A stretch of DNA of 64,000 bases from Methylobacterium sp. W2 (GTDB taxonomy: Bacteria; Pseudomonadota; Alphaproteobacteria; Rhizobiales; Beijerinckiaceae): NCBI RefSeq assembly GCF_020662345.1, contig NZ_VMOA01000006.1, positions 1 through 64,000 of the forward strand, read 5' to 3'. The notes under the pieces are model-generated. The model had not been told where the DNA came from and ran no database searches. It saw only the letters and a program-made list of their open reading frames with translations. Positions 1-64,000 of the stretch are shown in pieces. A program made the translations under genes and the position numbers. Numbering within the stretch: position 1 is the first letter of the stretch; every line of letters starts with the position of its first letter.

Positions 1-745
1 GGGCGGGCTGGCGCTCCACCGGGCGCGGACGCGAGATCGGCCGGGGCACGCCGTCGGCGCCGAGTTGCGGCGTGAATTTCAGCAGCGGCTGGCAGATGCG
101 CCTGAGGCCGCGCGGGTCGTGGCGGGCGAGATCCACGTGGATATGATCGTAGTGGAACACGTTGGAGCCGGGGGCGAGCACGGTGGAGAAGCGTGCGCAG
201 GCCCCCACGAAGACTTCGCGCAGAAAACCCTGCTCGGCCTCGGTGCCACGCCAGCCACCCTTCACGGTAATAACGTAGCCGTCGGCGAGCTTGAACGACA
301 TGATGTCGACGGCATTGCCGAAGGAATGTTCGGAGAGCTTGGCGCCGGCCTGGTTGTTGCGACCGCGGCAGGCATAGGAGCCCGCGTTGATCTCGGCCAC
401 GGGCTGGCCGAAATACAGGTTGGCGGCGGGCTGGATCGTGTCCGCCAGCCAGGCCTCGGCCTCGGCCAGGGCCGGGCAGGCCAGCGTCATCCGCTGTTTC
501 AGGACGACCGAGCCCTTGCCGAGACGGGTGATGCGGTAAGGCTGCAGCATGCCGCAGACGCCGGGACCGTTGATCTCCTTCACCGGCGTCACGAACTCGG
601 TGGTGTCCACCAGCCGCTTGGCGTTGCAGGCCTGTTCGGTCTGGTCGCGCCAGGCCTCGCGGCTCTCGAACGGGCTGCGTCCACAGCCGGTGAGACCTGC
701 GCCGATGAGGCCGAGAACGGAAAACGCGAGTACGCTACGCCACAT
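1..745 (-). CDS. extensin-family protein (C-terminus cut by window edge)
   Basis: Encodes a secreted or lipoprotein-like member of the extensin-like C-terminal family. The start at 745 begins MWRSVLAFSVLGLIGAGLTG followed by Cys, so residues 1-21 look like a short signal peptide with a possible lipobox. The body has conserved cysteines and the metal-site-like stretch LSEHSFGNAVDIMSF, followed by HYDHIHVDLARHDP near the end, which resembles D-Ala-D-Ala carboxypeptidase-type folds. About 248 codons are visible and the stop lies outside the window. It is transcribed away from the methyltransferase gene to its right. The substrate is not known for this family; a peptidoglycan role is inference only. 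Confidence 0.8.
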   Translation of the reverse strand, partial: MWRSVLAFSVLGLIGAGLTGCGRSPFESREAWRDQTEQACNAKRLVDTTEFVTPVKEINGPGVCGMLQPYRITRLGKGSVVLKQRMTLACPALAEAEAWLADTIQPAANLYFGQPVAEINAGSYACRGRNNQAGAKLSEHSFGNAVDIMSFKLADGYVITVKGGWRGTEAEQGFLREVFVGACARFSTVLAPGSNVFHYDHIHVDLARHDPRGLRRICQPLLKFTPQLGADGVPRPISRPRPVERQPA

Positions 746-912
746 ATCGGAACAATGGGCAGCTTTTCGTAAAGCGTTCGTCAACGATGCGGAGCGATCG
801 CCCACCTGTTGAGGAGTGTGGACAGTCGACGCTTCCGTCTTTCTCGGCGGGACGGCAAGTGGCGCCGGAACGCTTGAGCGCGCCCCCCGCCCGGTCTATC
901 GCAGCCTCACCG

Positions 913-1695
913 ATGATCCCGCCGACGGCACCGATGCGTCCCTGGAAACAGGCTGTGGCCCGGGCCTTCGACGGGGCGGACAATTACGATGCCGCCGGAA
1001 TCATCCAGGCGGCGGTCGCCGGGCGGCTGGCGCAACGCATCGCCGCCCTGCCCCTTCCCCCGGCGCCGCGGATCCTCGAGATCGGCTGCGGCACCGGCTT
1101 CCTCACGCGGGCCGTCCTCGATCATGTGACGCCCGGCCTGATGGTCGCCTCGGATCTGGCCCCCGCCATGATCCGGCGGGGGCGCGAGCGATTGAAGCAC
1201 CGATCCGACCTGGCGTTCCTCGTCATGGACGGCGAGCGGCCCTGCCTGGCGCCGGGCTTCGACCTGATCTGTTCGAGCCTGGCGGCGCAATGGTTCGAGG
1301 ATCTGGAGGGCGCGCTCGGCCGCCTTGCCGGTCTGCTGGCGCCCGGCGGGTTCCTCGTGGTGACGACCCTGGCCTCGGGCACCTTCCGCGAATGGCATGA
1401 GGCGCATGACGCCGTCGGCCATCACCCGGCCACACCGTCCTATCCGACGGCGGAGGCCCTGGCCCGGCTTCGATTCGCCGGCTGCACGAGCAGCCTGTCC
1501 CTGGAACCGGTCGTCGAGGAGCATGCCGACGGCCGGGCCTTCCTCCGATCGCTCCGCGCCATCGGGGCGGGAACGCCGGGCGCCGTCCGTCCCCTCTCCC
1601 CCGGCGCCTTGCGCACGGTGATCAGACAGTTCGAGACGGGGGGAGCGGCAATCACCTACGAGGTCGCCACCCTGGAGATCCGGCGCGATCCCTGA
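913..1695 (+). CDS. bioC: BioC-like SAM-dependent methyltransferase (malonyl-ACP O-methyltransferase candidate)
   Basis: Class I SAM methyltransferase of 260 residues from the chosen ATG. The SAM-binding motif I is ILEIGCGTGFLT, followed by an acidic motif (ASDLAP) and a BioC-like CSSLAAQWFEDL segment. The C-terminal layout resembles BioC, which methylates malonyl-ACP to start pimelate synthesis for biotin. The reading frame is open from 787, but the first residues lack family character, so the ATG at 913 (or 934) is preferred. No strong ribosome-binding site is visible at either. No other bio genes are in the window, so the biotin role rests on sequence type only; a generic methyltransferase remains possible. 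Confidence 0.7.
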   Translation: MIPPTAPMRPWKQAVARAFDGADNYDAAGIIQAAVAGRLAQRIAALPLPPAPRILEIGCGTGFLTRAVLDHVTPGLMVASDLAPAMIRRGRERLKHRSDLAFLVMDGERPCLAPGFDLICSSLAAQWFEDLEGALGRLAGLLAPGGFLVVTTLASGTFREWHEAHDAVGHHPATPSYPTAEALARLRFAGCTSSLSLEPVVEEHADGRAFLRSLRAIGAGTPGAVRPLSPGALRTVIRQFETGGAAITYEVATLEIRRDP

Positions 1696-1703
1696 CATGG
1701 AAA

Positions 1704-1725
1704 CGGCGGGGCTCTCGCCCCGCCG
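1704..1725. terminator. GC-rich hairpin between convergent genes
   Basis: An 8-bp perfect stem (CGGCGGGG / CCCCGCCG) with a six-base loop lies 8 bases after the methyltransferase stop and before the end of the convergent 32-residue gene. There is no T-run, so it is a plausible but weak intrinsic terminator usable in both directions. Confidence 0.5.
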
Positions 1726-1756
1726 CACAGCGTTCCGGTCTCGGTGAACGTCCGAC

Positions 1757-1855
1757 CTACGAGGCCAGAAGGACACTCGCGGAGCCGACGATCGTCCAGA
1801 TCAGGCCGCCCGCGAAGGCACCGATCATGGCGTAGGAAAAGCCCTTCAGAACCAT
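1757..1855 (-). CDS. 32-residue single-pass membrane miniprotein
   Basis: A very short frame encoding a protein that begins MVLKGFSYAMIGAFAGGLIW and ends in VLLAS. Almost the whole length is hydrophobic and glycine/alanine-rich, as expected for one transmembrane helix with a Lys at residue 4. The sequence AGAGGGA lies about six bases before the ATG and is a good ribosome-binding site. It follows the small secreted protein gene (ends 1880) on the same strand with a 24-base gap, so the two are probably cotranscribed. I do not recognise the family; the function is unknown. Confidence 0.55.
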   Translation of the reverse strand: MVLKGFSYAMIGAFAGGLIWTIVGSASVLLAS

Positions 1856-1879
1856 GTTCGTCCCTCTCGTCTCAAAGGA

Positions 1880-2149
1880 TCAGCAGCGGTTTCCGCCGGA
1901 GGTCTGACCGTACTGCTGGACCGGGAAATTCGGCTGGTTGGCGTTGCCTTCGGCGGCCGAGCTCATCGGGCAGCCGAGATAAGCCGGCGGGCGGCTAACC
2001 TCCCTGAGGGAGCCTGTCTCGGTGACGTCGTAGGGCGAGAAAGCGGTGTAGCGCGAGGGGCGCTCGAACGCCGTTGCAGAAGAGATCGAAGCGGCGCCAA
2101 GCACAAGAGCGGTAGCGACGGCGGCGATACGGTTCATCATAGCGTTCAA
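1880..2149 (-). CDS. small secreted hypothetical protein
   Basis: 89 residues with a clear signal peptide (MNRIAAVATALVLGAASISS, then ATA) and a mature part of about 60 residues rich in Ser, Pro, Asn and Gln. It has two cysteines, one of them the last residue. AAAGGAA lies upstream of the start; the start could be the ATG at 2149, 2140 or 2137. No catalytic motif is visible. It sits after the adenylate cyclase gene on the same strand, with a 150-base gap that probably holds its own promoter. Function unknown. Confidence 0.65.
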   Translation of the reverse strand: MNAMMNRIAAVATALVLGAASISSATAFERPSRYTAFSPYDVTETGSLREVSRPPAYLGCPMSSAAEGNANQPNFPVQQYGQTSGGNRC

Positions 2150-2303
2150 TAAGTTCCTTTACAGTGCAGACCAGATGTTTGGCCTGCTTCACTCTGTATG
2201 AACCTGATATAGGAAGTCTTTTTCCGTCATGACGTGTCACCGCACACGAACCATGCGGGATTAAGGGGCAAGCCTGCCGATGGCGTCGGGCCCCGGATAC
2301 GCC

Positions 2304-3629
2304 TCAGCGCGCGACCGCGTAGAGCCGAGGCCCCGAGGCTTCGCTCACCGTCCCGGCCGAGATCCAGTTGAGGCCGCTCGCTCCGGAGCCGGCAAGGAGA
2401 TCGCGAAAATCCTCCGAGATGGCGATCGGGAGGTCTACGGCCTTGGCCCGCGCCTCGATGCGCGCGAGGGTGTTCATCGCCGGACCGAGGACGGTGAATT
2501 CGGCGCGGTGGCCGTCGTCGAACACACCGACGAGGACGTCGCCGGCATGCAGCGCGATGGTGACGCGCAGCGAGGGGAGGCCTTTCTCCGCGAGGCGTTG
2601 GTTGAGGGCGGCCAGCCGCAGCTGGACCGCCTCGGCACAGGTGAGGGCCGCGCGCGCCTGCGCATTGGGCGGGCCGACGAGGAACTGCGCCAGCACCCCA
2701 TCGCCGATGTATTTGTCGATGATGCCGCCGCGTTCCGTCACGGCCCGGTGCGTCAGGGCGCGCATCTCCATGAGGACCTCCACCACCTGCTGGGGAGGCC
2801 GCGTCCGCGTCAGCGCCGAGAACCCGCGGATGTCGAGGGCGAACAGGCAGGCATGACGCTCCTGGACCTCGCCCGGACCGCCGCCCTGCGCCAGATCCTC
2901 GGCGACGGCGGCCGGCACGAAGCGGGTGAGGATCAGGCGCTCCCGCTCCAGCCGGAACGTCGCCGCCACCGCCCAGGTCAGTCGCCGCACTCCGTCGAGG
3001 ACCACGAGGCTGGCCACCATGAAGGTGAGAAGTCCCGGCACCTCTTCGTCGAGGGTAACGTGAGGCCCGAGATGATGGCTCTCGGGCGAGAGATAAACGA
3101 ACAGGATGGCCCCGCCCCACCCCGCCGTCACCAGACCGGCAAAGAGGCAGGTGTGCCAGACGCGCATGGTCAGCGCGGTCTGCAGCAGGATCAGGAAGGC
3201 GGGGAGCCGGCTGGCCGCCGCCGCGGCCTCTTCCGTATCGGCGGCGCCCAGAAACATGTGCTCGATGAGGACGTAGATCGCGACGCTGGCATTCAGCAGG
3301 GTCGAGCCCCAGCTCAGCCACTCCCGGCTCGGCTTCGCGGGGATGCCCGCACCCGGCGCCGTCCGCAGACTGACCACGGCCAGGAGGATCGAGGCTCCGG
3401 CATAGGCCGACAGCACGATCCAGTGCCCCAGCCCGTGGATCGATCCGTCATAGGCCTGCGCAGTGGCGAGCAGGACCAGGACGATGAGCAGCTGCAGGGC
3501 AAAGGACCGGCCGCTCGATGCCTGCTGCAGATGCGCGATCGTCGGCGAACGCGGCTCTTCCCCGTTTGCCCGGTCTCGATCCCCGGTTCTCAATAGCTGT
3601 CTCCTCCTGCGCCATCGGCCGCTCCTCAT
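2304..3629 (-). CDS. membrane-anchored class III adenylate/guanylate cyclase
   Basis: The N-terminal half (about residues 40-215) has several hydrophobic helices, probably six, and is followed by a class III cyclase domain (about 235-440). Catalytic features are visible: the metal Asp in LFALDIRGFSALT, the second metal region in GGIIDKYIGDGVLAQF with the purine-contacting Lys, the EFTVLGPAMN segment, and the transition-state Asn/Arg pair in MNTLARIE. It should make cAMP (or cGMP) from the corresponding triphosphate at the inner membrane face. The start is uncertain: residues 1-40 are basic and not conserved in character. It is monocistronic and separated from metW by 90 bases. Confidence 0.88.
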   Translation of the reverse strand: MRSGRWRRRRQLLRTGDRDRANGEEPRSPTIAHLQQASSGRSFALQLLIVLVLLATAQAYDGSIHGLGHWIVLSAYAGASILLAVVSLRTAPGAGIPAKPSREWLSWGSTLLNASVAIYVLIEHMFLGAADTEEAAAAASRLPAFLILLQTALTMRVWHTCLFAGLVTAGWGGAILFVYLSPESHHLGPHVTLDEEVPGLLTFMVASLVVLDGVRRLTWAVAATFRLERERLILTRFVPAAVAEDLAQGGGPGEVQERHACLFALDIRGFSALTRTRPPQQVVEVLMEMRALTHRAVTERGGIIDKYIGDGVLAQFLVGPPNAQARAALTCAEAVQLRLAALNQRLAEKGLPSLRVTIALHAGDVLVGVFDDGHRAEFTVLGPAMNTLARIEARAKAVDLPIAISEDFRDLLAGSGASGLNWISAGTVSEASGPRLYAVAR

Positions 3630-3719
3630 GCCGGATGCGGCCCGCGCAGGCCATCGGTGGAGATTGCCGCATGCCGGGCACCGACTTCGCAGGACGAGGA
3701 TATGATCGCCCGGATCGCC

Positions 3720-4412
3720 CTATGCGGCGTCGGACGGCGATCCGTCGCCGCGCCGCAAGAGAAACACCCCTTGCGCGCCGAACAGGTTCCAGACCCACCA
3801 CGGCATGGAGATCCGCATCGGCCGGCCGCGCGCGTCGAGCGCCGTGGCCTTCTCGATCTCCGCCCCCACGGTCCGGCACAGGCCGACGAAGTCGCGGATG
3901 GTGCAATGGTGGATGTTCTGGGTCTCGTACCACTCCTCCGGCATCAGTTCGGTCACCGGCATCCGACCCCGGAAGGCCAGTTCCGAGCGGACGCGCCAAT
4001 GGCCGAAATTCGGAAACGAGATCACCACCTGCCGGCCGATGCGGAGCAGGTGTTCCAGCACGATGCGCGGGTTGCGGGTCGCCTGGATCGTCTGGGACAG
4101 GACCACCACGTCGAAGGCGTCGTCGGGATAATTGGCGAGATCGGTGTCGGCATCGCCCTGGATCACCGGCAGGCCGCGCGCGAGGCAGGCATTGACGCCT
4201 TCGCGGGAGAGTTCGATGCCACGCCCGTCGACGCCGCGCCGGTCACGCAGCAGCGCAAGCAGGGTTCCGTCGCCGCAGCCGATATCGAGGACGCGAGCGC
4301 TCGGCGGGACGAGGCCGAGGACCACGAGATGGTCGACGCGGGCGCCATCGCTGCGCGGCAGCGTATCGGTCGTGCTCCAGGGGGCGGGGGCGACGCGACT
4401 CACCGACGTCAC
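3720..4412 (-). CDS. metW: methionine biosynthesis protein MetW
   Basis: 230 residues from a GTG start. The SAM-binding motif is [18 protein letters not shown], and MetW-typical segments follow ([53 protein letters not shown]). MetW works with MetX in homoserine acylation for methionine synthesis in many proteobacteria. The GTG overlaps the metX stop by four bases (GTGA), so the two are translationally coupled. This overlap decides the start although the frame stays open far upstream. Identification is confident; the exact biochemical role of MetW is still poorly defined. Confidence 0.93.
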
Positions 4413-5617
4413 AAGCCCCTCGCCCGCGCTGCGGCATCGACGAAGCCCTTGGCGGCGTTGAACATCACCGGCTCGTCGAGGAGGAAAGCGTCGTGGCCCT
4501 TGTCGCTCTCGATCTCGACGAAGGCGACCGGTGCCGAGGCCGCGTTCAGCGCATGCACGATGGCGCGGGAATCGGCGGTGGGAAACAGCCAGTCGGAGGT
4601 GAAGGACATCACGCAGAACCGTGTTCTGGTGTTGCGGAAGGCGTTGGCGAGCACCCCGCCATGGTCGGCCGCGAGGTCGAAGTAATCCATGGCGCGGGTG
4701 AGGTAGAGATAGGCGTTGGCGTCGAACCGCTCGACGAAGCTGAGGCCCTGGTGGCGCAGGTAGCTCTCGATCTGGAAATCGGCGTTGAACGAGAAGGTCG
4801 GAGCATGGCCGCCCTGGAAGCGGCGGCCGAACTTGCGATGCAGGGCCGGCTCCGACAGATAGGTGATGTGCGCGCCCATCCGCGCCACGCCGAGGCCCTT
4901 GGCGGGCCGAGTCCCGACCTCCAGGTAGCGCCCTTCCGCCCAGGCCGGGTCGGCCATGATCGCCTGGCGGCCGACCTCGTGGAAGGCGATGTTCTGGGCC
5001 GAGTGCCGGGCGCCCGTGGCGATGGGCATCGCGGCAAAGACCCGGTCGGGATAGAGCGCCGCCCATTGCAGCACCTGCATGCCGCCCATGGATCCGCCCA
5101 CACAGAGGAACAGGTCGCGGATGCCGAGCCGGTCGAGGAGCATCGCCTGGCCCCGCACCATGTCGCGGATGGTCACCAGGGGAAAGGCGAGGCCGTAGGG
5201 CTTGCCCGTGGCGGGATCGGTGGAGGCCGGACCCGTGGAGCCCATACAGGAGCCGATCACGTTCGAGCAGATCACGAAGTAACGGTCGGTATCGATGGGC
5301 TTGCCCGGTCCCACCAGGGTCTCCCACCAGCCCCGCTTGCCCGTCACCGGATGGGTATGGGCGAAATGCTGGTCCCCGGTGAGCGCATGGCAGATCAGCA
5401 CCGCGTTCGACCGGTCCGCGTTGAGGGTGCCGGCGGTCTGGTAGGCGATCCGGAACGGCGCGAGATCGACGCCGGCATCCATCGCGAGCGGTTCATCGAG
5501 GCCGAACAACGCCACCGGGCTTCGCGGATCGAGGGAGGGCGGCGCATCCGTCGGGATGCCGTCCTGGCGGAGGTTCCCCTCGTCGGGCCTTGCGAGACTG
5601 TCGAGCGACATGGTCAT
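4409..5617 (-). CDS. metX: homoserine O-acyltransferase MetX
   Basis: 402 residues from [11 protein letters not shown]. An alpha/beta-hydrolase acyltransferase that activates homoserine with an acyl-CoA in methionine synthesis. The nucleophile elbow is [11 protein letters not shown], the triad Asp is in TSDWLFPT and the His in [11 protein letters not shown]. Other MetX hallmarks are [14 protein letters not shown] and [14 protein letters not shown]. The frame is open to 5764, but the upstream part lacks family character, so the paired ATGs at 5617/5611 are preferred. It heads the metX-metW operon. Acetyl- versus succinyl-CoA preference cannot be told here. A hairpin sits in its leader. Confidence 0.93.
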
Positions 5618-5667
5618 CAGGCGTCTTCGCGCGTTGTTCGCCGATTCGCTTCCGCGGTGATGCGAGA

Positions 5668-5688
5668 GGGGCGGCCGGTTGCCACCCC
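5668..5688 (-). promoter_or_regulatory. hairpin in the metX leader
   Basis: An 8-bp stem (GGGGTGGC pairing with GCCGCCCC, one G-U pair) with loop AACCG lies about 50 bases before the metX start on the transcribed strand. Alphaproteobacterial metX leaders often hold SAM-sensing RNAs, but I do not recognise the SAM-II consensus here. It is recorded as a structure of unknown role. Confidence 0.25.
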
Positions 5689-5911
5689 ATCGACGCGTCG
5701 CGCGAAGGTCCATCCCCATCGATGCCCGGCCCAGCCGGACGACATGTGGGCGTAATGTGCGCATGCACGGGCGTCAACGAAAGGGGCCGCTCGCGAGAAG
5801 GTCACGACCAGCGCTCTGGCCCTCGGGCTTCGGGAAACGTAGACACGATACGCCGGACCCTTCATGCGGGAACGGCCATCCTCACACCCGCCGCCGGACG
5901 CGACAGCCCGC

Positions 5912-6775
5912 ATGCGCTTCACCACGAGACCCGCACCGCCCCTCGACAACCTCGCCGAGTTGCGGGCCGAGATCGACCGGATCGACGCGGAGATGCATGC
6001 CCTGCTGATCCAGCGCGGCTCGATCATCGACCGGCTCATCGCGGTCAAGCGTACCTCGGCCAGCGGCTCGGCCTTCCGGCCCGGCCGCGAGGCTTCGATG
6101 ATGCGGCGCGTGGCCGAGCGCCATCGCGGGCTCCTCCCCCTCGACACCGTGGAGGGGATATGGCGCGTCATCATCGCCACCTTCACCTGGGTCCAGGCCC
6201 CGTTCAGCGTCCATGCCGACGTGTCCGGCGGCGACGCCCCGATGCGCGACTCGGCCCGATTCCATTTCGGCTTCACGGTGCCCTACCGGCCGCACCCCAC
6301 CTGCGCTGCGGTGATCGAGGCCGTGGCCGCCTCGCGCGGCGATCTCGGTATCTTCCGCCTCGACCCCGACGGCGCAGCGCCGCCGAGCCCGGAGGCGCCG
6401 TGGTGGGAAGGTCTCGTCGGCGAGGGTCGGCCCAAGGTGATCGCGCGACTGCCCTTCATCGAGCGGCCGACCCATCCCGCCGGTACGCCGGTCTTCGTGG
6501 TCGCCAACCCCCTCGACGATCCGGCCGCCGCCCAGCGCGACTGGGTGCTCCACGCGGCCCGGCTCGGGAACTGGTCGCCCGAGAGCGCCCGTGCCCTGCA
6601 GGACCTCTACGGTGAGGTGGTGGCGCGCGCGGCGGCAGCGGACGGTCACCGCCTTCTCCTCGCGGTGCCGGGCGGGGTCGGCGGCCGGCAATTGCGGGAG
6701 ACCCTGGAACGGGCCGGCGCGAGCGTGGAACGCCTCGACGAGATCGGCAGCCACGCCGCCCGTTTCCGGGTGTGA
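5912..6775 (+). CDS. chorismate mutase with C-terminal extension
   Basis: 287 residues from the ATG at 5912; the frame is open from an ATG at 5864. Residues about 10-95 form an AroQ-type chorismate mutase domain (LAELRAEIDRIDAEMHALL, then IDRLIAVKR with the substrate-binding Arg/Lys). The remaining 190 residues are a less familiar domain ending in a glycine-rich GGVGGRQLRE segment. It converts chorismate to prephenate for Phe/Tyr. The next genes, hisC and prephenate dehydrogenase, follow on the same strand, making a prephenate/tyrosine cluster. The C-terminal domain could be regulatory; this is inference. Confidence 0.82.
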   Translation: MRFTTRPAPPLDNLAELRAEIDRIDAEMHALLIQRGSIIDRLIAVKRTSASGSAFRPGREASMMRRVAERHRGLLPLDTVEGIWRVIIATFTWVQAPFSVHADVSGGDAPMRDSARFHFGFTVPYRPHPTCAAVIEAVAASRGDLGIFRLDPDGAAPPSPEAPWWEGLVGEGRPKVIARLPFIERPTHPAGTPVFVVANPLDDPAAAQRDWVLHAARLGNWSPESARALQDLYGEVVARAAAADGHRLLLAVPGGVGGRQLRETLERAGASVERLDEIGSHAARFRV

Positions 6776-6861
6776 CGGCGACGGCCAGAGCGGCCGGTTC
6801 TCTCGTCAAGGCGGGCAAGCTGCGCTAGAGGGGCAGCCTGAACTCCAGCCGGCCCGCGCTC

Positions 6862-7983
6862 ATGTCCTTCGCTTCCCCCGTGTCCCGTCCCGTTCCCCGC
6901 CCCGGAATCCTCGCCATCGAGGCCTATGTGCCCGGCAAGAGCGGCGCCCCCGGCGCGGTGAAGGTCCATAAGCTCTCCTCCAACGAGACGCCGCTGGGCC
7001 CGAGCCCCCTGGCCATCGAGGCCATGCGCGACGAGGCCTTCCACCTCGCCCTCTATCCGGACGGCAATTCGACACGCCTGCGCGAGGCCATCGGCTTCCG
7101 CTACGGGCTCGATCCCGCCCGCATCGTCTGCGGCGCCGGGTCGGACGAGCTCCTGTCCTTCCTCGCCTACGCCTATCTCTCGGAGGGCGACGAGGGGATC
7201 TTCACCGAGCACGGCTTCCTGGTCTACCGCATCGCCATCCTGGCCGCCGGCGGCACCCCCGTGGTGGTGCCCGAGCGCGATCTGCACGCCGATGTCGACG
7301 CGATCCTCGCCGCCGTCACACCGCGCACGAGGATCGTCTACCTCGCCAACCCCAACAACCCGACCGGCACCTACCTGCCCTTCGCCGAGATCCGGCGCCT
7401 GCATGCGGGCCTGCCGCCGAACGTCCTCCTCGTCCTCGACGGGGCCTATGCCGAGTACGTGCGGACCAACGATTACAGCGCCGGCCTCGAACTCGTCCTC
7501 GAATCCGAGAACGTGGTGATGACCCGCACCTTCTCGAAGATCCACGGCCTGGCGGCCCTGCGGATCGGCTGGATGGTGGGTCCGCCCGAGGTGGTCGACG
7601 CGGTCAACCGCATCCGCGGGCCGTTCAACCTGTCAAGCAGCGCCATCGCGGCCGGGGCAGCCGCCATCGCCGACGAGGCCCATGTGGCGGCGGCGGTCGC
7701 CCATAACGAGACGTGGCTCGCCTGGACGACGGAGGTCGTCTCCTCCCTCGGCCTGGTGGTCACGCCGAGTGTGGCGAACTTCATCCTCGTCCACTTTCCC
7801 GACGAGCCGAATCGCAGCGCGGCCGAGGCCGACGCCTATCTCGCCGCGCGCGGCGTGATCGTGCGGCGGGTCACGTCCTACGGGCTGCCGGACGCGTTGC
7901 GCGTCACCATCGGCGGCGAAGAGGCCAACCGGACCTTCGTCACGGCGCTCACCGCCTTCGTGAAGGACGGCATCCGTGCCTGA
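6862..7983 (+). CDS. hisC: histidinol-phosphate / aromatic aminotransferase
   Basis: 373-residue fold type I PLP aminotransferase. Visible motifs are [13 protein letters not shown] (substrate loop), [33 protein letters not shown] and [16 protein letters not shown] with the PLP-binding Lys. Near the C-terminus there is an Arg-containing [11 protein letters not shown]. HisC acts on histidinol phosphate, and related enzymes transaminate prephenate or phenylpyruvate. Lying between chorismate mutase and prephenate dehydrogenase, it probably serves aromatic amino acids, alone or in addition to histidine. Its stop overlaps the next start by eight bases. Confidence 0.93.
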
Positions 7984-8935
7984 GGCGAAAGCCGTCTGCC
8001 AGCGTCTCGCCATCGTCGGCCTCGGGCTGATCGGCTCCTCCATCGCGCGGGGCGCGCGGCAATACGGGCTGGCGCGGAACATCGTCGCCATCGACCGCGA
8101 CCCGGCGGTGATCGAGCGTGTGCAGGCCCTCGGCCTCGCCGACGAGGCGACGGGCGAGACTGAGGGCGTCGCTGGCGCCGACCTCGTCATCCTGTGCGTG
8201 CCCGTGGGCGCGGTCGGTGCCGTCGCCGAGGCCATGGCGCCGCATCTGAAACCCGGTGCCATCGTATCCGATGTCGGTTCAGTGAAGGCATCGGTGGTCG
8301 CCGCCGTCGCGCCGCATCTGCCCGACGGCGTCCATTTCGTCCCGGCCCATCCCGTGGCGGGCACCGAGTATTCCGGCCCCGATGCCGGCTTCTCGACCCT
8401 GTTCTCGGGCCGCTGGTGCATCCTCACCCCGCCGGAGGGCACCGACGAGGCCGCCACCGCGCGGGTCCAGGCCTTCTGGGAGGGACTCGGCGCCATCGTC
8501 GAGAGCATGACGCCGGAGCATCACGACCTCGTGCTCGCCATCACCAGCCACGTGCCGCACCTCATCGCCTACAACATCGTCGGCACCGCCGCCGATCTCG
8601 AAGCGGTGACGCAATCGGAGGTCATCAAGTTCTCGGCCGGCGGATTTCGCGATTTCACCCGCATCGCCGCCTCCGACCCGACCATGTGGCGGGACGTGTT
8701 CCTTACCAACAAGGACGCGGTGTTGGAGATGCTCGGCCGCTTCAACGAGGATCTGGCAGCACTGGCCCGCGCCATCCGCTGGGGCGACGGCGACGCGCTG
8801 TTCGATCTGTTCACCCGCACCCGCGCCATCCGCCGGGGCATCGTCGCCCTGGGGCAGGAGACGGCAGAGGCGGATTTCGGCCGCAGCCGCACCCCGCCTG
8901 AACAGGCGAAGGACGAACCGGTCAACGAACGGTAG
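7976..8935 (+). CDS. tyrC: prephenate/arogenate dehydrogenase
   Basis: 319 residues from a GTG start that overlaps the hisC stop. The Rossmann NAD(P) motif is [18 protein letters not shown] at the N-terminus. TyrA-family signatures follow: [27 protein letters not shown] (catalytic His) and [16 protein letters not shown]. It oxidatively decarboxylates prephenate or arogenate in tyrosine synthesis. Coupled translation with hisC suggests the aminotransferase works in the same route. Which of the two substrates it prefers cannot be read from sequence alone. Confidence 0.93.
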
Positions 8936-8976
8936 GGTTCATCCGGCCGAGGCAAGCGCTACCCGTCTCTCACCCA

Positions 8977-9098
8977 CCACCTCATCCTGAGGTGACGAGG
9001 CGAAGCGGAGGCCTCGAAGGAGGGCTCCAGTTCGCGCAGCGGGTTCTGGAAGCCTCCTTCGAGGCGGCTGTCGCCGCACCTCAGGATGAGGTCGTGGC
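8977..9098. repeat. palindromic intergenic repeat
   Basis: A long imperfect inverted repeat in the gap between convergent tyrC and the DUF2125 gene. The outer arms are CCACCTCATCCTGAGGTG and a rightward copy reading CACCTCAGGATGAGG. The inner arms contain CTCGAAGGAGG and CCTCCTTCGAGG, around a loop near TTCGCGCAGCGGG. The outer arm is itself palindromic. Such elements are widespread between genes in Hyphomicrobiales; mobility and function are unknown. It could also terminate both flanking genes. Confidence 0.75.
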
Positions 9099-9146
9099 TG
9101 GGATGATGACCTCCTCCACACCAGGCGGAATCTGTCGAACGGCCTC

Positions 9147-10244
9147 TCAGTACAGCGGCGGCACCTGGACGTTGGGGATCGGGAACGGGCCGAGCATCAG
9201 CCGGCCATCGGCGAGGCGCAGGGGTGGCATCGCCTTGAGGGACGGATCTCCCGCCGCCGCCGGCGCAGCGGCCGGCTCGGTTTCCTGGCGACGGCTCGCG
9301 CCACCGAGCAGCTTGCCGACGAGCCCTCCGATCAGGGCCCCCTTCTCCGCCCCGAAACGCTGGCCCATGATCTGCCCGACCAGGGCCTCCACCCCGGCGG
9401 CGCGGATATCGATCTGGCCGGCGGGGCGGTGCTCGTCGTCGAGGGCGATCTTACCCTGGGCCTGGAGGCGGCGGTCGCCCTTGGCCAGGGAGAGCAGGGC
9501 GATGTCGAGGCTGCCGCCGGCCCGGCGCCAGGTTTCGAGTTCACGGGCCACCTGTCCCGTCCGGATGACGGCCGCCTGATTCACCGTGGCATCCAGCGCC
9601 ATGTCGATGGGGGCGGTGTTGCCGAGGAGGGGATCGAGCAACGGCACGTTCGCCTGCGTCAGCCGCAGGCTGGTATCGACGGCGCCCTCGGTGGCGAAGC
9701 GGGCGGGGGTGGGCCGGGCGTGGAATTCCAAGTGCTTCGCCGCCACGTCGATGGGCTGCGGTCCGGCATTCGTCACGCTGACGTTCGGTCCATCCACCGC
9801 CAGGGAGGCCCGCGTGAACCCGTCGGAGGTGCCGTGGAAGCTCCCTTCCAGCGAGGTCCAGGTGGCGTCGGCGACGAGGCCGTCCTGTTCCACGTGGAAC
9901 GGTCCGCTCGCCTGCAGGATGCCCTGGCGCGGCTGATAGACCTGGACCACCGCCGTCAGAGGCCCGAGGGTGAAGCGACTGTCCGCCCGCGAGAAGGCGA
10001 GGGAGGCGCAGCGCAGCTCGATCCGGAAGGGATAGCCGGTGATGGAGCGATCGGCGCAGGTCCAGTTGCGCCCGGCCGAGGCCTCGCGGGCCATCCAGGC
10101 ATCTATCTCGGACCCGGCCTTGCCGCGAATCCAGAACCAGCCCGCGCTCCAGAGCAGGATAACGGCGAGGAGGAGGATGTAGGGCAGGAACAGGCCGGTC
10201 CGCGATGGCCGTTTCCTGGCCGTCAAATCCGGTGCCTGCGCCAT
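9147..10244 (-). CDS. DUF2125 domain-containing membrane-anchored protein
   Basis: 365 residues with one N-terminal transmembrane segment (about residues 19-38, PYILLLAVILLWSAGWFW). The long periplasmic part matches the DUF2125 type of alphaproteobacteria (RNWTCADRSITGYPFRIEL near the start and repeated beta-rich GxG segments). Residues about 300-330 are Ala/Pro-rich. The family has no assigned function; the fold class recalls large beta-rich lipid- or envelope-associated proteins, which is inference. It is transcribed alone, converging on tyrC across the palindromic repeat. Confidence 0.78.
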   Translation of the reverse strand: MAQAPDLTARKRPSRTGLFLPYILLLAVILLWSAGWFWIRGKAGSEIDAWMAREASAGRNWTCADRSITGYPFRIELRCASLAFSRADSRFTLGPLTAVVQVYQPRQGILQASGPFHVEQDGLVADATWTSLEGSFHGTSDGFTRASLAVDGPNVSVTNAGPQPIDVAAKHLEFHARPTPARFATEGAVDTSLRLTQANVPLLDPLLGNTAPIDMALDATVNQAAVIRTGQVARELETWRRAGGSLDIALLSLAKGDRRLQAQGKIALDDEHRPAGQIDIRAAGVEALVGQIMGQRFGAEKGALIGGLVGKLLGGASRRQETEPAAAPAAAGDPSLKAMPPLRLADGRLMLGPFPIPNVQVPPLY

Positions 10245-10349
10245 CGTCCGCTCGCCTCGCTCTCGAAGCCCCGCCGCCGTCGACGGGGGTTCCTTCGTGA
10301 GTGAGCTTTGGCGGGTCTCAAGGCGGCGAAAGCATGGCCGCTCGCCGAT

Positions 10350-10745
10350 TCAGGCGGCAACGCCCGTGATCTGGTCCATGGACCGATCCATGGGCCGGTC
10401 CACACGAAGATCGGCGACGATCTCGCACCGCTCAGCCTCGTCCTCGGCCAGACGGTGGACATGCATCTCCGTAGCGCCGCCATGGCGCGCACGGGCGATC
10501 CAGTTGCGGGTGAGCCGCTCGCGCGGGCTCGATCCGGCCGTGGCCACGGCGATGAGTTCGCCGATCCCGGCGGAGTCCCGCCGCACGGCCATCACCACCG
10601 CCTCGCCCATGTCGTCGAGTTCGAGTTCGGCCAGTTCATGGATGCCGACGACGTAGCGACGCCCGGACCGGCCGCGCCAGGCGCTCAGCGCCAGGGCAGG
10701 AGTTCCACGCAGGCTGGCTGTCGTCCTGAGACGTACTTCGCGCAT
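10350..10745 (-). CDS. uncharacterised 131-residue protein behind a LexA-type box
   Basis: 131 residues with coding-like composition: YVVGIHELAELELDDMGEAV, then IAVATAG, then a C-terminal part with WIARARHGGATEMHVHRLAE. The tail contains a short Asp/Arg/Met repeat (DRPMDRSMDQ) encoded by a partly palindromic stretch. No known family was recognised, and no signal peptide or membrane segment is seen. About 84 bases upstream lies GAAC-N7-GAAC on its strand, which matches the alphaproteobacterial LexA operator, so damage-inducible expression is possible. A + strand frame over the same bases is judged a shadow. Confidence 0.55.
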   Translation of the reverse strand: MREVRLRTTASLRGTPALALSAWRGRSGRRYVVGIHELAELELDDMGEAVVMAVRRDSAGIGELIAVATAGSSPRERLTRNWIARARHGGATEMHVHRLAEDEAERCEIVADLRVDRPMDRSMDQITGVAA

Positions 10746-10780
10746 GGATGGATCTCCGGATCAGAGGATGGACGTCGGTG

Positions 10781-10825
10781 AAAGCCGTGTTCCGCGCCTT
10801 GCGGACTGAGAACGAACACGGCTTT
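10781..10825. terminator. 12-bp inverted repeat after plsC / before the LexA-box gene
   Basis: A perfect 12-bp inverted repeat (AAAGCCGTGTTC and GAACACGGCTTT) with a 21-base spacer. On the + strand the right arm runs into a short T-run. On the minus strand it lies about 120 bases after the acyltransferase stop and 36 bases before the start of the 131-residue gene, so it could be a terminator or a leader structure. Confidence 0.4.
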
Positions 10826-10828
10826 TTC

Positions 10829-10843
10829 GTTCGCTCTTTGTTC
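10829..10843 (-). promoter_or_regulatory. LexA-type SOS box
   Basis: GTTC-GCTCTTT-GTTC on the + strand (GAAC-N7-GAAC on the minus strand) is an exact match to the direct-repeat operator known for LexA in alphaproteobacteria. It lies upstream of the 131-residue minus-strand gene, in a locally AT-rich stretch. Eight fixed bases occur by chance about twice in 64 kb on both strands, so position and context carry part of the weight. Confidence 0.5.
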
Positions 10844-10914
10844 CAGAGTAATCTTAACAATTTCCTTCCGTCAAGAGTCGCGCTTTCGCTCTCCGCAGGG
10901 AGCCTCCGACCGGC

Positions 10915-10935
10915 TTATCCACAGCCTGTGGATAG
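10915..10935. promoter_or_regulatory. back-to-back DnaA boxes
   Basis: TTATCCACA (10915-10923), a perfect DnaA consensus box, is followed after three bases by TGTGGATAG (10927-10935), whose complement CTATCCACA has one mismatch. The pair forms a palindrome just before the end of the acyltransferase gene. It is about 14 kb from the candidate origin. Confidence 0.5.
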
Positions 10936-10944
10936 ATGACGCGC

Positions 10945-11724
10945 TCACGCGGTCCTGGATTGTTCTCCGACGGCACCGGTCTCCGGCACGGCATGCCCGC
11001 GTGCCGCCAGATCCGCCCGGCCGGACGCCAGGAGGACGTCGGAGGCGGCTTCGATCCGAGTTTGCATCTCCTCCAGGAACGCCGTGCGGTCGAGGCCGGG
11101 AGCAATGGGGGCGAGGAACTCGATCACCGTGGTGCCGGGGCGGCGGGTCAGCTGGCGGCGGGGCCAGTAGAGGCCGCTGTTGAGGGCGACGGGCAGGCAG
11201 GGCACGCCGAGCGCCGCGTAGAGATGGGTGATGCCGAGCTTGTAGGCGGGGGGCGAACCCGGCGCCTTGCGGGTTCCCTCGGGGAAGATGATGAGCTGGC
11301 GCCCGTCGCGGATGGCGCGGGCCGCCGCCTCGTTCATTGCCGCCATGGCACGGGTGCCCTTGGAGCGGTCGATGGCGACCATGCCGGAGCGGGACAGGAA
11401 CCAGCCGAAGAGCGGGATCCAGAGCAGCTCGCGCTTGAGGATATAGGCGAAGTCCGGGAAAGCGGTGACGAGGGCCAGGGTCTCGAGGGCGGATTGATGC
11501 TTGGACGCCACCAGGAGCGCGCCGGGCGGGCGGTGGTGCAGCCCCCTGAACTCGACACGCACACCCCCAACCACGCGCAGCAGCCACAGGCTCACCTTGG
11601 CCCAGAACCGGGCGACACGGATGCAGGCCCGCTCCGAGACGAGGGCCGGCAAGCCGCCGATCGCGATGAGGGCGGTGGCGAGGTAGAAGACGATGTTGAA
11701 GGCGATGGAGCGAAGGATGTGCAT
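10945..11724 (-). CDS. plsC: 1-acyl-sn-glycerol-3-phosphate acyltransferase
   Basis: 259 residues. The N-terminal hydrophobic segment (about residues 8-30) is followed by a PlsC/LPLAT domain. Motif I is SKHQSALET (His-X4-Glu rather than the textbook His-X4-Asp, a variant also met in proteobacterial relatives), motif II is around GMVAIDRSKGT, and motif III is IIFPEGTRKAPG, with PCLPVALNSG behind it. It acylates lysophosphatidic acid in membrane phospholipid synthesis at the inner membrane. It is transcribed alone; the gamma-glutamyltransferase gene lies 72 bases upstream on the same strand. Confidence 0.9.
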   Translation of the reverse strand: MHILRSIAFNIVFYLATALIAIGGLPALVSERACIRVARFWAKVSLWLLRVVGGVRVEFRGLHHRPPGALLVASKHQSALETLALVTAFPDFAYILKRELLWIPLFGWFLSRSGMVAIDRSKGTRAMAAMNEAAARAIRDGRQLIIFPEGTRKAPGSPPAYKLGITHLYAALGVPCLPVALNSGLYWPRRQLTRRPGTTVIEFLAPIAPGLDRTAFLEEMQTRIEAASDVLLASGRADLAARGHAVPETGAVGEQSRTA

Positions 11725-11796
11725 CGGAAACCCGGAATGATGCCCTTCCTGTAGCGCGCGCAGTCCCGCCGCACCATCCGCCGGACCCGAACCGCC

Positions 11797-13533
11797 CTAG
11801 TCGCCCTCGGCCAGGGTTCCGCGCTGGCGCGTGTCGGCGGCCCCGGCCACGAGCCCGTCTCCCGTCATCACCGAATTGGCCGAGCCCGAACTCGACCCCA
11901 CCCGCACCGCGTGCCCCTTCGCCCGGAGCAAGGCGAGGGTGTCCGGCGAGAGCCCGTCCTCTGCGAACAGCATGTCGGGCCGCCATTGGTGATGGATGCG
12001 CGGGGCGGTGACGGCCTCGGCGAGGTTCATGCGGAAATCGATGACGTTGACGATCACCTGCAGCACCGTGGAGATGATGCGGCTGCCGCCCGGACTTCCG
12101 GTGACGAGGACGAGGCGTCCGTCCTTGAGCACGATGGCCGGGGTCATCGAGGAGAGCGGCCGGGCGCCGGGCGCCACCGCATTGGCCGGGCCGCCAACGA
12201 GGCCATAGGCGTTGACGCTCCCGGTCTTGGCGGAAAAATCGTCCATCTCGTTGTTGAGGAGGACGCCGGTCCCCTCGGCCACGAGGCCGAGCCCGTAGGA
12301 GAAGTTGAGGGTCGTGGTGGTGGAGACGGCGTTCCCGGCTCGGTCCACCACCGAGTAATGGGTGGTCTGATCGGATTCGTAAGGCAGCGGGTCGCCGGCC
12401 TTCACCGCCTCAACCGGACGGGCGCGGGCGGGGTCGATGGCGGCACGCAGGGTCTCGGCATAGGCCTTGGCGGTGAGGCCGCGCACCGGCACCTGCGAGC
12501 GGGACGGGTCGCCGAGCCAGGTGGCACGGTCCGCATAGGCCGGTTTCATCGCCTCGGCGAGGGTGTGGAGCGCCTGGGCGCTGCCTGCACCCATGGCGGC
12601 GAGATCGAACCCTTCGAGGATGTTCAGGATCTCGATGAGATGGACGCCACCCGAACTCGGCGGCGGCATCGAGACGATCTCGTAGCCACGGTAGGTCCCG
12701 CGAATGGGCTGGCGGATCGCGGGGCGATAGGCGGCGAGATCGGCGGGCGTCAGCACCCCGCCCACGCGTCTCGCCGCTGCCGCGATCCGCTCCGCAATCG
12801 GGCCGGTATGGAACGCGTCGGGCCCGTGTTCGGCGATGGCCGTGAGGGTCGCGGCGAGATCGGCCTGGACCAGGGTCTCGCCCCGCTGGAGCGGTCGGCC
12901 GTCGCGGAAGAACACGGCCCGGCTCGAGGGCCAGCGCCCGAGGCGGTCGGCGGCACGGGGCAGCGAATCGGCGAGCCCGCCGTCCACGGGAATCCCGTCC
13001 CTGGCCAAAGCCCGGGCCGGGGCGATGAGGTCGGCGAGGGCGAAGCGGCCGGAGCCGTAGAGGCGGTGCGCTTCGGCCAATCCGCGCACGGAGCCGGGAA
13101 CGCCGACGGCCTTGCCGGTGCGGATGGATGCGCCGCGGTCGGGCTGCCCGTCGGCGGCGAGGAACATGTCCGCCGTCGCCGCGGCGGGTGCCGTCTCGCG
13201 AAAGTCGATGGCCACGGTCTCGCCGGTGCCGGCGAGACGGACGAGCATGAACCCGCCGCCGCCGAGATTGCCCGCCTGCGGCAGCGTCACCGCGAGGGCG
13301 AAGCCCACCGCCACGGCGGCGTCGACGGCGTTGCCCCCGCCCTTCAGGATCGCCACACCGACGCGGGTCGCCAGGGCGTCCTGCGAGGACACCATGCCGT
13401 GGATCCCGAGGACGGGGAGGATGCGGGCATCGTCGGAGGGGATCGGCGGCAGTTCCGGAACCGCCTGCGCGAGGGCCGGTCCGGGCAGGAGCGTGAGAAG
13501 CGCCAGGGCGAGGCTGAGACGACGTCCGGTCAT
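11797..13533 (-). CDS. ggt: gamma-glutamyltransferase
   Basis: 578 residues from MTGRRLSLALALLTLLPGPA, a signal peptide, so the product is periplasmic. The frame is open to 13578, but the start at 13533 places the signal peptide correctly. The Ntn-hydrolase precursor features are clear: GGNAVDAAVAVGFALAV, NLGGGGFMLV, and the autoprocessing site ESDQTTHYSVVD, where the second Thr becomes the new N-terminal nucleophile. After it come NNEMDDFS and TGSPGGSRIIS. It hydrolyses or transfers the gamma-glutamyl group of glutathione and related peptides. Length is normal for the family. Confidence 0.94.
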   Translation of the reverse strand: MTGRRLSLALALLTLLPGPALAQAVPELPPIPSDDARILPVLGIHGMVSSQDALATRVGVAILKGGGNAVDAAVAVGFALAVTLPQAGNLGGGGFMLVRLAGTGETVAIDFRETAPAAATADMFLAADGQPDRGASIRTGKAVGVPGSVRGLAEAHRLYGSGRFALADLIAPARALARDGIPVDGGLADSLPRAADRLGRWPSSRAVFFRDGRPLQRGETLVQADLAATLTAIAEHGPDAFHTGPIAERIAAAARRVGGVLTPADLAAYRPAIRQPIRGTYRGYEIVSMPPPSSGGVHLIEILNILEGFDLAAMGAGSAQALHTLAEAMKPAYADRATWLGDPSRSQVPVRGLTAKAYAETLRAAIDPARARPVEAVKAGDPLPYESDQTTHYSVVDRAGNAVSTTTTLNFSYGLGLVAEGTGVLLNNEMDDFSAKTGSVNAYGLVGGPANAVAPGARPLSSMTPAIVLKDGRLVLVTGSPGGSRIISTVLQVIVNVIDFRMNLAEAVTAPRIHHQWRPDMLFAEDGLSPDTLALLRAKGHAVRVGSSSGSANSVMTGDGLVAGAADTRQRGTLAEGD

Positions 13534-13620
13534 GCCCAATCCGTCATGCGAAGGCTCTCCCACGGCATCCTGTGCCAAAACCGATGCTCACGACAGGCAA
13601 CGTTCGGCAGCGAGGCCCGT

Positions 13621-14103
13621 TCAGGCCCTTGCCGGCCGGTCACGAATGGCGATCCAGCCATAAACCAGCCCGGCAGCCGCTCCGGCGAGAAACAGCAGGG
13701 CCGTCACCCGTCCCTCGACGGCGAGGTTTCGCGCGGCGAGAGAGCCGGAACCACCCCGCATCAGCCAGGGTACCAGGGCGGTGGCGAGGCCCGTGCCAAT
13801 GGCATAGGCGGTGGCCCTGCGCAGGTTCATCGCCTCGCCGATGAGCGCCATGGCCACGGGCGGCAGCACCAGCAGGATGAACCCGGCCCTGGCGAGGCCA
13901 GCGGCAAGGACGAGGATCGCGTCGGGTCCGATCCCGGAGGCGAGGTCGGTCATGCCCTGCAGGAAGCCGAACAGGCCGATCCGGGTCAGCGCTTCGCTGG
14001 AGACCGGATCAAGGAGAATGGCGAGAACGAGCACCAGAGCCCCGCAGGGAATCGCGAGGCACAGGGCGAGGCCCGTCCAGATCAGGCGGCCGAGGAACCG
14101 CAT
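13621..14103 (-). CDS. hypothetical four-helix membrane protein
   Basis: 160 residues, almost entirely hydrophobic, with about four transmembrane segments (near residues 7-30, 60-80, 83-105 and 132-155) and a basic C-terminus (IAIRDRPARA). No catalytic motif or recognised domain. It lies nine bases downstream of rlmN on the same strand and is probably read with it. Function unknown. Confidence 0.65.
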   Translation of the reverse strand: MRFLGRLIWTGLALCLAIPCGALVLVLAILLDPVSSEALTRIGLFGFLQGMTDLASGIGPDAILVLAAGLARAGFILLVLPPVAMALIGEAMNLRRATAYAIGTGLATALVPWLMRGGSGSLAARNLAVEGRVTALLFLAGAAAGLVYGWIAIRDRPARA

Positions 14104-14112
14104 GAGACGCGC

Positions 14113-15399
14113 TCAGCCTTCGTCGTCATCGGCCCCGGCATAGACGCCCTCAGCGCCGATCCCGTCTTCCAGCATCATCCGGGCGCGGGCACGCAGCTTC
14201 TCGGTCTCGCTCTTGAGCTGGCCGCAGGCGGCGAGGATGTCGCGGCCACGCGGGGTCCGCACAGGCGACGCGTAGCCGGCCTCGTAGACGATCTCGGAGA
14301 ATTGCTCGATCCGCTCCCAGTCGGAGCATTCGTAGATGCTGCCGGGCCAGGGGTTGAACGGGATCAGGTTGATCTTGGCCGGGATGCCCTTGAGCAGCCG
14401 CACCAGCTCGCGCGCATCCGCATCGGAATCGTTGACGCCCTTCAGCATCACGTATTCGAAGGTGATGCGGCGGGCGTTGTTGAGGCCGGGATAGTGGCGG
14501 CAGGCCGCCAGCAATTCGGCCAGGGGATATTTGCGGTTCAGGGGCACGAGGGTGTCGCGCAGGTCGTCCCGCACCGCGTGGAGCGAGATCGCCAGCATGG
14601 CATGGGCCTCGACCCCGAGCCGCTGCATCTGCGGCACGACGCCGGAGGTCGACACGGTGATGCGCCGGCGGGAGAGGCCAAGGCCTTCCTGATCGGACAT
14701 CACGCCCACCGAATCGATGACGTTGTCGATGTTGTAGAGGGGCTCGCCCATGCCCATGAAGACGATGTTGGTGACGGCCCGACGGGTCTCGTCCTCGCCG
14801 GCGGCCACCGGGTTCTGGCCGACCCAGTCGTTCAGCCGGTCGCGGGCCACCACCACCTGCGCGGTGATCTCGGCGGCGGTCAGGTTGCGCACCAGGCGCT
14901 GCGTGCCAGTATGGCAGAAGCTGCAGGTGAGGGTGCAGCCGACCTGGGACGAGACGCAGAGGGTGCCGCGGCCACGACCGGGAATGTAGACGCACTCGAT
15001 CTCGGCGCCACGATTGTGGTCGTGCTTGCCGGTAGGCGCCATGCGCAGCAGCCACTTGCGGGTGCCATCGCGAGAAATCTGCTCGGTGACGACCTCCGGC
15101 CGCTCCAGGGTGTAGGCCCGCGCCAGCTCGGCCTTCAGGCCCTTGCCGACATTGGTCATCTGGTCGAAATCGGTGGCGCCGCGCGCGTTGAGCCAGTGCC
15201 AGAGCTGGCCCGAGCGCATGCGCTGCTCGCGCTCCGACACGCCGATGGCGGCCAGCCGCTCCTTCAATTGCTCACGGGTCAGGCCGATGAGGGACGAGCG
15301 TCCCGGCGGAACGGCGTCCGGCTGGAACTCGGGAAGCTTCTCGATTGCGGCCACGACGCTTTCGTCGCGGCCGGCGGTGTCGACCGACGCCGTCGCCAT
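14113..15399 (-). CDS. rlmN: dual-specificity 23S rRNA A2503 / tRNA A37 C2-methyltransferase
   Basis: 428-residue radical SAM enzyme. The iron-sulfur motif is [12 protein letters not shown] (Cys-X3-Cys-X2-Cys). Family hallmarks are [33 protein letters not shown] and [10 protein letters not shown]. The methyl-carrying Cys is in ILAACGQL near the C-terminus. It methylates C2 of A2503 in 23S rRNA and of A37 in some tRNAs. The first 40 residues are a variable extension. Its own promoter region is the 94-base gap on the right. Confidence 0.96.
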
Positions 15400-15493
15400 G
15401 GATCACTCAACCTTCGGACTTGGAATCGGTCCGATATAGGCGATCCCGCACCGGAACGCGAATGTGTCCCGATGCGTGGGCGGAATGGCGGGG

Positions 15494-15913
15494 TTACTGG
15501 GCCGGTTTGGCCTCGGCGGGCGGCGTCGATTCGGCCGGTGCGCCGTCCATGGCGGCCGGCAGCAGCACGTTCTTGGTGACGTTGCCCTCGGGGCCGTATT
15601 CGCCGGCCACGGCAAGGCAGGCCTGCTCGCGGTTGAGCTGCATCTGGTTCGACATCAGCGCGAAGATGGTCTGGACCTTGCCGCCGAAGGGGCCGCGCGG
15701 TCCGACATCGGCGGCGTTCACGCCCTGCTTCTGCAGCAGCGCATCGAACTGGTCGACGCCGACCCGGTACCCGCAGACATTGGCGGCGGCGAAGATGTAG
15801 GCGGCGAATTCCAGCGCGCGGGGTGGCGGCGCGTTGCGGATCTGGGCCTCGGCCAGGGAGGTCATGAGCAGACCGGCGGCGAGGCCACCGGCGAGAACGG
15901 TTCTGGGGAGCAT
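15494..15913 (-). CDS. secreted hypothetical protein
   Basis: 139 residues with a signal peptide (MLPRTVLAGGLAAGLLMTSL, then AEA). The mature part has two cysteines (AAANVCGYRVG and REQACLAVAGEYG) that could form a disulfide, a helical middle (FDALLQKQGV, ALMSNQMQLN) and an Ala/Pro-rich tail. No domain was recognised. It precedes rlmN on the same strand but is separated by 94 bases. Function unknown. Confidence 0.65.
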   Translation of the reverse strand: MLPRTVLAGGLAAGLLMTSLAEAQIRNAPPPRALEFAAYIFAAANVCGYRVGVDQFDALLQKQGVNAADVGPRGPFGGKVQTIFALMSNQMQLNREQACLAVAGEYGPEGNVTKNVLLPAAMDGAPAESTPPAEAKPAQ

Positions 15914-16044
15914 GGACGGCGTTTCCTCGGCGACGTGATCTCGGGGCAGACGCGGCTTCTTAAGTTCCGCTTATGCTGCCCCATCGAGATAGACCGCCGG
16001 GCCGCACTGTCAAAGCGACCGATTCGCGGCGTCGGCCGAAGGGA

Positions 16045-16734
16045 TCAGTCGAGCGACCAGTCGATGGGGGAAAGGCCCCAGCCCGCCAGCCAGGCATTGG
16101 CCTCATCGAAGGGGCGCGTTCCGGCAAAATCCCGCAGGCGGTTGAGCGGGGAGGGATGGCCGGTCTCGATCACCCCGCATCTTTCGCGGTCGATCAGTCC
16201 CGCCCGCGCCCGGGCCTGCGCGCCCCAGAGCAGGAAGATTGCGGGGGTCGAGCGTTCCGAAACGGCCTTCACGGCGTCGTCGGTGAGGGCGGACCAGCCG
16301 TAGCGCAGATGCGCGCCGGACTTGCCGGCCTCCACGGTGAGCGCCGAGTTCAGGAGCAGCACGCCCCGTCTCGCCCAGGGCGTGAGGTCGCCGCTCGCCG
16401 GCCGATCCGGCAATTCGGCGAGGACCACCTTGAGGGAGGCGGGAAGCCGGCGGGGGCCGACATAGGAGAAGGCGAGGCCGTTGGCATCGCCCGGCGTCGG
16501 GTAGGGGTCCTGCCCGAGGATGACGGCCTTCACATCCTCCAGCGGCGTCAGGGTGAGGGCGCGGAAGACCGCATCGGGGGAGGGCAGGACGCTCGCCCCT
16601 TGCGCAATCCGGTCATCGACCCGCGCGCAGACGGCATCCGCCACCCCATTGGAGAAGAACGGCAACGTCAGCCAGGACGAGCCCGAGGCACGGAACTCGT
16701 CGAGGGCCAGGCATAGCGGGCCGCGCGCCGTCAC
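16045..16734 (-). CDS. ung: uracil-DNA glycosylase family 1
   Basis: 229 residues from a GTG start. The catalytic water-activating motif is VILGQDPYPTPGDANGLAFS and the DNA-intercalation motif is GHPSPLNRLRDF. The middle segment GVLLLNSALTVEAGKSGAH is also typical. It removes uracil from DNA to begin base excision repair. The GTG overlaps the stop of the upstream 5'-nucleotidase gene by four bases (GTGA), so the two are translationally coupled. Confidence 0.95.
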   Translation of the reverse strand: MTARGPLCLALDEFRASGSSWLTLPFFSNGVADAVCARVDDRIAQGASVLPSPDAVFRALTLTPLEDVKAVILGQDPYPTPGDANGLAFSYVGPRRLPASLKVVLAELPDRPASGDLTPWARRGVLLLNSALTVEAGKSGAHLRYGWSALTDDAVKAVSERSTPAIFLLWGAQARARAGLIDRERCGVIETGHPSPLNRLRDFAGTRPFDEANAWLAGWGLSPIDWSLD

Positions 16735-18251
16735 CGGATCACGATCCGACCGCCATCGGGGACGGAGAGAGGATCATGCCGGGCGATATAGGCCATGACC
16801 TCGTTGGCGACGAGCTTGCCGTCCGTGGCGCCGATGAGGGTGCGTCCGTCGGCCAGAAGGCCGTAGCCGTTGCCGCCATCGTAGAGGAAGTTGTTGGAGG
16901 CCACGGTGTAGGCGCGCGCCTCGTCGAGGGGCTGTCCGTCCACGAGGATGGACTGGATACGGTGTCCCGCATTCGCCCCCGGATCGACGGTGACGACGAG
17001 CCCCGAGACCTGCGGGAAACGGCCGGCCGGGCGGCCGAGATCGGCGAGAGCCGATTCCAGCAGGGCCCGCACCTGAGCGCCCGTTAGCGAGACCAGAACC
17101 GTGGTGTTGCCGAAGGGCAGTTCGGTGAGGATGTCGCGCCGGGTCAGCACGGTACCGGCCGGATAGAGCCGGTTGCCGCGGATGCCGCCGCCATTGGTGA
17201 TGGCGATCTCGGCCCCCGTCGCTGCGCGGAGCGCATCGCCGACGAGGTTGCCGAAGCTGCCTTCGCGCAGGCGCACGGTCGAGATGCGGCTGTCGAGGGG
17301 CGCGCTGATCGTCCCCACCGGCACGTCGAGTTCCTTCGCCAGCCGCGCTTCGAGCCGCTGCGTCAGCGCGAGGGTCTCGGGGTCCGGCGTGACGTCGGCG
17401 GTGTCGTGGATGCGGAAGGTCGGGTGCCAGGACAGGGTCCGGGCCTTGCCGGTTCCCTTCACCGTCACGGCGATGTCGATGGCGGTGACGTAGCGGGCGT
17501 CGAAGCTCGATTCCGCCAGGAGGCTGCGGCCGTCATATTGCACGATGAGGTCGTGGTCGTGGCCCGAGAGCAGGATGTCGACGATCCGCGCCGCCACGAT
17601 GGCCTCGTCGGTGACCCGCGCCGTGTGGCAGATGCCGACGATGAGTTCGGCCCCCTCGTCGCGGAGGGCTTGGGCCGCCGCGCGCAGCGTCTCGATCTCG
17701 GGACCGAAGACGAGGTCGCCGGATTGCGATTTCTCCGGCGTGCTGGCCAACGCAATGCCGACGAGGCCGACCTGGATCCCGCCCAGACTCACGATCATCC
17801 GGTCGCGGAGGCCCGCGAGGGGCTTGCCGTCCGCACCACGCAGGTTCGCCGCAAAGACCGGAAAGGCCGCCTCGCCCATGCGCTGGGCGAAGGTGGTGGG
17901 GCCGAAATCGAATTCGTGGTTGCCCGGCACGAACACATCGGGCGGCGCCATGTTGAGAAGCTCGACGATATGCGCGCCGCGGTCGAACCCCGACATCAGC
18001 GAAGGAGACAGGGTGTCGCCGGCATGGGCGTAGAGCATCGGCACGCCGCGCGCGCGCTCGGCCTTCACCACCGCGTTGAGACGGGCAAATCCGCCGCGGC
18101 CATCCACTTCCGACATCAGGTAAATGTCGTTGACGAGAAGAAGCGTGAAGGTCGGCTCGATCGCCGCGGCACCGGCGGGTGCGGCCAGACCTGCCGCGAG
18201 ACCCGCCCCGAGGCCGAGGCTCAGGGTCTGACGACGGGTAGGACGAGGCAT
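16731..18251 (-). CDS. UshA-type 5'-nucleotidase / 2',3'-cyclic phosphodiesterase
   Basis: 506 residues with a twin-arginine signal (RPTRRQTLSLGLGAGLAAG), so the product is exported folded to the periplasm. The N-terminal metallophosphatase domain shows HAGDTLSPS, PGNHEFDFG and SGHDHDLIV. The C-terminal nucleotide-binding domain (about 310-500) shows ITNGGGIRGN, LPFGNTTVLVSLTG and ASNNFLYDGGNGY. The usual first motif HTND is replaced by LLVNDIYLM, a variant worth noting. It dephosphorylates nucleotides or related esters. It is coupled to ung downstream. Confidence 0.9.
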   Translation of the reverse strand: MPRPTRRQTLSLGLGAGLAAGLAAPAGAAAIEPTFTLLLVNDIYLMSEVDGRGGFARLNAVVKAERARGVPMLYAHAGDTLSPSLMSGFDRGAHIVELLNMAPPDVFVPGNHEFDFGPTTFAQRMGEAAFPVFAANLRGADGKPLAGLRDRMIVSLGGIQVGLVGIALASTPEKSQSGDLVFGPEIETLRAAAQALRDEGAELIVGICHTARVTDEAIVAARIVDILLSGHDHDLIVQYDGRSLLAESSFDARYVTAIDIAVTVKGTGKARTLSWHPTFRIHDTADVTPDPETLALTQRLEARLAKELDVPVGTISAPLDSRISTVRLREGSFGNLVGDALRAATGAEIAITNGGGIRGNRLYPAGTVLTRRDILTELPFGNTTVLVSLTGAQVRALLESALADLGRPAGRFPQVSGLVVTVDPGANAGHRIQSILVDGQPLDEARAYTVASNNFLYDGGNGYGLLADGRTLIGATDGKLVANEVMAYIARHDPLSVPDGGRIVIR

Positions 18252-18372
18252 CGCGAGAGGTCTCCGAAGGGCCGGGCGGTGGAGATTCCGCCCAGAGCCC
18301 AGTGTGGACGCGATCGATGAAGCCGCTGCAACAGCGGCGAGCCGATCCCGGCGTCAGGCCGGAACGCGGAGT

Positions 18373-19326
18373 TCAGCGCGATGCGAGACCGTCACGCACC
18401 GCCTTGGCGTTGCGGCGGAGCATCGGCCAGATCCAGGCGCCGGAGACGAGATAGGCGGCGGCCGGCGTGCCCTTGAGCTCGACGACGAGACGTTCCGCGA
18501 GACCCGGATTGGCGAGTTCGCCCACGGGAGCGTCGGTCTTGCGGTAGACCACCGTGGTGTCCTCGCGCCAGTAATCGGGATGCGGCACGAGGCCGGCGCG
18601 GCGGGCGTTGAGGTCGAAGGTCTCGCGCACGAAGCCGTGGACATGGGCGAAGTGGAAACGCTCGTGCGGCGGCTTGCCGGTGGCGGCCATGTTGGGCACC
18701 GCCGCGTAGATGACACCATCGGGCTTCAGCCAGCGGGACAGGCGCTCCATCACCACGGCCGGATCGCGCAGGTGCTCGAACACGTGATGGGTCGAGATCA
18801 CGTCGAAATGCCCGGCGGGGAAGCGTCCGTCGTCGGCGTCGTCCAGGACCTCGACCTTGTGATGCTCGCGGGCGTAGGCGGCGTAATCGCGGCCGGGCTC
18901 GATGCCGATGGCCTCGCAGCCCTTGGCGCGGGCCGCGGCCAGGAACTCGCCGGAGCCGGAGCCGAAATCGAGAACCCGCGCGCCGGGCTTCAGCTTCGGC
19001 GCCAGCAGGTCGGCGCGAAAGGTCGCTTCACGGGCCGAACGGTTGAGGTGGTGGCGCGGCGGACCGCCGGCGAAGGCGAGCTGGTAATCGGCCCGGTAGG
19101 CATGGGCGTAATAATGCGCCAGCTCGTCCGGCGTCGGCATCGGGTCGGTGCGAATCAGGCCGCACTGGACGCAAGCGACGGATTTCAGGGTCTTCAGGCG
19201 CCGGTCGGTCTCGGCCACCGTCACCGTCTCGGCCGATCCGCACAGATTGCAGACCGTCGGTCCCCCCTTATAGGGGTAGCCGGTGAACGGCATGAAGTGG
19301 TTGAAGAAGTACCGGGGAGACGGCAT
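18373..19326 (-). CDS. SAM methyltransferase with N-terminal zinc ribbon
   Basis: 317 residues. Residues about 25-60 hold CNLCG and CVQCG, a four-cysteine zinc-binding knuckle. The methyltransferase core follows, with motif I RVLDFGSGSGEFLAAAR, then IEPGRDYAAYA, then HVFEHLRDP and LKPDGVIYAAVPN. This layout is common in methyltransferases of sugar or lipid modification. The C-terminal 60 residues include a hydrophobic stretch (AAAYLVSGAWIWPMLRR). It is transcribed alone and divergent from hemH. The substrate cannot be assigned. Confidence 0.82.
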   Translation of the reverse strand: MPSPRYFFNHFMPFTGYPYKGGPTVCNLCGSAETVTVAETDRRLKTLKSVACVQCGLIRTDPMPTPDELAHYYAHAYRADYQLAFAGGPPRHHLNRSAREATFRADLLAPKLKPGARVLDFGSGSGEFLAAARAKGCEAIGIEPGRDYAAYAREHHKVEVLDDADDGRFPAGHFDVISTHHVFEHLRDPAVVMERLSRWLKPDGVIYAAVPNMAATGKPPHERFHFAHVHGFVRETFDLNARRAGLVPHPDYWREDTTVVYRKTDAPVGELANPGLAERLVVELKGTPAAAYLVSGAWIWPMLRRNAKAVRDGLASR

Positions 19327-19453
19327 GTCGCGCCTTCAAGCAAGAGATGGTCGCTGGCAGGCCTCGTGCTCTAGATAGATATGCTGCGTCAGACAACTGC
19401 GCCACGAAGACCGCTTTGACAAACCGCGCCCTGCCGGGGCGCTCGGGAACCCG

Positions 19454-20536
19454 ATGAACGAACGCGTCGAACCGACGTCCCTCAAGGACCTCAAGCCGTT
19501 GCAGACCAGCTCCTCCGCGACCGCCAGCCTGCCCTCCGACCACCCGCCCGTGCGCTGGGGCCGGGTCGGCGTGCTCCTGATGAACCTCGGCACCCCGGAG
19601 GGCACGAGCTACTGGCCCATGCGCCGCTATCTCAAGGAGTTCCTGTCGGATCGCCGCGTCATCGAGGTGCCGCGCCTGATCTGGTGGCCGATCCTCAACC
19701 TCATCATCCTCACGAAGCGCCCCGGTCCGAAGGGCCGCGACTACGCCTCCGTCTGGAACAACGAGCGCAACGAGGGTCCGCTCAAGACCATCACGCGGGG
19801 CCAGTGCGAGCGCCTGCAGGCGGCGATGGGTGATTCCGTCGTGGTCGACTGGGCCATGCGCTACGGCAAGCCGGAGGTCTCCCTGCGGATCCAGGCCCTC
19901 CTCGACCAGGGCTGCGACCGCATCCTCCTGGTGCCGCTCTATCCGCAATATGCCGCCGCCACCTCGGCCACGGCCTGCGACCAGGCCTTCAAGGCGCTGA
20001 TGCAGATGCGCTGGCAGCCGACCGTCAGGGTCTCGGCGCCCTATCACGACGATCCAGTCTATATCGACGCCATGGCCACCTCGATCCGCGAGGGTTTGGC
20101 CAAGCTCGATTTCGAGCCGGAGGTCATCCTCACCTCGTTCCACGGCGTGCCGAAGAGCTACCTCCTCAAGGGCGACCCCTACCATTGCCAGTGCGTGAAG
20201 ACGGGCCGCCTCATCCGCGAGGCCCTCGGCTTCTCGACGGAGCGGATGCGCACGACGTTCCAGTCGCGCTTCGGCAACGAGGAATGGCTCAAGCCCTATA
20301 CTGACGAGACTGTGCAGGCCCTGGCGAAATCCGGCGTCAAGCGCATGGCCATCGTGGCGCCGGGCTTCACCGCCGACTGCCTCGAGACCCTGGAAGAGCT
20401 CGACGGCGAGAACCGCCATTATTTCGAGGACAATGGCGGCGAGCGCTTCGCCTACATCCCCTGCCTCAACGACAGCGATCTCGGGATGAAGGTGATCGAG
20501 AACGTGGTCCGCCGCGAATTGCAGGGCTGGATCTGA
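19454..20536 (+). CDS. hemH: ferrochelatase
   Basis: 360 residues. It inserts ferrous iron into protoporphyrin IX as the last step of heme synthesis. Family features are VGVLLMNLGTPEG, MRRYLKEFLSDRRVIE, MRYGKPEV, VPLYPQYAAAT, LTSFHGVPKSY with the catalytic His, and the C-terminal VAPGFTADCLETLEE with the second conserved region. The N-terminal 35 residues are a variable Ser/Pro-rich extension. It has its own promoter gap of 127 bases shared with the divergent methyltransferase gene. Confidence 0.96.
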   Translation: MNERVEPTSLKDLKPLQTSSSATASLPSDHPPVRWGRVGVLLMNLGTPEGTSYWPMRRYLKEFLSDRRVIEVPRLIWWPILNLIILTKRPGPKGRDYASVWNNERNEGPLKTITRGQCERLQAAMGDSVVVDWAMRYGKPEVSLRIQALLDQGCDRILLVPLYPQYAAATSATACDQAFKALMQMRWQPTVRVSAPYHDDPVYIDAMATSIREGLAKLDFEPEVILTSFHGVPKSYLLKGDPYHCQCVKTGRLIREALGFSTERMRTTFQSRFGNEEWLKPYTDETVQALAKSGVKRMAIVAPGFTADCLETLEELDGENRHYFEDNGGERFAYIPCLNDSDLGMKVIENVVRRELQGWI

Positions 20537-20644
20537 GACGCCGCCACCGCCCGCATGGGAGGTCGGCGGACTTCCCGCTCCGTGGGTGGTCGCCAAGTCC
20601 TGATACGGTTGATAAAGGACGCGGCATCAGGCGGCGGGTGAACC

Positions 20645-21799
20645 ATGACGAGACCGGAGGCAGTCGATCCGATCGACACCGTGCGAGCGGATGAGGGAAC
20701 GCGGCTCCTCGCGCATTTCTCGCAAGCCGGCTACGGCGCGGTCACCCCCGCCGTGCTCCAGCCAGTGGAGCCGTTCCTCGAACTCTCCGGCGAGGACATC
20801 CGCCGGCGCATCTTCGTGACGCAGGACGCGTCCGGCGCGGAGCTCTGCCTGCGTCCGGAATTTACGATCCCGGTCTGCCGCCAGCATCTGGCGCGGGGCG
20901 TGGGCGCCACCGCCGATTACAGCTATCTCGGCCCGGTCTTCCGGCTCGGCTCCGGCGAGGCGGAGGAGTTCCTCCAGGCCGGCATCGAATCCATCGGCCG
21001 CACCGACATCCCGGCGGCGGACGCGGAAATGCTCGGCCTCGCCCTCGAAGGCCTCGATCTCCTCGGAGCGGGAGACGTCTCGGTGAGGCTCGGCGATATG
21101 GGCGTCATCGACGCGCTGCTCGACGGACTTAGCGTACCGCCCGCCGCCAAGCGGCGGACCCTGCGGGCGCTCGCGGCGGGACGCTCGCTGGACGACGTCA
21201 CCTCAGTGGCCACCGTCGAAGACCCCCATGCCGGGCTGCTGGCCGCGATCCAGGGCCAGGATCCGAAGGGCGTGCGCGCCTTCGTCGAGGACGTGCTGTC
21301 CATCGCCGGCATCTCCCGCGTGGGTGGGCGCAGCGCCGGCGAGATCGCGGAACGCTTCCTCGCCAAGGCCTCGGCGCGGGCCAATGGCGGCGCCGGGCTC
21401 AACGCCGAGAACCGCGCCGTCGTCGAGCGCTACCGCGCCATCACGGGCGATCCGGATCAGGCCGCCCGGTCCATGCGCGAACTCGCCGCGTCGGCGGGCG
21501 TCACCTACGCGCCGCTGGAGGCCGCCCTCTCCCTGTTCGAGGAGCGGACCGGGTTCATGGCCGCGCGCGGTCTCGATGTGGAGCGGTTCCGCTTCTCGGG
21601 CAGCTTTGCCCGCAACCTCGATTATTATACCGGCTTCATCTTCGAGGTGACGCGGGGACAAGGGGCCGCCCCCCTCGTCGGCGGCGGCCGCTACGACGGG
21701 TTGCTCCAGCATCTGGGCAGTCCCACGCCGATCCCGGCGGTGGGCTGCGCCGTCTGGCTGTCCCGCGTCCTCACGTCGGAAGGATCGTCCCGTGGCTGA
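20645..21799 (+). CDS. hisZ: ATP phosphoribosyltransferase regulatory subunit
   Basis: 384 residues related to histidyl-tRNA synthetase but lacking tRNA-binding parts. Motif 2-like LCLRPEFTIPVCRQHL, then YLGPVFRLGSGEAEEFLQAGIE, and the HisRS-type FSGSFARNLDYYTGFIFEV and GGGRYDGLLQHLG are visible. HisZ binds HisG and confers activity and histidine feedback. It overlaps the hisG start by eight bases, consistent with a stoichiometric complex. Histidine genes here are scattered: hisC at 6.9 kb, hisD at 45 kb. Confidence 0.94.
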   Translation: MTRPEAVDPIDTVRADEGTRLLAHFSQAGYGAVTPAVLQPVEPFLELSGEDIRRRIFVTQDASGAELCLRPEFTIPVCRQHLARGVGATADYSYLGPVFRLGSGEAEEFLQAGIESIGRTDIPAADAEMLGLALEGLDLLGAGDVSVRLGDMGVIDALLDGLSVPPAAKRRTLRALAAGRSLDDVTSVATVEDPHAGLLAAIQGQDPKGVRAFVEDVLSIAGISRVGGRSAGEIAERFLAKASARANGGAGLNAENRAVVERYRAITGDPDQAARSMRELAASAGVTYAPLEAALSLFEERTGFMAARGLDVERFRFSGSFARNLDYYTGFIFEVTRGQGAAPLVGGGRYDGLLQHLGSPTPIPAVGCAVWLSRVLTSEGSSRG

Positions 21800-22811
21800 C
21801 ACCGTTCCGACCCCCCAGGCTTCGCAAGGCGCGGTCGACGGCCCCCTCGTCCTTGCCGTGCCCTCGAAAGGGCGTCTGCAGGAGAACGCCTCCGCCTTCT
21901 TCGCACGGGCAGGGCTGAAACTCGCTCAGGGGGCGGGCGCGCGCGACTATCGCGGCAAGCTCGTCGGCGTGCCGGATGTGGAGGTGCGCTATCTCTCGGC
22001 TTCCGAGATCGCCAACCAGCTCGCCAGCGGCAGCGCCCATCTCGGCGTCACCGGCGAGGATCTGATCCGCGAGAGCCTTCCCGACGCGCGGGGCCAGGTC
22101 GAGCTGCTGACGCCGCTCGGCTTCGGGCAGGCCACCGTCGTCGTCGCGGTGCCGCAGGCCTGGATCGACGTCCGCGCCATGACCGATCTCGACGAGGTCG
22201 CGGCCGAACTCCGCGTCCGCCAAGGGCGCCGCCTGCGCATCGCCACGAAATACGTGAACCTGACCCGGCGGTTCTTCGCCGAGCACGGGGTCGCCGATTA
22301 CCGCATCGTGGAAAGCCTCGGCGCCACGGAAGGCGCCCCCGCCTCGGGTTCGGCGGAGATCATCGTCGACATCACCACCACGGGGGCGACGCTCGCCGCC
22401 AATGCCCTCAAGATCCTCGATGACGGCATCATCCTGCGCTCGGAGGCCAATCTCGTCGCCTCGCTGACGGCGCCCTGGGGCCAAACCCAGAAGAAGGCAT
22501 TGCGCACCGTGCTCGGCCGGATCGCGGCGGAGGAGCGTGCGCGGCTCACCCGCGAGATCAGGGCGGCGATGCCGCCCGACGGCGATCTCGATCTCGCCGG
22601 GATCAGCGCCCTGCACGATGCGCAGCTGCCCTACGGCATGCCGGAGACCCGGAGCGCCGAGATCGTGCTGCACTGCCCGGTGGACGCCACGTTCGACCTC
22701 GTGGACGACCTCGTGAAATCGGGTGCGAGCGCGGTCAGCGTCAGGCGGATCGACTACGCTTTCGGCCCGGACAACCCGTTGATCGACCGCCTGCTCACGC
22801 GGCTGGGCTGA
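21792..22811 (+). CDS. hisG: ATP phosphoribosyltransferase catalytic subunit
   Basis: 339 residues from a GTG start overlapping hisZ. It joins ATP and PRPP in the first step of histidine synthesis. Visible motifs are LAVPSKGRLQENA, YLSASEIANQLASGSAHLGV, GLRxR-like RLRIATKYVNLTRRFF, and the PRPP loop EIIVDITTTGATLAANALK. HisZ-dependent HisG is usually about 210-230 residues; here about 100 further residues (from about 240) follow the catalytic core, ending in SVRRIDYAFGPDNPL. Such long forms with HisZ occur in some Hyphomicrobiales. Confidence 0.94.
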   Translation: MADTVPTPQASQGAVDGPLVLAVPSKGRLQENASAFFARAGLKLAQGAGARDYRGKLVGVPDVEVRYLSASEIANQLASGSAHLGVTGEDLIRESLPDARGQVELLTPLGFGQATVVVAVPQAWIDVRAMTDLDEVAAELRVRQGRRLRIATKYVNLTRRFFAEHGVADYRIVESLGATEGAPASGSAEIIVDITTTGATLAANALKILDDGIILRSEANLVASLTAPWGQTQKKALRTVLGRIAAEERARLTREIRAAMPPDGDLDLAGISALHDAQLPYGMPETRSAEIVLHCPVDATFDLVDDLVKSGASAVSVRRIDYAFGPDNPLIDRLLTRLG

Positions 22812-22831
22812 ATCCTTCAGGGGCCTGCCTT

Positions 22832-23203
22832 CTACAGGGGCCCCTGCTTGGCGAATTCCGAAAAGACGCTGCGCAGGGTCTTCAGGCGGGCCTCGTAGGC
22901 CCTGGTCAGGCAGGCGACGTCCGCCGCGCAGCTGCGCCGTTCCTGCAGCCAGGCCTCCTGATCGTCGCGCAGCTTGGCGTTTCCGCCCATGGGCAGGAGC
23001 CCGCGCAGGATCTCGAACCGGACCGCCATCTCCACGTCGAGGTCGTTGAGGGGAAGATGAGCGCAAATCGCCGTCTCGTCGGGCGTCTCGGCCTTCGCGC
23101 ACGGGAAGCTCGCGGCCTCGGCGCAAGACACTGCGCAGGATGCGGCGAGCATTATGGCGGCGGCCAGACCCCATGCCCGGTAGCGAGACTGCGATGAAGT
23201 CAT
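22832..23203 (-). CDS. LprI/DUF1311-type secreted protein
   Basis: 123 residues. The signal peptide is about residues 1-36 (AAAIMLAASCAVSCAEAAS), followed by a DUF1311/LprI-type domain: CAKAETPDETAICAHLPLNDLD, then DDQEAWLQERRSCAADVACL, then a C-terminal YEARLKTLRS helix. Four cysteines probably pair. LprI in mycobacteria inhibits lysozyme, but most family members are uncharacterised. The ATG overlaps the hemJ stop by four bases, so it is the last gene of a hemE-hemJ operon. Confidence 0.75.
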   Translation of the reverse strand: MTSSQSRYRAWGLAAAIMLAASCAVSCAEAASFPCAKAETPDETAICAHLPLNDLDVEMAVRFEILRGLLPMGGNAKLRDDQEAWLQERRSCAADVACLTRAYEARLKTLRSVFSEFAKQGPL

Positions 23204-23652
23204 GATCCGAATCCCGGCTTGACGATGACGAGGATGACGATGGCCACCATGAGGAGCGTCGGAACCTCGTTGACCATCCGGTAGAAGCGGTGGGGCCGCA
23301 TGTTCCGGTCGGCGGCAAAGTCCTTCACCATCCGCGAGAACCAGCCGTGGCAGCCGCTCAGGGCGAGCACCAGGGCGAATTTCGCCTGCATCCAGCCCGA
23401 CGCGTAGAACCCGCTCTGCCAGACGAGGAACAGGCCGAGCAGCCAGGTGACGATCATGGCCGGGTTCATGATCGCCTTCATCAGGCGCCGTTCCATGACC
23501 TTGAACGTCTCGGACTGGGCCGAGGAGGCTGCGCCCTCGGGCAGGGACGCGTGATAGACGAAGAGACGCGGCAGGTAGAGCAATCCCGCCATCCAGGAGA
23601 TGACGGCAATGACGTGGATCGCCTTGATCCAAGGATAGAGCGTGTCGGCCAT
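23200..23652 (-). CDS. hemJ: protoporphyrinogen IX oxidase HemJ
   Basis: 150 residues with four membrane helices. HemJ oxidises protoporphyrinogen IX to protoporphyrin IX in bacteria that lack HemG and HemY. Conserved residues are IKAIHVIAVISWMAGLLYLP with the heme-ligand-type His, then MERRLMKAIMNPAM, and FRMVNEVPTLLM near the end, here as YRMVNEVPTLLM. The ATG at 23652 follows the hemE stop by ten bases, which decides the start although the frame runs on to 23805. Confidence 0.93.
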   Translation of the reverse strand: MADTLYPWIKAIHVIAVISWMAGLLYLPRLFVYHASLPEGAASSAQSETFKVMERRLMKAIMNPAMIVTWLLGLFLVWQSGFYASGWMQAKFALVLALSGCHGWFSRMVKDFAADRNMRPHRFYRMVNEVPTLLMVAIVILVIVKPGFGS

Positions 23653-23662
23653 GGTCCGACCG

Positions 23663-24733
23663 TCAGCGCCGCAATCTGGCGAGCATCCGCTCCACATGGG
23701 CGATCGGCGTCTGCGGCGTGATGCCGTGGCCGAGGTTGAAGATGTGCGGCAGACCGTCCGTCGCCTCAAGCACCCCGTCCACGGCCGCGTCCAGGGCCTC
23801 GCCACCTTCGATCAGCGTTTCGGGGTGGATGTTGCCCTGGGTCACGGTGCGGGGCGCCACGGCACCGCGCAGGGCCTTCAGATCGACGCTCCAATCGACG
23901 CCGACGGCGTCCGCGCCGGTCTCCGCCATCACACGAGCATGGCCTTCGAGCCCCGAGCCCCGGGCGAAGACGATGATCTTCGCGCCCGGCACGCGTGCCC
24001 TGACCCCGTCGACGATGCGGGCGATGGGGGAGAAGCTCCAATGCGCGAGGGCATCCGCCGTCCCGCCCGGCGCCCGGGGCAGCGAGCCGGCATGGGATTC
24101 GAAGATCTGGACCGCATCGGCACCGGCTTCGAGCTGGCGCGACAGGTACGCGATCTGCACCGAGACCAGCCGGTCGATCAGCGCTTCCACCAGGGCGGTC
24201 TCGGTATCGGCGAGTGCGCGGGCGGGAGCGAGATCGGGCGTGCCGCGTCCGCCGATCATGTAGCTCGCCACCGTCCAGGGACCGCCACAGAACCCGAGAA
24301 GCGTCGTCTCGGCCGGCAGCTCGGAGCGCAGGCGCCGGACGGTCTCGAAGACCGGCTCCAGGTGCTGGAAGATGCTCGGATCGTCGGCCTGTTTCAGACG
24401 GGCGAACTCGTCCTGGCCGTGGACCGGATCGAGCCGCGGACCTTCTCCTTCGACGAACCGGACATCCTGCCCGAGGGCGTCCGGCACGACGAGGATGTCG
24501 GAGAAGAGGATCGCCGCGTCGAAGCCGAAACGCCGGATCGGCTGCAGAGTCACTTCGGTGGCAAAGTCCGGATTGTAGCAGAGGTCGAGGAAGGAGCCGG
24601 CCCTGGCCCTGACCTCGCGATATTCCGGAAGATAACGTCCGGCCTGCCGCATCATCCAGGCGGGAGGGATCCGGGACGGCTTGCCGTCGAGAACCTGAAG
24701 CAGCGCACGATCGGTGCCGTCACGTCGAGTCAT
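23663..24733 (-). CDS. hemE: uroporphyrinogen decarboxylase
   Basis: 356 residues from [15 protein letters not shown]. It decarboxylates uroporphyrinogen III to coproporphyrinogen III. Signatures are [18 protein letters not shown] with the substrate-binding Arg pair, [12 protein letters not shown] with the active-site Asp, [13 protein letters not shown] and [11 protein letters not shown]. The frame is open to 24793, but the family start is at 24733. First gene of hemE-hemJ-lprI-like. In Caulobacter and other alphaproteobacteria hemE flanks the chromosome origin, and the gap upstream of this copy has origin-like features. Confidence 0.96.
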
Positions 24734-25028
24734 GCCTGTATCCACCCGCCTGTATCCGTCCGATCGATCATGGAAGGGAAGAGATCGTCTCACCTGGGAC
24801 AGAGCTATGACGCCCCCGTCCGCCCTCTGGAAGGTCTTTCGCCCCGGGAGGTTGTTTTACCGCAGGACGTCCTCGCGTCTCCAAGGCTCGATTCCAAAAA
24901 CCGTCTTCCTTGCGAGAGCCTCCGAGGGTGACCGGAAATCCCTGTCCCCGTCCCGTCTATCTAATAAGAAAAGAGAGATTCTAGGACTCTGTTTTTTCTT
25001 TTAGACGGGGGATGACGGGACCGCGAAC

Positions 25029-25037
25029 TTGTCCACA
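25029..25037 (+). promoter_or_regulatory. DnaA-type box in candidate oriC
   Basis: TTGTCCACA, one mismatch from TTATCCACA, 25 bases to the right of the AT-rich tract. Confidence 0.5.
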
Positions 25038-25059
25038 CCCCATCCCCGCGCCACCGCCG

Positions 25060-25074
25060 TTAACGGGGCTTTAA
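25060..25074. promoter_or_regulatory. CtrA-type box TTAA-N7-TTAA
   Basis: TTAA (25060-25063), seven bases CGGGGCT, then TTAA (25071-25074): an exact match to the CtrA site that represses initiation at the Caulobacter origin. It lies 22 bases from a DnaA-type box. TTAA is rare in such GC-rich DNA, which adds weight. Confidence 0.6.
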
Positions 25075-25262
25075 CGGGTTCGCGCTAACTTTCGAGAACG
25101 GGAAGTCTAATCAGCGACTTGCGCGCCGTGATGGGTCCCCCGTGCCCGAACCCTCCCTGAATCTCCCAAACCGGGATCGGGACGAGGGTCGTTGGTCTGC
25201 ATGTTGACGCGAGAGTCGACAACGCGGGGGAAGGTTCCGCCCCCGACCCGTGAAGGGGTGCT

Positions 25263-25305
25263 TTATCCCCACCTGTCGACTCCGGCCGTCAGGTGTGGTG
25301 GATAA
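25263..25305. promoter_or_regulatory. inverted pair of DnaA-type boxes next to ppsR
   Basis: TTATCCCCA at 25263-25271 and TTATCCACC on the opposite strand at 25297-25305 face each other within an imperfect inverted repeat (TTATCCCCACCTG versus CAGGTGTGGTGGATAA). Each box has one mismatch. The pair ends 48 bases before the ppsR start and overlaps its likely promoter. Confidence 0.45.
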
Positions 25306-25353
25306 CCCGGAGATCCCTCACGCCCGTCCGCCGGCCTGGGATGGGAATTTCCG

Positions 25354-26184
25354 ATGAGTCGCAGCTACTTCCACCTTCATCTCGTCTCGGATTCCACCGG
25401 CGAGACCCTCATCAATGTGGGTCGCGCCGCTGCCGCCCAGTATGAGGGTGTCTCGGCCATCGAGCATGTCTATCCGCTGGTGCGATCCTCGGCCCAACTC
25501 GAACGGGTGATCTCCGAGATCGAGGCGGCGCCGGGCCTCGTCCTCTACACCCTCGTCGGCCACGATCTGACCGAGCGGCTGGAAGCGGCCTGCCGCGAGA
25601 CCGGGTCGCCCTGCCTCTCGGTGCTCCAGCCGGTCCACGCCCTGCTGCAATCTTATCTCGGCGCGGAGACGACGGCCCGGCCGGGGGCGCAGCACATGCT
25701 GAACGCCGAGTATTTCAAGCGCATCGACGCAATGAACTTCACCCTCGCCCATGACGACGGCAACCTGCCCTTCGATATCGACGAGTCCGATGTGATCCTC
25801 GTGGGCGTCAGCCGCACCTCCAAGACGCCGACGGCGATCTATCTGGCCAATCGCGGGCTGAAGACCGCGAATTTCCCCCTCGTGCCGGGCATGCCAGTGC
25901 CGCCCAATCTCGAGAATGCCCGCAAGCCCCTCGTCGTCGGCCTTTTGGCGAGCGCGGAGCGGATCGTGCAGATCCGGCAAAACCGCCTGCTGAGCCTGAA
26001 GGCCGACGACACGTCACTCTATGTCGATCGCGATGCTGTGGCCGACGAGATTGCCGCCTGCCGCAAACTCTGCAACCGGCATCGCTGGCCGACCATCGAC
26101 GTCACGAGGCGGTCGATCGAGGAGACCGCCGCCGCGATCGTCGATTTGCACCGCGAGCATCGCCTCAAGTTCATCGTGGCATGA
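25354..26184 (+). CDS. ppsR: pyruvate phosphate dikinase / PEP synthase regulatory kinase-phosphorylase
   Basis: 276 residues of the DUF299 family. The N-terminus is [21 protein letters not shown]. The nucleotide-binding P-loop-like motif is [21 protein letters not shown]. The C-terminal part has [14 protein letters not shown]. The enzyme uses ADP to phosphorylate, and phosphate to reactivate, a Thr on PPDK or PEP synthase. It is first of ppsR-maf-aroE-coaE-dnaQ and overlaps maf by four bases. This family member marks the right side of the origin in alphaproteobacteria. Confidence 0.95.
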
Positions 26185-26819
26185 TGCGCGAAGCGAGATC
26201 CGTGATGACCCGCCTCTGGCTTCCCGAACGCCCGCTCATCCTCGCCTCCGGTTCGCCGACGCGCAGGCTTCTCCTCGAAGCCGCCGGCCTCGACGTGGAA
26301 ATCGTCATCCCGAATGTCGACGAGCGCGCTATCGAGGCCGATTCCGGTCCCCTCGCTCCCGCCGATCTCGCCCTCCGGTTGGCCATGGCCAAGGCGCAGG
26401 CGGTGGCAGCCACGGTCGGCGACAGGATCGTCCTCGCCGCGGATCAGGTTCTCGCCTGCGAAGGGGAGGTGTTTCACAAATCCGCCACTCTCGACGCTGC
26501 TAAACAGCAACTGAGCCGGCTATCGAACAAGACGCATTCGCTGCATTCCGCCGCTGCTCTCATCGTGCCGGGACGGGAGCCGGACCTCCTTCACGACGAG
26601 GCCCGTCTCACCATGCGGGATCTGAGCGCGTCAGCCATCGACACTTATCTGGCGATCGCCGGGCATGACCGCGTCACCGGCACGGTGGGCGGATACCAGT
26701 TGGAAGGCCTCGGCATCCATCTCTTCACGAGGATCGAAGGCGCTCATGCCACCATTCTCGGCCTGCCGCTGACCGGATTGCTCGACCGGTTGCGAAGCCA
26801 CGGCTGTCTTGCCTTCTGA
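26181..26819 (+). CDS. maf: Maf-family nucleoside triphosphate pyrophosphatase
   Basis: 212 residues, overlapping the ppsR stop (ATGA). A second ATG at 26205 ([17 protein letters not shown]) is also possible. Family motifs are [18 protein letters not shown] with the substrate-binding Ser/Arg residues, VDERAIE, and [16 protein letters not shown] with the catalytic Asp. Later ones are [11 protein letters not shown] and [10 protein letters not shown]. It hydrolyses non-canonical or pyrimidine NTPs to the monophosphate and has been linked to septum control. The order maf-aroE-coaE-dnaQ is widely conserved in alphaproteobacteria. Confidence 0.93.
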
Positions 26820-26845
26820 TCCCGAACGCCTCGCGAGACCCCTTC

Positions 26846-27688
26846 ATGATCAAAGCCTTCGTCGTCGGTCATCCGATCGCCCATTCCCGGTCGCCGATGA
26901 TCCACGGACATTGGCTCGCGACCCTCGGGCTCGACGGGTCCTACGAGCGGATCGACGTGGCGCCGGAGGATTTCGGAGCCTTCCTGCGCAACCTGAAAAC
27001 CTCTGAATTCGCCGGCGGAAACGTCACCCTGCCGCACAAGGAAGCCGCCTTCGCCGGTACCGAGGTGCTGACGGAGGCCGCCCGGCGGATCGGCGCGGTC
27101 AACACGCTCTCCTTCGACGGGCAGGGCCGTCTCGTCGGCGACAACACCGACGCCGTCGGCTTCACCGCCCATCTCGACGAGACCCTCGGACCGGACTGGC
27201 TCGGCGCGGATACCGGTGACGTCGTGATCCTCGGGGCGGGGGGAGCGGCACGGGCCGTCGTCGCGGGTCTCCTCGACGGGCCGGCGACCCGTATCCTCGT
27301 GGCCAACCGCACCCGCTCACGGGCCGAGGCCATCGCGGAGCTCGACCCGGCCCGCGTCGAGGCCATCGCGTGGGACGGCCTCGACGCCGCTCTCGGTCGC
27401 GCGCGGCTTCTCATCAACACCACCTCCCTCGGCATGACCGGCAAGCCGCCCCTCGACATCACCCTCGATCGCCTACGGGCTGAATGTGCCGTCGCCGATA
27501 TCGTCTACTCGCCCCTGGAGACGCCGCTTCTCGCCGCGGCCGCGGTGCGAGGGCATCGTGTGGTCGACGGGCTCGGCATGCTGCTGCACCAGGCCGTACC
27601 GGGGTTCGAGCGCTGGTTCGGAACCCGTCCCGTGGTGACGTCGGAACTGCGTGCCCTCATCGTCGCCGATCTGGTGGCGAAGCGATGA
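26846..27688 (+). CDS. aroE: shikimate dehydrogenase (NADP+)
   Basis: 280 residues. It reduces 3-dehydroshikimate to shikimate. Substrate-site motifs are GHPIAHSRSPMIHGHW, GGNVTLPHKEAAF with the catalytic Lys, and GDNTDAVGF with the Asp. The cofactor motif is VILGAGGAARAV with NRTRSRAEA behind it, and the C-terminus has GLGMLLHQAVPGFE. The stop overlaps the coaE ATG by four bases. It feeds the chorismate pathway used by the 5.9-8.9 kb cluster. Confidence 0.95.
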   Translation: MIKAFVVGHPIAHSRSPMIHGHWLATLGLDGSYERIDVAPEDFGAFLRNLKTSEFAGGNVTLPHKEAAFAGTEVLTEAARRIGAVNTLSFDGQGRLVGDNTDAVGFTAHLDETLGPDWLGADTGDVVILGAGGAARAVVAGLLDGPATRILVANRTRSRAEAIAELDPARVEAIAWDGLDAALGRARLLINTTSLGMTGKPPLDITLDRLRAECAVADIVYSPLETPLLAAAAVRGHRVVDGLGMLLHQAVPGFERWFGTRPVVTSELRALIVADLVAKR

Positions 27689-28290
27689 CCCGGCCCTTCA
27701 TCCTCGGCCTCACCGGCTCCATCGGCATGGGGAAATCGACCACGGCCTCCCTATTCGCCCGGCGCGGCATCCCGATCCACGACGCGGATGCGGCGGTGCG
27801 GCGCCTCTACGCGACGGGGGGCGCGGGTGCTCGCCTCATCGCCGACCTGTTTCCCGATGCCATCGCGCAGGATGACTCCGTCGACCGTGCGCGCCTGCGC
27901 GACCATGTGCTCGGCCAGCCCGAATCCCTTGCCCGGCTCGAGGCCGCGATCCATCCCCTCGTCCGGGCGGAGGAGCAAAGCTTCCTCGACGAGCATGCCG
28001 ACGCATCCCTGGTGATCCTCGACATCCCCCTCCTGTTCGAGACCGGCGGGGAGGCAAGATGCGATGCGGTTCTGGTGGTGACGGCGGATCCCGAGGTTCA
28101 GCGGCAGCGTGTGCTCGCACGTCCCGGCATGTCCGAGGCGACGCTTGCCGCCATCCTCGCCAAGCAGATGCCCGATGCCGAGAAACGCGCCCGCGCCGAC
28201 GTCCTCATCGATACCGGGCTTGGCCTTGCTGACGCCGAAAATCAGGTCGACGCTCTCATTGAACGTCTCGCCGGCTTAGGGCCGGTCTGA
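27685..28290 (+). CDS. coaE: dephospho-CoA kinase
   Basis: 201 residues. The P-loop is LGLTGSIGMGKSTTASLF. The CoA-binding region DADAAVRRLY and the lid LVILDIPLLFETGG are typical, as is VLARPGMSEATLAAILAKQM. It phosphorylates dephospho-CoA in the last step of CoA synthesis. It starts inside the aroE stop (ATGA), which fixes the start although the frame is open further upstream. dnaQ follows 34 bases on. panC, an earlier step of the same pathway, is 2 kb downstream. Confidence 0.95.
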   Translation: MTRPFILGLTGSIGMGKSTTASLFARRGIPIHDADAAVRRLYATGGAGARLIADLFPDAIAQDDSVDRARLRDHVLGQPESLARLEAAIHPLVRAEEQSFLDEHADASLVILDIPLLFETGGEARCDAVLVVTADPEVQRQRVLARPGMSEATLAAILAKQMPDAEKRARADVLIDTGLGLADAENQVDALIERLAGLGPV

Positions 28291-28324
28291 CCGATCGCTT
28301 CGTATCCCTCGATTGGACCGCACC

Positions 28325-29050
28325 ATGCTCCGTGAGATCGTCCTCGACACCGAGACCACCGGAACGGACGCCAAGAACGGGGATCGGCTGATCGAGATCG
28401 GCTGCGTCGAGCTGATCAACCACATCCAGACGGGGGTGACCTTCCACCGCTACGTCAACCCGACGCGACCCGTCTCGCAGGGCGCCTTCGCCGTCCACGG
28501 TCTGTCCGACGCGTTCCTTTCCGACAAACCGGTCTTCTCGGCGATCGTCGCGGATTTCGTCGCCTTCTGCGGCGATTCCCCCCTCGTAATCCACAACGCG
28601 CCCTTCGATGTGGGCTTCCTCAATATGGAATTCGCCCGGCTCGGCGAAGGCGGGCCGCCGCAGATCGACCTGGGCGCCGTGGTCGACACGTTGCAGATGG
28701 CGCGGCGCAAGCATACCGGCGCCTCCAACAGCCTCGACGCGCTCTGCGTCCGCTACGGGATCGATACGACGCGGCGCACCAAACACGGGGCGCTCCTCGA
28801 TGCCCAGATCCTGGCCGAGGTCTATATCGAACTGCTCGGCGGCAAGCAGACGAGCCTGGGCCTTGCCATGGTCGAGACTACGGAGCCGGCCCGGATCATC
28901 GCCTCGGGCGACGGACCCATCGCCGCGGAACCGCGCCGATTGCGCAACCGTTTGAACACCTTGGAAGTTAATGAGCACGCGGCGTTCGTCGCCACCCTCG
29001 GTTCCAGCCCAATCTGGCGCGACTACGTCAGCGAGAACGATGGTGAGTGA
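28325..29050 (+). CDS. dnaQ: DNA polymerase III epsilon subunit
   Basis: 241 residues from the ATG at 28325; a TTG four codons earlier is less likely. The DEDDh exonuclease motifs are all present: EIVLDTETTG (Exo I, Asp/Glu), HNAPFDVGFLNMEF (Exo II), and KHGALLDAQILAEVY (Exo III, His and Asp). The C-terminal tail after residue 195 binds the polymerase subunit in relatives. It proofreads replication. It is last in the origin-flanking run; a 12-bp inverted repeat follows the stop. Confidence 0.95.
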   Translation: MLREIVLDTETTGTDAKNGDRLIEIGCVELINHIQTGVTFHRYVNPTRPVSQGAFAVHGLSDAFLSDKPVFSAIVADFVAFCGDSPLVIHNAPFDVGFLNMEFARLGEGGPPQIDLGAVVDTLQMARRKHTGASNSLDALCVRYGIDTTRRTKHGALLDAQILAEVYIELLGGKQTSLGLAMVETTEPARIIASGDGPIAAEPRRLRNRLNTLEVNEHAAFVATLGSSPIWRDYVSENDGE

Positions 29051-29061
29051 AACCCGTTAGG

Positions 29062-29092
29062 TGCAATGCAATAAAAGACATATTGCATTGCA
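29062..29092. repeat. 12-bp perfect inverted repeat after dnaQ
   Basis: TGCAATGCAATA and its exact complement TATTGCATTGCA flank a seven-base AAAGACA loop, 11 bases after the dnaQ stop. It is unusually AT-rich for this genome. It may be a terminator without a T-run, or an operator for the esterase gene that starts 139 bases later. Confidence 0.5.
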
Positions 29093-29230
29093 ACAGAACC
29101 AGCCTACATCTTTGCACATCGAGTCGGCGCGGAGGCGAATCAAGCCCATCGTCGATGCGGGATCTCTGTGTATCCAGCATCGATCGGATCCGTCGTCCGC
29201 TCTCCCAAAACCCAAGAAAGCGATCATGCG

Positions 29231-30475
29231 ATGGCTGATCACCCGAACCGGACGCGTATGGACGATCTCGTCGAAGCGACCAAACTGACGGGGGCAGGGC
29301 GACTGCAGGAAGCTGTCGATCTTATCCAACGCGGCCTCTTCGGTCGGTCCGGCGCCGAGACTTCGGGCCAGATGGTGCAAGTCGGGGGCGGCGAGCCCGC
29401 AAAGCCCGGCCATCCGACGGCCGGGTCGATGACGGAAGGCCTGCAGGAGCATTTGCGCGAGGCCATCGACCAGGTCGTGCGGAAGTTCGGGCTGTCGTCG
29501 CCATCCGGGCAGGCGGGTCAGGGCGTGGTCGCGCCGGGATCGGTGCCGTCGGGATTCTCCGGGTTCGATCCCACCAACCTGTTCCGGGATGGCAACGTCC
29601 CGGCTTCTCCCGCAGGCGAGGGGACCTTCACCGAGCATGCGTTCGCCAGCGATGCGGGCGCACGCGACTACAAGCTCTACGTTCCGAGCAGGACGGTCGC
29701 CGAGCCTCCCCTCCTCGTCATGCTCCACGGCTGTACCCAGTCGCCGGACGATTTCGCGGCCGGAACCGGCATGAACCGTCTCGCCGAGACGGAGGGATTC
29801 CTCGTCGTCTATCCCGCCCAGAGCATGAGGGCTCACGGCCAGCGTTGCTGGAACTGGTACCAGCCCGGCGACCAGGGACGCGGGTCCGGCGAGGCCGAGA
29901 TCATCGCGGGTCTCACCCGCGCGGTGATGAGCGAATACAAGGTCGATACGCGCAGGGTGTATATTGCAGGCCTCTCAGCCGGTGGCGCTGCCGCCGCCAA
30001 CATCGCTTTGGCCTATCCCGACCTCTATGCCGCCGTCGGCGTGCATTCGGGTCTCGCCGCCGGTTGCGCCGGGGACATCTCCACGGCGCTGACGACCATG
30101 CGTCTCGGGCCGTCGGGATCCGTGGTGATCCCGCCGGCGGAGACCGCGCGGGTGCCGACCATCATGGTCCATGGCGAAAGTGACGGCACCGTCCATCCGC
30201 GCAACGGCGATCACGTTCTCATCCAGGCCGGCGTCGAGGCCCTGCAGCCGTCCGTCTCGGATGGGACCGGCCCCGGCGGCTTGGCCTATCTCCGCACGCG
30301 CTATGCCGATGCCTCCGATCGCGTGGTGGTGGAAAGCTGGGTCGTGCGCGGCCTCGGCCATTCCTGGTCGGGCGGTGACCCGGCGGGCAGCTACACCGAT
30401 GCGCGTGGCCCGGATGCGTCACGGGCGATGGTCGACTTCTTCATGGCTCACCGCCTGGACCGGCCGCGCCACTGA
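29231..30475 (+). CDS. PHB-depolymerase-family esterase
   Basis: 414 residues from MADHPNRTRMDDLVEAT. The frame is open from 29168, but the start at 29231 fits better. Residues about 1-110 are a helical and Gly/Ser-rich leader without a signal peptide. The catalytic alpha/beta-hydrolase domain has LLVMLHGCTQSPDDFA, the nucleophile motif YIAGLSAGGAAA, HGESDGTVHP with the Asp, and GLGHSWSGGDPAG with the His. It resembles short-chain polyhydroxyalkanoate depolymerases/esterases; with no export signal it may act on intracellular PHB or other esters. Ends 13 bases from convergent panC. Confidence 0.85.
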   Translation: MADHPNRTRMDDLVEATKLTGAGRLQEAVDLIQRGLFGRSGAETSGQMVQVGGGEPAKPGHPTAGSMTEGLQEHLREAIDQVVRKFGLSSPSGQAGQGVVAPGSVPSGFSGFDPTNLFRDGNVPASPAGEGTFTEHAFASDAGARDYKLYVPSRTVAEPPLLVMLHGCTQSPDDFAAGTGMNRLAETEGFLVVYPAQSMRAHGQRCWNWYQPGDQGRGSGEAEIIAGLTRAVMSEYKVDTRRVYIAGLSAGGAAAANIALAYPDLYAAVGVHSGLAAGCAGDISTALTTMRLGPSGSVVIPPAETARVPTIMVHGESDGTVHPRNGDHVLIQAGVEALQPSVSDGTGPGGLAYLRTRYADASDRVVVESWVVRGLGHSWSGGDPAGSYTDARGPDASRAMVDFFMAHRLDRPRH

Positions 30476-30488
30476 CTCCACAGTCCCG

Positions 30489-31352
30489 TCAGACGGCGAC
30501 GTTGTCGATGAGCCGCGTCGAGCCGAGATAGGCGGCGACCAGGATTCGGGTCGGTCCCGTGGCGTGCTCCACCGGGGCCAGCGTGTCGGCCTCGCACACG
30601 CTGAGATACTGGATTGTGCTGAACCCGGCCTCGATCAGGCGATCGGTCGAGGCGGAGACGAGCGGTGAGGCGGCGTTCCCCGCTCTCAGCCCTTCGGCGA
30701 TGCGCACCAGCTCGCGGTGGAGCAGGGGGGCGATCCGTCGTTCGTCCGCATCGAGGTAGCGGTTGCGCGAGGAGAGGGCGAGCCCGTCCTCCTCCCGCAG
30801 GGTCGGCACGCCGCCGATGGTGACGGGGATGTCGAGGTCACGGACCGCGCGGCGGATGACCTGCAATTGCTGGAAATCCTTCTCGCCGAACAGGGCGGTA
30901 TCGGGCTGGACCTGATTGACGAGCTTCGTCACCACCGTGGCGACGCCGGAGAAATGGCCCGGCCGAAAGGCGCCGCACAATCCCTCGCTGATGCCCGCCA
31001 CCGCGAGGCTGGTGGAGAAATCCGCCGGGTACATCGTCTCCACGGTGGGAAGATACGCGGCATCGACGCCCGCCTCCGACAGGAGCGCGAGATCGGCCTC
31101 GGTGTCGCGCGGATAGCGCGAGAAATCCTCGCTCGGCCCGAACTGCGTCGGGTTGACGAAGATGCTGACGACGACCCGCTCTCCGAGTTCCCGCGCCCGG
31201 CTCACGAGGGAGAGGTGGCCCTGGTGCAGGGCACCCATGGTGGGCACGAGGACGACACGGTCGCCCGCCGCCTTCCAGGCGCGGATGCAGGCCCGCATGG
31301 GGGCCACGGCGTCGAACCGGGCCGGGGTGACGGGCGAGGCTTGGCTGCTCAT
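30489..31352 (-). CDS. panC: pantothenate synthetase
   Basis: 287 residues. It condenses pantoate and beta-alanine with ATP. Motifs are LVPTMGALHQGHLSLVSRAR (HxGH-type), VSIFVNPTQFGPSEDF, AFRPGHFSGVATVVTKL, ALFGEKDFQQLQVIRR and LALSSRNRYLD (KMSKS-like). It is transcribed alone, with no panB beside it. A palindromic repeat of the 80-bp family lies 25 bases upstream of its start, between it and the next gene on the same strand. Confidence 0.95.
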   Translation of the reverse strand: MSSQASPVTPARFDAVAPMRACIRAWKAAGDRVVLVPTMGALHQGHLSLVSRARELGERVVVSIFVNPTQFGPSEDFSRYPRDTEADLALLSEAGVDAAYLPTVETMYPADFSTSLAVAGISEGLCGAFRPGHFSGVATVVTKLVNQVQPDTALFGEKDFQQLQVIRRAVRDLDIPVTIGGVPTLREEDGLALSSRNRYLDADERRIAPLLHRELVRIAEGLRAGNAASPLVSASTDRLIEAGFSTIQYLSVCEADTLAPVEHATGPTRILVAAYLGSTRLIDNVAV

Positions 31353-31377
31353 CGGGACTCTTCGGCAGGGCTCTGAG

Positions 31378-31457
31378 AGTGTCTCTCACAAAACTCCCGA
31401 CTACGGTCGGTTCTCCTCGGAGCACGACGGCGCAGCGGGAGTTTTGTGAGAGACACT
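31378..31457. repeat. 80-bp palindromic repeat, copy 1
   Basis: Two perfect 22-bp inverted arms (31378-31399 and 31436-31457; core CTCACAAAACTCCCG) flank a 36-base centre. A second copy is at 39206-39286. The centre of copy 2 matches the reverse complement of this centre with several changes, so the copies are in opposite orientations. No coding capacity. It sits directly upstream of panC. Confidence 0.85.
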
Positions 31458-31528
31458 AAGGGACGTCGGATCGTCCCTCGACTATCCCAACTCGGCGCCG
31501 GAAGGCCAGACGCCGCGGGCGGCCGAGG

Positions 31529-31930
31529 TCAGTTGCAATAGGGCAGCAACGACCGGCCGAACGGATCGTCGACACCCAGCGCCGGCTTGAACCCGTAATA
31601 ACTCGGCTTTCCGAGCCCGTAGGCGGAACCGACATAGCTCGGATCGTCCGGCGCGTCGGTGGGGATGGGCACGCTTCTCGGGATGCAGGCGACCCGCCGG
31701 GGTCTCGCACGCTCCCGTCGCGGCGCGCCGTCCTCGTCCGCGCGCGGAAAGTAACGCGGCGGCGGCTCGGCCCCCGGGACAGGGCGGTTGGCCTCCACGC
31801 CGTAGGGGGTGGACCAGCGCTCCCGCGCATCGGCGGCCTGGGCCGGGCCGCACCAGACGGACGCGACGAGACCTGCTGCGATCAGCACCCTTGCGGCATG
31901 GCCCCTGACTGTCTCGCGCCCTCGGCTCAT
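31529..31930 (-). CDS. secreted hypothetical protein
   Basis: 133 residues from MSRGRETVRGHAARVLIAAG; the signal peptide ends near GPAQAADA. The mature part is Pro/Arg-rich, with two cysteines (RRVACIPRS and the last residues LPYCN) and Tyr/Gly-rich segments (VGSAYGLGKPSYYGF). No known domain. It is transcribed alone, with 111 bases between its start and the end of batD. Low-complexity composition makes the assignment moderate. Confidence 0.55.
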   Translation of the reverse strand: MSRGRETVRGHAARVLIAAGLVASVWCGPAQAADARERWSTPYGVEANRPVPGAEPPPRYFPRADEDGAPRRERARPRRVACIPRSVPIPTDAPDDPSYVGSAYGLGKPSYYGFKPALGVDDPFGRSLLPYCN

Positions 31931-32041
31931 GTCATTCCGCTGCGTGCTCCCGTCGCCGGGAGCCCTGTCCATGGACGTTCACCACCCAACTCATCGTCCG
32001 TGGACGAGGCTCAACGTTCTCAGAACAGGGTGAACGAAAGG

Positions 32042-33601
32042 TTACCGTCGCAAAGCCCGGCCATCGAGATCCGCCAGGCGGGTGACAGGCTCGGTGGAAG
32101 GCCTGTCGATCTTGACCGGCTTCGACAGGTTGCCGGCTAACAGAGTCAGATCCGGTGTCGTTTCCTCGGCTCGGCCATAGAGCGACGCGTCGAGGGCGGC
32201 CAGAGCCTCGGCGATGGCGGGGGTGGAGCGCCAATGCCGTACGAGTTCGGGCTCGCGCTCGAAGACCGGGCCGAGGGCGGCGCGGAAACCCGGTCCGTCG
32301 CCCGCCTCCGCGTCTCGTGCGAGCTCGCGCCGTGTCGCACTATCGAGGCGCAACCGGCGCGAACCTCTCGGAACGCCAAAGCCGATGAGGGCAAGGCCGA
32401 ACCCGAAGGCGCTCAGAGCCGCTGCCGCCACCAGCATCGGCGAGGCCGGAGCGACGGGCTTGGCGTCCTCATCCCGGTCGGGCAGGCCTCCGCCGATCTG
32501 GCGGGCCGGAATTTCCGCCTCGCGCAGGGTCCGCGAGACGGTGTCGAACCAGGGGATGGAGATCGCATCGAGCGGGACGATCTCGGTGACGGCAGGGCGG
32601 ACATCCCATTGATAGGTGGCCCGCGCCACCGGCCCCGTCGGCGTGATGATGGTCTCACGGGTCACGGGGCCGGCGAAGGTGAGGATGCCGCGCGTGCGCA
32701 TGACCGGGCGCGGCGGCAGCCCTTCGGCCACCAGCCCCTGCGCCTCCAGGGTGACGATGCGCCGCGTGGTCTCGCCGATCTTCACCGTTTCGGGGTCGGG
32801 ATTCCACGAATCGGTGATCGTCACGTCCCGTGCCGGCAGCCACCACGGCTCCTTCACATCGGGGCCGCCGACCCCCTTCGTCCAGGTGGCCACCGGCAGG
32901 GAGACGGGCACGGAGGGAACGTCCACCACCTTGCGGGTGCCACCATCGTTGATGGTGAGGCGGTGGATGAACGGCTCGATGGTGAAATCGCCCGGATGGT
33001 GCGGGAAGATCGCGATGGTGCGGTCGAAGGCCACCGCCACCTGTCCGTCCGGCAGGCGGGTCTTCGACCAGGTGTCGCGGCCGAGCTGAGTCCAGCTGAA
33101 ATTCGCCAGCGACGGCTGCACCACTTCCTCCAGCAGGATCGCCTGCCGGTAGACGCCGCGAATGTGGAGCAGCACCATCTCCCGCGAAAACGGCGCCGCA
33201 TTGCCGTTGAGCTCCGGAGTCACCGTCAGGGTGAGGTCGCCGGGGGAGATTTCGGCATGGGCCGGACCGGCGAGGAGCAAGAACGCGCCGAGCAGGAGGA
33301 TGCCGCGCCGGGCGTATTCCCTCCCCGCTTTGCGGGCTGGAAGCTCATGATTGGACAGCGTGAGACGTTCCCCTCTCCCCGCTCGCGGGGAGAGGGCCGC
33401 GACGACCCCGTCGTCGGCGCGGCGAGGCGGCAGCCGAGGGTGAGGGGGCTTGTCCGAAAGAGACTCCTTCGGACAAGCCCCCTCACCCTCGCTCCGGCGT
33501 TCGCCTCCGCTTACCGAAGGCACGACGAGGTGCCTTCGGTCCTCTCCCCGCGAGCGGGGAGAGGGGAAATACACCGGCATCTCTCCGTTAAAGCTCACCA
33601 T
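32042..33601 (-). CDS. BatD-like protein (last gene of MoxR/Bat operon) with repeat-derived N-terminus
   Basis: 519 residues as read from the ATG at 33601, which overlaps the upstream stop in ATGGTGA. The expected signal peptide (ILLLGAFLLLAGPAHA) only appears at residues 101-116. It is followed by beta-rich BatD-like domains, a transmembrane helix near residues 370-390 and a cytoplasmic tail. Codons 12-78 coincide exactly with a 201-bp palindromic element, in frame and without stops. No ATG, GTG or TTG in frame lies between the element and the signal peptide. BatD-like proteins are thought to work with VWA proteins at the membrane. Export efficiency of this form is uncertain. Confidence 0.75.
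   Translation of the reverse strand: MVSFNGEMPVYFPSPRSRGEDRRHLVVPSVSGGERRSEGEGACPKESLSDKPPHPRLPPRRADDGVVAALSPRAGRGERLTLSNHELPARKAGREYARRGILLLGAFLLLAGPAHAEISPGDLTLTVTPELNGNAAPFSREMVLLHIRGVYRQAILLEEVVQPSLANFSWTQLGRDTWSKTRLPDGQVAVAFDRTIAIFPHHPGDFTIEPFIHRLTINDGGTRKVVDVPSVPVSLPVATWTKGVGGPDVKEPWWLPARDVTITDSWNPDPETVKIGETTRRIVTLEAQGLVAEGLPPRPVMRTRGILTFAGPVTRETIITPTGPVARATYQWDVRPAVTEIVPLDAISIPWFDTVSRTLREAEIPARQIGGGLPDRDEDAKPVAPASPMLVAAAALSAFGFGLALIGFGVPRGSRRLRLDSATRRELARDAEAGDGPGFRAALGPVFEREPELVRHWRSTPAIAEALAALDASLYGRAEETTPDLTLLAGNLSKPVKIDRPSTEPVTRLADLDGRALRR
33368..33568. repeat. 201-bp palindromic element inside the batD 5' end
   Basis: Exact 28-bp terminal inverted repeats at 33368-33395 and 33541-33568 (core CTCTCCCCGCTCGCGGGGAG, itself palindromic). 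A second, central inverted repeat of about 23 bp is at 33435-33457 versus 33467-33490, with a single-base indel. No transposase and no obvious target duplication. The length is 67 codons, and it is read through as part of batD in the minus-strand frame, giving the peptide SPRSRGE near one end and SPRAGRGE near the other. Confidence 0.9.
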
Positions 33602-34506
33602 GGGTTGCTTCCCGCCGGGACCGCCGTGCCCGCCTCTACACGCACCGCCTGTTCGGCTTTCAGGCGCAGCTTGAGATACCGGCCCGGATCGTCGGGCAGG
33701 GTCTGGAGCCAGAGCCGGTCGGGCCGGATCTCGTGGGCCTCGAAGCTCTTCGTCACGCGCCGCACCTCCCGCTCCGGGGCGGCGGCGACCATGGCGGAAC
33801 CGGCGCCTGTCCGGCCGCGACCGGCCGCGTCGCTGGCCGAGCCCCTCGCTTCACCTTTGCCGGAATCCACCGATTGCTGCTCGGCCTTGCCGCGCCGCGC
33901 CACCTTGCTGTTGCCTGGCGTCGAGGAGGAGGTGCCCCCTTCCTTGTTGCCGGCCAGTCCCTCACCGACGGAGGAGGCCTTCATGTCGTCGTTCGGGTCC
34001 TGGTTCGAAGTCTTGTTGTAGCGCGAGCCCACCGTCGCCGTGGCGTTGGCGAGGCCGCCGCCCTTGCCCGGATCGCCCGGGCCCTCGGCCACGAGGCGCG
34101 CGACGAGGGAGCGGTTGGCCTGCGCATCCGCATCGCGCGGGTTGTATTGCAGGGCGACGTCGTAGGCGTCGATGGCGCCCTGGTAATCGCCCGACCGCGC
34201 CAGGGCGTTGGCGAGATTGTAGGCGTTGCGCCGGCCGCCGTTCCGGAAGATCGCGATGGCCTCTTCGTAGCGTCCCGCCTCGTAGAGCGCCGGCCCGCGC
34301 CAAGCCGGATCGGCGAGGATCACGGCGGCGGCACCCGGCAGGCCGAGGCCCATCAGGCTGCGGCCGAGCGTCGTGCGCGGCTCGGAGACCATGGTGAGGC
34401 CGAGAATGCCGGCCCCGGCCAGGGTCACGCCGGCGATCCTCGCCCAGCCGGTCCAATGCCGGGGGAGAGAAAGACGATCGGACAAGGAGAGACGCGCCGT
34501 GCTCAT
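33595..34506 (-). CDS. TPR-containing BatC-like membrane protein
   Basis: 303 residues. Two hydrophobic segments lie near the N-terminus (about residues 20-62), followed by TPR-like units (ALYEAGRYEEAIAIF, NLANALARSGDYQGAIDAYD, ALQYNPRDADAQANRSLV). Then comes a long Gly/Ser/Asn-rich linker and a C-terminal segment (RPDRLWLQTLPDDPGRYLKL). Bat-type clusters pair VWA proteins with TPR and BatD proteins. The ATG shares one base with the stop of the VWA gene (TGATG). Partner binding is inferred from family and context. Confidence 0.82.
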   Translation of the reverse strand: MSTARLSLSDRLSLPRHWTGWARIAGVTLAGAGILGLTMVSEPRTTLGRSLMGLGLPGAAAVILADPAWRGPALYEAGRYEEAIAIFRNGGRRNAYNLANALARSGDYQGAIDAYDVALQYNPRDADAQANRSLVARLVAEGPGDPGKGGGLANATATVGSRYNKTSNQDPNDDMKASSVGEGLAGNKEGGTSSSTPGNSKVARRGKAEQQSVDSGKGEARGSASDAAGRGRTGAGSAMVAAAPEREVRRVTKSFEAHEIRPDRLWLQTLPDDPGRYLKLRLKAEQAVRVEAGTAVPAGSNPW

Positions 34507-35435
34507 CAGGCGCTCCTGCGGAACAGGACGAGGGCGGGAAACAGGGCGAGCAGGATCAGCCAGCGTCCGAGATCGGCGAAGGCGAGCACGGTATAGCCGC
34601 CCGCCGCCAGATGCTGGGCCGTGCTGGCGCCGACGATGTCGAGGAGGGCGGCGGGCCTGTCGAGATCGACGGTGACACCGTCGCCCGCGCCGGTCACGCG
34701 GTCGAGGGCCGCCCGGTCGGGCTTGGGCGAACCGTCCGGCAGGGACTTGGTGGCCGGCACGAACACCGCGTGGAGATGCCAGCCCTTGGTCCGGATCGCG
34801 GTGGCTTCCCGTATGGCCGCATCGCCGATCCCGTCGCCATCGGTGACGAGGACCACGTCCCCGGCGATGACGCCCGCTTCCTCCAGGGTCCGGCGCGCGA
34901 TGGCGAGGCCGCGCTCGGGATGGGTGCCGCGATCGGGTACGGTGTCGCCGTCGAGGGCGAAGAGGACGAGGCTGAGGGCGTCGCGGTCCGTGGTCGGCGG
35001 GGCGGCGAGATAGGCGTCGCCGGCATAGACCACCACGGCGACGCTGCGGGTCCCCGCCGCCTGGGCCACGCTGTCGGCGATCTGGCGGACCTCCTTGAGG
35101 TGGCCGCCCTCGGCGACGGAGCGCGAGAGGTCGACGACGACGACCGTCGCATCGAGGTTGCGGAAGGTCGCCGCGTCGGGACGCTCGATGGCCGGTCCGG
35201 TCAGAGCGACGGCGATGATCCCGGCCGCGATGGCGGCGGCGAGGTTGGCCTGGCGCCGCCCGCCGAGGACGGCCCCCCGCGTCTCGAGGAAGGCCATCAG
35301 GCCGGGATCGACGGCCTTTGCCCAATCGCCCATCGGGGCCGAGCGCCAGGCCGAGCGCAGGGCGAGGACGAGGATGACGGGAATCGCCAGGAGCCACCAG
35401 GGCCGCAGGATGGCGAAGGACAGGAGGGCGCTCAC
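34506..35435 (-). CDS. VWA-domain membrane protein (second of two)
   Basis: 309 residues from a GTG that overlaps the stop of the first VWA gene (GTGA). Hydrophobic segments near residues 5-25 and 65-85 and at the C-terminus (WLILLALFPALVLF) bracket a von Willebrand A domain. The MIDAS motif is VVVVDLSRSVAEGG (Asp-x-Ser-x-Ser), with VLVTDGDGIGDAAI as the second part. It is tandem with the other VWA gene, as in batA-batB. The domain probably binds a metal and a partner protein in the periplasm. Confidence 0.88.
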   Translation of the reverse strand: MSALLSFAILRPWWLLAIPVILVLALRSAWRSAPMGDWAKAVDPGLMAFLETRGAVLGGRRQANLAAAIAAGIIAVALTGPAIERPDAATFRNLDATVVVVDLSRSVAEGGHLKEVRQIADSVAQAAGTRSVAVVVYAGDAYLAAPPTTDRDALSLVLFALDGDTVPDRGTHPERGLAIARRTLEEAGVIAGDVVLVTDGDGIGDAAIREATAIRTKGWHLHAVFVPATKSLPDGSPKPDRAALDRVTGAGDGVTVDLDRPAALLDIVGASTAQHLAAGGYTVLAFADLGRWLILLALFPALVLFRRSA

Positions 35436-36442
35436 GCCGTGCGCCTCGCCAGCAGGCCCGCCGCGCAGAGGAGAGCGAGCCCGGCCGGCCACGGCCAGAG
35501 GTCCTGGCGCAGGGGCACCGGGGGAGCCTTGGCACGGCCTCCTTCGATGGCGTCGATGGAATCGGCCATGGCGATGAGGTCGTCCGTGGTCTTCACCCGG
35601 AAGAAGGTACCGCCGGTGGAAGCCGAGATCTCGCGCAGGGTTTCGGCATCGACGACATCCTGCTCGCCGTCGGCATTGGACATGTCGCGGGGGCCGAGGG
35701 CGATGGTGTGGACCTTGACGCCGAGTTCCTTGGCCAAGGCCGCCACGTCGCGCGGCGTGGTCTGGCCGGCATTGTTGGCGCCGTCCGTCATCAGCACCAC
35801 CACCTTCGATGTCGCCTGCGGTGCGTCGGGCGCCTCGCCGGAGGTCGCCGGCACCAGCCGCTTGAGGGCGAGGCCGAGACCGTCGCCGATGCCGGTGGAG
35901 CGCCCGACCAATCCGATCGTCGCCTCGTCGAGGGCACGCGCCACGGTATGGGTGTCGAAGCTCGGGCTCGCGGCCACGTAGGATTCGTTGGCGAAGATCA
36001 CGAGGCCGATCCGGTCCCCGGCCCGGCGGCGGATGAAGTCGGTGCCCACCCGCTTCACGGCGGTGAGCCGCGTCACGGTCTCGCCGTCGATGGCGAAGTC
36101 CCGACGCTCCATGCTGCCGGACAGGTCCATCACCAGCATGATCTCACGGCCCGAGGCCGGAAGCGCGGTGGCGGGCAGGACGAGGCGGGGGCCGGCGAGA
36201 GTCGCCACCAGGGCGACCCACAGGGTCCAGATCAGGAGCGAGCGGCCGCGTCCGCGTGCCGCCACGCTGTCGCCGCGGCCCGTTCCCGCCACCAGGGAGG
36301 CGGGAACGCGCAGGGCGCCGCTCGATCCCATCCGCTCGGGCGGCAGCAGCCGGGCCGCGAGAAAGGGCAGCGGCAGGAGCAGCAGCGCCAGGGGCGCGGC
36401 GAGATCGAAGGCCGAGAGGAAGGCGGTGAACCAGGCTGGCAT
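35432..36442 (-). CDS. VWA-domain membrane protein (BatA-like)
   Basis: 336 residues. The N-terminal hydrophobic helices (about 12-32 and 68-90) precede a VWA domain with MIDAS IMLVMDLSGSMERRDF, the Thr region RSTGIGDGLGLALKRL and the Asp motif VVLMTDGANNAGQT. A C-terminal transmembrane helix follows (WPAGLALLCAAGLLARR). This is the classic BatA/MxaC-like layout. It lies four bases after the DUF4381 gene and overlaps the second VWA gene. Confidence 0.9.
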   Translation of the reverse strand: MPAWFTAFLSAFDLAAPLALLLLPLPFLAARLLPPERMGSSGALRVPASLVAGTGRGDSVAARGRGRSLLIWTLWVALVATLAGPRLVLPATALPASGREIMLVMDLSGSMERRDFAIDGETVTRLTAVKRVGTDFIRRRAGDRIGLVIFANESYVAASPSFDTHTVARALDEATIGLVGRSTGIGDGLGLALKRLVPATSGEAPDAPQATSKVVVLMTDGANNAGQTTPRDVAALAKELGVKVHTIALGPRDMSNADGEQDVVDAETLREISASTGGTFFRVKTTDDLIAMADSIDAIEGGRAKAPPVPLRQDLWPWPAGLALLCAAGLLARRTA

Positions 36443-36446
36443 CGGG

Positions 36447-36914
36447 TCAGGCCCTGATCCGCGCGAAGAGACGGCCGAGTTCGGAATCGATCGCCTCGAC
36501 GTCGGCCGGGGAGGAGCGCCGGTACAGGCCCTCCGTCACGACCCTGCCGGCGCCCTTGCTGAAGAGGTCCGTGGCGAAGAGGCGGTCGAGGGTGGCGGTC
36601 CAGTCTTTCCCGTGGGTCGAGGCGGCCTCGTCGCCGGCCAGCGTCCGGGTGAGGCGCCGCAGCAGGCGGGCCTGCGCGACGAGGCGCGCCTCCGGGGGAA
36701 GTGCCCGCGTCTCGGACAGAGCGCGCAGGGCCGAGGCCCGCACCGAGGCCCTCGACCGTGCCCGCATCAGCCTGACGAGGCCGACGAGGAGGGCCGCGAC
36801 GAAACCCAGCGCGATGGCCAGCACCACCTCGCCCTGCGCGCCGCTGGCCGCATCGGCCGGCAGGTGCAGGCCGCGCAGCTGGGCGAGATCGGTGGGGGAA
36901 GCGAGCGGGTTCAC
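36447..36914 (-). CDS. DUF4381-type membrane protein
   Basis: 155 residues. It starts LASPTDLAQLRGLHLPADAA, has one transmembrane helix (about residues 29-47, VVLAIALGFVAALLVGLVRL), then a cytoplasmic helical domain ending GRLFARIRA. This layout is typical of the DUF4381 proteins found between DUF58 and VWA genes in MoxR clusters. Gaps to both neighbours are three to four bases. Function unknown. Confidence 0.82.
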   Translation of the reverse strand: MNPLASPTDLAQLRGLHLPADAASGAQGEVVLAIALGFVAALLVGLVRLMRARSRASVRASALRALSETRALPPEARLVAQARLLRRLTRTLAGDEAASTHGKDWTATLDRLFATDLFSKGAGRVVTEGLYRRSSPADVEAIDSELGRLFARIRA

Positions 36915-36917
36915 GCG

Positions 36918-37850
36918 CTACAGCACCGCATCGAGGCGTTCCATCAGCGGGGCATAAGCTTCGGGGCCGGCCTCGGCGTCGAGGCGCAACCCCTCGATAC
37001 CGCGCCGTGCATAGGCGATGAGCCGGTCGTCGGGCGCGCCGTCCGCCATGGCGGCGGAGCGCCCGACCTGGACCGTGCCGCGCTGTCCGTCCGGCGTGGA
37101 GAACGGAAAGAACCCCGCCGGCTTCCGGCGCTCGAACGCGTCGCTGACGAGGACGAGGCGGATCGACAGGCGCTCGGCCAGAACGGTGAGGAGATGGTCG
37201 AACTCGGGCCCCGGTGCGTCGAGGGCGCTGCCGATGACGAGATGGCCGCCGGACGGAAGCAGACTCGCCGCCACCGTGAGGCTGCGGTCGAGGGGAGGGT
37301 CCATCCTGTCCGGGGCGGCGAGCGCCTGGGCGTGGGCCATGGCAAGGGCCCCCGTCACCGCCGTCATCGCCCGCTCGCCGCCGCCGGGACGGACCACCAC
37401 CGGCTCGCCGGAGGAGGCCGCCACGAGGCCGACCCGGCCGCTATCGCCGACGATGCGCCAGCCCAGCAGCACCAGGGCTTCGGCCGCCGCCACCGAGCGC
37501 AGGGCGCGGCGCGTGCCGAACAGCATGGAGGGGCGGAAATCCGCCAGCAGCACCACGGCGCGGTCGCGCTCGTCATGGTGGGTCCGGACGTGGAGGATGC
37601 CGGTGCGGGCGGTGGCGTTGCGGTCGATATGGCGGCGGTCGTCGCCCTCGGACCAGAGCCGCACGTCGTCGGGCTCCGAGCCGCGCCCGCGTCGCCGCGT
37701 GACGATGCCGCCGGGCAGTCCAGCCAGGGTGCGGGTGGCCGGGGAGACGCCCCGGCGGGCGAGGTGGCGCAGGCCCATCAGGGCCTCGCCCGAGAGATGG
37801 ATACTGGGGCCGTGCACGGAGCCCGTGGTCGGGCCGGGGGGAGACGCCAT
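36918..37850 (-). CDS. DUF58 protein
   Basis: 310 residues. It has the DUF58 pattern: an N-terminal RHLARRGVSPATRTLAG, then SEPDDVRLWSEGDDRRHIDRNATARTGILHVRTHHDERDRAVVLL and a VWA-like fold remnant (LLADFRPSMLFGTRRALRSV). DUF58 proteins are constant partners of MoxR ATPases (MxaS in the methanol oxidation cluster). The ATG lies 26 bases after the moxR stop; the frame stays open further upstream, but that part is antisense-like and not family sequence. Confidence 0.88.
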   Translation of the reverse strand: MASPPGPTTGSVHGPSIHLSGEALMGLRHLARRGVSPATRTLAGLPGGIVTRRRGRGSEPDDVRLWSEGDDRRHIDRNATARTGILHVRTHHDERDRAVVLLADFRPSMLFGTRRALRSVAAAEALVLLGWRIVGDSGRVGLVAASSGEPVVVRPGGGERAMTAVTGALAMAHAQALAAPDRMDPPLDRSLTVAASLLPSGGHLVIGSALDAPGPEFDHLLTVLAERLSIRLVLVSDAFERRKPAGFFPFSTPDGQRGTVQVGRSAAMADGAPDDRLIAYARRGIEGLRLDAEAGPEAYAPLMERLDAVL

Positions 37851-37876
37851 GGCTGTGCTACCCGACCATTCCGCCT

Positions 37877-38890
37877 TCAGAGCGCCCGGACCCGCTGGAC
37901 GAGGCCCTTGATGATGCCCCGTGCGGTCTGTCCCTCGGCGGCGGCGCGCCAGGTGAGACCGATCCGGTGCGCCAGGGCGTCGGCGGCGAGATCCGAGATA
38001 TCCTCCGGGATCACGTGGTCGCGGCCGCGCAGATAGGCTCGCGCCTTGCCGGCCAGCATGAGCGCCAGCGTCCCGCGCGGGGAGGCCGGATGCTCGATCG
38101 AGGCGCGGAGATCCGGGGCGGCCTTGTCGGTGCGGGTGCCGGCCACGAGCCGCACCAGATAGTCCTTGAGGGCCGACGAGACGTGGACGTTGAGGGCCGC
38201 CGCGCGCGCGGCGCGGATCTCCGCCACGGTGAGCTTCACCGCCATCGCCTCGGCATGGTGGTTCAACTCGCCCTCGACGAGGTCGAGGATGCGGCGCTCG
38301 GAGGCTTCGTCGGGCATCTCCACCACCACGTGGAGGAGGAAGCGGTCGAGCTGGGCTTCCGGCAGGGGGAAGGTGCCCGCATGCTCGATGGGGTTCTGGG
38401 TCGCCACGACCATGAACGGGTCGGGCAGCACATGGGTGTGTCCGGCGACGGTGATCTGGCCCTCGGCCATGGATTCGAGCAGCGCCGACTGGACCTTGGG
38501 CGGGGCGCGGTTCACCTCGTCGACAAGGATCAGCGAATGGAACAGCGGGCCGGGCAGGAACTCGAAGTCGCCGGCATCCTGGCGCCAGACGGTGGTGCCG
38601 GTGAGATCGGCCGGCATCAGGTCGGGCGTGCACTGGATGCGGGCGAAACTGCCGTCGAGCCCGTCCGACAGGCGCTTGACCGCACGGGTCTTGGCGAGGC
38701 CGGGCGCGCCCTCGATGAGGAGATGGCCACCGGTGAGAAGCCCGATGAGCAGGCGCTCCACCAGGGTCTCCGCGCCGATGAGCCCATGGCTCAGCCCATC
38801 GCGAAGGGCGAAGATGCGGGCGCGCAAGGCTTCGTCGGCGGCCTGCGGTGGCAGGGCGGCGGGACGCGTGGCCAATGTCGCATCACTCAT
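37877..38890 (-). CDS. MoxR-family AAA+ ATPase
   Basis: 337 residues. Walker A is LLIEGAPGLAKTRAVKRL, Walker B is SLILVDEVNRAPPKVQSALLE, sensor 1 is MVVATQNPIEHAGTFPLPEAQLDRFLL and the C-terminal lid begins near SPRGTLALMLAGKARAYLRGR. MoxR ATPases act as chaperones for VWA-domain proteins and their client enzymes. First gene of a seven-gene operon (MoxR, DUF58, DUF4381, VWA, VWA, TPR, BatD). No methanol dehydrogenase genes are beside it, so it should not be equated with mxaR. Confidence 0.93.
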   Translation of the reverse strand: MSDATLATRPAALPPQAADEALRARIFALRDGLSHGLIGAETLVERLLIGLLTGGHLLIEGAPGLAKTRAVKRLSDGLDGSFARIQCTPDLMPADLTGTTVWRQDAGDFEFLPGPLFHSLILVDEVNRAPPKVQSALLESMAEGQITVAGHTHVLPDPFMVVATQNPIEHAGTFPLPEAQLDRFLLHVVVEMPDEASERRILDLVEGELNHHAEAMAVKLTVAEIRAARAAALNVHVSSALKDYLVRLVAGTRTDKAAPDLRASIEHPASPRGTLALMLAGKARAYLRGRDHVIPEDISDLAADALAHRIGLTWRAAAEGQTARGIIKGLVQRVRAL

Positions 38891-39016
38891 GAGCGGGTCA
38901 TGATCGTGGCAGGGCCGGCGTACAGCACCATGCGCGTCTCCTCGGGCGGATTCTTAAGAGATCCCTATGTCGATCGGGTGTGCCTGCTGCGCAGCACCGG
39001 CGTCAATCCCGTGGGA

Positions 39017-39032
39017 CGTTTCCCGTGAAACA
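39017..39032. promoter_or_regulatory. parS: parS-like ParB-binding site
   Basis: CGTTTCCCGTGAAACA matches 14 of 16 bases of the universal parS TGTTTCACGTGAAACA; the differences are at positions 1 and 7. The core GTTTC/GAAAC arms are perfect. It is intergenic, upstream of moxR, and about 14 kb from the candidate origin, a normal distance for parS. No parAB genes are in the window. Confidence 0.65.
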
Positions 39033-39205
39033 CGAGGGTGAGATCGGGCAGAATGCCCGACCACCGGGATTTCATGAAGTCGAATGCATGCAGAGCGGAT
39101 TTCTCCGCCGGTCCAGGGATTTTCGGGCGGATTTCGGCGTTATGTCGCATCCCGTGCGACGTCGGTGGAAACCCGGGGCCGGCCTCCCGGTTTCCGTCCT
39201 CACCA

Positions 39206-39286
39206 AGTGTCTCTCACAAAACTCCCGCTGCACTGTCGTGCTCGAAGCGAGAGCCGACCGTGATCGGGAGTTTTGTGAGGCACGCT
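39206..39286. repeat. 80-bp palindromic repeat, copy 2
   Basis: The left arm (39206-39227) is identical to that of copy 1 at 31378. The right arm (39265-39286) differs from the perfect complement at two positions. The 37-base centre resembles the reverse complement of the copy 1 centre (shared GTCGTGCTC and CCGACCGT). It lies 23 bases before the hydrolase start. Confidence 0.85.
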
Positions 39287-39309
39287 AAGCGGGCAGACTG
39301 GAGCAGACC

Positions 39310-40212
39310 ATGAGCACGGACCTCTTCCCCGGCTTCAGCGCGGATTGGATCGACATCCCGGAGGGCCGGTTCTTCGCCCGCAGCGGCGGCCCGGAGGATG
39401 CGCCTCCCCTGATCCTGCTGCACGGTTTTCCGCAGACCCATGCCTGCTGGCACCGGATCGCGCCGGCTTTGGCCGAGACCCATCGCGTGGTCTGCCTCGA
39501 TCTGAAGGGATACGGCTGGTCGGAGGCACCTAAGGGCGACGCCCGCCACGACGTCTATTCCAAGCGCCGCATGGGGCGGGACGTGGTGGCGATCATGGAG
39601 CGTCTCGGCCATGTCCGCTTCGGTTTCGTGGGTCACGATCGCGGGGCGCGGGTGGGCTACCGCCTCGCCCTCGACGAGCCGGGCCGGATCGAGCGCCTCG
39701 CCCTCCTCGATATCCTGCCCACCCTCGTCCAGTGGGAGCGGATCGAAGCCGATCCCGACGTGTCGTCGCATTGGGCATCCCTGGCCCGGCCGGCCCCCGG
39801 TCCGGAGGAGGAGATCGGCCGCGATCCGGTCGCCTATTTCGAGGGCCTCCTCCGGCAATGGAGCAACGCCCGGAACCTCGACCCCTTCGCCCCGGAGGCC
39901 TTGCGCCTCTACCGCGACAACTGGACCGTGCCCGAGCGCATTCACGCCTTCTGCGAGGATTACCGGGCCGGTGCGACCCGCGACCGCGAGGCGGATCTCG
40001 ACGACCTCGCGGCGGGCAAGACCTTATCCTGCCGGACCCTGATCCTCACCGGGGACGGTTATCTCGACCATTCGCACGAGACCCCCCTGGCGGCCTGGCA
40101 GCGCACCTTCGCGCCGAAGGCCGAGGCCGTGGACATCACCTCCGGGCATTTCCTGGCGGAGGAGAACCCGGCCGAGACCCTGAAAGCCCTGCGGGCCTTT
40201 CTCGAGGGCTGA
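39310..40212 (+). CDS. haloacetate (fluoroacetate) dehalogenase-like alpha/beta hydrolase
   Basis: 300 residues. The elements of fluoroacetate dehalogenase are visible at nearly the same numbers as in the Rhodopseudomonas enzyme: nucleophile Asp110 in GHDRGARVGY, carboxylate-binding Arg111 and Arg114, Asp134 in LLDILP, halide-pocket His154-Trp155 (SSHWASLARPAP), Tyr218 in CEDYRAGA and base His280 in SGHFLAEE. The oxyanion loop is LLHGFPQTHACW. It should hydrolyse the carbon-halogen bond of haloacetates to glycolate in the cytosol. An epoxide hydrolase is the alternative, but the His-Trp-Tyr pocket argues for halide. Confidence 0.85.
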   Translation: MSTDLFPGFSADWIDIPEGRFFARSGGPEDAPPLILLHGFPQTHACWHRIAPALAETHRVVCLDLKGYGWSEAPKGDARHDVYSKRRMGRDVVAIMERLGHVRFGFVGHDRGARVGYRLALDEPGRIERLALLDILPTLVQWERIEADPDVSSHWASLARPAPGPEEEIGRDPVAYFEGLLRQWSNARNLDPFAPEALRLYRDNWTVPERIHAFCEDYRAGATRDREADLDDLAAGKTLSCRTLILTGDGYLDHSHETPLAAWQRTFAPKAEAVDITSGHFLAEENPAETLKALRAFLEG

Positions 40213-40260
40213 CGCGCGAAGCGTCACCGTTTCGTCATGGGCGGGCGACATGCAGCGCCC

Positions 40261-40977
40261 ATGACCGCGCTCCTCGCCTCGCCGCTCCCCGAATTCGTCA
40301 ATTCCGCCATCAGCCTCGTCGTCGCGTTCGTCCTCGGCACGATGATCGGGGCCGAGCGGCAATATCGCCAGCGCACGGCGGGCCTGCGCACCAACGTGCT
40401 GGTGGCGGTGGGCGCGGCGGCCTTCGTCGATCTCGGCATGCGCCTCGAAGGAACGCGCGGCGCGGTGAGCACGGTCGCCTACGTCATTTCGGGCGTCGGT
40501 TTCCTCGGGGCCGGCGTCATCATGAAGGAGGGCATGAACGTGCGCGGCCTCAACACCGCCGCCACCCTCTGGTGCTCGGCGGCGGTGGGGGCCTTCGCCG
40601 GGGCGGACTTCCCCCTGGAGGCCTGTTTCGTCACGGCGGCGGTCCTGTCCGGCAACACATTGCTGCGGCCCCTCGTCAACGCCATCAACCGCGTCCCCAT
40701 CGATGAGAGCCAGACCGAGGCCACCTACGAAGTGCAGATCACGGTGCAGGCCGAGCATGCCGGCCCCGCCCGCGACCTCCTCGTGGAGCGGCTCGAGGCG
40801 GCGCATTACCCGGTCGGCGGCACCGAGGTGGTGGAGCGCGGCGAGGAGACGGTGGAGGTGGTGGCGACCCTGGTGGCGACGGCGGTGGATTCCGCCGAAC
40901 TCGACGCGGTGGTGGCCGGGCTGGAGCGCGACGGGCGGATCAGCCATGCCACCTGGTCGGTCCAGACCGCCGATTGA
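40261..40977 (+). CDS. MgtC/SapB-family membrane protein
   Basis: 238 residues from MTALLASPLPEF; an upstream ATG at 40237 is less likely. The N-terminal MgtC domain has about five helices, with the conserved VLGTMIGAERQYRQRTAGLRTN, then GVGFLGAGVIMKEG and VRGLNTAATLWCSAAVGAFAG. The C-terminal part (about 155-238) is a soluble ACT-like domain. Some MgtC proteins help bacteria grow in low magnesium and inhibit the F1Fo ATPase; the role here is not known. Confidence 0.88.
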   Translation: MTALLASPLPEFVNSAISLVVAFVLGTMIGAERQYRQRTAGLRTNVLVAVGAAAFVDLGMRLEGTRGAVSTVAYVISGVGFLGAGVIMKEGMNVRGLNTAATLWCSAAVGAFAGADFPLEACFVTAAVLSGNTLLRPLVNAINRVPIDESQTEATYEVQITVQAEHAGPARDLLVERLEAAHYPVGGTEVVERGEETVEVVATLVATAVDSAELDAVVAGLERDGRISHATWSVQTAD

Positions 40978-41065
40978 GCGCATCCGCCGCCATTGTCGCC
41001 GTGAGGAAAAGACCAACCTAGACCGGTGAGGCCGGGCTCGCCCCCGGCGGCGGAGAGCCCTCATC

Positions 41066-41752
41066 ATGACCGGAACACGCAGGAACGCATTGATCGTCGG
41101 GGCCTCGCGGGGCCTGGGCCTCGGATTGGTGGAGACGTTCCTCCAGCGCGGCTGGGCCGTCACCGCCACGCAGCGCTCGCCCTCCGGCGGATTGGCGGCT
41201 TTAGCCTCCGATGCGCTCAGCATCGAGACCGCCGATATCGACGACGACGGGGCGGTAGCCGCCCTCCACGACCGGCTCGTCCACCAGCGCTACGACTTGA
41301 TCTTCGTGGTAGCCGGCGTGGCGACCCAGGCCCACGACCCGGCCCATCAGGTCCCGCGCGACGTCGCCGCGCAGGTCTATCTCACCAACGCCATCAGCCC
41401 GATCCGCTTCGCCGAACTGTTCCGCGACCGGCTGGCCGACAACGGCCTCATTGCCTTCATGAGCTCCGTCCTCGGCAGCGTCTCCCTCAACGACAGCGGC
41501 GGATGGGAGACCTACCGCGCGAGCAAGGCGGCGTTGAACACGCTGGCGATCAGCTTCGAGATCCGCCACCGCGACGAGGGGTTCGGCGTCGCTCTCCTCC
41601 ATCCCGGCTGGGTCCGCACGGAGATGGGCGGCGAGGATGCGGATGTCGACGTGGGAACGAGCGTCGCCGGTCTGGCCGACGTCATCGAGGGCCGCCTCGG
41701 CAAAACCGGCATCGCCTATCTCGACTATACCGGTGCGACCTTGGCCTGGTAG
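41066..41752 (+). CDS. short-chain dehydrogenase/reductase
   Basis: 228 residues. The cofactor motif is ALIVGASRGLGLGLVETFLQ. The catalytic Tyr-x-x-x-Lys is in WETYRASKAALNTLAI, with the Ser in AFMSSVLGS. After it comes HPGWVRTEMGG. It resembles the C-factor-like/sniffer group of SDRs acting on small carbonyls. Substrate unknown. It ends four bases from the convergent small gene. Confidence 0.85.
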   Translation: MTGTRRNALIVGASRGLGLGLVETFLQRGWAVTATQRSPSGGLAALASDALSIETADIDDDGAVAALHDRLVHQRYDLIFVVAGVATQAHDPAHQVPRDVAAQVYLTNAISPIRFAELFRDRLADNGLIAFMSSVLGSVSLNDSGGWETYRASKAALNTLAISFEIRHRDEGFGVALLHPGWVRTEMGGEDADVDVGTSVAGLADVIEGRLGKTGIAYLDYTGATLAW

Positions 41753-41756
41753 GCGC

Positions 41757-42089
41757 TCAGCGCCGTCCGTCGAGGGGGCGGCCGCGCCGTTCCACCACCA
41801 CCGGCGGGCGGGTGCGGCGCTCGACGATGACGGTGCGCGGCGCCCGGCTCGGGCTGCCGGCGGTGAGGATGCGCTCGGAGACCCGCTCGGGCTTCGGTTT
41901 CTCGGCAGCGAGCACGTGCGGGCGCATCTCGTCGAGGGGAAGTCCGATCAGGCCGGCGGCGATCTCGACCTGCTGTTCGAGATCGTCGGCGAGATCCTGC
42001 GCCGCGGCGATCGCCTCGGGGATCGTCGGCGGTTCGCGCCGGACACGGATCGGCGGCAGATCCTGGAAGGATTTCGGCGTCTTCTTCAC
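41757..42089 (-). CDS. hypothetical protein, C-terminal Arg/Val-rich
   Basis: 110 residues from a GTG (VKKTPKSFQDLPPIRVRRE); GGAG lies about 12 bases upstream. The frame is open to 42338, but the upstream part looks non-coding. The middle is helical (TIPEAIAAAQDLADDLEQQV), and the tail is basic and repetitive (RTVIVERRTRPPVVVERRGR). Possibly nucleic-acid-associated; no domain recognised. Start and reality are both moderately supported. Confidence 0.5.
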   Translation of the reverse strand: MKKTPKSFQDLPPIRVRREPPTIPEAIAAAQDLADDLEQQVEIAAGLIGLPLDEMRPHVLAAEKPKPERVSERILTAGSPSRAPRTVIVERRTRPPVVVERRGRPLDGRR

Positions 42090-42272
42090 GACTCGGCCCG
42101 CGCTCCACACCAACCGAGGATAGCGCGACGGCAGCGGGAGTGCATTGCACCATTTTGACGACACACCCACGCGTTCCGCGCATTCCGCCTCAGACCGCCG
42201 GATTTTCCCGCAGATACGGCGAGAGATGCCCTGTCTGCTTCCGCACGGGCGGCGGATTGCCCAGGGAACGAG

Positions 42273-42292
42273 CATATCGTCGTGTCGATATG
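42273..42292. repeat. small inverted repeat upstream of the NlpC/P60 gene
   Basis: CATATCG and CGATATG flank a six-base loop, about 80 bases before the NlpC/P60 start. The 280-base gap (42090-42370) between the two divergent genes otherwise shows nothing I recognise. It may be an operator. Confidence 0.25.
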
Positions 42293-42370
42293 TCGCATCC
42301 ATGAGGCGACGGCGAAGCTGTTCCGTGCGCCGTTGCATGCGGCCATGCTGCCGCCGATACTGGCCCGATC

Positions 42371-43282
42371 ATGTTTCCCATCACCGATCTCACCGATGCC
42401 AGGCTGGTCCCGGCCCGCCCCGATCTGGCCGACATCCGACTGCAGGGCCGTGTCGGGGCCGCCCGCTACGTCGCCGGGCGAAGCGGCCGCCTCGTCGCCG
42501 CCTCGGCCCCGTTGCGGCGCAGGCCGAGCCCGGATGCGGGGATCGAGACCGAGGCGGTGATGGGCGACCCCGTCACCCTCTACGACACGGGCGAGGGCTT
42601 CGCCTTCGTGCAGCTCGTGACCGACGGCTATGTCGGCTACCTGCCGGAGACCGCTCTCGCCCTGGAGACTCCGGCTCCGAGCCACCGGGTGACGGCCCTG
42701 CGCACGTTCCTCTATCCGGCCGCCAACATGAAGCGGCCGCCGCTGGGCCATGTGAGCCTCGGCGCCGGGCTCGGCATCACCGGGCGGGAGGGCGATTTCC
42801 TGCGCCTCGCCGACGATGCGCATGTCTTTCACGATGGTGCCTTTGCCGGCGGCGCCTACGTCTTCGCCGATCATTGCGCGCCTGCCGGCATCGTGGAGCC
42901 CGATCCTGCCGCCACCGCCGAGCGTCTCGTGGGGACGCCCTATCTTTGGGGCGGGCGCACCAGCCTCGGGCTCGATTGCTCGGGCCTCGTCCAGCTCTGC
43001 CTCGCCCTTGCGGGCATCCCGTCTCCCCGCGACGCGGACCAGCAGGAGGCGGCCCTCGGCACGGCGCTGCCCACGCGCCTCGACGGCTTGGCTCGGGGCG
43101 ACCTCGTGTTCTGGCGCGGCCATGTGGGGATGATGCTGGACGAGACCCGCCTCATCCACGCCAACGGCCACCACATGGCGGTGGCGGTGGAGCCCCTGGC
43201 GGTGGCGGTGGAGCGCATCGCCGAGAAGAGCTACGGCGCGGTGACGTCGATCCGGCGGATCACGCCTTCAGCCGGGTCTTGA
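42371..43282 (+). CDS. NlpC/P60 cell-wall peptidase with SH3 domains
   Basis: 303 residues. The N-terminal half holds two bacterial SH3-like modules (around ETEAVMGDPVTLYDTGEGFAF and PPLGHVSLGAGLGI). The C-terminal catalytic domain has the Cys in TSLGLDCSGLVQLCLA, His in GHVGMMLDETRLIHA and a further His in NGHHMAVAVE. It cleaves gamma-glutamyl-diaminopimelate-type bonds of peptidoglycan. No signal peptide is evident. Its 3' end overlaps the end of the convergent phosphatase gene by 23 bases. Confidence 0.88.
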   Translation: MFPITDLTDARLVPARPDLADIRLQGRVGAARYVAGRSGRLVAASAPLRRRPSPDAGIETEAVMGDPVTLYDTGEGFAFVQLVTDGYVGYLPETALALETPAPSHRVTALRTFLYPAANMKRPPLGHVSLGAGLGITGREGDFLRLADDAHVFHDGAFAGGAYVFADHCAPAGIVEPDPAATAERLVGTPYLWGGRTSLGLDCSGLVQLCLALAGIPSPRDADQQEAALGTALPTRLDGLARGDLVFWRGHVGMMLDETRLIHANGHHMAVAVEPLAVAVERIAEKSYGAVTSIRRITPSAGS

Positions 43283-43721
43283 TGCGGGTGATCAGCCCGT
43301 CCCTGACGTCGCGATAGGCGTCGAGGCGCTGCTCACGGGAGGCTTCCTGCATAAGCGTCGGGTCCGGTGTCGGCCAGTATTCCACATCGACGGCGTTGGT
43401 GCGGGTGACTTCCAGGGCCGCATGGTGAGCCTCGGGCGACAGGGTGATGATGAGGTCGAAGTTCAGTCCCTCCCATTCCTCCAGTTCGAGGAGGGTCCGG
43501 GGCCGGTGCTTCGAGGCGTTGATGCCGATCTCGTCGAGAGCCGCCACCATGAACGGGTCGGCCGGCTCGCCGGAGCGGACGCCCGCCGACTGGACATAGG
43601 TGGACTTGCCGAAATAGTGGCGCGCCACCGCCTCCGCCGCGAGGGACCGCACGGCGTTGAAGTTGCACATGAACAGCACCGACTGCACGCGCGTCTTCTT
43701 CGGGCCGGCCTCTTCCGCCAT
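43260..43721 (-). CDS. low-molecular-weight protein tyrosine phosphatase family protein
   Basis: 153 residues. The P-loop is VLFMCNFNAVRSLAAEAVA, a Cys-x5-Arg with Asn/Phe where typical LMW-PTPs have Gly/Asn. The general-acid Asp is in EYWPTPDPTLM. The family also contains arsenate reductases, but this position at the end of murA-DUF2948-hisD-UPF0262 is a conserved alphaproteobacterial order and gives no arsenic link. The 3' end overlaps the NlpC/P60 gene. Confidence 0.85.
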   Translation of the reverse strand: MAEEAGPKKTRVQSVLFMCNFNAVRSLAAEAVARHYFGKSTYVQSAGVRSGEPADPFMVAALDEIGINASKHRPRTLLELEEWEGLNFDLIITLSPEAHHAALEVTRTNAVDVEYWPTPDPTLMQEASREQRLDAYRDVRDGLITRIKTRLKA

Positions 43722-43760
43722 CCGGTGACTGCCTCGGGCTTCAAACGACGGGGAGGGCGC

Positions 43761-44291
43761 TTACGCCTTCCAGTGCAAGGCGAAGACCAAGGTGAACAGA
43801 CGCCGGGCGGTGTCGTGGTCGAGATCGACCTTGCCTTCGAGCCGCTGTCGCAGAAGCTCGGAGGCTTCGTTGTGCAGGCCGCGCCGTCCCATGTCGATCG
43901 CTTCGATCTGGGTGGGCGAGGCGGTCTTGATCGCGTTGTAGTAGCTCTCGCAGATCATCTCGTAGTCGCGGATCACCCGGCGGAACGGGGTCAGTGACAG
44001 CAGGTGCGTCATCACCGGCTCGCCGTCCTCGCGGCGGATCGCGAAGGCGAGCTTGTTCTCCACGAGACCGAGGGTGAGGGCGTAGGGGCCCTCGCGTCCG
44101 GGAATCGAGAAGTGGTTCTCTTCCAGGATGTCGAAGATCGCGATGGCGCGCTCGTGTTCCTGGTCCGGGTTGCCCCGGCCGATGGAATCCTCGTCGAAGG
44201 TCACCGCCGCGAGGCGGTGGATGGACGACGATGCCCCTGCCGATCGTCCCGTTTCCGGTTGTTGCGTTTCAGATTGGTCTGGGCCTGCCAT
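43761..44291 (-). CDS. UPF0262 family protein
   Basis: 176 residues. After a variable 25-residue start come the family's conserved stretches: [34 protein letters not shown], then [18 protein letters not shown] and [19 protein letters not shown], ending [14 protein letters not shown]. Function unknown; the family is confined to alphaproteobacteria and nearly always follows hisD, as here with a seven-base gap. Confidence 0.92.
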
Positions 44292-44298
44292 CGTCCCC

Positions 44299-45594
44299 TC
44301 ACAGATTCAGGCGGATCGCCACGGAGCGGGCGTGGCCGTCGAGGCCCTCCGACTGTCCGAGGGCGATGGCTGCCGGCCCCAGGACCCTCAGCGCCGCGGG
44401 ATCGCAGCGCAGGATCGTCGTCCGCTTCATGAAGTCGAGCACGCCGAGGCCCGACGAGAACCGGGCCGAGCGGGCGGTGGGCAGGACGTGGTTGGGGCCA
44501 CCCACATAATCGCCGATGGCTTCCGGCGTATGGCTGCCGAGGAAGATCGCGCCGGCATTGCGGACCTTGGCGGCCAGGGCCTCCGGGTCGGCGGTCTCGA
44601 TCTCCAGGTGCTCGGGGGCGAGGCGGTCCACCAGGGGGACGGCCTCGTCGAAATCGCGGACGCGGACGATCGCCCCGTAATCGCGCCAGCTCGCCCGGGC
44701 GATGTCGGCCCGGGGCAGGGTGGCGAGAGCCCGCTCGACGGCGCTCTCCACGGCGTCGGCGAGGTCGGACGAATCGGTGATGAGGATCGACTGGGCGGCC
44801 ACATCGTGCTCGGCCTGGGCGAGGAGATCGGCGGCGACCCAATCGGGGTTGGCGTGGCCGTCGGCGAGGATCAGCACCTCGGAGGGGCCGGCGATCATGT
44901 CGATCCCGACCTGCCCGAAGACTCGGCGCTTGGCCGCCGCCACCCAGGCATTGCCCGGCCCGACGATCTTGGCCACGGGGGCGATGGTCCCGGTGCCGTA
45001 GGCGAGCGCCGCCACGGCCTGAGCGCCGCCGACCCGGTAGATCTCGCTGACGCCGGCGAGGTCGGCGGCGGCGAGAACCAGGGGGTTCATCTGCCCCTCC
45101 GGCATCGGCACCACCATGACGACCCGCGGCACCCCCGCGACGCGGGCGGGAATGGCGTTCATCAGGACGGAGGAGGGGTAGCTCGCGGTTCCGCCGGGCA
45201 CGTAGAGGCCGACCGATTCGAGCGCCGTCCAGCGCCAGCCCGAGGTCACGCCGAGATCGTCGGTGGCCATGTGGTCGGCCGGCACCTGGCCACGATGGAA
45301 GGCCTCGATGCGGGTCGCGGCGAGGCGGAGGGCGTCGAGGGCCTCGGCCGGACAGGCGGCGATGGCGACCCGCACCTCATCGGGCGTCACCCGCAGGGTC
45401 GCGGCGGAAAAGTCCTCGCCGAGCCGGTCGAAGCGGCGGGTGTAGTCCACCAGGGCGGCGTCGCCGCCGGAGATCACGCCGGCGATGATCCCGCGCACGG
45501 TCTCGTCCACATCCTCGGAGATCTCGCGCTTGACGCTGAGAAGACCGGTGAAAGCGGCGGCGAAATCGGCGTCGCGGCTGTCGAGGCGCACCAT
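44299..45594 (-). CDS. hisD: histidinol dehydrogenase
   Basis: 431 residues. It oxidises histidinol to histidine in two NAD-dependent steps with zinc. Motifs are [60 protein letters not shown] with catalytic Glu/His, [20 protein letters not shown] and the C-terminal Asp/His segment [13 protein letters not shown]. The ATG shares one base with the DUF2948 stop (TGATG). Other his genes in the window are unlinked. Confidence 0.96.
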
Positions 45595-46130
45595 CAGGCA
45601 GAATCTTTCACGACATTGTCCTTGGCGGAGTCCTTGGCGGAAGGAGCCTCATCCGCATGGCCCTGGAACGCTTGACCCTGGATCGCGGCGCGGCCGGCTT
45701 CCGCCGCCTCGTGGTCGGGGCGGCCTTCCACCTCCCAGACCGGACCGAGATCCTTCAGCCGCGCCTCGATGCATTCTACATCGAGCTGGATCGCCGCTTT
45801 GCCCGCAAAGACCAGGGTCACGGTGCCGGAGGGGTCCGCCTTCGGCTCGAAGGTGACGGCCAGCAGGTTGAGGGGCTCGTCGGAGGTGGAGCCGGGCGTG
45901 ATGCCGCGGGCGCGCACGGCCATGACCCGCTCGAAATGCAGGCCGGTGAGGCGCCGGCGCGGGGCCTCGGCATCCGGCGTCGACCAGTCGAAACGCCGCC
46001 CCACCAGCACGAAGCGGTGCGACGACGCGAGATAGGCGAGATCCTGCGGGCGCAGGACCGCATCCTGGAGATGAGCCGAGAGGATGGCGAGATCCTCCGC
46101 GTCGAGGGCAGCGAGCTTGAGAAGCTCCAT
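45594..46130 (-). CDS. DUF2948 family protein
   Basis: 178 residues. The family start is MELLKLAALDAEDLAILSAHLQDAVL, with FVLVGRRFDWS and LTGLHFERVMAVRARGI following and LEVECIEARLKDLG-like IQLDVECIEARLKDLGP near residue 130. The Ala/Lys-rich tail (SAKDSAKDNVVKDSA) is variable. Its function is unknown. It normally sits between murA and hisD; here a divergent small gene has come to lie between it and murA. Confidence 0.9.
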   Translation of the reverse strand: MELLKLAALDAEDLAILSAHLQDAVLRPQDLAYLASSHRFVLVGRRFDWSTPDAEAPRRRLTGLHFERVMAVRARGITPGSTSDEPLNLLAVTFEPKADPSGTVTLVFAGKAAIQLDVECIEARLKDLGPVWEVEGRPDHEAAEAGRAAIQGQAFQGHADEAPSAKDSAKDNVVKDSA

Positions 46131-46346
46131 GTCGGGTTCGCAGCTGGCCGGACACCGCCGGATCGGGCGCCGGGTGTGGAAGTGGGTCGGTCGTAGGTAG
46201 CGAGGCGGCCGCCCTGCGGCAACCGCGCGGCCGGGAACAATTGCAGGGTGCCGGCGATACGGGCCGCTTGCGGCGGCGACCTCAGACGGCGTTCATGCAG
46301 ACAAGGTTAGTCTTTCGCCGCATTCTCGATTGGGACATCCCTCGCC

Positions 46347-46718
46347 ATGATTCTCGGACCCGTACGCCGCATCGCCTTCGCCGCCCTGACCGCCCTGGCG
46401 GCGACGACGGCCCTCGGCTTGGGGCAGTCCCAGGCACAAGTCCAGTTCCGGATCGACGAGGGCTACGACAGGTCGCCCTATGGCCGTTCGCCCTACGGCG
46501 ACGACCGGGGACGGGGCTACGATCGCTACGATGGCTATGCCCGGCCCTACGAGGATGGCGAGCGCCGGCCCCTGCCGCCGCGATACGGACGCCAGCGCAT
46601 GGGCAGCGTCTGCGTCACCTCACGCGGCAATTGTCCCGCCTATCCGAGCCCGATCCAGTCGCCCTGCCGCTGCGACATCCCGGGCTTCGGTCCCAAGCGC
46701 GGCAACGTGCTGGAATAG
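46347..46718 (+). CDS. secreted Tyr/Arg/Gly-rich hypothetical protein
   Basis: 123 residues. The signal peptide (RRIAFAALTALAATTALGLG) ends near SQAQVQ. The mature part has a repetitive Asp/Tyr/Gly/Arg stretch (SPYGRSPYGDDRGRGYDRY), then RMGSVCVTSRGNCPAYPSP and PCRCDIPGFGPKRG with four cysteines. It is inserted, in opposite orientation, into the conserved murA-DUF2948 order. No known domain; function unknown. Confidence 0.65.
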   Translation: MILGPVRRIAFAALTALAATTALGLGQSQAQVQFRIDEGYDRSPYGRSPYGDDRGRGYDRYDGYARPYEDGERRPLPPRYGRQRMGSVCVTSRGNCPAYPSPIQSPCRCDIPGFGPKRGNVLE

Positions 46719-46727
46719 GGCCGTCGT

Positions 46728-46752
46728 CCGGGAGGCGCGGGCCGCCTCCCGG
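46728..46752. terminator. strong bidirectional hairpin between convergent genes
   Basis: A perfect 10-bp stem (CCGGGAGGCG / CGCCTCCCGG) with a five-base loop lies between the end of the small secreted gene (46718) and the end of murA (46764). No T-run, but the position suits a terminator for both. Confidence 0.6.
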
Positions 46753-46763
46753 GTCGGACAGGG

Positions 46764-48053
46764 TCAGGACCGGACCCGGCTGATCTCGGCGCCGCAGCGG
46801 CCGAGCTTGGCCTCCAGCGCCTCGAAGCCGCGGTCGAGATGGTAGACCCGGTTGATGCTGGTCTCGCCCTCGGCGGCGAGGCCGGCGATGACGAGGGAGA
46901 CCGAGGCGCGCAGATCCGTGGCCATGACCGGGGCGCCCTTGAGGCGCTCCACCCCGTCGACGATGGCGAGATCGCCTTCGAGCCGGATCTTGGCGCCGAG
47001 GCGCGCGAGCTCCTGCACGTGCATGAAGCGATTCTCGAAGATGGTCTCGCGGATGTGCGACTGGCCCTTGGCCAGGGTCATCAGCGCCATGAACTGCGCC
47101 TGCAGGTCGGTGGGGAAGCCGGGGAACGGGTCGGTGGTCACGTCCACCGCCACGATGCCGCCGCCGTTGCGCCGGATGCGGATCGTGTCGGCGGTGGAGG
47201 TGATGTCGGCGCCGGTGGTCTTCAGCACGTCGAGCGCGCTGTGCAGGAGGTCGGCGCGGGTGTTCTCCAGGGTCACGTCACCGCCCACCATGGCGGCGGC
47301 CATGGCGTAGGTGCCGGTCTCGATCCGGTCCGGCAGGACGGTGTGGCGGGCACCGTTCAGGCGCGAGACACCCTCGATGGTGATGCGCGGGGTGCCGGCA
47401 CCCGAAATCCTGGCGCCCATCTTGATGAGGCAGTCCGCGAGATCGACCACTTCCGGCTCGCGGGCGGCATTCTCGATCAGGGTCGAGCCGTTGGCGAGCG
47501 ACGCCGCCATCAGCGCCACGTGGGTGCCGCCCACCGTGACCTTGGGGAAGTGGATCTCGCCGCCGCGCAGGCCGTTCTTGGCCTTTGCCACCACGTAGCC
47601 GCCATCGATCTCGACGGTGGCGCCGAGGCGCTCCAGGGCCATCAGCATGAGGTCGATGGGGCGGGTGCCGATGGCGCAGCCGCCGGGCATCGAGACGCGG
47701 GCCTCGCCGAACCGCGCGAGCAGCGGCGCGATCACCCAGAAACTCGCCCGCATGGTGGAAACGAGTTCGTAGGGCGCGGTGGTGTCGATGACGTTGGAGG
47801 CGGTGAGCCGGATGGTCTGGCCGGTCTCCGTCGTATCACCCGGGCGCTTGCCCACCACCATGTGGTCGACGCCGTGATTGCCGAGGATGCGCAGCAGGGC
47901 ATGGATGTCGGCGAGGCGCGGCACGTTCATGAGTTCGAGGGATTCCCCCGTCATCAGGCTCGCGATCATCAGGGGCAGGGCCGCGTTCTTGGCGCCCGAG
48001 ATCGGGATGACGCCGTGGAGCGGCTTTCCGCCGATGATGTTGATCCGGTCCAT
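46764..48053 (-). CDS. murA: UDP-N-acetylglucosamine 1-carboxyvinyltransferase
   Basis: 429 residues. First committed step of peptidoglycan synthesis, adding enolpyruvate from PEP to UDP-GlcNAc. Motifs are [31 protein letters not shown], and the PEP-binding Cys in [15 protein letters not shown], so the fosfomycin-sensitive Cys form. Near the C-terminus are [12 protein letters not shown] and [14 protein letters not shown] 55-residue basic gene lies upstream on the same strand. Confidence 0.96.
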
Positions 48054-48191
48054 CGTCGTCCTTCGCGCGGCGTCCTGCCCCTTCCCGTGACGGGAGGGCG
48101 GCGCCGACCTGGTTCTGCAATCGGTGGCGGTGCGCTCGCGGCACGGCCTTATCGAGCCGCCTATACGTGAGTTTTGTCCGAAAAAGGATCG

Positions 48192-48359
48192 TCAGCCGTC
48201 GCCGTCGCGATCCGGCTTCGCGTCCGATCGTTCGCCGGCATCGCCGGTTTCCGCCGCGGCGCTGGCCTGCCCGCGGACCCGCGTCTGGGCCTTGCGGCGC
48301 TTCAGGTTGTCTCGCAGGGCCGCCTTCAGCCGCTCGTTGCGCGTGGCGTCGTTCTTCAT
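48192..48359 (-). CDS. small basic protein upstream of murA
   Basis: 55 residues from MKNDATRNERLKAALRDNLK. The N-terminal half is a basic helix (RLKAALRDNLKRRKAQTR), the rest Ala/Glu/Asp-rich. Small proteins of this pattern are often seen before murA in alphaproteobacteria. The frame is open to 48428. It ends 138 bases before the murA start on the same strand. Possibly RNA- or ribosome-associated; function unknown. Confidence 0.6.
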   Translation of the reverse strand: MKNDATRNERLKAALRDNLKRRKAQTRVRGQASAAAETGDAGERSDAKPDRDGDG

Positions 48360-48721
48360 GGCGATCACTCTACCATGGCGATCACTGCGCGACCCATCGT
48401 CGCCACGGCGAAATACCGACTTTGCCACCCCGTCTCAACAGGCGCAGAGCTGGAATGCAGGAGTCGACTTGAACCAATTCCAAGTTCGCCTGTATCGTCG
48501 GGGCCGTGGCGTCGAAATCAGCACCGTCTGATTCCTTCCGCGCCATGCGAAGCGAGATCGTTGCGCCAGCGGGACTTGACGGTGGGAAAGACCCGCAGCG
48601 GAGAGTTTGGTGCTTCGGAACAAGCCCTTTGTAACGATGCTGCTGCTGAATGCAGACGAGCGGATGCCGGAGCCGTGCAAGAGCGGCGCTGCCATGCGGT
48701 CGGCCCTAGCCTGAAGGACGG

Positions 48722-50065
48722 ATGCCCGTGAATCGGATGCCCGCGATGACGATGATCAGCGACACGACGACGCCCCGCGATTCCTCCAGCCAGGGATCGT
48801 CCACCCGCGCGTCGTTCGGACAGGGCCGGACCGATTACGAGAGCTATTTCCGCAAGGCGGTGGACCGTCTGCACGACGAGCGCCGCTACCGGGTGTTCGC
48901 CGATATCGAGCGGATCGCCGGGCGCTTCCCCACGGCCAACTGGCGCCGTCCGGACGGCAGCACCCGCGAGATCACCGTCTGGTGCTCCAACGACTATCTC
49001 GGCATGGGCCAGCACCCGGACGTGGTCTCGGCCATGACCAAGACCGCCGCCCGCTGCGGCGTCGGCGCCGGCGGCACCCGCAACATCGCCGGCAACAATT
49101 CGCCGCTGGTGGACCTGGAGCGCGAACTCGCCGATCTGCACGGCAAGGAGGCGGGCCTCGTCTTCACCTCGGGCTACGTCTCGAACCAGGCCGGCATTTC
49201 CACCATCGCCAAGCTGATCCCGAACTGTCTGATCCTGTCGGATGCGTTCAACCACAATTCGATGATCGAGGGCGTGCGCCATTCGGGCTGCGAGAAGCGC
49301 ATCTTCCGCCACAACGATCTCGCCCATCTCGAAGAACTGCTGATCGCGGCCGGCGACCGTCCGAAGCTGATCGCCTTCGAGAGCGTCTATTCCATGGACG
49401 GCGACGTCTCCGAGATCGGCGCGATCTGCGATCTCGCCGACAAGTACGGCGCCATGACCTATCTCGACGAGGTCCATGCGGTGGGCCTCTACGGCGAACG
49501 CGGCGGCGGCATCGCCGAGCGCGACGGGGTGATGCACCGGGTCGACGTGATCGAGGGGACGCTCGCCAAGGGCTTCGGCTGCGTCGGCGGCTACATCACC
49601 GCCTCCACGGTCCTGTGCGACGCCGTGCGCAGCCATGCGCCGGGCTTCATCTTCACCACCGCCCTGCCGCCGGCCATCGCGGCGGCGGCCCGCGCCTCGG
49701 TGCGCTACCTCAAGCGCTCGCAAGTCGAGCGGACGGCGCATCAGCGCCAGGCCGCCCTCACCAAGGTGGCGCTGGAAGAGGCGGGCTTGCCGGTACTTCC
49801 CACCGAGACCCATATCGTGCCGGTGATGGTGGGCGATGCCGAATTGTGCAAGGCGGCGGCCGACCACCTCCTCGAGCAGCACGGCATCTACATCCAGCCG
49901 ATCAACTACCCCACGGTACCGCGCGGCACGGAACGCCTGCGGATCACGCCCTCGCCGTTCCACGACGCGGCCCGCATCGCCAAGCTGACGGCGGCCCTCA
50001 CCGAGACCTGGGACACCCTGGACCTGCCCCGCGCCGGCACGGTGTTCGTCGAGGCGGCGGAATAG
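48722..50065 (+). CDS. hemA: 5-aminolevulinate synthase
   Basis: 447 residues. It condenses glycine with succinyl-CoA in the Shemin (C4) pathway used by alphaproteobacteria. A 37-residue variable leader precedes [21 protein letters not shown]. Motifs are [55 protein letters not shown] and the PLP Lys in [23 protein letters not shown] directly precedes the ATG. The 360-base upstream gap shared with the small murA-side gene holds no further recognised feature. Confidence 0.96.
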
Positions 50066-50071
50066 GGGCGG

Positions 50072-50587
50072 TCAGTTCAACCGCCAGAGCGCCACGGTGA
50101 GCACCGTCGCGAAGGTGACCCAGGCGGCGTAGGGCACGAGCAGCCCCGCCGCGAACCGGTCGAAGCGCCAGGACAGGCGGATGGTCCAGAGGATCATCAC
50201 CAGCATCGCCGCGGCGACGATCCCCGCCCAGCCGAGGGCATGGGCCGAGAAGAAGACCGGCGACCAGGCCGCGTTGAGCGCCAGCTGGGCGGCGAAGGCA
50301 CCCACCGCCAGCCCCCAGGCCCGCCGCGTCGGACCCGTTGCCGGATACGCCCCGAGCAAGCGCCAGAACGACAGCGCGATCATCGCATAGAGGATCGTCC
50401 AGGCCACCGGGAACAGCCAGTTCGGCGGGTTGAAGCTAGGCTTCGTCAGGCCAGCATACCAACTCTCGATATTCGGCGTGGTGCTGAGCGAGCCGATCAC
50501 CGAAGTGGCCACCACCGGGAGGATGGCGACCGCGAGTCTCGCTATCGGAGAGAGCGGCGAACGAAACGGAATGTGGGACGTGGTCAT
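50072..50587 (-). CDS. tspO: TspO/MBR family tryptophan-rich sensory protein
   Basis: 171 residues with five membrane helices. Family residues are visible: WYAGLTKPSFNPPNWLFPVAW (the Trp/Pro signature), ALNAAWSPVFF and the C-terminal YAAWVTFATVLTVALWRLN. TspO binds porphyrins and cholesterol-like ligands and affects tetrapyrrole regulation in Rhodobacter. It is convergent with hemA. Its ATG overlaps the antitoxin stop by four bases, which is unexpected and places it in the toxin-antitoxin transcript. Confidence 0.92.
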   Translation of the reverse strand: MTTSHIPFRSPLSPIARLAVAILPVVATSVIGSLSTTPNIESWYAGLTKPSFNPPNWLFPVAWTILYAMIALSFWRLLGAYPATGPTRRAWGLAVGAFAAQLALNAAWSPVFFSAHALGWAGIVAAAMLVMILWTIRLSWRFDRFAAGLLVPYAAWVTFATVLTVALWRLN

Positions 50588-51012
50588 GCCGATGTCTTAC
50601 CCGTATCGCGATGCTCCGTTCCGGTGCCGTGGGGGCTGAACCCGACGAGATCGTCGAGGGAGACGGCCAGGGCCGAGGCGAGCCTGCGCAGGGTCTCGAT
50701 CGTCCCCTCCCGTTTCCCCGTCTCGATCTGCGACAGGTAGGCCTGTGCGATGCCAGCTTTGTCCGCGAGGGTTGCCGCCGTCATGCCGCGATGGTCGCGC
50801 CAGACACGGATGCGATTCTCACCCGAGAGCAATCGTTCGACGATCGCCGAGGGCACGAGTTCCTCTTCGCCGAGGGCCAGCTTGCGCTGGAACTCGGTAA
50901 CGGCGAGGCGATCCTCCGCATTCTCGGCGGCTTCGAGGAGAGCTTCGTATTCCGCTTCCGGCAACACGACGAGCCGCTCGCCCCCTGCCGTCACGATCGT
51001 CTGGGCACCCAT
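50584..51012 (-). CDS. XRE-type antitoxin
   Basis: 142 residues from MGAQTIVTAGGERLVVLPEA. The N-terminal part (VLPEAEYEALLEAAENAEDR) is Phd-like, and residues about 75-135 are a helix-turn-helix of the XRE type (GMTAATLADKAGIAQAYLSQIETGKREGTIETLRRLASAL read as separate helices). It starts 16 bases after the toxin stop. Antitoxins of this type neutralise the toxin and repress the promoter. Its stop overlaps the tspO ATG. Confidence 0.85.
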   Translation of the reverse strand: MGAQTIVTAGGERLVVLPEAEYEALLEAAENAEDRLAVTEFQRKLALGEEELVPSAIVERLLSGENRIRVWRDHRGMTAATLADKAGIAQAYLSQIETGKREGTIETLRRLASALAVSLDDLVGFSPHGTGTEHRDTGKTSA

Positions 51013-51028
51013 GGCGAACCGTCCTGAT

Positions 51029-51283
51029 TTAATCGTATGCGCTACCGCGACGTGCGATTTTGATGATGGCGAGGATCTGCCCGTCCTGGGTGAACAAAAT
51101 TCGCCAGTCACCGACCCGGAGGCGGTAGACGCCGAGCTGGCCCTTCAGAGCCTTGACGTTGTTGGCCTGAGACGCCGGATGTCCCGCATACTCGTCGATC
51201 TTCGTTCGAATGAGTCTCGCTACGTTCGCCGGCATGCGGGTCAGTGCCCTCACGGCATCCTTGCTGTAGGCGACCTGCATCAT
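51029..51283 (-). CDS. RelE/ParE-family toxin
   Basis: 84 residues from MMQVAYSKDAVRALTRMP. The RelE/ParE fold pattern is clear: an N-terminal strand, two helices (ALTRMPANVARLIRTKIDEY), then VKALKGQLGVYRLRVGDWRILFTQDGQILAIIKIARRG read as successive strands. The Arg residues in VYRLRVGDWRI are typical. Toxin precedes antitoxin, the order seen in HigBA-like systems. Whether it cleaves mRNA (RelE) or poisons gyrase (ParE) cannot be told. The start is chosen at the paired ATGs 51283/51280. Confidence 0.87.
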   Translation of the reverse strand: MMQVAYSKDAVRALTRMPANVARLIRTKIDEYAGHPASQANNVKALKGQLGVYRLRVGDWRILFTQDGQILAIIKIARRGSAYD

Positions 51284-51295
51284 GACGTGAGCGGA

Positions 51296-51344
51296 TAGCG
51301 AAATTCGTCGAGGTCGAACATAGCATTCCGCTATTGTTTCGCTA
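51296..51344. promoter_or_regulatory. nested palindromes in the toxin-antitoxin promoter
   Basis: TAGCGAAA (51296-51303) and its complement TTTCGCTA (51337-51344) enclose a second palindrome, ATAGC-N5-GCTAT (51320-51334). All share an AGCG/TAGC theme. The site begins 13 bases upstream of the toxin start and lies before the divergent PLP-enzyme gene, so it is a good candidate for the antitoxin's operator. Confidence 0.5.
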
Positions 51345-51389
51345 CGTCTCTCCCAAGGGTCAAGCGGCCCATTTGCCGGAACGATACCC

Positions 51390-52565
51390 ATGTCCGAACC
51401 CGCCGAAGATCCCTCGCCCACTCACGCCAAGCTTGGCTTCACCAAGCGCACCCTGGCCGCACAGGCCATGGGCCATGTCGATCCGGTGACGCGGGCGGTG
51501 GTGGCGCCGCTCCATGTCTCGACGACGTTCCTCCGCGATCCCGACAACGGCTACAGTTCGGGCTTCTCCTATGCCCGGCCGGACAACGCCACGACCCGCG
51601 AGGCCGAGGCCGTCATCGCCATGCTCGAGGAGGCGGAGGCCGGCGCGATGCTGTTCGGCTCCGGCATGGCGGCGGCCACCGCCGTCTTCACGGCCCTGGA
51701 GCCTGGCGACCACATCGTCGCACCCCTCGTGATGTACTGGGCCTTGAAGCGCTGGCTCCAGCAGGAGGCGCCGCGCCGGGGCTGGGGCCTCGATTTCGTC
51801 GCCATGGACGATCTCGACGCCCTGCGCGCTGCGATCAGGCCGGGGACGACGAAGCTCGTCTGGGTGGAGACCCCCGGAAACCCGCTGTGGACCATCACCG
51901 ACATCGCCGCCGCGGCCGAGATCGCGCACGAGGCGGGGGCGCGTCTGGCCATCGATTCCACCGCCGCTTCGCCGATCCACACGCGGCCCCTGACGCTCGG
52001 GGCCGACATCGTCATGCACTCGGCCACCAAGATCCTGAACGGGCATTCCGACGTGGTCGCCGGTGTCCTGGCCTCGGCCCGCGCCGATGCGTTCTGGGAG
52101 CGGATCGGCGCGATCAGGGCGGGGGGAGGAGCGATCCTCGGGCCGTTCGAGGCCTATCTCCTCATGCGCTCGCTGCGGACCCTGCCCCTGCGGGTTGCCG
52201 CGCAATCCGCCTCCGCGGCGGACCTCGCCCGGCGCTTTGCGGCGCATGCGCGCGTGGCCTCGGTGCTCTATCCCGGCCTGCCGGGCGATCCCGGCCACGC
52301 GGTGGCGGCGCGGCAGATGGAGGGCGGCTTTGGCTTCATGCTGTCGATCCGGGTCGCGGCCGGCGAGGAGGCGGCCATCGCCACGGCGGCGCGGGTGCGC
52401 CTGTGGAAACGCGCCACGTCGCTCGGCGGCGTCGAGAGCCTGATCGAGCACCGCGCCTCGGTGGAGGGGCCGGGCACGCCGTGCCCGCCCGATCTGCTGC
52501 GGCTCTCGGTGGGGATCGAGCATGTGGACGACCTGTTCGCGGATCTCGACGCGGCGCTGGGCTGA
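51390..52565 (+). CDS. trans-sulfuration-type PLP enzyme
   Basis: 391 residues of the Cys/Met metabolism family (cystathionine gamma-synthase / gamma-lyase / O-acylhomoserine sulfhydrylase). Motifs are APLHVSTTFLRDPDNGYSSG, YARPDNATTREAE, LFGSGMAAATAVF, TPGNPLWTITDI, AIDSTAASPIHTRPL with the PLP Asp, and the Lys in MHSATKILNGHSDVVAG. The C-terminal SLGGVESLIEHRAS is also typical. The precise reaction is not readable; a role in methionine or cysteine metabolism fits with metX/metW in the same window. Confidence 0.88.
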   Translation: MSEPAEDPSPTHAKLGFTKRTLAAQAMGHVDPVTRAVVAPLHVSTTFLRDPDNGYSSGFSYARPDNATTREAEAVIAMLEEAEAGAMLFGSGMAAATAVFTALEPGDHIVAPLVMYWALKRWLQQEAPRRGWGLDFVAMDDLDALRAAIRPGTTKLVWVETPGNPLWTITDIAAAAEIAHEAGARLAIDSTAASPIHTRPLTLGADIVMHSATKILNGHSDVVAGVLASARADAFWERIGAIRAGGGAILGPFEAYLLMRSLRTLPLRVAAQSASAADLARRFAAHARVASVLYPGLPGDPGHAVAARQMEGGFGFMLSIRVAAGEEAAIATAARVRLWKRATSLGGVESLIEHRASVEGPGTPCPPDLLRLSVGIEHVDDLFADLDAALG

Positions 52566-52595
52566 TTTCCTCGCGCGCACGTGGCGTGATCGGGG

Positions 52596-52616
52596 CCTTC
52601 GCGCGTTGTGCGAAGG
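52596..52616 (+). terminator. hairpin after the PLP-enzyme gene
   Basis: CCTTCGC and GCGAAGG enclose a seven-base loop, 31 bases after the stop. A second GC hairpin (GCCGCC/GGCGGC) follows at once. No T-run; a modest terminator candidate ahead of the next + strand gene. Confidence 0.35.
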
Positions 52617-52665
52617 AGGAGCCGCCGGTGGGCGGCTGGCGTGACCCGATATCGAGGACGACCCG

Positions 52666-53127
52666 ATGCGATACCCCTTCACCCTTCTGACCGGCGCCCT
52701 CGCGCTCGTCACTCTCACCGGGGCCGCCTCGGCCGCCGATGGACCGCCCAAGCTCGACGTTCAGGCCACCTGCAAATCCTCGGTCCGCGCGGAGGCCAGC
52801 GTCAGCGACAATTCCACCGTCGAGGGCTGCCTGCGTTCGGAGGAGGCGGCGCGCAAGGAAGCCCAGCGCCGCTGGGGCGACTATTCGCCGGCCGCCAAGA
52901 GCCAGTGCGAGAAGCAGTTCCAGGCCGGCGGCTTCCCGTCCTACGTGGAGATGGTGACCTGCCTCGAACTGGCCAGCGGCACGGTGCCGACCCAGGGCAC
53001 CGGCCCCGGCGCGGATACCAGCTCCGGCGCCCGGCGCGAGAAGGCGGACGGCAATGCCGGTGCGGCCACCGCCGAGCCCAGGCCGAGCCAGCGCACCAAC
53101 CCGATCGAGGTGCTGGAGAAGCCATGA
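52666..53127 (+). CDS. secreted hypothetical protein with three to four cysteines
   Basis: 153 residues. The signal peptide (RYPFTLLTGALALVTLTGAA) is followed by a mature part with QATCKSSVRAEASV, VEGCLRSEEAARKEAQRRW, SQCEKQFQAGGFPSYVEMVTC and a disordered Ala/Thr/Gly tail. The cysteine spacing suggests two disulfides. Proteins of this layout are frequent in Methylobacterium-like genomes, but I know no function. Transcribed alone. Confidence 0.7.
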   Translation: MRYPFTLLTGALALVTLTGAASAADGPPKLDVQATCKSSVRAEASVSDNSTVEGCLRSEEAARKEAQRRWGDYSPAAKSQCEKQFQAGGFPSYVEMVTCLELASGTVPTQGTGPGADTSSGARREKADGNAGAATAEPRPSQRTNPIEVLEKP

Positions 53128-53169
53128 GCGGGTTCGCGTTGGCGAGCCGACCCGAAGAAGCGGTCATTA

Positions 53170-53616
53170 TCACCGGAGCGGTATGGCGAACCGCTCCTTC
53201 GTGACGCCGAGTGCCCCAGTCCGGCTATAGAAACGGATGGCATCTTTGTTCCAGAGCGGCGTCTGCCATTCGAGCCGATCGATATCCTCCGCCTGCGCAA
53301 GTCTCACCGCCGCGTCGAAGAGTTGCCGGCCGATGCCCCGACCACGCGCTGTAGCCACGACAAACAAGCAGTCGAGGTGGCCATAGGGACACCCTTGCCA
53401 TAGCGAGAAATCGAATGTGACCGCAGCGTAGCCGACAAGTGCGGTATGCCCCTCGGCCACGAGCAGATGCGTCGGTGGGTCGTCCGCCGAAAGGATCGTC
53501 TCGAGCTCACCGAACGACAGGGGAGCCTCGCCCCGCTCGAATGCGGCATGCGCCCGAACCAGATTGAGGAGCGCTGGCGCATCGGGCACCATCGCTTTCC
53601 GGACGCGCGTGCTCAT
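53170..53616 (-). CDS. GNAT-family N-acetyltransferase
   Basis: 148 residues from MSTRVRKAMVPDAPALLNLV. The acetyl-CoA pyrophosphate loop is VVATARGRGIGRQLFDAAV, preceded by LDCLFV, and the C-terminal part has LEWQTPLWNKDAIRFYSRTGA. It resembles diamine/polyamine-type acetyltransferases in layout (LLVAEGHTALVGYAAVTF, FSLWQGCPYGHLDCLFV). The ATG overlaps the rhodanese stop (ATGA), so the two are coupled. Substrate unknown. Confidence 0.87.
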   Translation of the reverse strand: MSTRVRKAMVPDAPALLNLVRAHAAFERGEAPLSFGELETILSADDPPTHLLVAEGHTALVGYAAVTFDFSLWQGCPYGHLDCLFVVATARGRGIGRQLFDAAVRLAQAEDIDRLEWQTPLWNKDAIRFYSRTGALGVTKERFAIPLR

Positions 53617-54017
53617 GACGCTGCCCCAGTCCGCGCCAATTCGAAGCCTTCGTCGAGCCAGCCGGTGATGCCGCCAGCCATGATTTTGACGGGTCGGCCG
53701 AGTTCCGCAAGCCGCAGCGCCCCCCTGGCAGCACCGTTGCAGTGCGGCCCGGCGCAGTAGGTCACGAACACCGTGTGCTCCGGCCAATGTTCGAGCTTCG
53801 AACGCACGATCTTGCCGTGTGGCAGGTTGATCGCACCCGGAACATGACCTGCGGCGAAGAGGGCGGGGCCGCGCACGTCGAGCAGCACGAAGTCCGCCCC
53901 ATGCGCCAGAGCGTCATGCACGTCCCAGCAGTCGGTCTCGAAAGCGAACTCAGCGGCGAAGCGCTCGCAGGCAAGGGCGCTCGGGGCGGGTGGCACTGCG
54001 GTGACTGCGGTAGGCAT
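53613..54017 (-). CDS. rhodanese-like sulfurtransferase
   Basis: 134 residues from MPTAVTAVPPAPSALACERF; the frame is open to 54113. A single rhodanese domain: FVLLDVRGPALFAAGHVPGA, INLPHGKIV, and an active loop VTYCAGPHCNGAARGALRL with the catalytic Cys followed by a second Cys five residues on. The end is VKIMAGGITGWLDEGF. It transfers sulfane sulfur in vitro for the family. Divergent from the FtrA-type regulator and coupled to the GNAT gene. Confidence 0.9.
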   Translation of the reverse strand: MPTAVTAVPPAPSALACERFAAEFAFETDCWDVHDALAHGADFVLLDVRGPALFAAGHVPGAINLPHGKIVRSKLEHWPEHTVFVTYCAGPHCNGAARGALRLAELGRPVKIMAGGITGWLDEGFELARTGAAS

Positions 54018-54093
54018 CGGAATCTCCCTCGTTTGACCATGCCATGTCGCCCTCGCGGAGTTCGGCTTGCAATTGGCTGAAACGCCAGACATC

Positions 54094-55065
54094 GTGAAGA
54101 TCGTGCCAAACACGACTGGACCTCTCGCCGTCGCGCTTCTCTACGATGGCCTATGTACCTTCGAGTTCGGGATCGTGGCCGAAGTGTTCGGTCTCCCCCG
54201 ACCCGAGATGGGTGAGGCTTGGTATCGCTTCGCCAGCTGCGCGATCGAGGGGGGGCCGCTGCGTGCGCACGGGGGCTTCACGCTCACGCCGGACCACGGC
54301 ATCGAACTGATCGACCACGCCGACATCATCGTGGTGCCCGGCTGGAAGGGTGCAGACGAGCCGGTCCCGGAGGATCTCTGCCGCCGGTTGCGAACGGCCC
54401 ACGAGCGCGGAGCGCGGCTCGCCTCCATCTGCTCCGGCGCGTTCGTGCTCGCCGCGACGGGGCTCCTCGATGGCGGGCCGGCTACGACCCACTGGCGCTA
54501 CGCTGAGGCTCTGCGCGGGCGCCATCCCGAGGTCGCGGTCGACCACGCTTCGCTCTACCAATCCCACGGGCGCCTCTTCACCTCTGCCGGGAGTGCGGCA
54601 GGGCTCGACCTCCTGATTGAGATCGTGCGTCAGGATTACGGGCCGGAGGCTGCGAACTCGGTGGCGCGCCGCCTCGTGATGCCCGCCCACCGCACGGGCG
54701 GGCAGGCGCAGTTCCTGGAGCGCCCCGTACCGGTGCGGCGGAACAGCGAGGTCGCGCCCTTGCTCGACCAGATGCGGGCCGAACTGGGCGCGTCGTGGCC
54801 GCTGACGCGCATGGCCGAGGAATGCCGCATGAGCCTGCGTACGTTCGTCAGGCGCTTCACCGAGGCCACCGGGTCACCGCCGGGCGAGTGGCTTGCCGCA
54901 GAGCGGATCGAAGAGGCCAAGCGCCTTCTCGCCGCAGGCCGCCTGGGCGTTGACGACATCGCTGCTGTCGTCGGGCTGGGCGGAGCCGACACGTTGCGGC
55001 ACCACTTTCGCAAACGCATCGGTATCAGCCCTGGTGAGTTCCGGGCGCGCTTTGCCCGGCCCTAG
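54094..55065 (+). CDS. ftrA: FtrA/GlxA-type transcriptional regulator (DJ-1/PfpI + AraC domains)
   Basis: 323 residues from a GTG; a TTG at 54067 or GTG at 54103 are alternatives, and no ATG exists near. The N-terminal DJ-1/PfpI-like domain (about 10-170) has VALLYDGLCTFEFGIVAEVF, IIVVPGWKG and the Cys elbow LASICSGAFVLAATGLLDG. The C-terminal AraC helix-turn-helix pair begins near PLTRMAEECRMSLRTFVRRF and ends DTLRHHFRKRIGISPGEFR. It is divergent from rhodanese-GNAT and probably controls that pair; the ligand is unknown. Confidence 0.88.
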   Translation: MKIVPNTTGPLAVALLYDGLCTFEFGIVAEVFGLPRPEMGEAWYRFASCAIEGGPLRAHGGFTLTPDHGIELIDHADIIVVPGWKGADEPVPEDLCRRLRTAHERGARLASICSGAFVLAATGLLDGGPATTHWRYAEALRGRHPEVAVDHASLYQSHGRLFTSAGSAAGLDLLIEIVRQDYGPEAANSVARRLVMPAHRTGGQAQFLERPVPVRRNSEVAPLLDQMRAELGASWPLTRMAEECRMSLRTFVRRFTEATGSPPGEWLAAERIEEAKRLLAAGRLGVDDIAAVVGLGGADTLRHHFRKRIGISPGEFRARFARP

Positions 55066-55286
55066 ACACACAGCGTGAGGTGTCCGCCCCGTCCGCTTAT
55101 GCGCATCCTGCCTCTTCGTCTGGAGGACCGAGTTGGGTCGGTGGCGCAACGTCCGCTTCGAGGCGAACAATCAGGGCCCGCTCGCCACCCTGAGCAGCCC
55201 TTCGCATTGTCAAGCCGATTGGGTTTGGACCGAGCTCCCAGCCTCGCGCCCCTCTAACCTCGCCGCGGCGCCGAGATGCCGGCTCC

Positions 55287-57182
55287 TCAATGCGCCCAGG
55301 CTTCCTCATGGAGGCGCAGGCCCCGCTCCTCGCCCCGGCGGACCGAGGCCAGGTCGAGGAGTTCGGGGGCGCGGTCCGTGTCGTCGATGGACAGGAACAG
55401 TCCGTTGCTTTGCGAGGCGCGGCCGAGATCGGCGCGGCTGGTCAGCACGCTGAAGGCGGGGCTCGTGAGCAGGGCGAGGGCCACCGGCCCCATCCACAGG
55501 GCGAGCCAGGGATTTCCCGCATAGACGAGCAGGCCGGCGAGCAGGGCTCCCGCCACCAGGGCGTCCACCTGCAGGCGGATCGCCTCGGACCACGGCACCT
55601 GCCGGTCGTCGCGTGCCTGCGAATCCCAGCGCACCACGCGGCCGATGAAGGTGGTGGCGACCGCGCCGGCGGCAAAGACCGTCATGACCGGCCAGAGCAG
55701 CACCCAGACGATCTGTTCGAGCACGGCGCTCTTCAGGAGCGAGGCGGTGCCGCCGAAAGCCGCGCGGCGGGTCGGCGAGGCCAGGACATGGCCGAGGCTG
55801 AGGAGTTTCGGCAGGGCCATCACGGTGACGACGAGGGCGGCCAGCGCATGGGCGGCGAGGCCGGTTCCGGTAAGCCCATAGGCCAGCAGGCCGAGATCGC
55901 CGGTCACGGCGGCCTGGATCGAGGCGGCGGCGAGGAACAGCACCCAGAGCGGGCAGGCGAGGTAGGACAGGATCCCGACGATCAGGTGCCAGCGGCTCGC
56001 CGCGCGCAGGCCGGGCAGGGTGGTGACGCGCAGGTGCTGCATGTTGCCCTGGCACCAGCGCCGCTCGCGCCCGAGGAGATCGACGAGATTCGTCGGCATT
56101 TCCTCCCAGGTGCCGCCCATCTCCGGCAGGAGGCAGACCTCCCATCCGGCCCGGCGCAGGAGGGCGCCCTCGACGATGTCGTGGCACAGGATCTCGCCGC
56201 CCAGCGGCGCCTTGCCGGGCAGCACCGGCAGTTCGGCATTGTCGGCGAAGGCCGCGACCCGCAGGATCGCGTTGTGGCCCCAATAGCTCCCATCGGCGCC
56301 CTGCCAGGTCTCGAGGCAGCGGATCGACAGCGGCGCGTAGAGCCGCACGGCGAATTGCTGGATGCGGGCAAACAGCGTGTCCCGGCCGGTGGCGTAGGAG
56401 ACGGTCTGGATCAGCCCGACCTTGGGGGCTTCCTCCATCAGCCGGGCGAGGCGGCGCATGGTGGCGCCGGTCATCAGGCTGTCGGCGTCGAGCACGATCA
56501 TGAAATCGTAGTCCGAGCCGTAGGACTTGCAGAACTCGGCGATGTTGCCGGCCTTGCGGCCCGCATTGTCCTCGCGCCGCCGATAGCGGAAGCGCGGCAG
56601 GCCGGGGCCGTTCAGGCGCGCCCAGGCCTCGATCCGGGCGAATTCATGCTCCTCCACCGCCGCGATGGCGCCGTCACGCGTGTCGGAGAGGACGAAGATG
56701 TCGATATCGGACCCGTCGCCGCCGCCACGCTGGAGCGAGCGGGCCATGACGCGCAGGGCGGCAAACACCGCCACCGCGTCCTCGGCATGGATCGCCACCA
56801 CGGCCGCGGTGCGGCTCAGGCCCGAGGCGGTGGCCGGCACCGTGGCCGAGCGGATCTCGATCGCGGATTTGGCGGCATCGCCGAACCCGGCCGCCGCGAG
56901 GCCGTAGACGTATTGCCAAGCGACGTAGGATTGCCACGTCATCACCAGGCCGAACAGCACCAGCACGGCCCAGCCCAAGGCGCCGTCGGGGCGTCCATAG
57001 GCGGACAGGGCGAGCCAGACGATCGCGGCCGCGGTGACCAGGGTCGGCACCGCCAGCAGAAGCCGCCGCCGCAGCAACGACGGCGCCTCGAACGAGGGCG
57101 TCTCGCTCGGCCGGATCGCGGGAATCGCCGGGTCCGGGATTCCGGCTTGGGATGCGTCGTGCGACAACCGGGTGATGGACAT
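55287..57182 (-). CDS. opgH: periplasmic glucan glucosyltransferase
   Basis: 631-residue membrane glycosyltransferase of family GT2. Helices near residues 38-60 and 70-92 precede the catalytic domain with YDFMIVLDADSLMTGATM (Asp-x-Asp), LCHDIVEGALLRRAGW and the Gln/Arg-Trp motif GRERRWCQGNMQHL. Several C-terminal helices follow. It polymerises glucose from UDP-glucose for osmoregulated periplasmic glucans. Divergent from opgG/D with a 63-base gap. The 220-base gap on its left (55066-55286) shows nothing recognisable. Confidence 0.93.
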   Translation of the reverse strand: MSITRLSHDASQAGIPDPAIPAIRPSETPSFEAPSLLRRRLLLAVPTLVTAAAIVWLALSAYGRPDGALGWAVLVLFGLVMTWQSYVAWQYVYGLAAAGFGDAAKSAIEIRSATVPATASGLSRTAAVVAIHAEDAVAVFAALRVMARSLQRGGGDGSDIDIFVLSDTRDGAIAAVEEHEFARIEAWARLNGPGLPRFRYRRREDNAGRKAGNIAEFCKSYGSDYDFMIVLDADSLMTGATMRRLARLMEEAPKVGLIQTVSYATGRDTLFARIQQFAVRLYAPLSIRCLETWQGADGSYWGHNAILRVAAFADNAELPVLPGKAPLGGEILCHDIVEGALLRRAGWEVCLLPEMGGTWEEMPTNLVDLLGRERRWCQGNMQHLRVTTLPGLRAASRWHLIVGILSYLACPLWVLFLAAASIQAAVTGDLGLLAYGLTGTGLAAHALAALVVTVMALPKLLSLGHVLASPTRRAAFGGTASLLKSAVLEQIVWVLLWPVMTVFAAGAVATTFIGRVVRWDSQARDDRQVPWSEAIRLQVDALVAGALLAGLLVYAGNPWLALWMGPVALALLTSPAFSVLTSRADLGRASQSNGLFLSIDDTDRAPELLDLASVRRGEERGLRLHEEAWAH

Positions 57183-57245
57183 GGGGCGATGGGCACTCGA
57201 TCGACGTGAAGTGGGCCGTCATCCGTCACGACATGAAGGGCATCG

Positions 57246-58895
57246 ATGACACGGGATGATGGTGGAGACGAGCGTTCGGGACGCGAGCCCCTCTCGCGGC
57301 GGCAGACCTTGCGAACCGCGCTCGGTATGACCGCAGGCATGATAATGCCTAGTGCCGTCGACCTGAATACCGCCAGAACGATGGCCGCCGACACTCTCGA
57401 CCCACCGCGCGACGCGCCGATGACCTTCGAGGGCGTCGTGGCCCAGGCCCGCCGCCTCGCCGCCGCACCCTACCGGCCCGCTCCCGACGATCTCCCGCCC
57501 CCCCTCGTCGGCCTCAGCTATGACGGCTACCGGGCGATCACCTTCCGCCCCGACGCGTCCCCCCGCCTCGGCGGCTCGTTCTCGCTGCAGCTGTTCCATC
57601 GCGGCTTTCTGCAGAAGAAGCGCGTCGCCCTGTTCCTCCAGCCGCCGGACGGCCCGCCGCAACCGATCCTCTACCAGTCGAGTCTGTTCGATCTCGGATC
57701 GGACCTCGGCGGGCAGGACTTTTCCCGCGATCTCGGCTTTGCCGGCTTCCGGCTGCATCATGCTTTCGACGATGCGAAGCCGGCTCACCAGGAGGAGTTC
57801 CTGGTCTTCCTCGGCGCCTCGTATTTCCGGCTTCGCGGCAAGACGCAGGAATACGGCCTGTCGGCGCGCGGCGCCGCGATCCAGGCCGGCGGCCCCGGAG
57901 CGGAGGAGTTTCCGGACTTCACGGCGTTCTGGATCTGCGAGCCGAAGGCCGAAGCCCGTGCCGTCACGATCCTGGCCCTCCTCGATTCGCCGAGCCTGGC
58001 CGGCGCCTACCGCTTCGTGGTCGAACCCGGCGAGACCTCGCGGATGGTGGTCACCGCCTCGCTGCATCCCCGCGCCGCGATCCCGCGTCTCGGTCTCGCC
58101 CCGCTCACCAGCATGTTCCTGCACGGGCAGAACGGTCCGGGCGCGCGCGGAGCCGCGCCCTTCGACGATTTCAGGCCCCAGGTCCACGATTCCGACGGGC
58201 TCGTGGTCTCCACCAGGGACGACCGCCTGTGGCGTCCCCTGAGCAACGGACGGCGCGATCCGCAGATCTCGGCCTTCCGGACCGATCCCCTCGACGGGTT
58301 CGGGCTTCTCCAGCGCGAGCGAAGCTTTGCCGCCTATCTGGATGTCCAGGCCCGTCACGAGGCCCGGCCCGGCCTCTGGGTCACGCCCCAGGCGGGGTTC
58401 GGCGCCGGGGCGGTGCAGCTCTTCGAGATCCCGTCGCGCGAGGAGTACATGGACAACATCGTCGCCGCCTTCGTGCCGGGCGCACCCATTACGGCGGGAA
58501 GCACCCTCGACCTCGCCTACACCCTCGCCACTGTCGGGGCCGAGCCGGACACCGCCGTGCTCAGCGCGCTGGCCCGGGTGGTCTCGACCCGCGTCGGCTC
58601 GGCGGAACGTCTGCGCCCGACCACGCCGCCGAGCCCGGACCGGCGCCTCTACGTCATCGATTTCGAAGGGCCGGGCCTGCCCGCCGGCCATGACGGGGAC
58701 ATCGCGGCCGAGGTCTCGGCCAGTGCCGGCACGATGGTCGATCCGGTGGTGGAGCGGGTGCCCCAGACCGGGGGCTGGCGCCTCTATGTGGAATGGCGCC
58801 CACCGACGCCCCTGCCGCCCGGCGACGTCATCCTGCGGGCGCGCCTCATGCGGGCCGGTCGTCCGATCAGCGAGACCTGGGACAACCCCGCCTGA
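57246..58895 (+). CDS. opgG: periplasmic glucan biosynthesis protein OpgG/OpgD
   Basis: 549 residues. The N-terminus has a twin-arginine signal (LSRRQTLRTALGMTAGM), which is characteristic of OpgD rather than OpgG; the gene symbol is therefore provisional. Family motifs are LSYDGYRAITFRPD, QLFHRGFLQKKRV, then GFAGFRLHHAF, EEFLVFLGASYFR, LTSMFLHGQNG and WRPLSNGRR. It shapes the glucan backbone in the periplasm with OpgH. The two genes share a short divergent promoter region. Confidence 0.92.
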   Translation: MTRDDGGDERSGREPLSRRQTLRTALGMTAGMIMPSAVDLNTARTMAADTLDPPRDAPMTFEGVVAQARRLAAAPYRPAPDDLPPPLVGLSYDGYRAITFRPDASPRLGGSFSLQLFHRGFLQKKRVALFLQPPDGPPQPILYQSSLFDLGSDLGGQDFSRDLGFAGFRLHHAFDDAKPAHQEEFLVFLGASYFRLRGKTQEYGLSARGAAIQAGGPGAEEFPDFTAFWICEPKAEARAVTILALLDSPSLAGAYRFVVEPGETSRMVVTASLHPRAAIPRLGLAPLTSMFLHGQNGPGARGAAPFDDFRPQVHDSDGLVVSTRDDRLWRPLSNGRRDPQISAFRTDPLDGFGLLQRERSFAAYLDVQARHEARPGLWVTPQAGFGAGAVQLFEIPSREEYMDNIVAAFVPGAPITAGSTLDLAYTLATVGAEPDTAVLSALARVVSTRVGSAERLRPTTPPSPDRRLYVIDFEGPGLPAGHDGDIAAEVSASAGTMVDPVVERVPQTGGWRLYVEWRPPTPLPPGDVILRARLMRAGRPISETWDNPA

Positions 58896-59062
58896 TCACC
58901 GGGCATTCTCACGGCCTCACGACTTGGCGAGGGGATCGGAACGTGAGCACCGGTCGGGGATTTCTACCTTGGAACACCACCAAGTTGCGGAGCCGCCCGG
59001 TTCCCCCGGGGCCTTCGAAGCGCCTTGGGGTGCGGCGTCCGCCATCCCCCGGAGCAGCACCC

Positions 59063-60166
59063 TTGGCGATCAACACCCCCTATCTGCGCTACACGCCTGC
59101 CGTCGAGACCCCTGACGCCGATGAGGCCGAGACCAGCCGGTCCCTGAACGAGACCATGCGCTCCATCAGCGAGACGACCCTCGCCGATGGCGGCCATGCC
59201 ATCCGCAGCGTCCACGCCAAGGCGCATGGCGCGCTGAGGGCCGAGTTGGAGGTGGCGCCCGGCCTGTCCCCCGAGCTGGCGCAGGGCCTGTTCGCGAAGC
59301 CGGGGCATTATCCGGTGGTGATGCGCTTCTCGACCATCCCCGGCGATATCCTCGACGACAGCGTCTCCACCCCGCGCGGCGTGGCGATCAAGATCGTCGG
59401 CGTCGAGGGCGAACGTCTCGAAGGGTCGGAGGGGGATGCCACCCAGGATTTCGTGCTCGTCAACGGCCCGGCCTTTTCCGCACCCGGACCGAAGCAGTTC
59501 CTCGCGACCCTGAAGCTCCTCGCCAAGACCACGGACCGGGCCGAGGGGCTGAAGAAGGTGGCCTCGGCGGCGTTGCGCGGCGTGCAGAGCGCGGTCGTGG
59601 CGACCACCGGTTCGCCGAGCCCGACCCTGGCGACGCTGGGCGGACAGCCGGAGACGCATATCCTCGGCGACAGCTTCTACAGCCAGGTTCCGCTGCGCTT
59701 CGGCGATCACATCGCCAAGATCGCCCTCGTCCCGGTCTCGCCGGACCTGACGGCGCTCACCGACAAGCCGCTGGACGACACCAGCGCCCCCAACGCGATC
59801 CGCGAGGCGGTGCTGGAGCATTTCCGCCTCCATGGCGGCACCTGGGAGTTGCGGGCGCAGCTCTGCCTGAACCTCGACGACATGCCGGTGGAGGACGCCT
59901 CCGTGGTCTGGCCGGAGGCAGCGAGCCCCTACCGCACCATCGCCACCCTCACCGCCGCGCCGCAGGCGAGCTGGAGCGAGGCCCGCGCGGCTTTCGTCGA
60001 TGACGGTCTGTCCTTCAGCCCCTGGCACGGGCTCGCCGCGCACCGGCCCCTGGGCGGCATCATGCGCATGCGCAAATCGGCCTACGAGATGGGCAAGCGC
60101 TTCCGGGCCGAGAAGAACGGCCGCCGCATCGAGGAGCCGAGGAGCCTCGACGCGCTGCCGGAGTAA
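59063..60166 (+). CDS. catalase-family (SrpA-like) heme protein
   Basis: 367 residues from a TTG (LAINTPYLRYTPAVET); a GTG at 58943 with GAGGGGAT upstream is an alternative that adds 40 basic, Pro-rich residues. The core resembles catalase-like proteins: VHAKAHGALRAELEV with the distal His, VVMRFSTIPGDILDDSVSTPRGVAIKI, TQDFVLVNGPAFSAP and FSPWHGLAAHRPLGGIMRMRKSAYE. Length is short compared with true catalases (about 480 or more). A peroxidase or lipid-peroxide role is possible. Confidence 0.85.
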   Translation: MAINTPYLRYTPAVETPDADEAETSRSLNETMRSISETTLADGGHAIRSVHAKAHGALRAELEVAPGLSPELAQGLFAKPGHYPVVMRFSTIPGDILDDSVSTPRGVAIKIVGVEGERLEGSEGDATQDFVLVNGPAFSAPGPKQFLATLKLLAKTTDRAEGLKKVASAALRGVQSAVVATTGSPSPTLATLGGQPETHILGDSFYSQVPLRFGDHIAKIALVPVSPDLTALTDKPLDDTSAPNAIREAVLEHFRLHGGTWELRAQLCLNLDDMPVEDASVVWPEAASPYRTIATLTAAPQASWSEARAAFVDDGLSFSPWHGLAAHRPLGGIMRMRKSAYEMGKRFRAEKNGRRIEEPRSLDALPE

Positions 60167-60265
60167 AGCCCGACGTTGCCGCGATGCGACAGGGCGGCGG
60201 CGATGGTCGGTGCGGGAGAATCTCGCCATTGACCGTCCCGTCAGCCCCGACCTAGCGTGGCCGCG

Positions 60266-60440
60266 ACGGTTCCTCTTCGGAGGATCAAAAGGGAACGCGG
60301 TGAGGATCTTGCGTCCGATGCCGCGGCTGCCCCCGCAACTGTAAGCGGCGAGTCCTTCATCAACACGTCACTGGGTGATCCACCTGGGAAGACGATGAGA
60401 GGGCGGCGACCCGCGAGCCAGGAGACCTGCCGTCAGTCGT
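60266..60440 (+). ncRNA. cobalamin (adenosylcobalamin) riboswitch
   Basis: The class I core is readable in order: GGGAACGCGGTGAGGATC, GCGGCTGCCCCCGCAACTGT then AAGCGGCGAGTCC, CACTGGG, and GACCCGCGAGCCAGGAGACC with the B12 box at 60416-60431. It lies 120 bases before the receptor start. B12 binding normally shuts off the downstream gene, here a TonB-dependent receptor. Outer limits are approximate. Confidence 0.95.
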
Positions 60441-60560
60441 GGTCACACGCGAAACGCATCGGGCGGGGTGTCCTGGTGGGGTGTCGGGGCGTTCGCATGT
60501 CGCGAACGCATCGGCTTCGTTCGCGGTGACGTGCCACTGCCGTCGCCCGAGGTTCCCGCC

Positions 60561-62711
60561 GTGTCCGCCCATCCTCCACGCGCTCTCCCTCCCTTTCTCG
60601 TCCTCGCGCTGCTGACCTCCGCCTCACCGGTCCTCGCCCAGGCCGGCGCGGCGACCACCGCCGAGGCGACCCTCGACGAACTCTCCGTGGCCGCCGACAT
60701 GCGGCCGCCTCCTGCCGCCGGTCCCGGTTTCGGCGGGGCCACGGGCGGAGCCGGCGGGGCCGAGGCGTTCGGCGCCCTGTCCGCTCCCGCGCTGACGTCG
60801 AGTTCCGGCGTCATCACCGGCAAGGTCCTCAACGACCGCCCGGTCACCCGCCCCGGCGAGGTGCTGGAAGCCGTGCCCGGCCTCATCGTCACGCAGCATT
60901 CCGGTGAGGGAAAAGCCAACCAGTACTTCCTGCGCGGCTTCAACCTCGATCACGGCAGCGACATCGCCATCACCATCGACGGCATGCCCGCCAACATGCG
61001 CACCCACGGCCACGGCCAGGGCTATGCCGACATCAACTTCCTCATTCCCGAACTCGTCGGCGCTGTGGAGTTCCACAAGGGCCCGTACTTCGCCCGCGAC
61101 GGCGATTTCGCCTCCGCCGGCTCGGTGCGGATCGATACGATCGACGCGGTGCCGCGCCCTCTCGCGCTCACCTCCCTCGGCAGCTTCGGCTACAAGCGGG
61201 CGCTCACCATCGCCTCCGCGCCCCTCGGGGACGGGACTCTCCTCGCCGCCGGCGAGGCTCAGGTCTATGACGGCCCCTGGGTGGTGCCGGACGCCATCCG
61301 AAAGCTCAACGGCGTGCTGCGCTACAGCCAGGGGAACGCCCTCGACGGGTTCTCCGTCACCGGCATGGCCTATTCCAACCGCTGGACGGCGACGAACCAG
61401 ATCCCCCAGCGGGCCATCTCCGAGGGCCTGATTGGCCGCTTCGGCACCCTCGACCCCAGCGATGGCGGCGATGCGAGCCGCTTCTCCCTGTCGGGCCGCT
61501 GGAGCCGGTCGGACGACGGCGGCGTCACCCGCGCCAGCGCCTATGTCATCCGCTCGAACCTCAACCTCTTCAACAACTTCACTTACTTTCTCAACGATCC
61601 GGTCAACGGCGACCAGTTCCGCCAGCTCGACAGCCGCACCGTCGCCGGCGGCGAGATCGCCCGGGTGTTCAAGGGCGAGGTCTTCGGTCTCTCCATGGAG
61701 AACGAGATCGGCGTGCAGACCCGGTTCGACGACATCCATGTCGGCCTGTTCAACACGCGGGCGCGCTCTTCGCTCTCCACCGTGCGCGACGACCGCGTGC
61801 AGGAGGGCAGCGCCGCCCTCTACGTCGAGAACCGCCTGCGCTGGACCGATTGGCTGCGCACCAGCGTTGGCCTGCGCGCCGACGCCTACGACGCCACCGT
61901 GAGATCGAACAATCCGCTGAATTCGGGCCACGCGCGGGACGGCATCGTCAGCCCCAAGCTCGGCGCGGTGTTCGGGCCCTGGGCCGAGACCGAGCTGTTC
62001 GTGAATTACGGCGAGGGTTTCCACTCCAACGATGCGCGGGGCGCGACCATCACGGTCGATCCGGGCAACCCTCTGTTCCCCCTCGACCGGGTGCCGCTGC
62101 TGGTGCGCTCGGTGGGCTCGGAAGTGGGCTTCCGCAACCGCTCCATCGCCGGCCTCGAATCGACCGTGACCCTGTTCCAGCTCGATTTCGACTCCGAGAA
62201 CCTGTTCGTGGGCGATGCCGGCACCACCGAGCCGAGCCGCCCGAGCCGGCGCACCGGCATCGAGTGGACCAACCACTACGCGGTGACGCCCTGGCTCGCG
62301 CTCGATGCCGACCTCACCGTGACCCATGCGCGCTTTGCCGACCGCGACCCGGCGGGGAGCCGCATTCCCGCCGCCCCCACCGCCATCGCGGCCGCCGGCT
62401 TCACGCTGGGCGAGTCCCTCGGCTGGTTCGGTACGCTACGGCTTCGCTATTTCGGGCCGCGCCCGTTGATCGAGGACAATTCCGTCCGCTCGAAGCCCAC
62501 CACCCTGGTGAACGGCCGCATCGGCTACAATTTCGACAACGGCGTCACGGTGCAGCTCGACATCCTCAACCTGCTCAACGTCAAGGCGAGCCAGATCGAT
62601 TACTTCTACGAGTCTCGCCTGCGGGGAGAACCCGCCGGCGGCGTGGCGGACACGCATCTGCATCCGGTGGAGCCGATGGCCGTGCGGCTGACGGTGGCGG
62701 GGCGGTTCTGA
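60561..62711 (+). CDS. TonB-dependent outer-membrane receptor under B12 riboswitch
   Basis: 716 residues from a GTG with GAGG nine bases upstream; the frame is open from 60468. The signal peptide (LPPFLVLALLTSASPVLAQA) is followed by a TonB-box-like LDELSVAA, an Ala/Gly-rich linker and a plug domain (RPGEVLEAVPGLIVTQHSGE, YFLRGFNLDHGSDIAITIDG, HGHGQGYADINFLIPELV). The beta-barrel ends in VRLTVAGRF with a terminal Phe. The riboswitch suggests cobalamin, cobinamide or cobalt uptake. It is not a close match to enteric BtuB, and no btuCDF genes are in view. Confidence 0.92.
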   Translation: MSAHPPRALPPFLVLALLTSASPVLAQAGAATTAEATLDELSVAADMRPPPAAGPGFGGATGGAGGAEAFGALSAPALTSSSGVITGKVLNDRPVTRPGEVLEAVPGLIVTQHSGEGKANQYFLRGFNLDHGSDIAITIDGMPANMRTHGHGQGYADINFLIPELVGAVEFHKGPYFARDGDFASAGSVRIDTIDAVPRPLALTSLGSFGYKRALTIASAPLGDGTLLAAGEAQVYDGPWVVPDAIRKLNGVLRYSQGNALDGFSVTGMAYSNRWTATNQIPQRAISEGLIGRFGTLDPSDGGDASRFSLSGRWSRSDDGGVTRASAYVIRSNLNLFNNFTYFLNDPVNGDQFRQLDSRTVAGGEIARVFKGEVFGLSMENEIGVQTRFDDIHVGLFNTRARSSLSTVRDDRVQEGSAALYVENRLRWTDWLRTSVGLRADAYDATVRSNNPLNSGHARDGIVSPKLGAVFGPWAETELFVNYGEGFHSNDARGATITVDPGNPLFPLDRVPLLVRSVGSEVGFRNRSIAGLESTVTLFQLDFDSENLFVGDAGTTEPSRPSRRTGIEWTNHYAVTPWLALDADLTVTHARFADRDPAGSRIPAAPTAIAAAGFTLGESLGWFGTLRLRYFGPRPLIEDNSVRSKPTTLVNGRIGYNFDNGVTVQLDILNLLNVKASQIDYFYESRLRGEPAGGVADTHLHPVEPMAVRLTVAGRF

Positions 62712-62762
62712 AGCCTGGACCGGCGGTCTAACCCGTCCCGTCAGGGCTCTACCAGCCCCAAG

Positions 62763-62808
62763 CAGGTTTCGCAGAAGTGGTCACCGGTTCTGCGTCCTAA
62801 AACCTGCG
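62763..62808. repeat. palindromic repeat after the receptor gene
   Basis: Nested arms GCAGGTTT / AAACCTGC and CGCAGAA / TTCTGCG enclose an 11-base loop, with five extra bases on the right side between the arms. It lies in the gap between the convergent receptor and TetR genes. It may act as terminator; similar palindromes are common in related genomes. Confidence 0.55.
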
Positions 62809-62861
62809 ACACTTCAAAGGCCTAAGCAAGGCGAAGCGTTGGCTTGCCAATGCGAGCCTGC

Positions 62862-63524
62862 TTAGCCCGATGCGCTTCCCTCGCGATCGTCCCATCTCAG
62901 CATCGCGAGCTCGGCCACGGCCTCCAGTTCGGCGCGGCTCGCCCCGTCGCGGGCCAGGATCGACATGCCGCTCTGGATCGTCTGCACGAAACGGGCAAGG
63001 GCATGGGTATCCGCCAAGGCCGGGAGTTCCCCTGCCGACACGGCTGCAGCGAGCCGCGCCTTCAAGCGCTCCAGCGTGACGGCACGGGCCGAGCGGACGA
63101 GTTCGCCGAGTTCCGGACGGCCCTCACTGCCGACCGCCGACAGAGTCACCATGCAACCGAGGGGATTGTCGGCGAGGGATCCCGTCAAGGCGGCAGCCGA
63201 ATCCAGCAGGAGGGACAGGATGGCGTCGCGGGCGGTCCCGGCCGATCGGAACCCGTCCCAGACCAGGGCCTCGTATCTGTCGTTGTAGTGGCGCAGGGCC
63301 TCCGTAAAGAGCGCCTCCTTCGAGCCGAACGCGGCATACAGGCTGGGCGAGCCGATCCCCATCGCCTGGGTCAGGTCGGCCATCGACGTCGCGGCGTAGC
63401 CTTTGAGCCAGAACAAGCGGGTCGCCTGCGTCAGGGCGGCGTCACGATCGAACGCGCGGGGTCGACCGCGACCACGGCCCGGTCCCGTCCCGGCGGCTCT
63501 CGATGTCCGTTCCGATTTCTGCAT
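62862..63524 (-). CDS. TetR/AcrR-family transcriptional regulator
   Basis: 220 residues from MQKSERTSRAAGTGPGRGRG; the frame is open to 63560. After a basic Gly/Arg-rich start comes the TetR helix-turn-helix (FDRDAALTQATRLFWLKGYA, ATSMADLTQAMGIGSPSLYAAFGSKEALF read in sequence). The C-terminal ligand domain (about 75-215) is of the YcdC/ComR-like kind (GCMVTLSAVGSEGRPELGEL). It is divergent from an SDR gene, the usual target of such regulators. Palindromic sites lie between them. Confidence 0.92.
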   Translation of the reverse strand: MQKSERTSRAAGTGPGRGRGRPRAFDRDAALTQATRLFWLKGYAATSMADLTQAMGIGSPSLYAAFGSKEALFTEALRHYNDRYEALVWDGFRSAGTARDAILSLLLDSAAALTGSLADNPLGCMVTLSAVGSEGRPELGELVRSARAVTLERLKARLAAAVSAGELPALADTHALARFVQTIQSGMSILARDGASRAELEAVAELAMLRWDDREGSASG

Positions 63525-63525
63525 C

Positions 63526-63592
63526 GATCGATCTATAAATGGCTTGACCCGTCCCGACAACGCATCTAGCCATTTATGTGTCGATCGTTATA
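63526..63592. promoter_or_regulatory. candidate TetR operator region
   Basis: Within the 81-base divergent gap, ATAAATGGCT (63535-63544) and its exact complement AGCCATTTAT (63568-63577) form a 10-bp inverted repeat with a 23-base centre. Related motifs with GATCG then TATA (63529-63537 and 63583-63592) flank it on both sides. AT-rich for this genome. Confidence 0.45.
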
Positions 63593-63605
63593 GAAAGAGG
63601 ACATC

Positions 63606-64000
63606 ATGACTGAGTTGATGGGCCGGCGCGCCCTCGTCACCGGTGGCTCGCGCGGGATCGGTGCCGCCATCGCTTTGGCGCTTGCCGACAAGGGGGCGGA
63701 TGTGGCGCTCACCTATGAGCGATCGGCCGACCGCGCGGCCGAGGTGGTTCGGGCCATCGAAGCAAAAGGCCGGCGCGGGCTCGCGATCCAGGCCGACAGC
63801 GCCGATGCGGCGGCCGTGAAGCGCTCGGTCGACGAGGCCGCCGCAGGGCTGGGTGGCCTCGACATCCTCGTCAACAATGCCGGCATCGTCCGCTATGGGC
63901 CTGTCGAGGAGATGAGCCTGACGGATATCGACGCGATCCTCGGGGTGAACATCCGCTCCGTCATCCTCGCGTCGCAGGCCGCCGTTCCGCATCTCGGGCA
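63606..64000 (+). CDS. SDR-family oxidoreductase (C-terminus cut by window edge)
   Basis: 131 codons visible. The cofactor motif is GRRALVTGGSRGIGAAIALAL, with LTYERSADRAAEV giving a basic/Arg environment that fits NADP(H). The structural NNAG motif is DILVNNAGIVRYG, and LGVNIRSVILASQAAVPHLG follows. The catalytic Tyr/Lys lies beyond the window. It resembles 3-oxoacyl-ACP-reductase-like enzymes. Its divergent partner is a TetR gene, and AGAAAGAGG precedes the ATG. Confidence 0.88.
   Translation, partial: MTELMGRRALVTGGSRGIGAAIALALADKGADVALTYERSADRAAEVVRAIEAKGRRGLAIQADSADAAAVKRSVDEAAAGLGGLDILVNNAGIVRYGPVEEMSLTDIDAILGVNIRSVILASQAAVPHLG

Follow-up and report, generated by a model that had tools for sequence, protein, structure and literature searches.

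The 620-nucleotide intergenic region between hemE and ppsR is very probably the chromosomal replication origin (oriC) in this Methylobacterium, a close relative of M. bullatum, and carries predicted sites for control by DnaA, CtrA and GANTC methylation. A start of replication at this region is supported by its sequence features, and the polarity of motifs points to it in one relative and to a place 90 kb from it in the closest one; that CtrA would repress initiation there, and that methylation would have an effect on it, we infer from Caulobacter. The window referred to throughout is the whole stretch of 64,000 nucleotides that was analysed, corresponding to the first 64 kb of one contig (C93) of a draft genome (5.39 Mb, 125 contigs). 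The ppsR protein encoded in the window is 99% identical to those of M. bullatum LMG 24788 and of three other Methylobacterium strains.

The intergenic region (hereafter the gap) is bounded by the ATG codons of the two genes (hemE, 24733; ppsR, 25354), and its sequence gave a single match in its own genome. Its AT content is above average, with a GC fraction of 0.60 as against 0.65–0.75 in 2-kb windows. Next on the right of ppsR come genes for a Maf-like protein, a shikimate dehydrogenase and a protein with an exonuclease domain, and a coaE-like reading frame was recognised among them by eye; we take this gene order to correspond to that of Caulobacter. The coordinates of the gap, its flanking genes and the sites within it are collated in the table.

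Features of the hemE/ppsR region (positions in the 64-kb window; fractions refer to the aligned set of 80 gaps)
Feature	Position	Strand	Evidence
hemE (uroporphyrinogen decarboxylase), left flank of the origin	23663..24733	-	URO-D PF01208, E 2.4e-106
hemE/ppsR intergenic region, candidate chromosomal origin	24734..25353		site statistics, conservation, single genome match
GANTC	24890		kept in 1/80
AT-rich tract, probable unwinding element	24959..25005		72% AT, the highest of any 47-mer in the 64 kb; contains two GANTC sites
GANTC, inside AT tract	24977..24981		kept in 77/80
GANTC, inside AT tract	24985..24989		kept in 69/80
DnaA box 1, TTGTCCACA	25029..25037	+	one mismatch to TTATCCACA; TCCACA core invariant in 80/80 gaps
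Predicted CtrA box TTAA-N7-TTAA	25060..25074		exact in 80/80 gaps; half-sites invariant, spacer variable
IHF-like CAR-N4-TTR core	25112..25121	+	one aligned place in 67/80; in the window, differs at one base from the fuller IHF consensus
GANTC	25159..25163		kept in 75/80
GANTC	25213..25217		kept in 66/80
DnaA box 2, TTATCCCCA	25263..25271	+	one mismatch; at most one mismatch to TTATCCACA in 72/80 gaps
GANTC	25278..25282		kept in 77/80
DnaA box 3, TTATCCACC	25297..25305	-	one mismatch; GGTGGAYAA on the plus strand in 39/80
ppsR / COG1806 / DUF299, right flank	25354..26184	+	Kinase-PPPase PF03618, E 8e-89

Relatives were sampled with a DNA-similarity query (positions 24700–25420), which gave matches in 70 of 99 genomes, namely the own genome, every one of the 58 others from its genus and 11 of the 40 from other families; outside the genus, coverage among the matches listed extended little beyond the start of ppsR. 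The ppsR gene was located in 27 of the 30 families of the order that were searched. From 80 fetched loci, 79 hemE/ppsR gaps were obtained (L033, which had no hemE match, was left out), and addition of the window's own gap brought the set to 80. These gaps stem from Methylobacterium, Methylorubrum, Microvirga (five gaps) and three family-level metagenome bins, and they are not independent, 37 being left after merging at an identity of at least 85% and 15 at 70%. Alignment of the gap across relatives had been proposed in the initial annotation as a check, and it found the boxes conserved. The spacing of the core is rigid despite a variable gap length (408–782 nt): the GANTC site of the AT tract lies 54–57 nt from the core of DnaA box 1, this core lies 27–29 nt from the CtrA box in 80/80 gaps, and box 2 starts exactly 15 nt ahead of the aligned place of the GANTC site at 25278, likewise in 80/80. 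The distance from the CtrA box to box 2 is 192–228 nt.

Three one-mismatch DnaA boxes had been reported for the gap, and all three were found again; the whole window holds six boxes with at most one mismatch, so that half of them fall within these 620 nt. Dinucleotide shuffles of the gap contained 0.05 such boxes on average, and none of 2000 shuffles attained three. Over the 80 gaps, 98 boxes were counted against 2.6 expected; at least one was present in 72 gaps, relatives often have only one or two, and eight gaps are devoid of any box at this threshold. Most relatives carry at least two mismatches to TTATCCACA at box 1, because its first three bases vary. Box 3 is the least conserved of the three, with 26 variants over the 80 gaps. 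In a separate observation on the DnaA ATPase family, two genomes (G010 and G018) gave 25 and 14 matches in all, repeated and additional to dnaA; these are probably IstB-type transposition helpers and not the initiator.

The exact TTAA-N7-TTAA box is, as originally annotated, the only one in the 64 kb, and 0.002 would be expected in the gap from shuffles. The own genome holds 36 exact matches, against nine for the same pattern reversed. In the 80 gaps, 84 exact boxes were found versus 0.1 expected, with at least one in each gap (a single box in 76, a double one in four Microvirga gaps), and the remaining 934,796 bases of the 79 loci contain one. In the alignment, the eight bases of the half-sites and the G preceding them are invariant; all 8 half-site columns are thus fixed, as compared with 9% of the other core columns, and the median pairwise identity of the core is 60%. 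The spacer is variable, since the box plus one base on each side occurs in 24 forms. Fixed half-sites around a varying spacer are what selection on a protein site would look like. A search of the open-access literature found, in the text that was accessible, no description of an invariant origin CtrA box in Methylobacteriaceae.

The box might, within a gap that is still the origin, let CtrA control a promoter of hemE or ppsR and have no part in replication control. CtrA is a transcription factor, the box sits between two divergent genes, and the 36 boxes of the genome can hardly all serve replication. This reading is nevertheless considered unlikely, given that the box keeps its fixed distance to the box 1 core, and this core to the GANTC site of the tract, whereas the intervals between the box and the two genes differ among gaps by hundreds of bases. 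A promoter and terminator scan of positions 24700–25400 moreover returned no sigma-70-like promoter and no terminator, although promoters of other types would escape such a scan.

Four of the five Microvirga gaps (L077, L079, L080 and L082) carry their second exact CtrA box 59 nt past the first, where, on our reading of the alignment and spacing, it overlaps the CAR-N4-TTR core. The start of the IHF-like core follows the first CtrA box at 63 nt in five rows of the alignment and at 52 nt in the other 75; we read the five rows as those of Microvirga, and the difference in offset amounts to about one helical turn.

The AT-rich tract reported earlier was recovered as the most AT-rich 47-mer of the window, and the alignment of the 80 gaps is strongly conserved from about 24970 to about 25002. 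The 8-bp inverted repeat said to bracket it (24952–24959/25002–25009) is present in the window but exact in only 5/80 gaps; it lies outside the conserved design, and a functional stem around the tract was rejected on this ground. For the six GANTC sites, described as an excess, the count holds and is rare for the 64 kb, in which segments of 620 nt average 1.10 sites and 0.6% of them attain six, but shuffles of the gap itself give 4.4 (P 0.26, not significant), and the excess was rejected as statistical evidence for the window's gap. The case for these sites leans for this reason on conservation, five of them being kept in 66–77 of the 80 gaps. In the set as a whole, 561 GANTC sites were counted against 260 expected, in gaps that are mutually related.

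Strong intergenic conservation would also be seen if the conserved elements belonged to an untranslated RNA or leader and not to an origin. This explanation is hardly credible: no Rfam match was obtained up to E = 1, conservation is concentrated in protein-site motifs, and the inverted repeat is kept exactly in few gaps.

The position at which replication starts was addressed in relatives. GC skew, which had been suggested as a test of the annotation, was calculated over tiles of three of them (G008, 40 and then 60 tiles; G019 and G024, 40 tiles each), and proved flat and noisy; there was no clear minimum at the gap, and the signal was too weak to yield a usable one there or elsewhere. In Methylocystis SC2, GC skew likewise failed to place the origin, according to the accessible part of PMC3794950. 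KOPS-type motifs were used because GC skew gave no usable minimum. The polar octamer GGGNAGGG was taken to be the FtsK-orienting sequence (KOPS), and a looser polar pattern, RGNAGGGS, was set aside as noisier. With G019 (40 tiles of 20 kb), the best breakpoint of motif polarity fell at the hemE gap, 154 of 197 motifs lying on the expected strand, and dnaA was 22.9 log units worse. With G008 (60 tiles), whose gap is the most similar among the relatives (90%), the switch was placed at 1.24 Mb, whereas the gap is at 1.15 Mb, a distance of 90 kb; relative to the best breakpoint, the fit was worse by 8.9 log units at the gap and by 29.8 at dnaA. This offset is the main result against the gap as origin. 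In G024, polarity flips many times, which we read as rearrangement near the origin, and the motif is, by its whole-genome totals (860 and 907), barely more frequent than the reversed control (799 and 820); with hemE 0.4 and dnaA 4.4 log units below the best, this relative does not discriminate between sites. In the window, the right side has 8 motifs on the plus and 3 on the minus strand, as expected, and the left 25 kb (5 plus, 2 minus) runs in the wrong direction.

The G008 result raises the alternative of an origin at the gid-parAB-parS locus, some 90 kb distant, or else at dnaA, with the hemE gap conserved for a regulatory function instead. The switch in G008 stands beside an exact parS site (1,240,181) and genes read by eye from their protein starts as mnmG, rsmG, parA and parB, the parS near the gap of G008 having two mismatches; dnaA, for its part, is placed at the beginning of the G008 record. 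Against this, the segment C1:1.198–1.220 Mb of G008 is inverted relative to C1:2.550–2.566 Mb of G019 although both hemE gaps are on the same strand, and the motifs have flipped along with the block (1 plus, 4 minus in G008; 4 plus, 0 minus in G019). A block farther out (G008, 1.304–1.319 Mb) is colinear with G019. Because a local inversion flips the motifs, the 90-kb offset is explained at least in part, and the case for the parAB/gid locus is weakened; the inversion was demonstrated for 1.198–1.220 Mb, a portion of the reversed stretch of G008. Scattered matches of G008 1.151–1.198 Mb to the other side of the G019 gap suggest more rearrangement around the gap of G008. The window is colinear with G008 1.113–1.177 Mb, and its left 25 kb shares the reversed motifs of G008.

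In the DnaA-box scan of G008 (1.2 Mb tiled, of which 460 kb are contiguous around the gap), the gap was the only site with three boxes inside 400 nt; the scan covers the gap region of G008, the tiles of G019 and G024 excluding their own hemE gaps. Taken with the best breakpoint at the gap in G019, this leaves the gid-parAB-parS locus and dnaA very improbable as sites of the origin, and dnaA was rejected on the log-unit differences obtained with G019 and G008. Among the tiles of G019, one CtrA box and one DnaA box occur together inside 400 nt at 12508, distant from the gap.

Sites matching the parS consensus with up to two mismatches were found in 14/14 genomes. Distances were computed for the five of these with known contig sizes (those of G026 rounded), and in 5/5 the nearest parS was closer to the gap (13.7, 18.7, 23.2, 65.2 and 45.4 kb) than to dnaA (1136, 2176, 976, 1200 and 82 kb). 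For a point chosen at random, the probability of doing as well was 0.01, 0.01, 0.06, 0.09 and 0.12. The window contains a parS-like site with two mismatches at 39017–39032, 14 kb from the gap, and G008 has a similar site at roughly the corresponding position (1136960). The original assignment of the gap as oriC is thus supported by the conserved boxes and by motif polarity and parS sites near the gap and away from dnaA, with the switch of G008 lying 90 kb off.

Candidate genes for the regulators are present. The own genome has four CtrA-family matches above the NF045991 cut-off (C104:40876, C54:27350, C81:6942 and C68:41670), one GcrA match over its cut-off together with a weak one below, and one RAMA-domain protein of the CcrM type, a putative GANTC methylase. 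CtrA was found at E 1e-100 or better in 93 of 99 genomes (59 of the genus, including the own, and 40 from other families) and, among 14 control genomes, in Caulobacter alone at E 1e-100. The RAMA domain was confined to Caulobacter among the same controls, and the GcrA family occurred in Caulobacter and, unexpectedly, in Sulfolobus. At least two CtrA matches were counted in 17 of the 59 genomes of the genus versus 0/40 from other families of the order; the number of gene copies is in places lower than that of matches, because some of the extra ones are partial or contain stop codons (G036, G037, G041). The earlier proposal that a Caulobacter-type control logic has been kept therefore stands for the sites (CtrA box, GANTC) and for the genes (CtrA, GcrA, CcrM-type), whereas at the level of binding and replication it is extrapolated.

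Genes for CtrA also occur on plasmids. The CtrA of G019 was matched at E 1e-50 by 45 plasmid records, ten of them from Methylobacterium, and nine of these ten measure 37 to 67 kb. Three plasmids (L254, NZ_LR743512; L255, NZ_CP099612; L256, NZ_AP014709) carry ctrA with genes for ParA and MucR. A 22-residue segment of CtrA, which presumably includes the recognition helix, agrees fully with that of the chromosomal CtrA of G019 in two of these plasmids and differs from it at two positions in the third. L254 and L256 contain one exact CtrA box apiece (0.05 and 0.02 expected in these partial plasmid sequences), and L255 contains none. It is conceivable, if rather doubtful, that the plasmid-borne proteins could act on the invariant CtrA box at the origin of the host, which would give a plasmid the means to slow or time the replication of the host chromosome.

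With the gap as oriC, the following course of events may be proposed. DnaA would bind boxes 1 to 3 and open the AT-rich tract, which adjoins box 1. Phosphorylated CtrA, on the TTAA-N7-TTAA box 22 nt beyond box 1, would block or delay initiation, and methylation of the GANTC sites by the CcrM-type enzyme, two of these sites lying inside the tract, would distinguish copied from uncopied origins. No overlap is seen between the CtrA box and the DnaA boxes found at the threshold used, weak boxes being unscored, so that there is no sign of a simple competition of the two proteins for shared bases; CtrA may instead block the growth of a DnaA complex from box 1, or its box may overlap weak DnaA boxes of the unscored kind.

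In Caulobacter, dnaA lies near the origin Cori; the relatives differ from this arrangement in that roughly 1 Mb or more separates dnaA from the gap. An origin at this place is unsurprising, because it is where one would be expected for the class: the boundary of hemE and COG1806 (the same family as DUF299) bounds the origins of Caulobacter and Rickettsia according to the available text of PMC1914354, which makes the location of the gap ordinary. Cori of Caulobacter crescentus (hemE/CC0001, COG1806) shares with the gap the flanking genes, an AT-rich stretch, DnaA boxes, TTAA-N7-TTAA and an IHF-like core. It has five CtrA boxes in the account given in part of PMC1914354, as against the one exact box here, and its CtrA and DnaA sites overlap (from an excerpt of PMC4285127), an overlap not found among the boxes scored here. 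The CtrA/IHF-core overlap of Microvirga recalls a Caulobacter site at which, in the same excerpt of PMC4285127, IHF and CtrA sites overlap. For data sets that include one Methylobacterium, origin positions from DoriC have been used, as far as the accessible text of PMC5378121 describes.

The boundary of hemE and COG1806 is common to Rickettsia and the present genome, and DnaA, CtrA and IHF sites served as origin criteria for the Rickettsia/Wolbachia group, in which zero to seven CtrA sites are given in the part of PMC1914354 available, as compared with one in 76/80 gaps here. In Hyphomonas neptunium, CtrA binds a site adjoining the origin by ChIP-seq (PMC7200025). The corresponding binding in Methylobacterium is predicted only. 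Brucella is an alphaproteobacterium with CtrA and belongs, by older taxonomy, to the same order as Methylobacterium. For Brucella abortus, binding of CtrA to the origin is reported to be absent (stated in a section of PMC2877005), in contrast to the invariant predicted box found here, and for this reason such a box in Methylobacterium, Methylorubrum and Microvirga was less to be expected. With one CtrA site in place of the five of Caulobacter, the Methylobacteriaceae would offer a clean one-site case for how CtrA restrains initiation.
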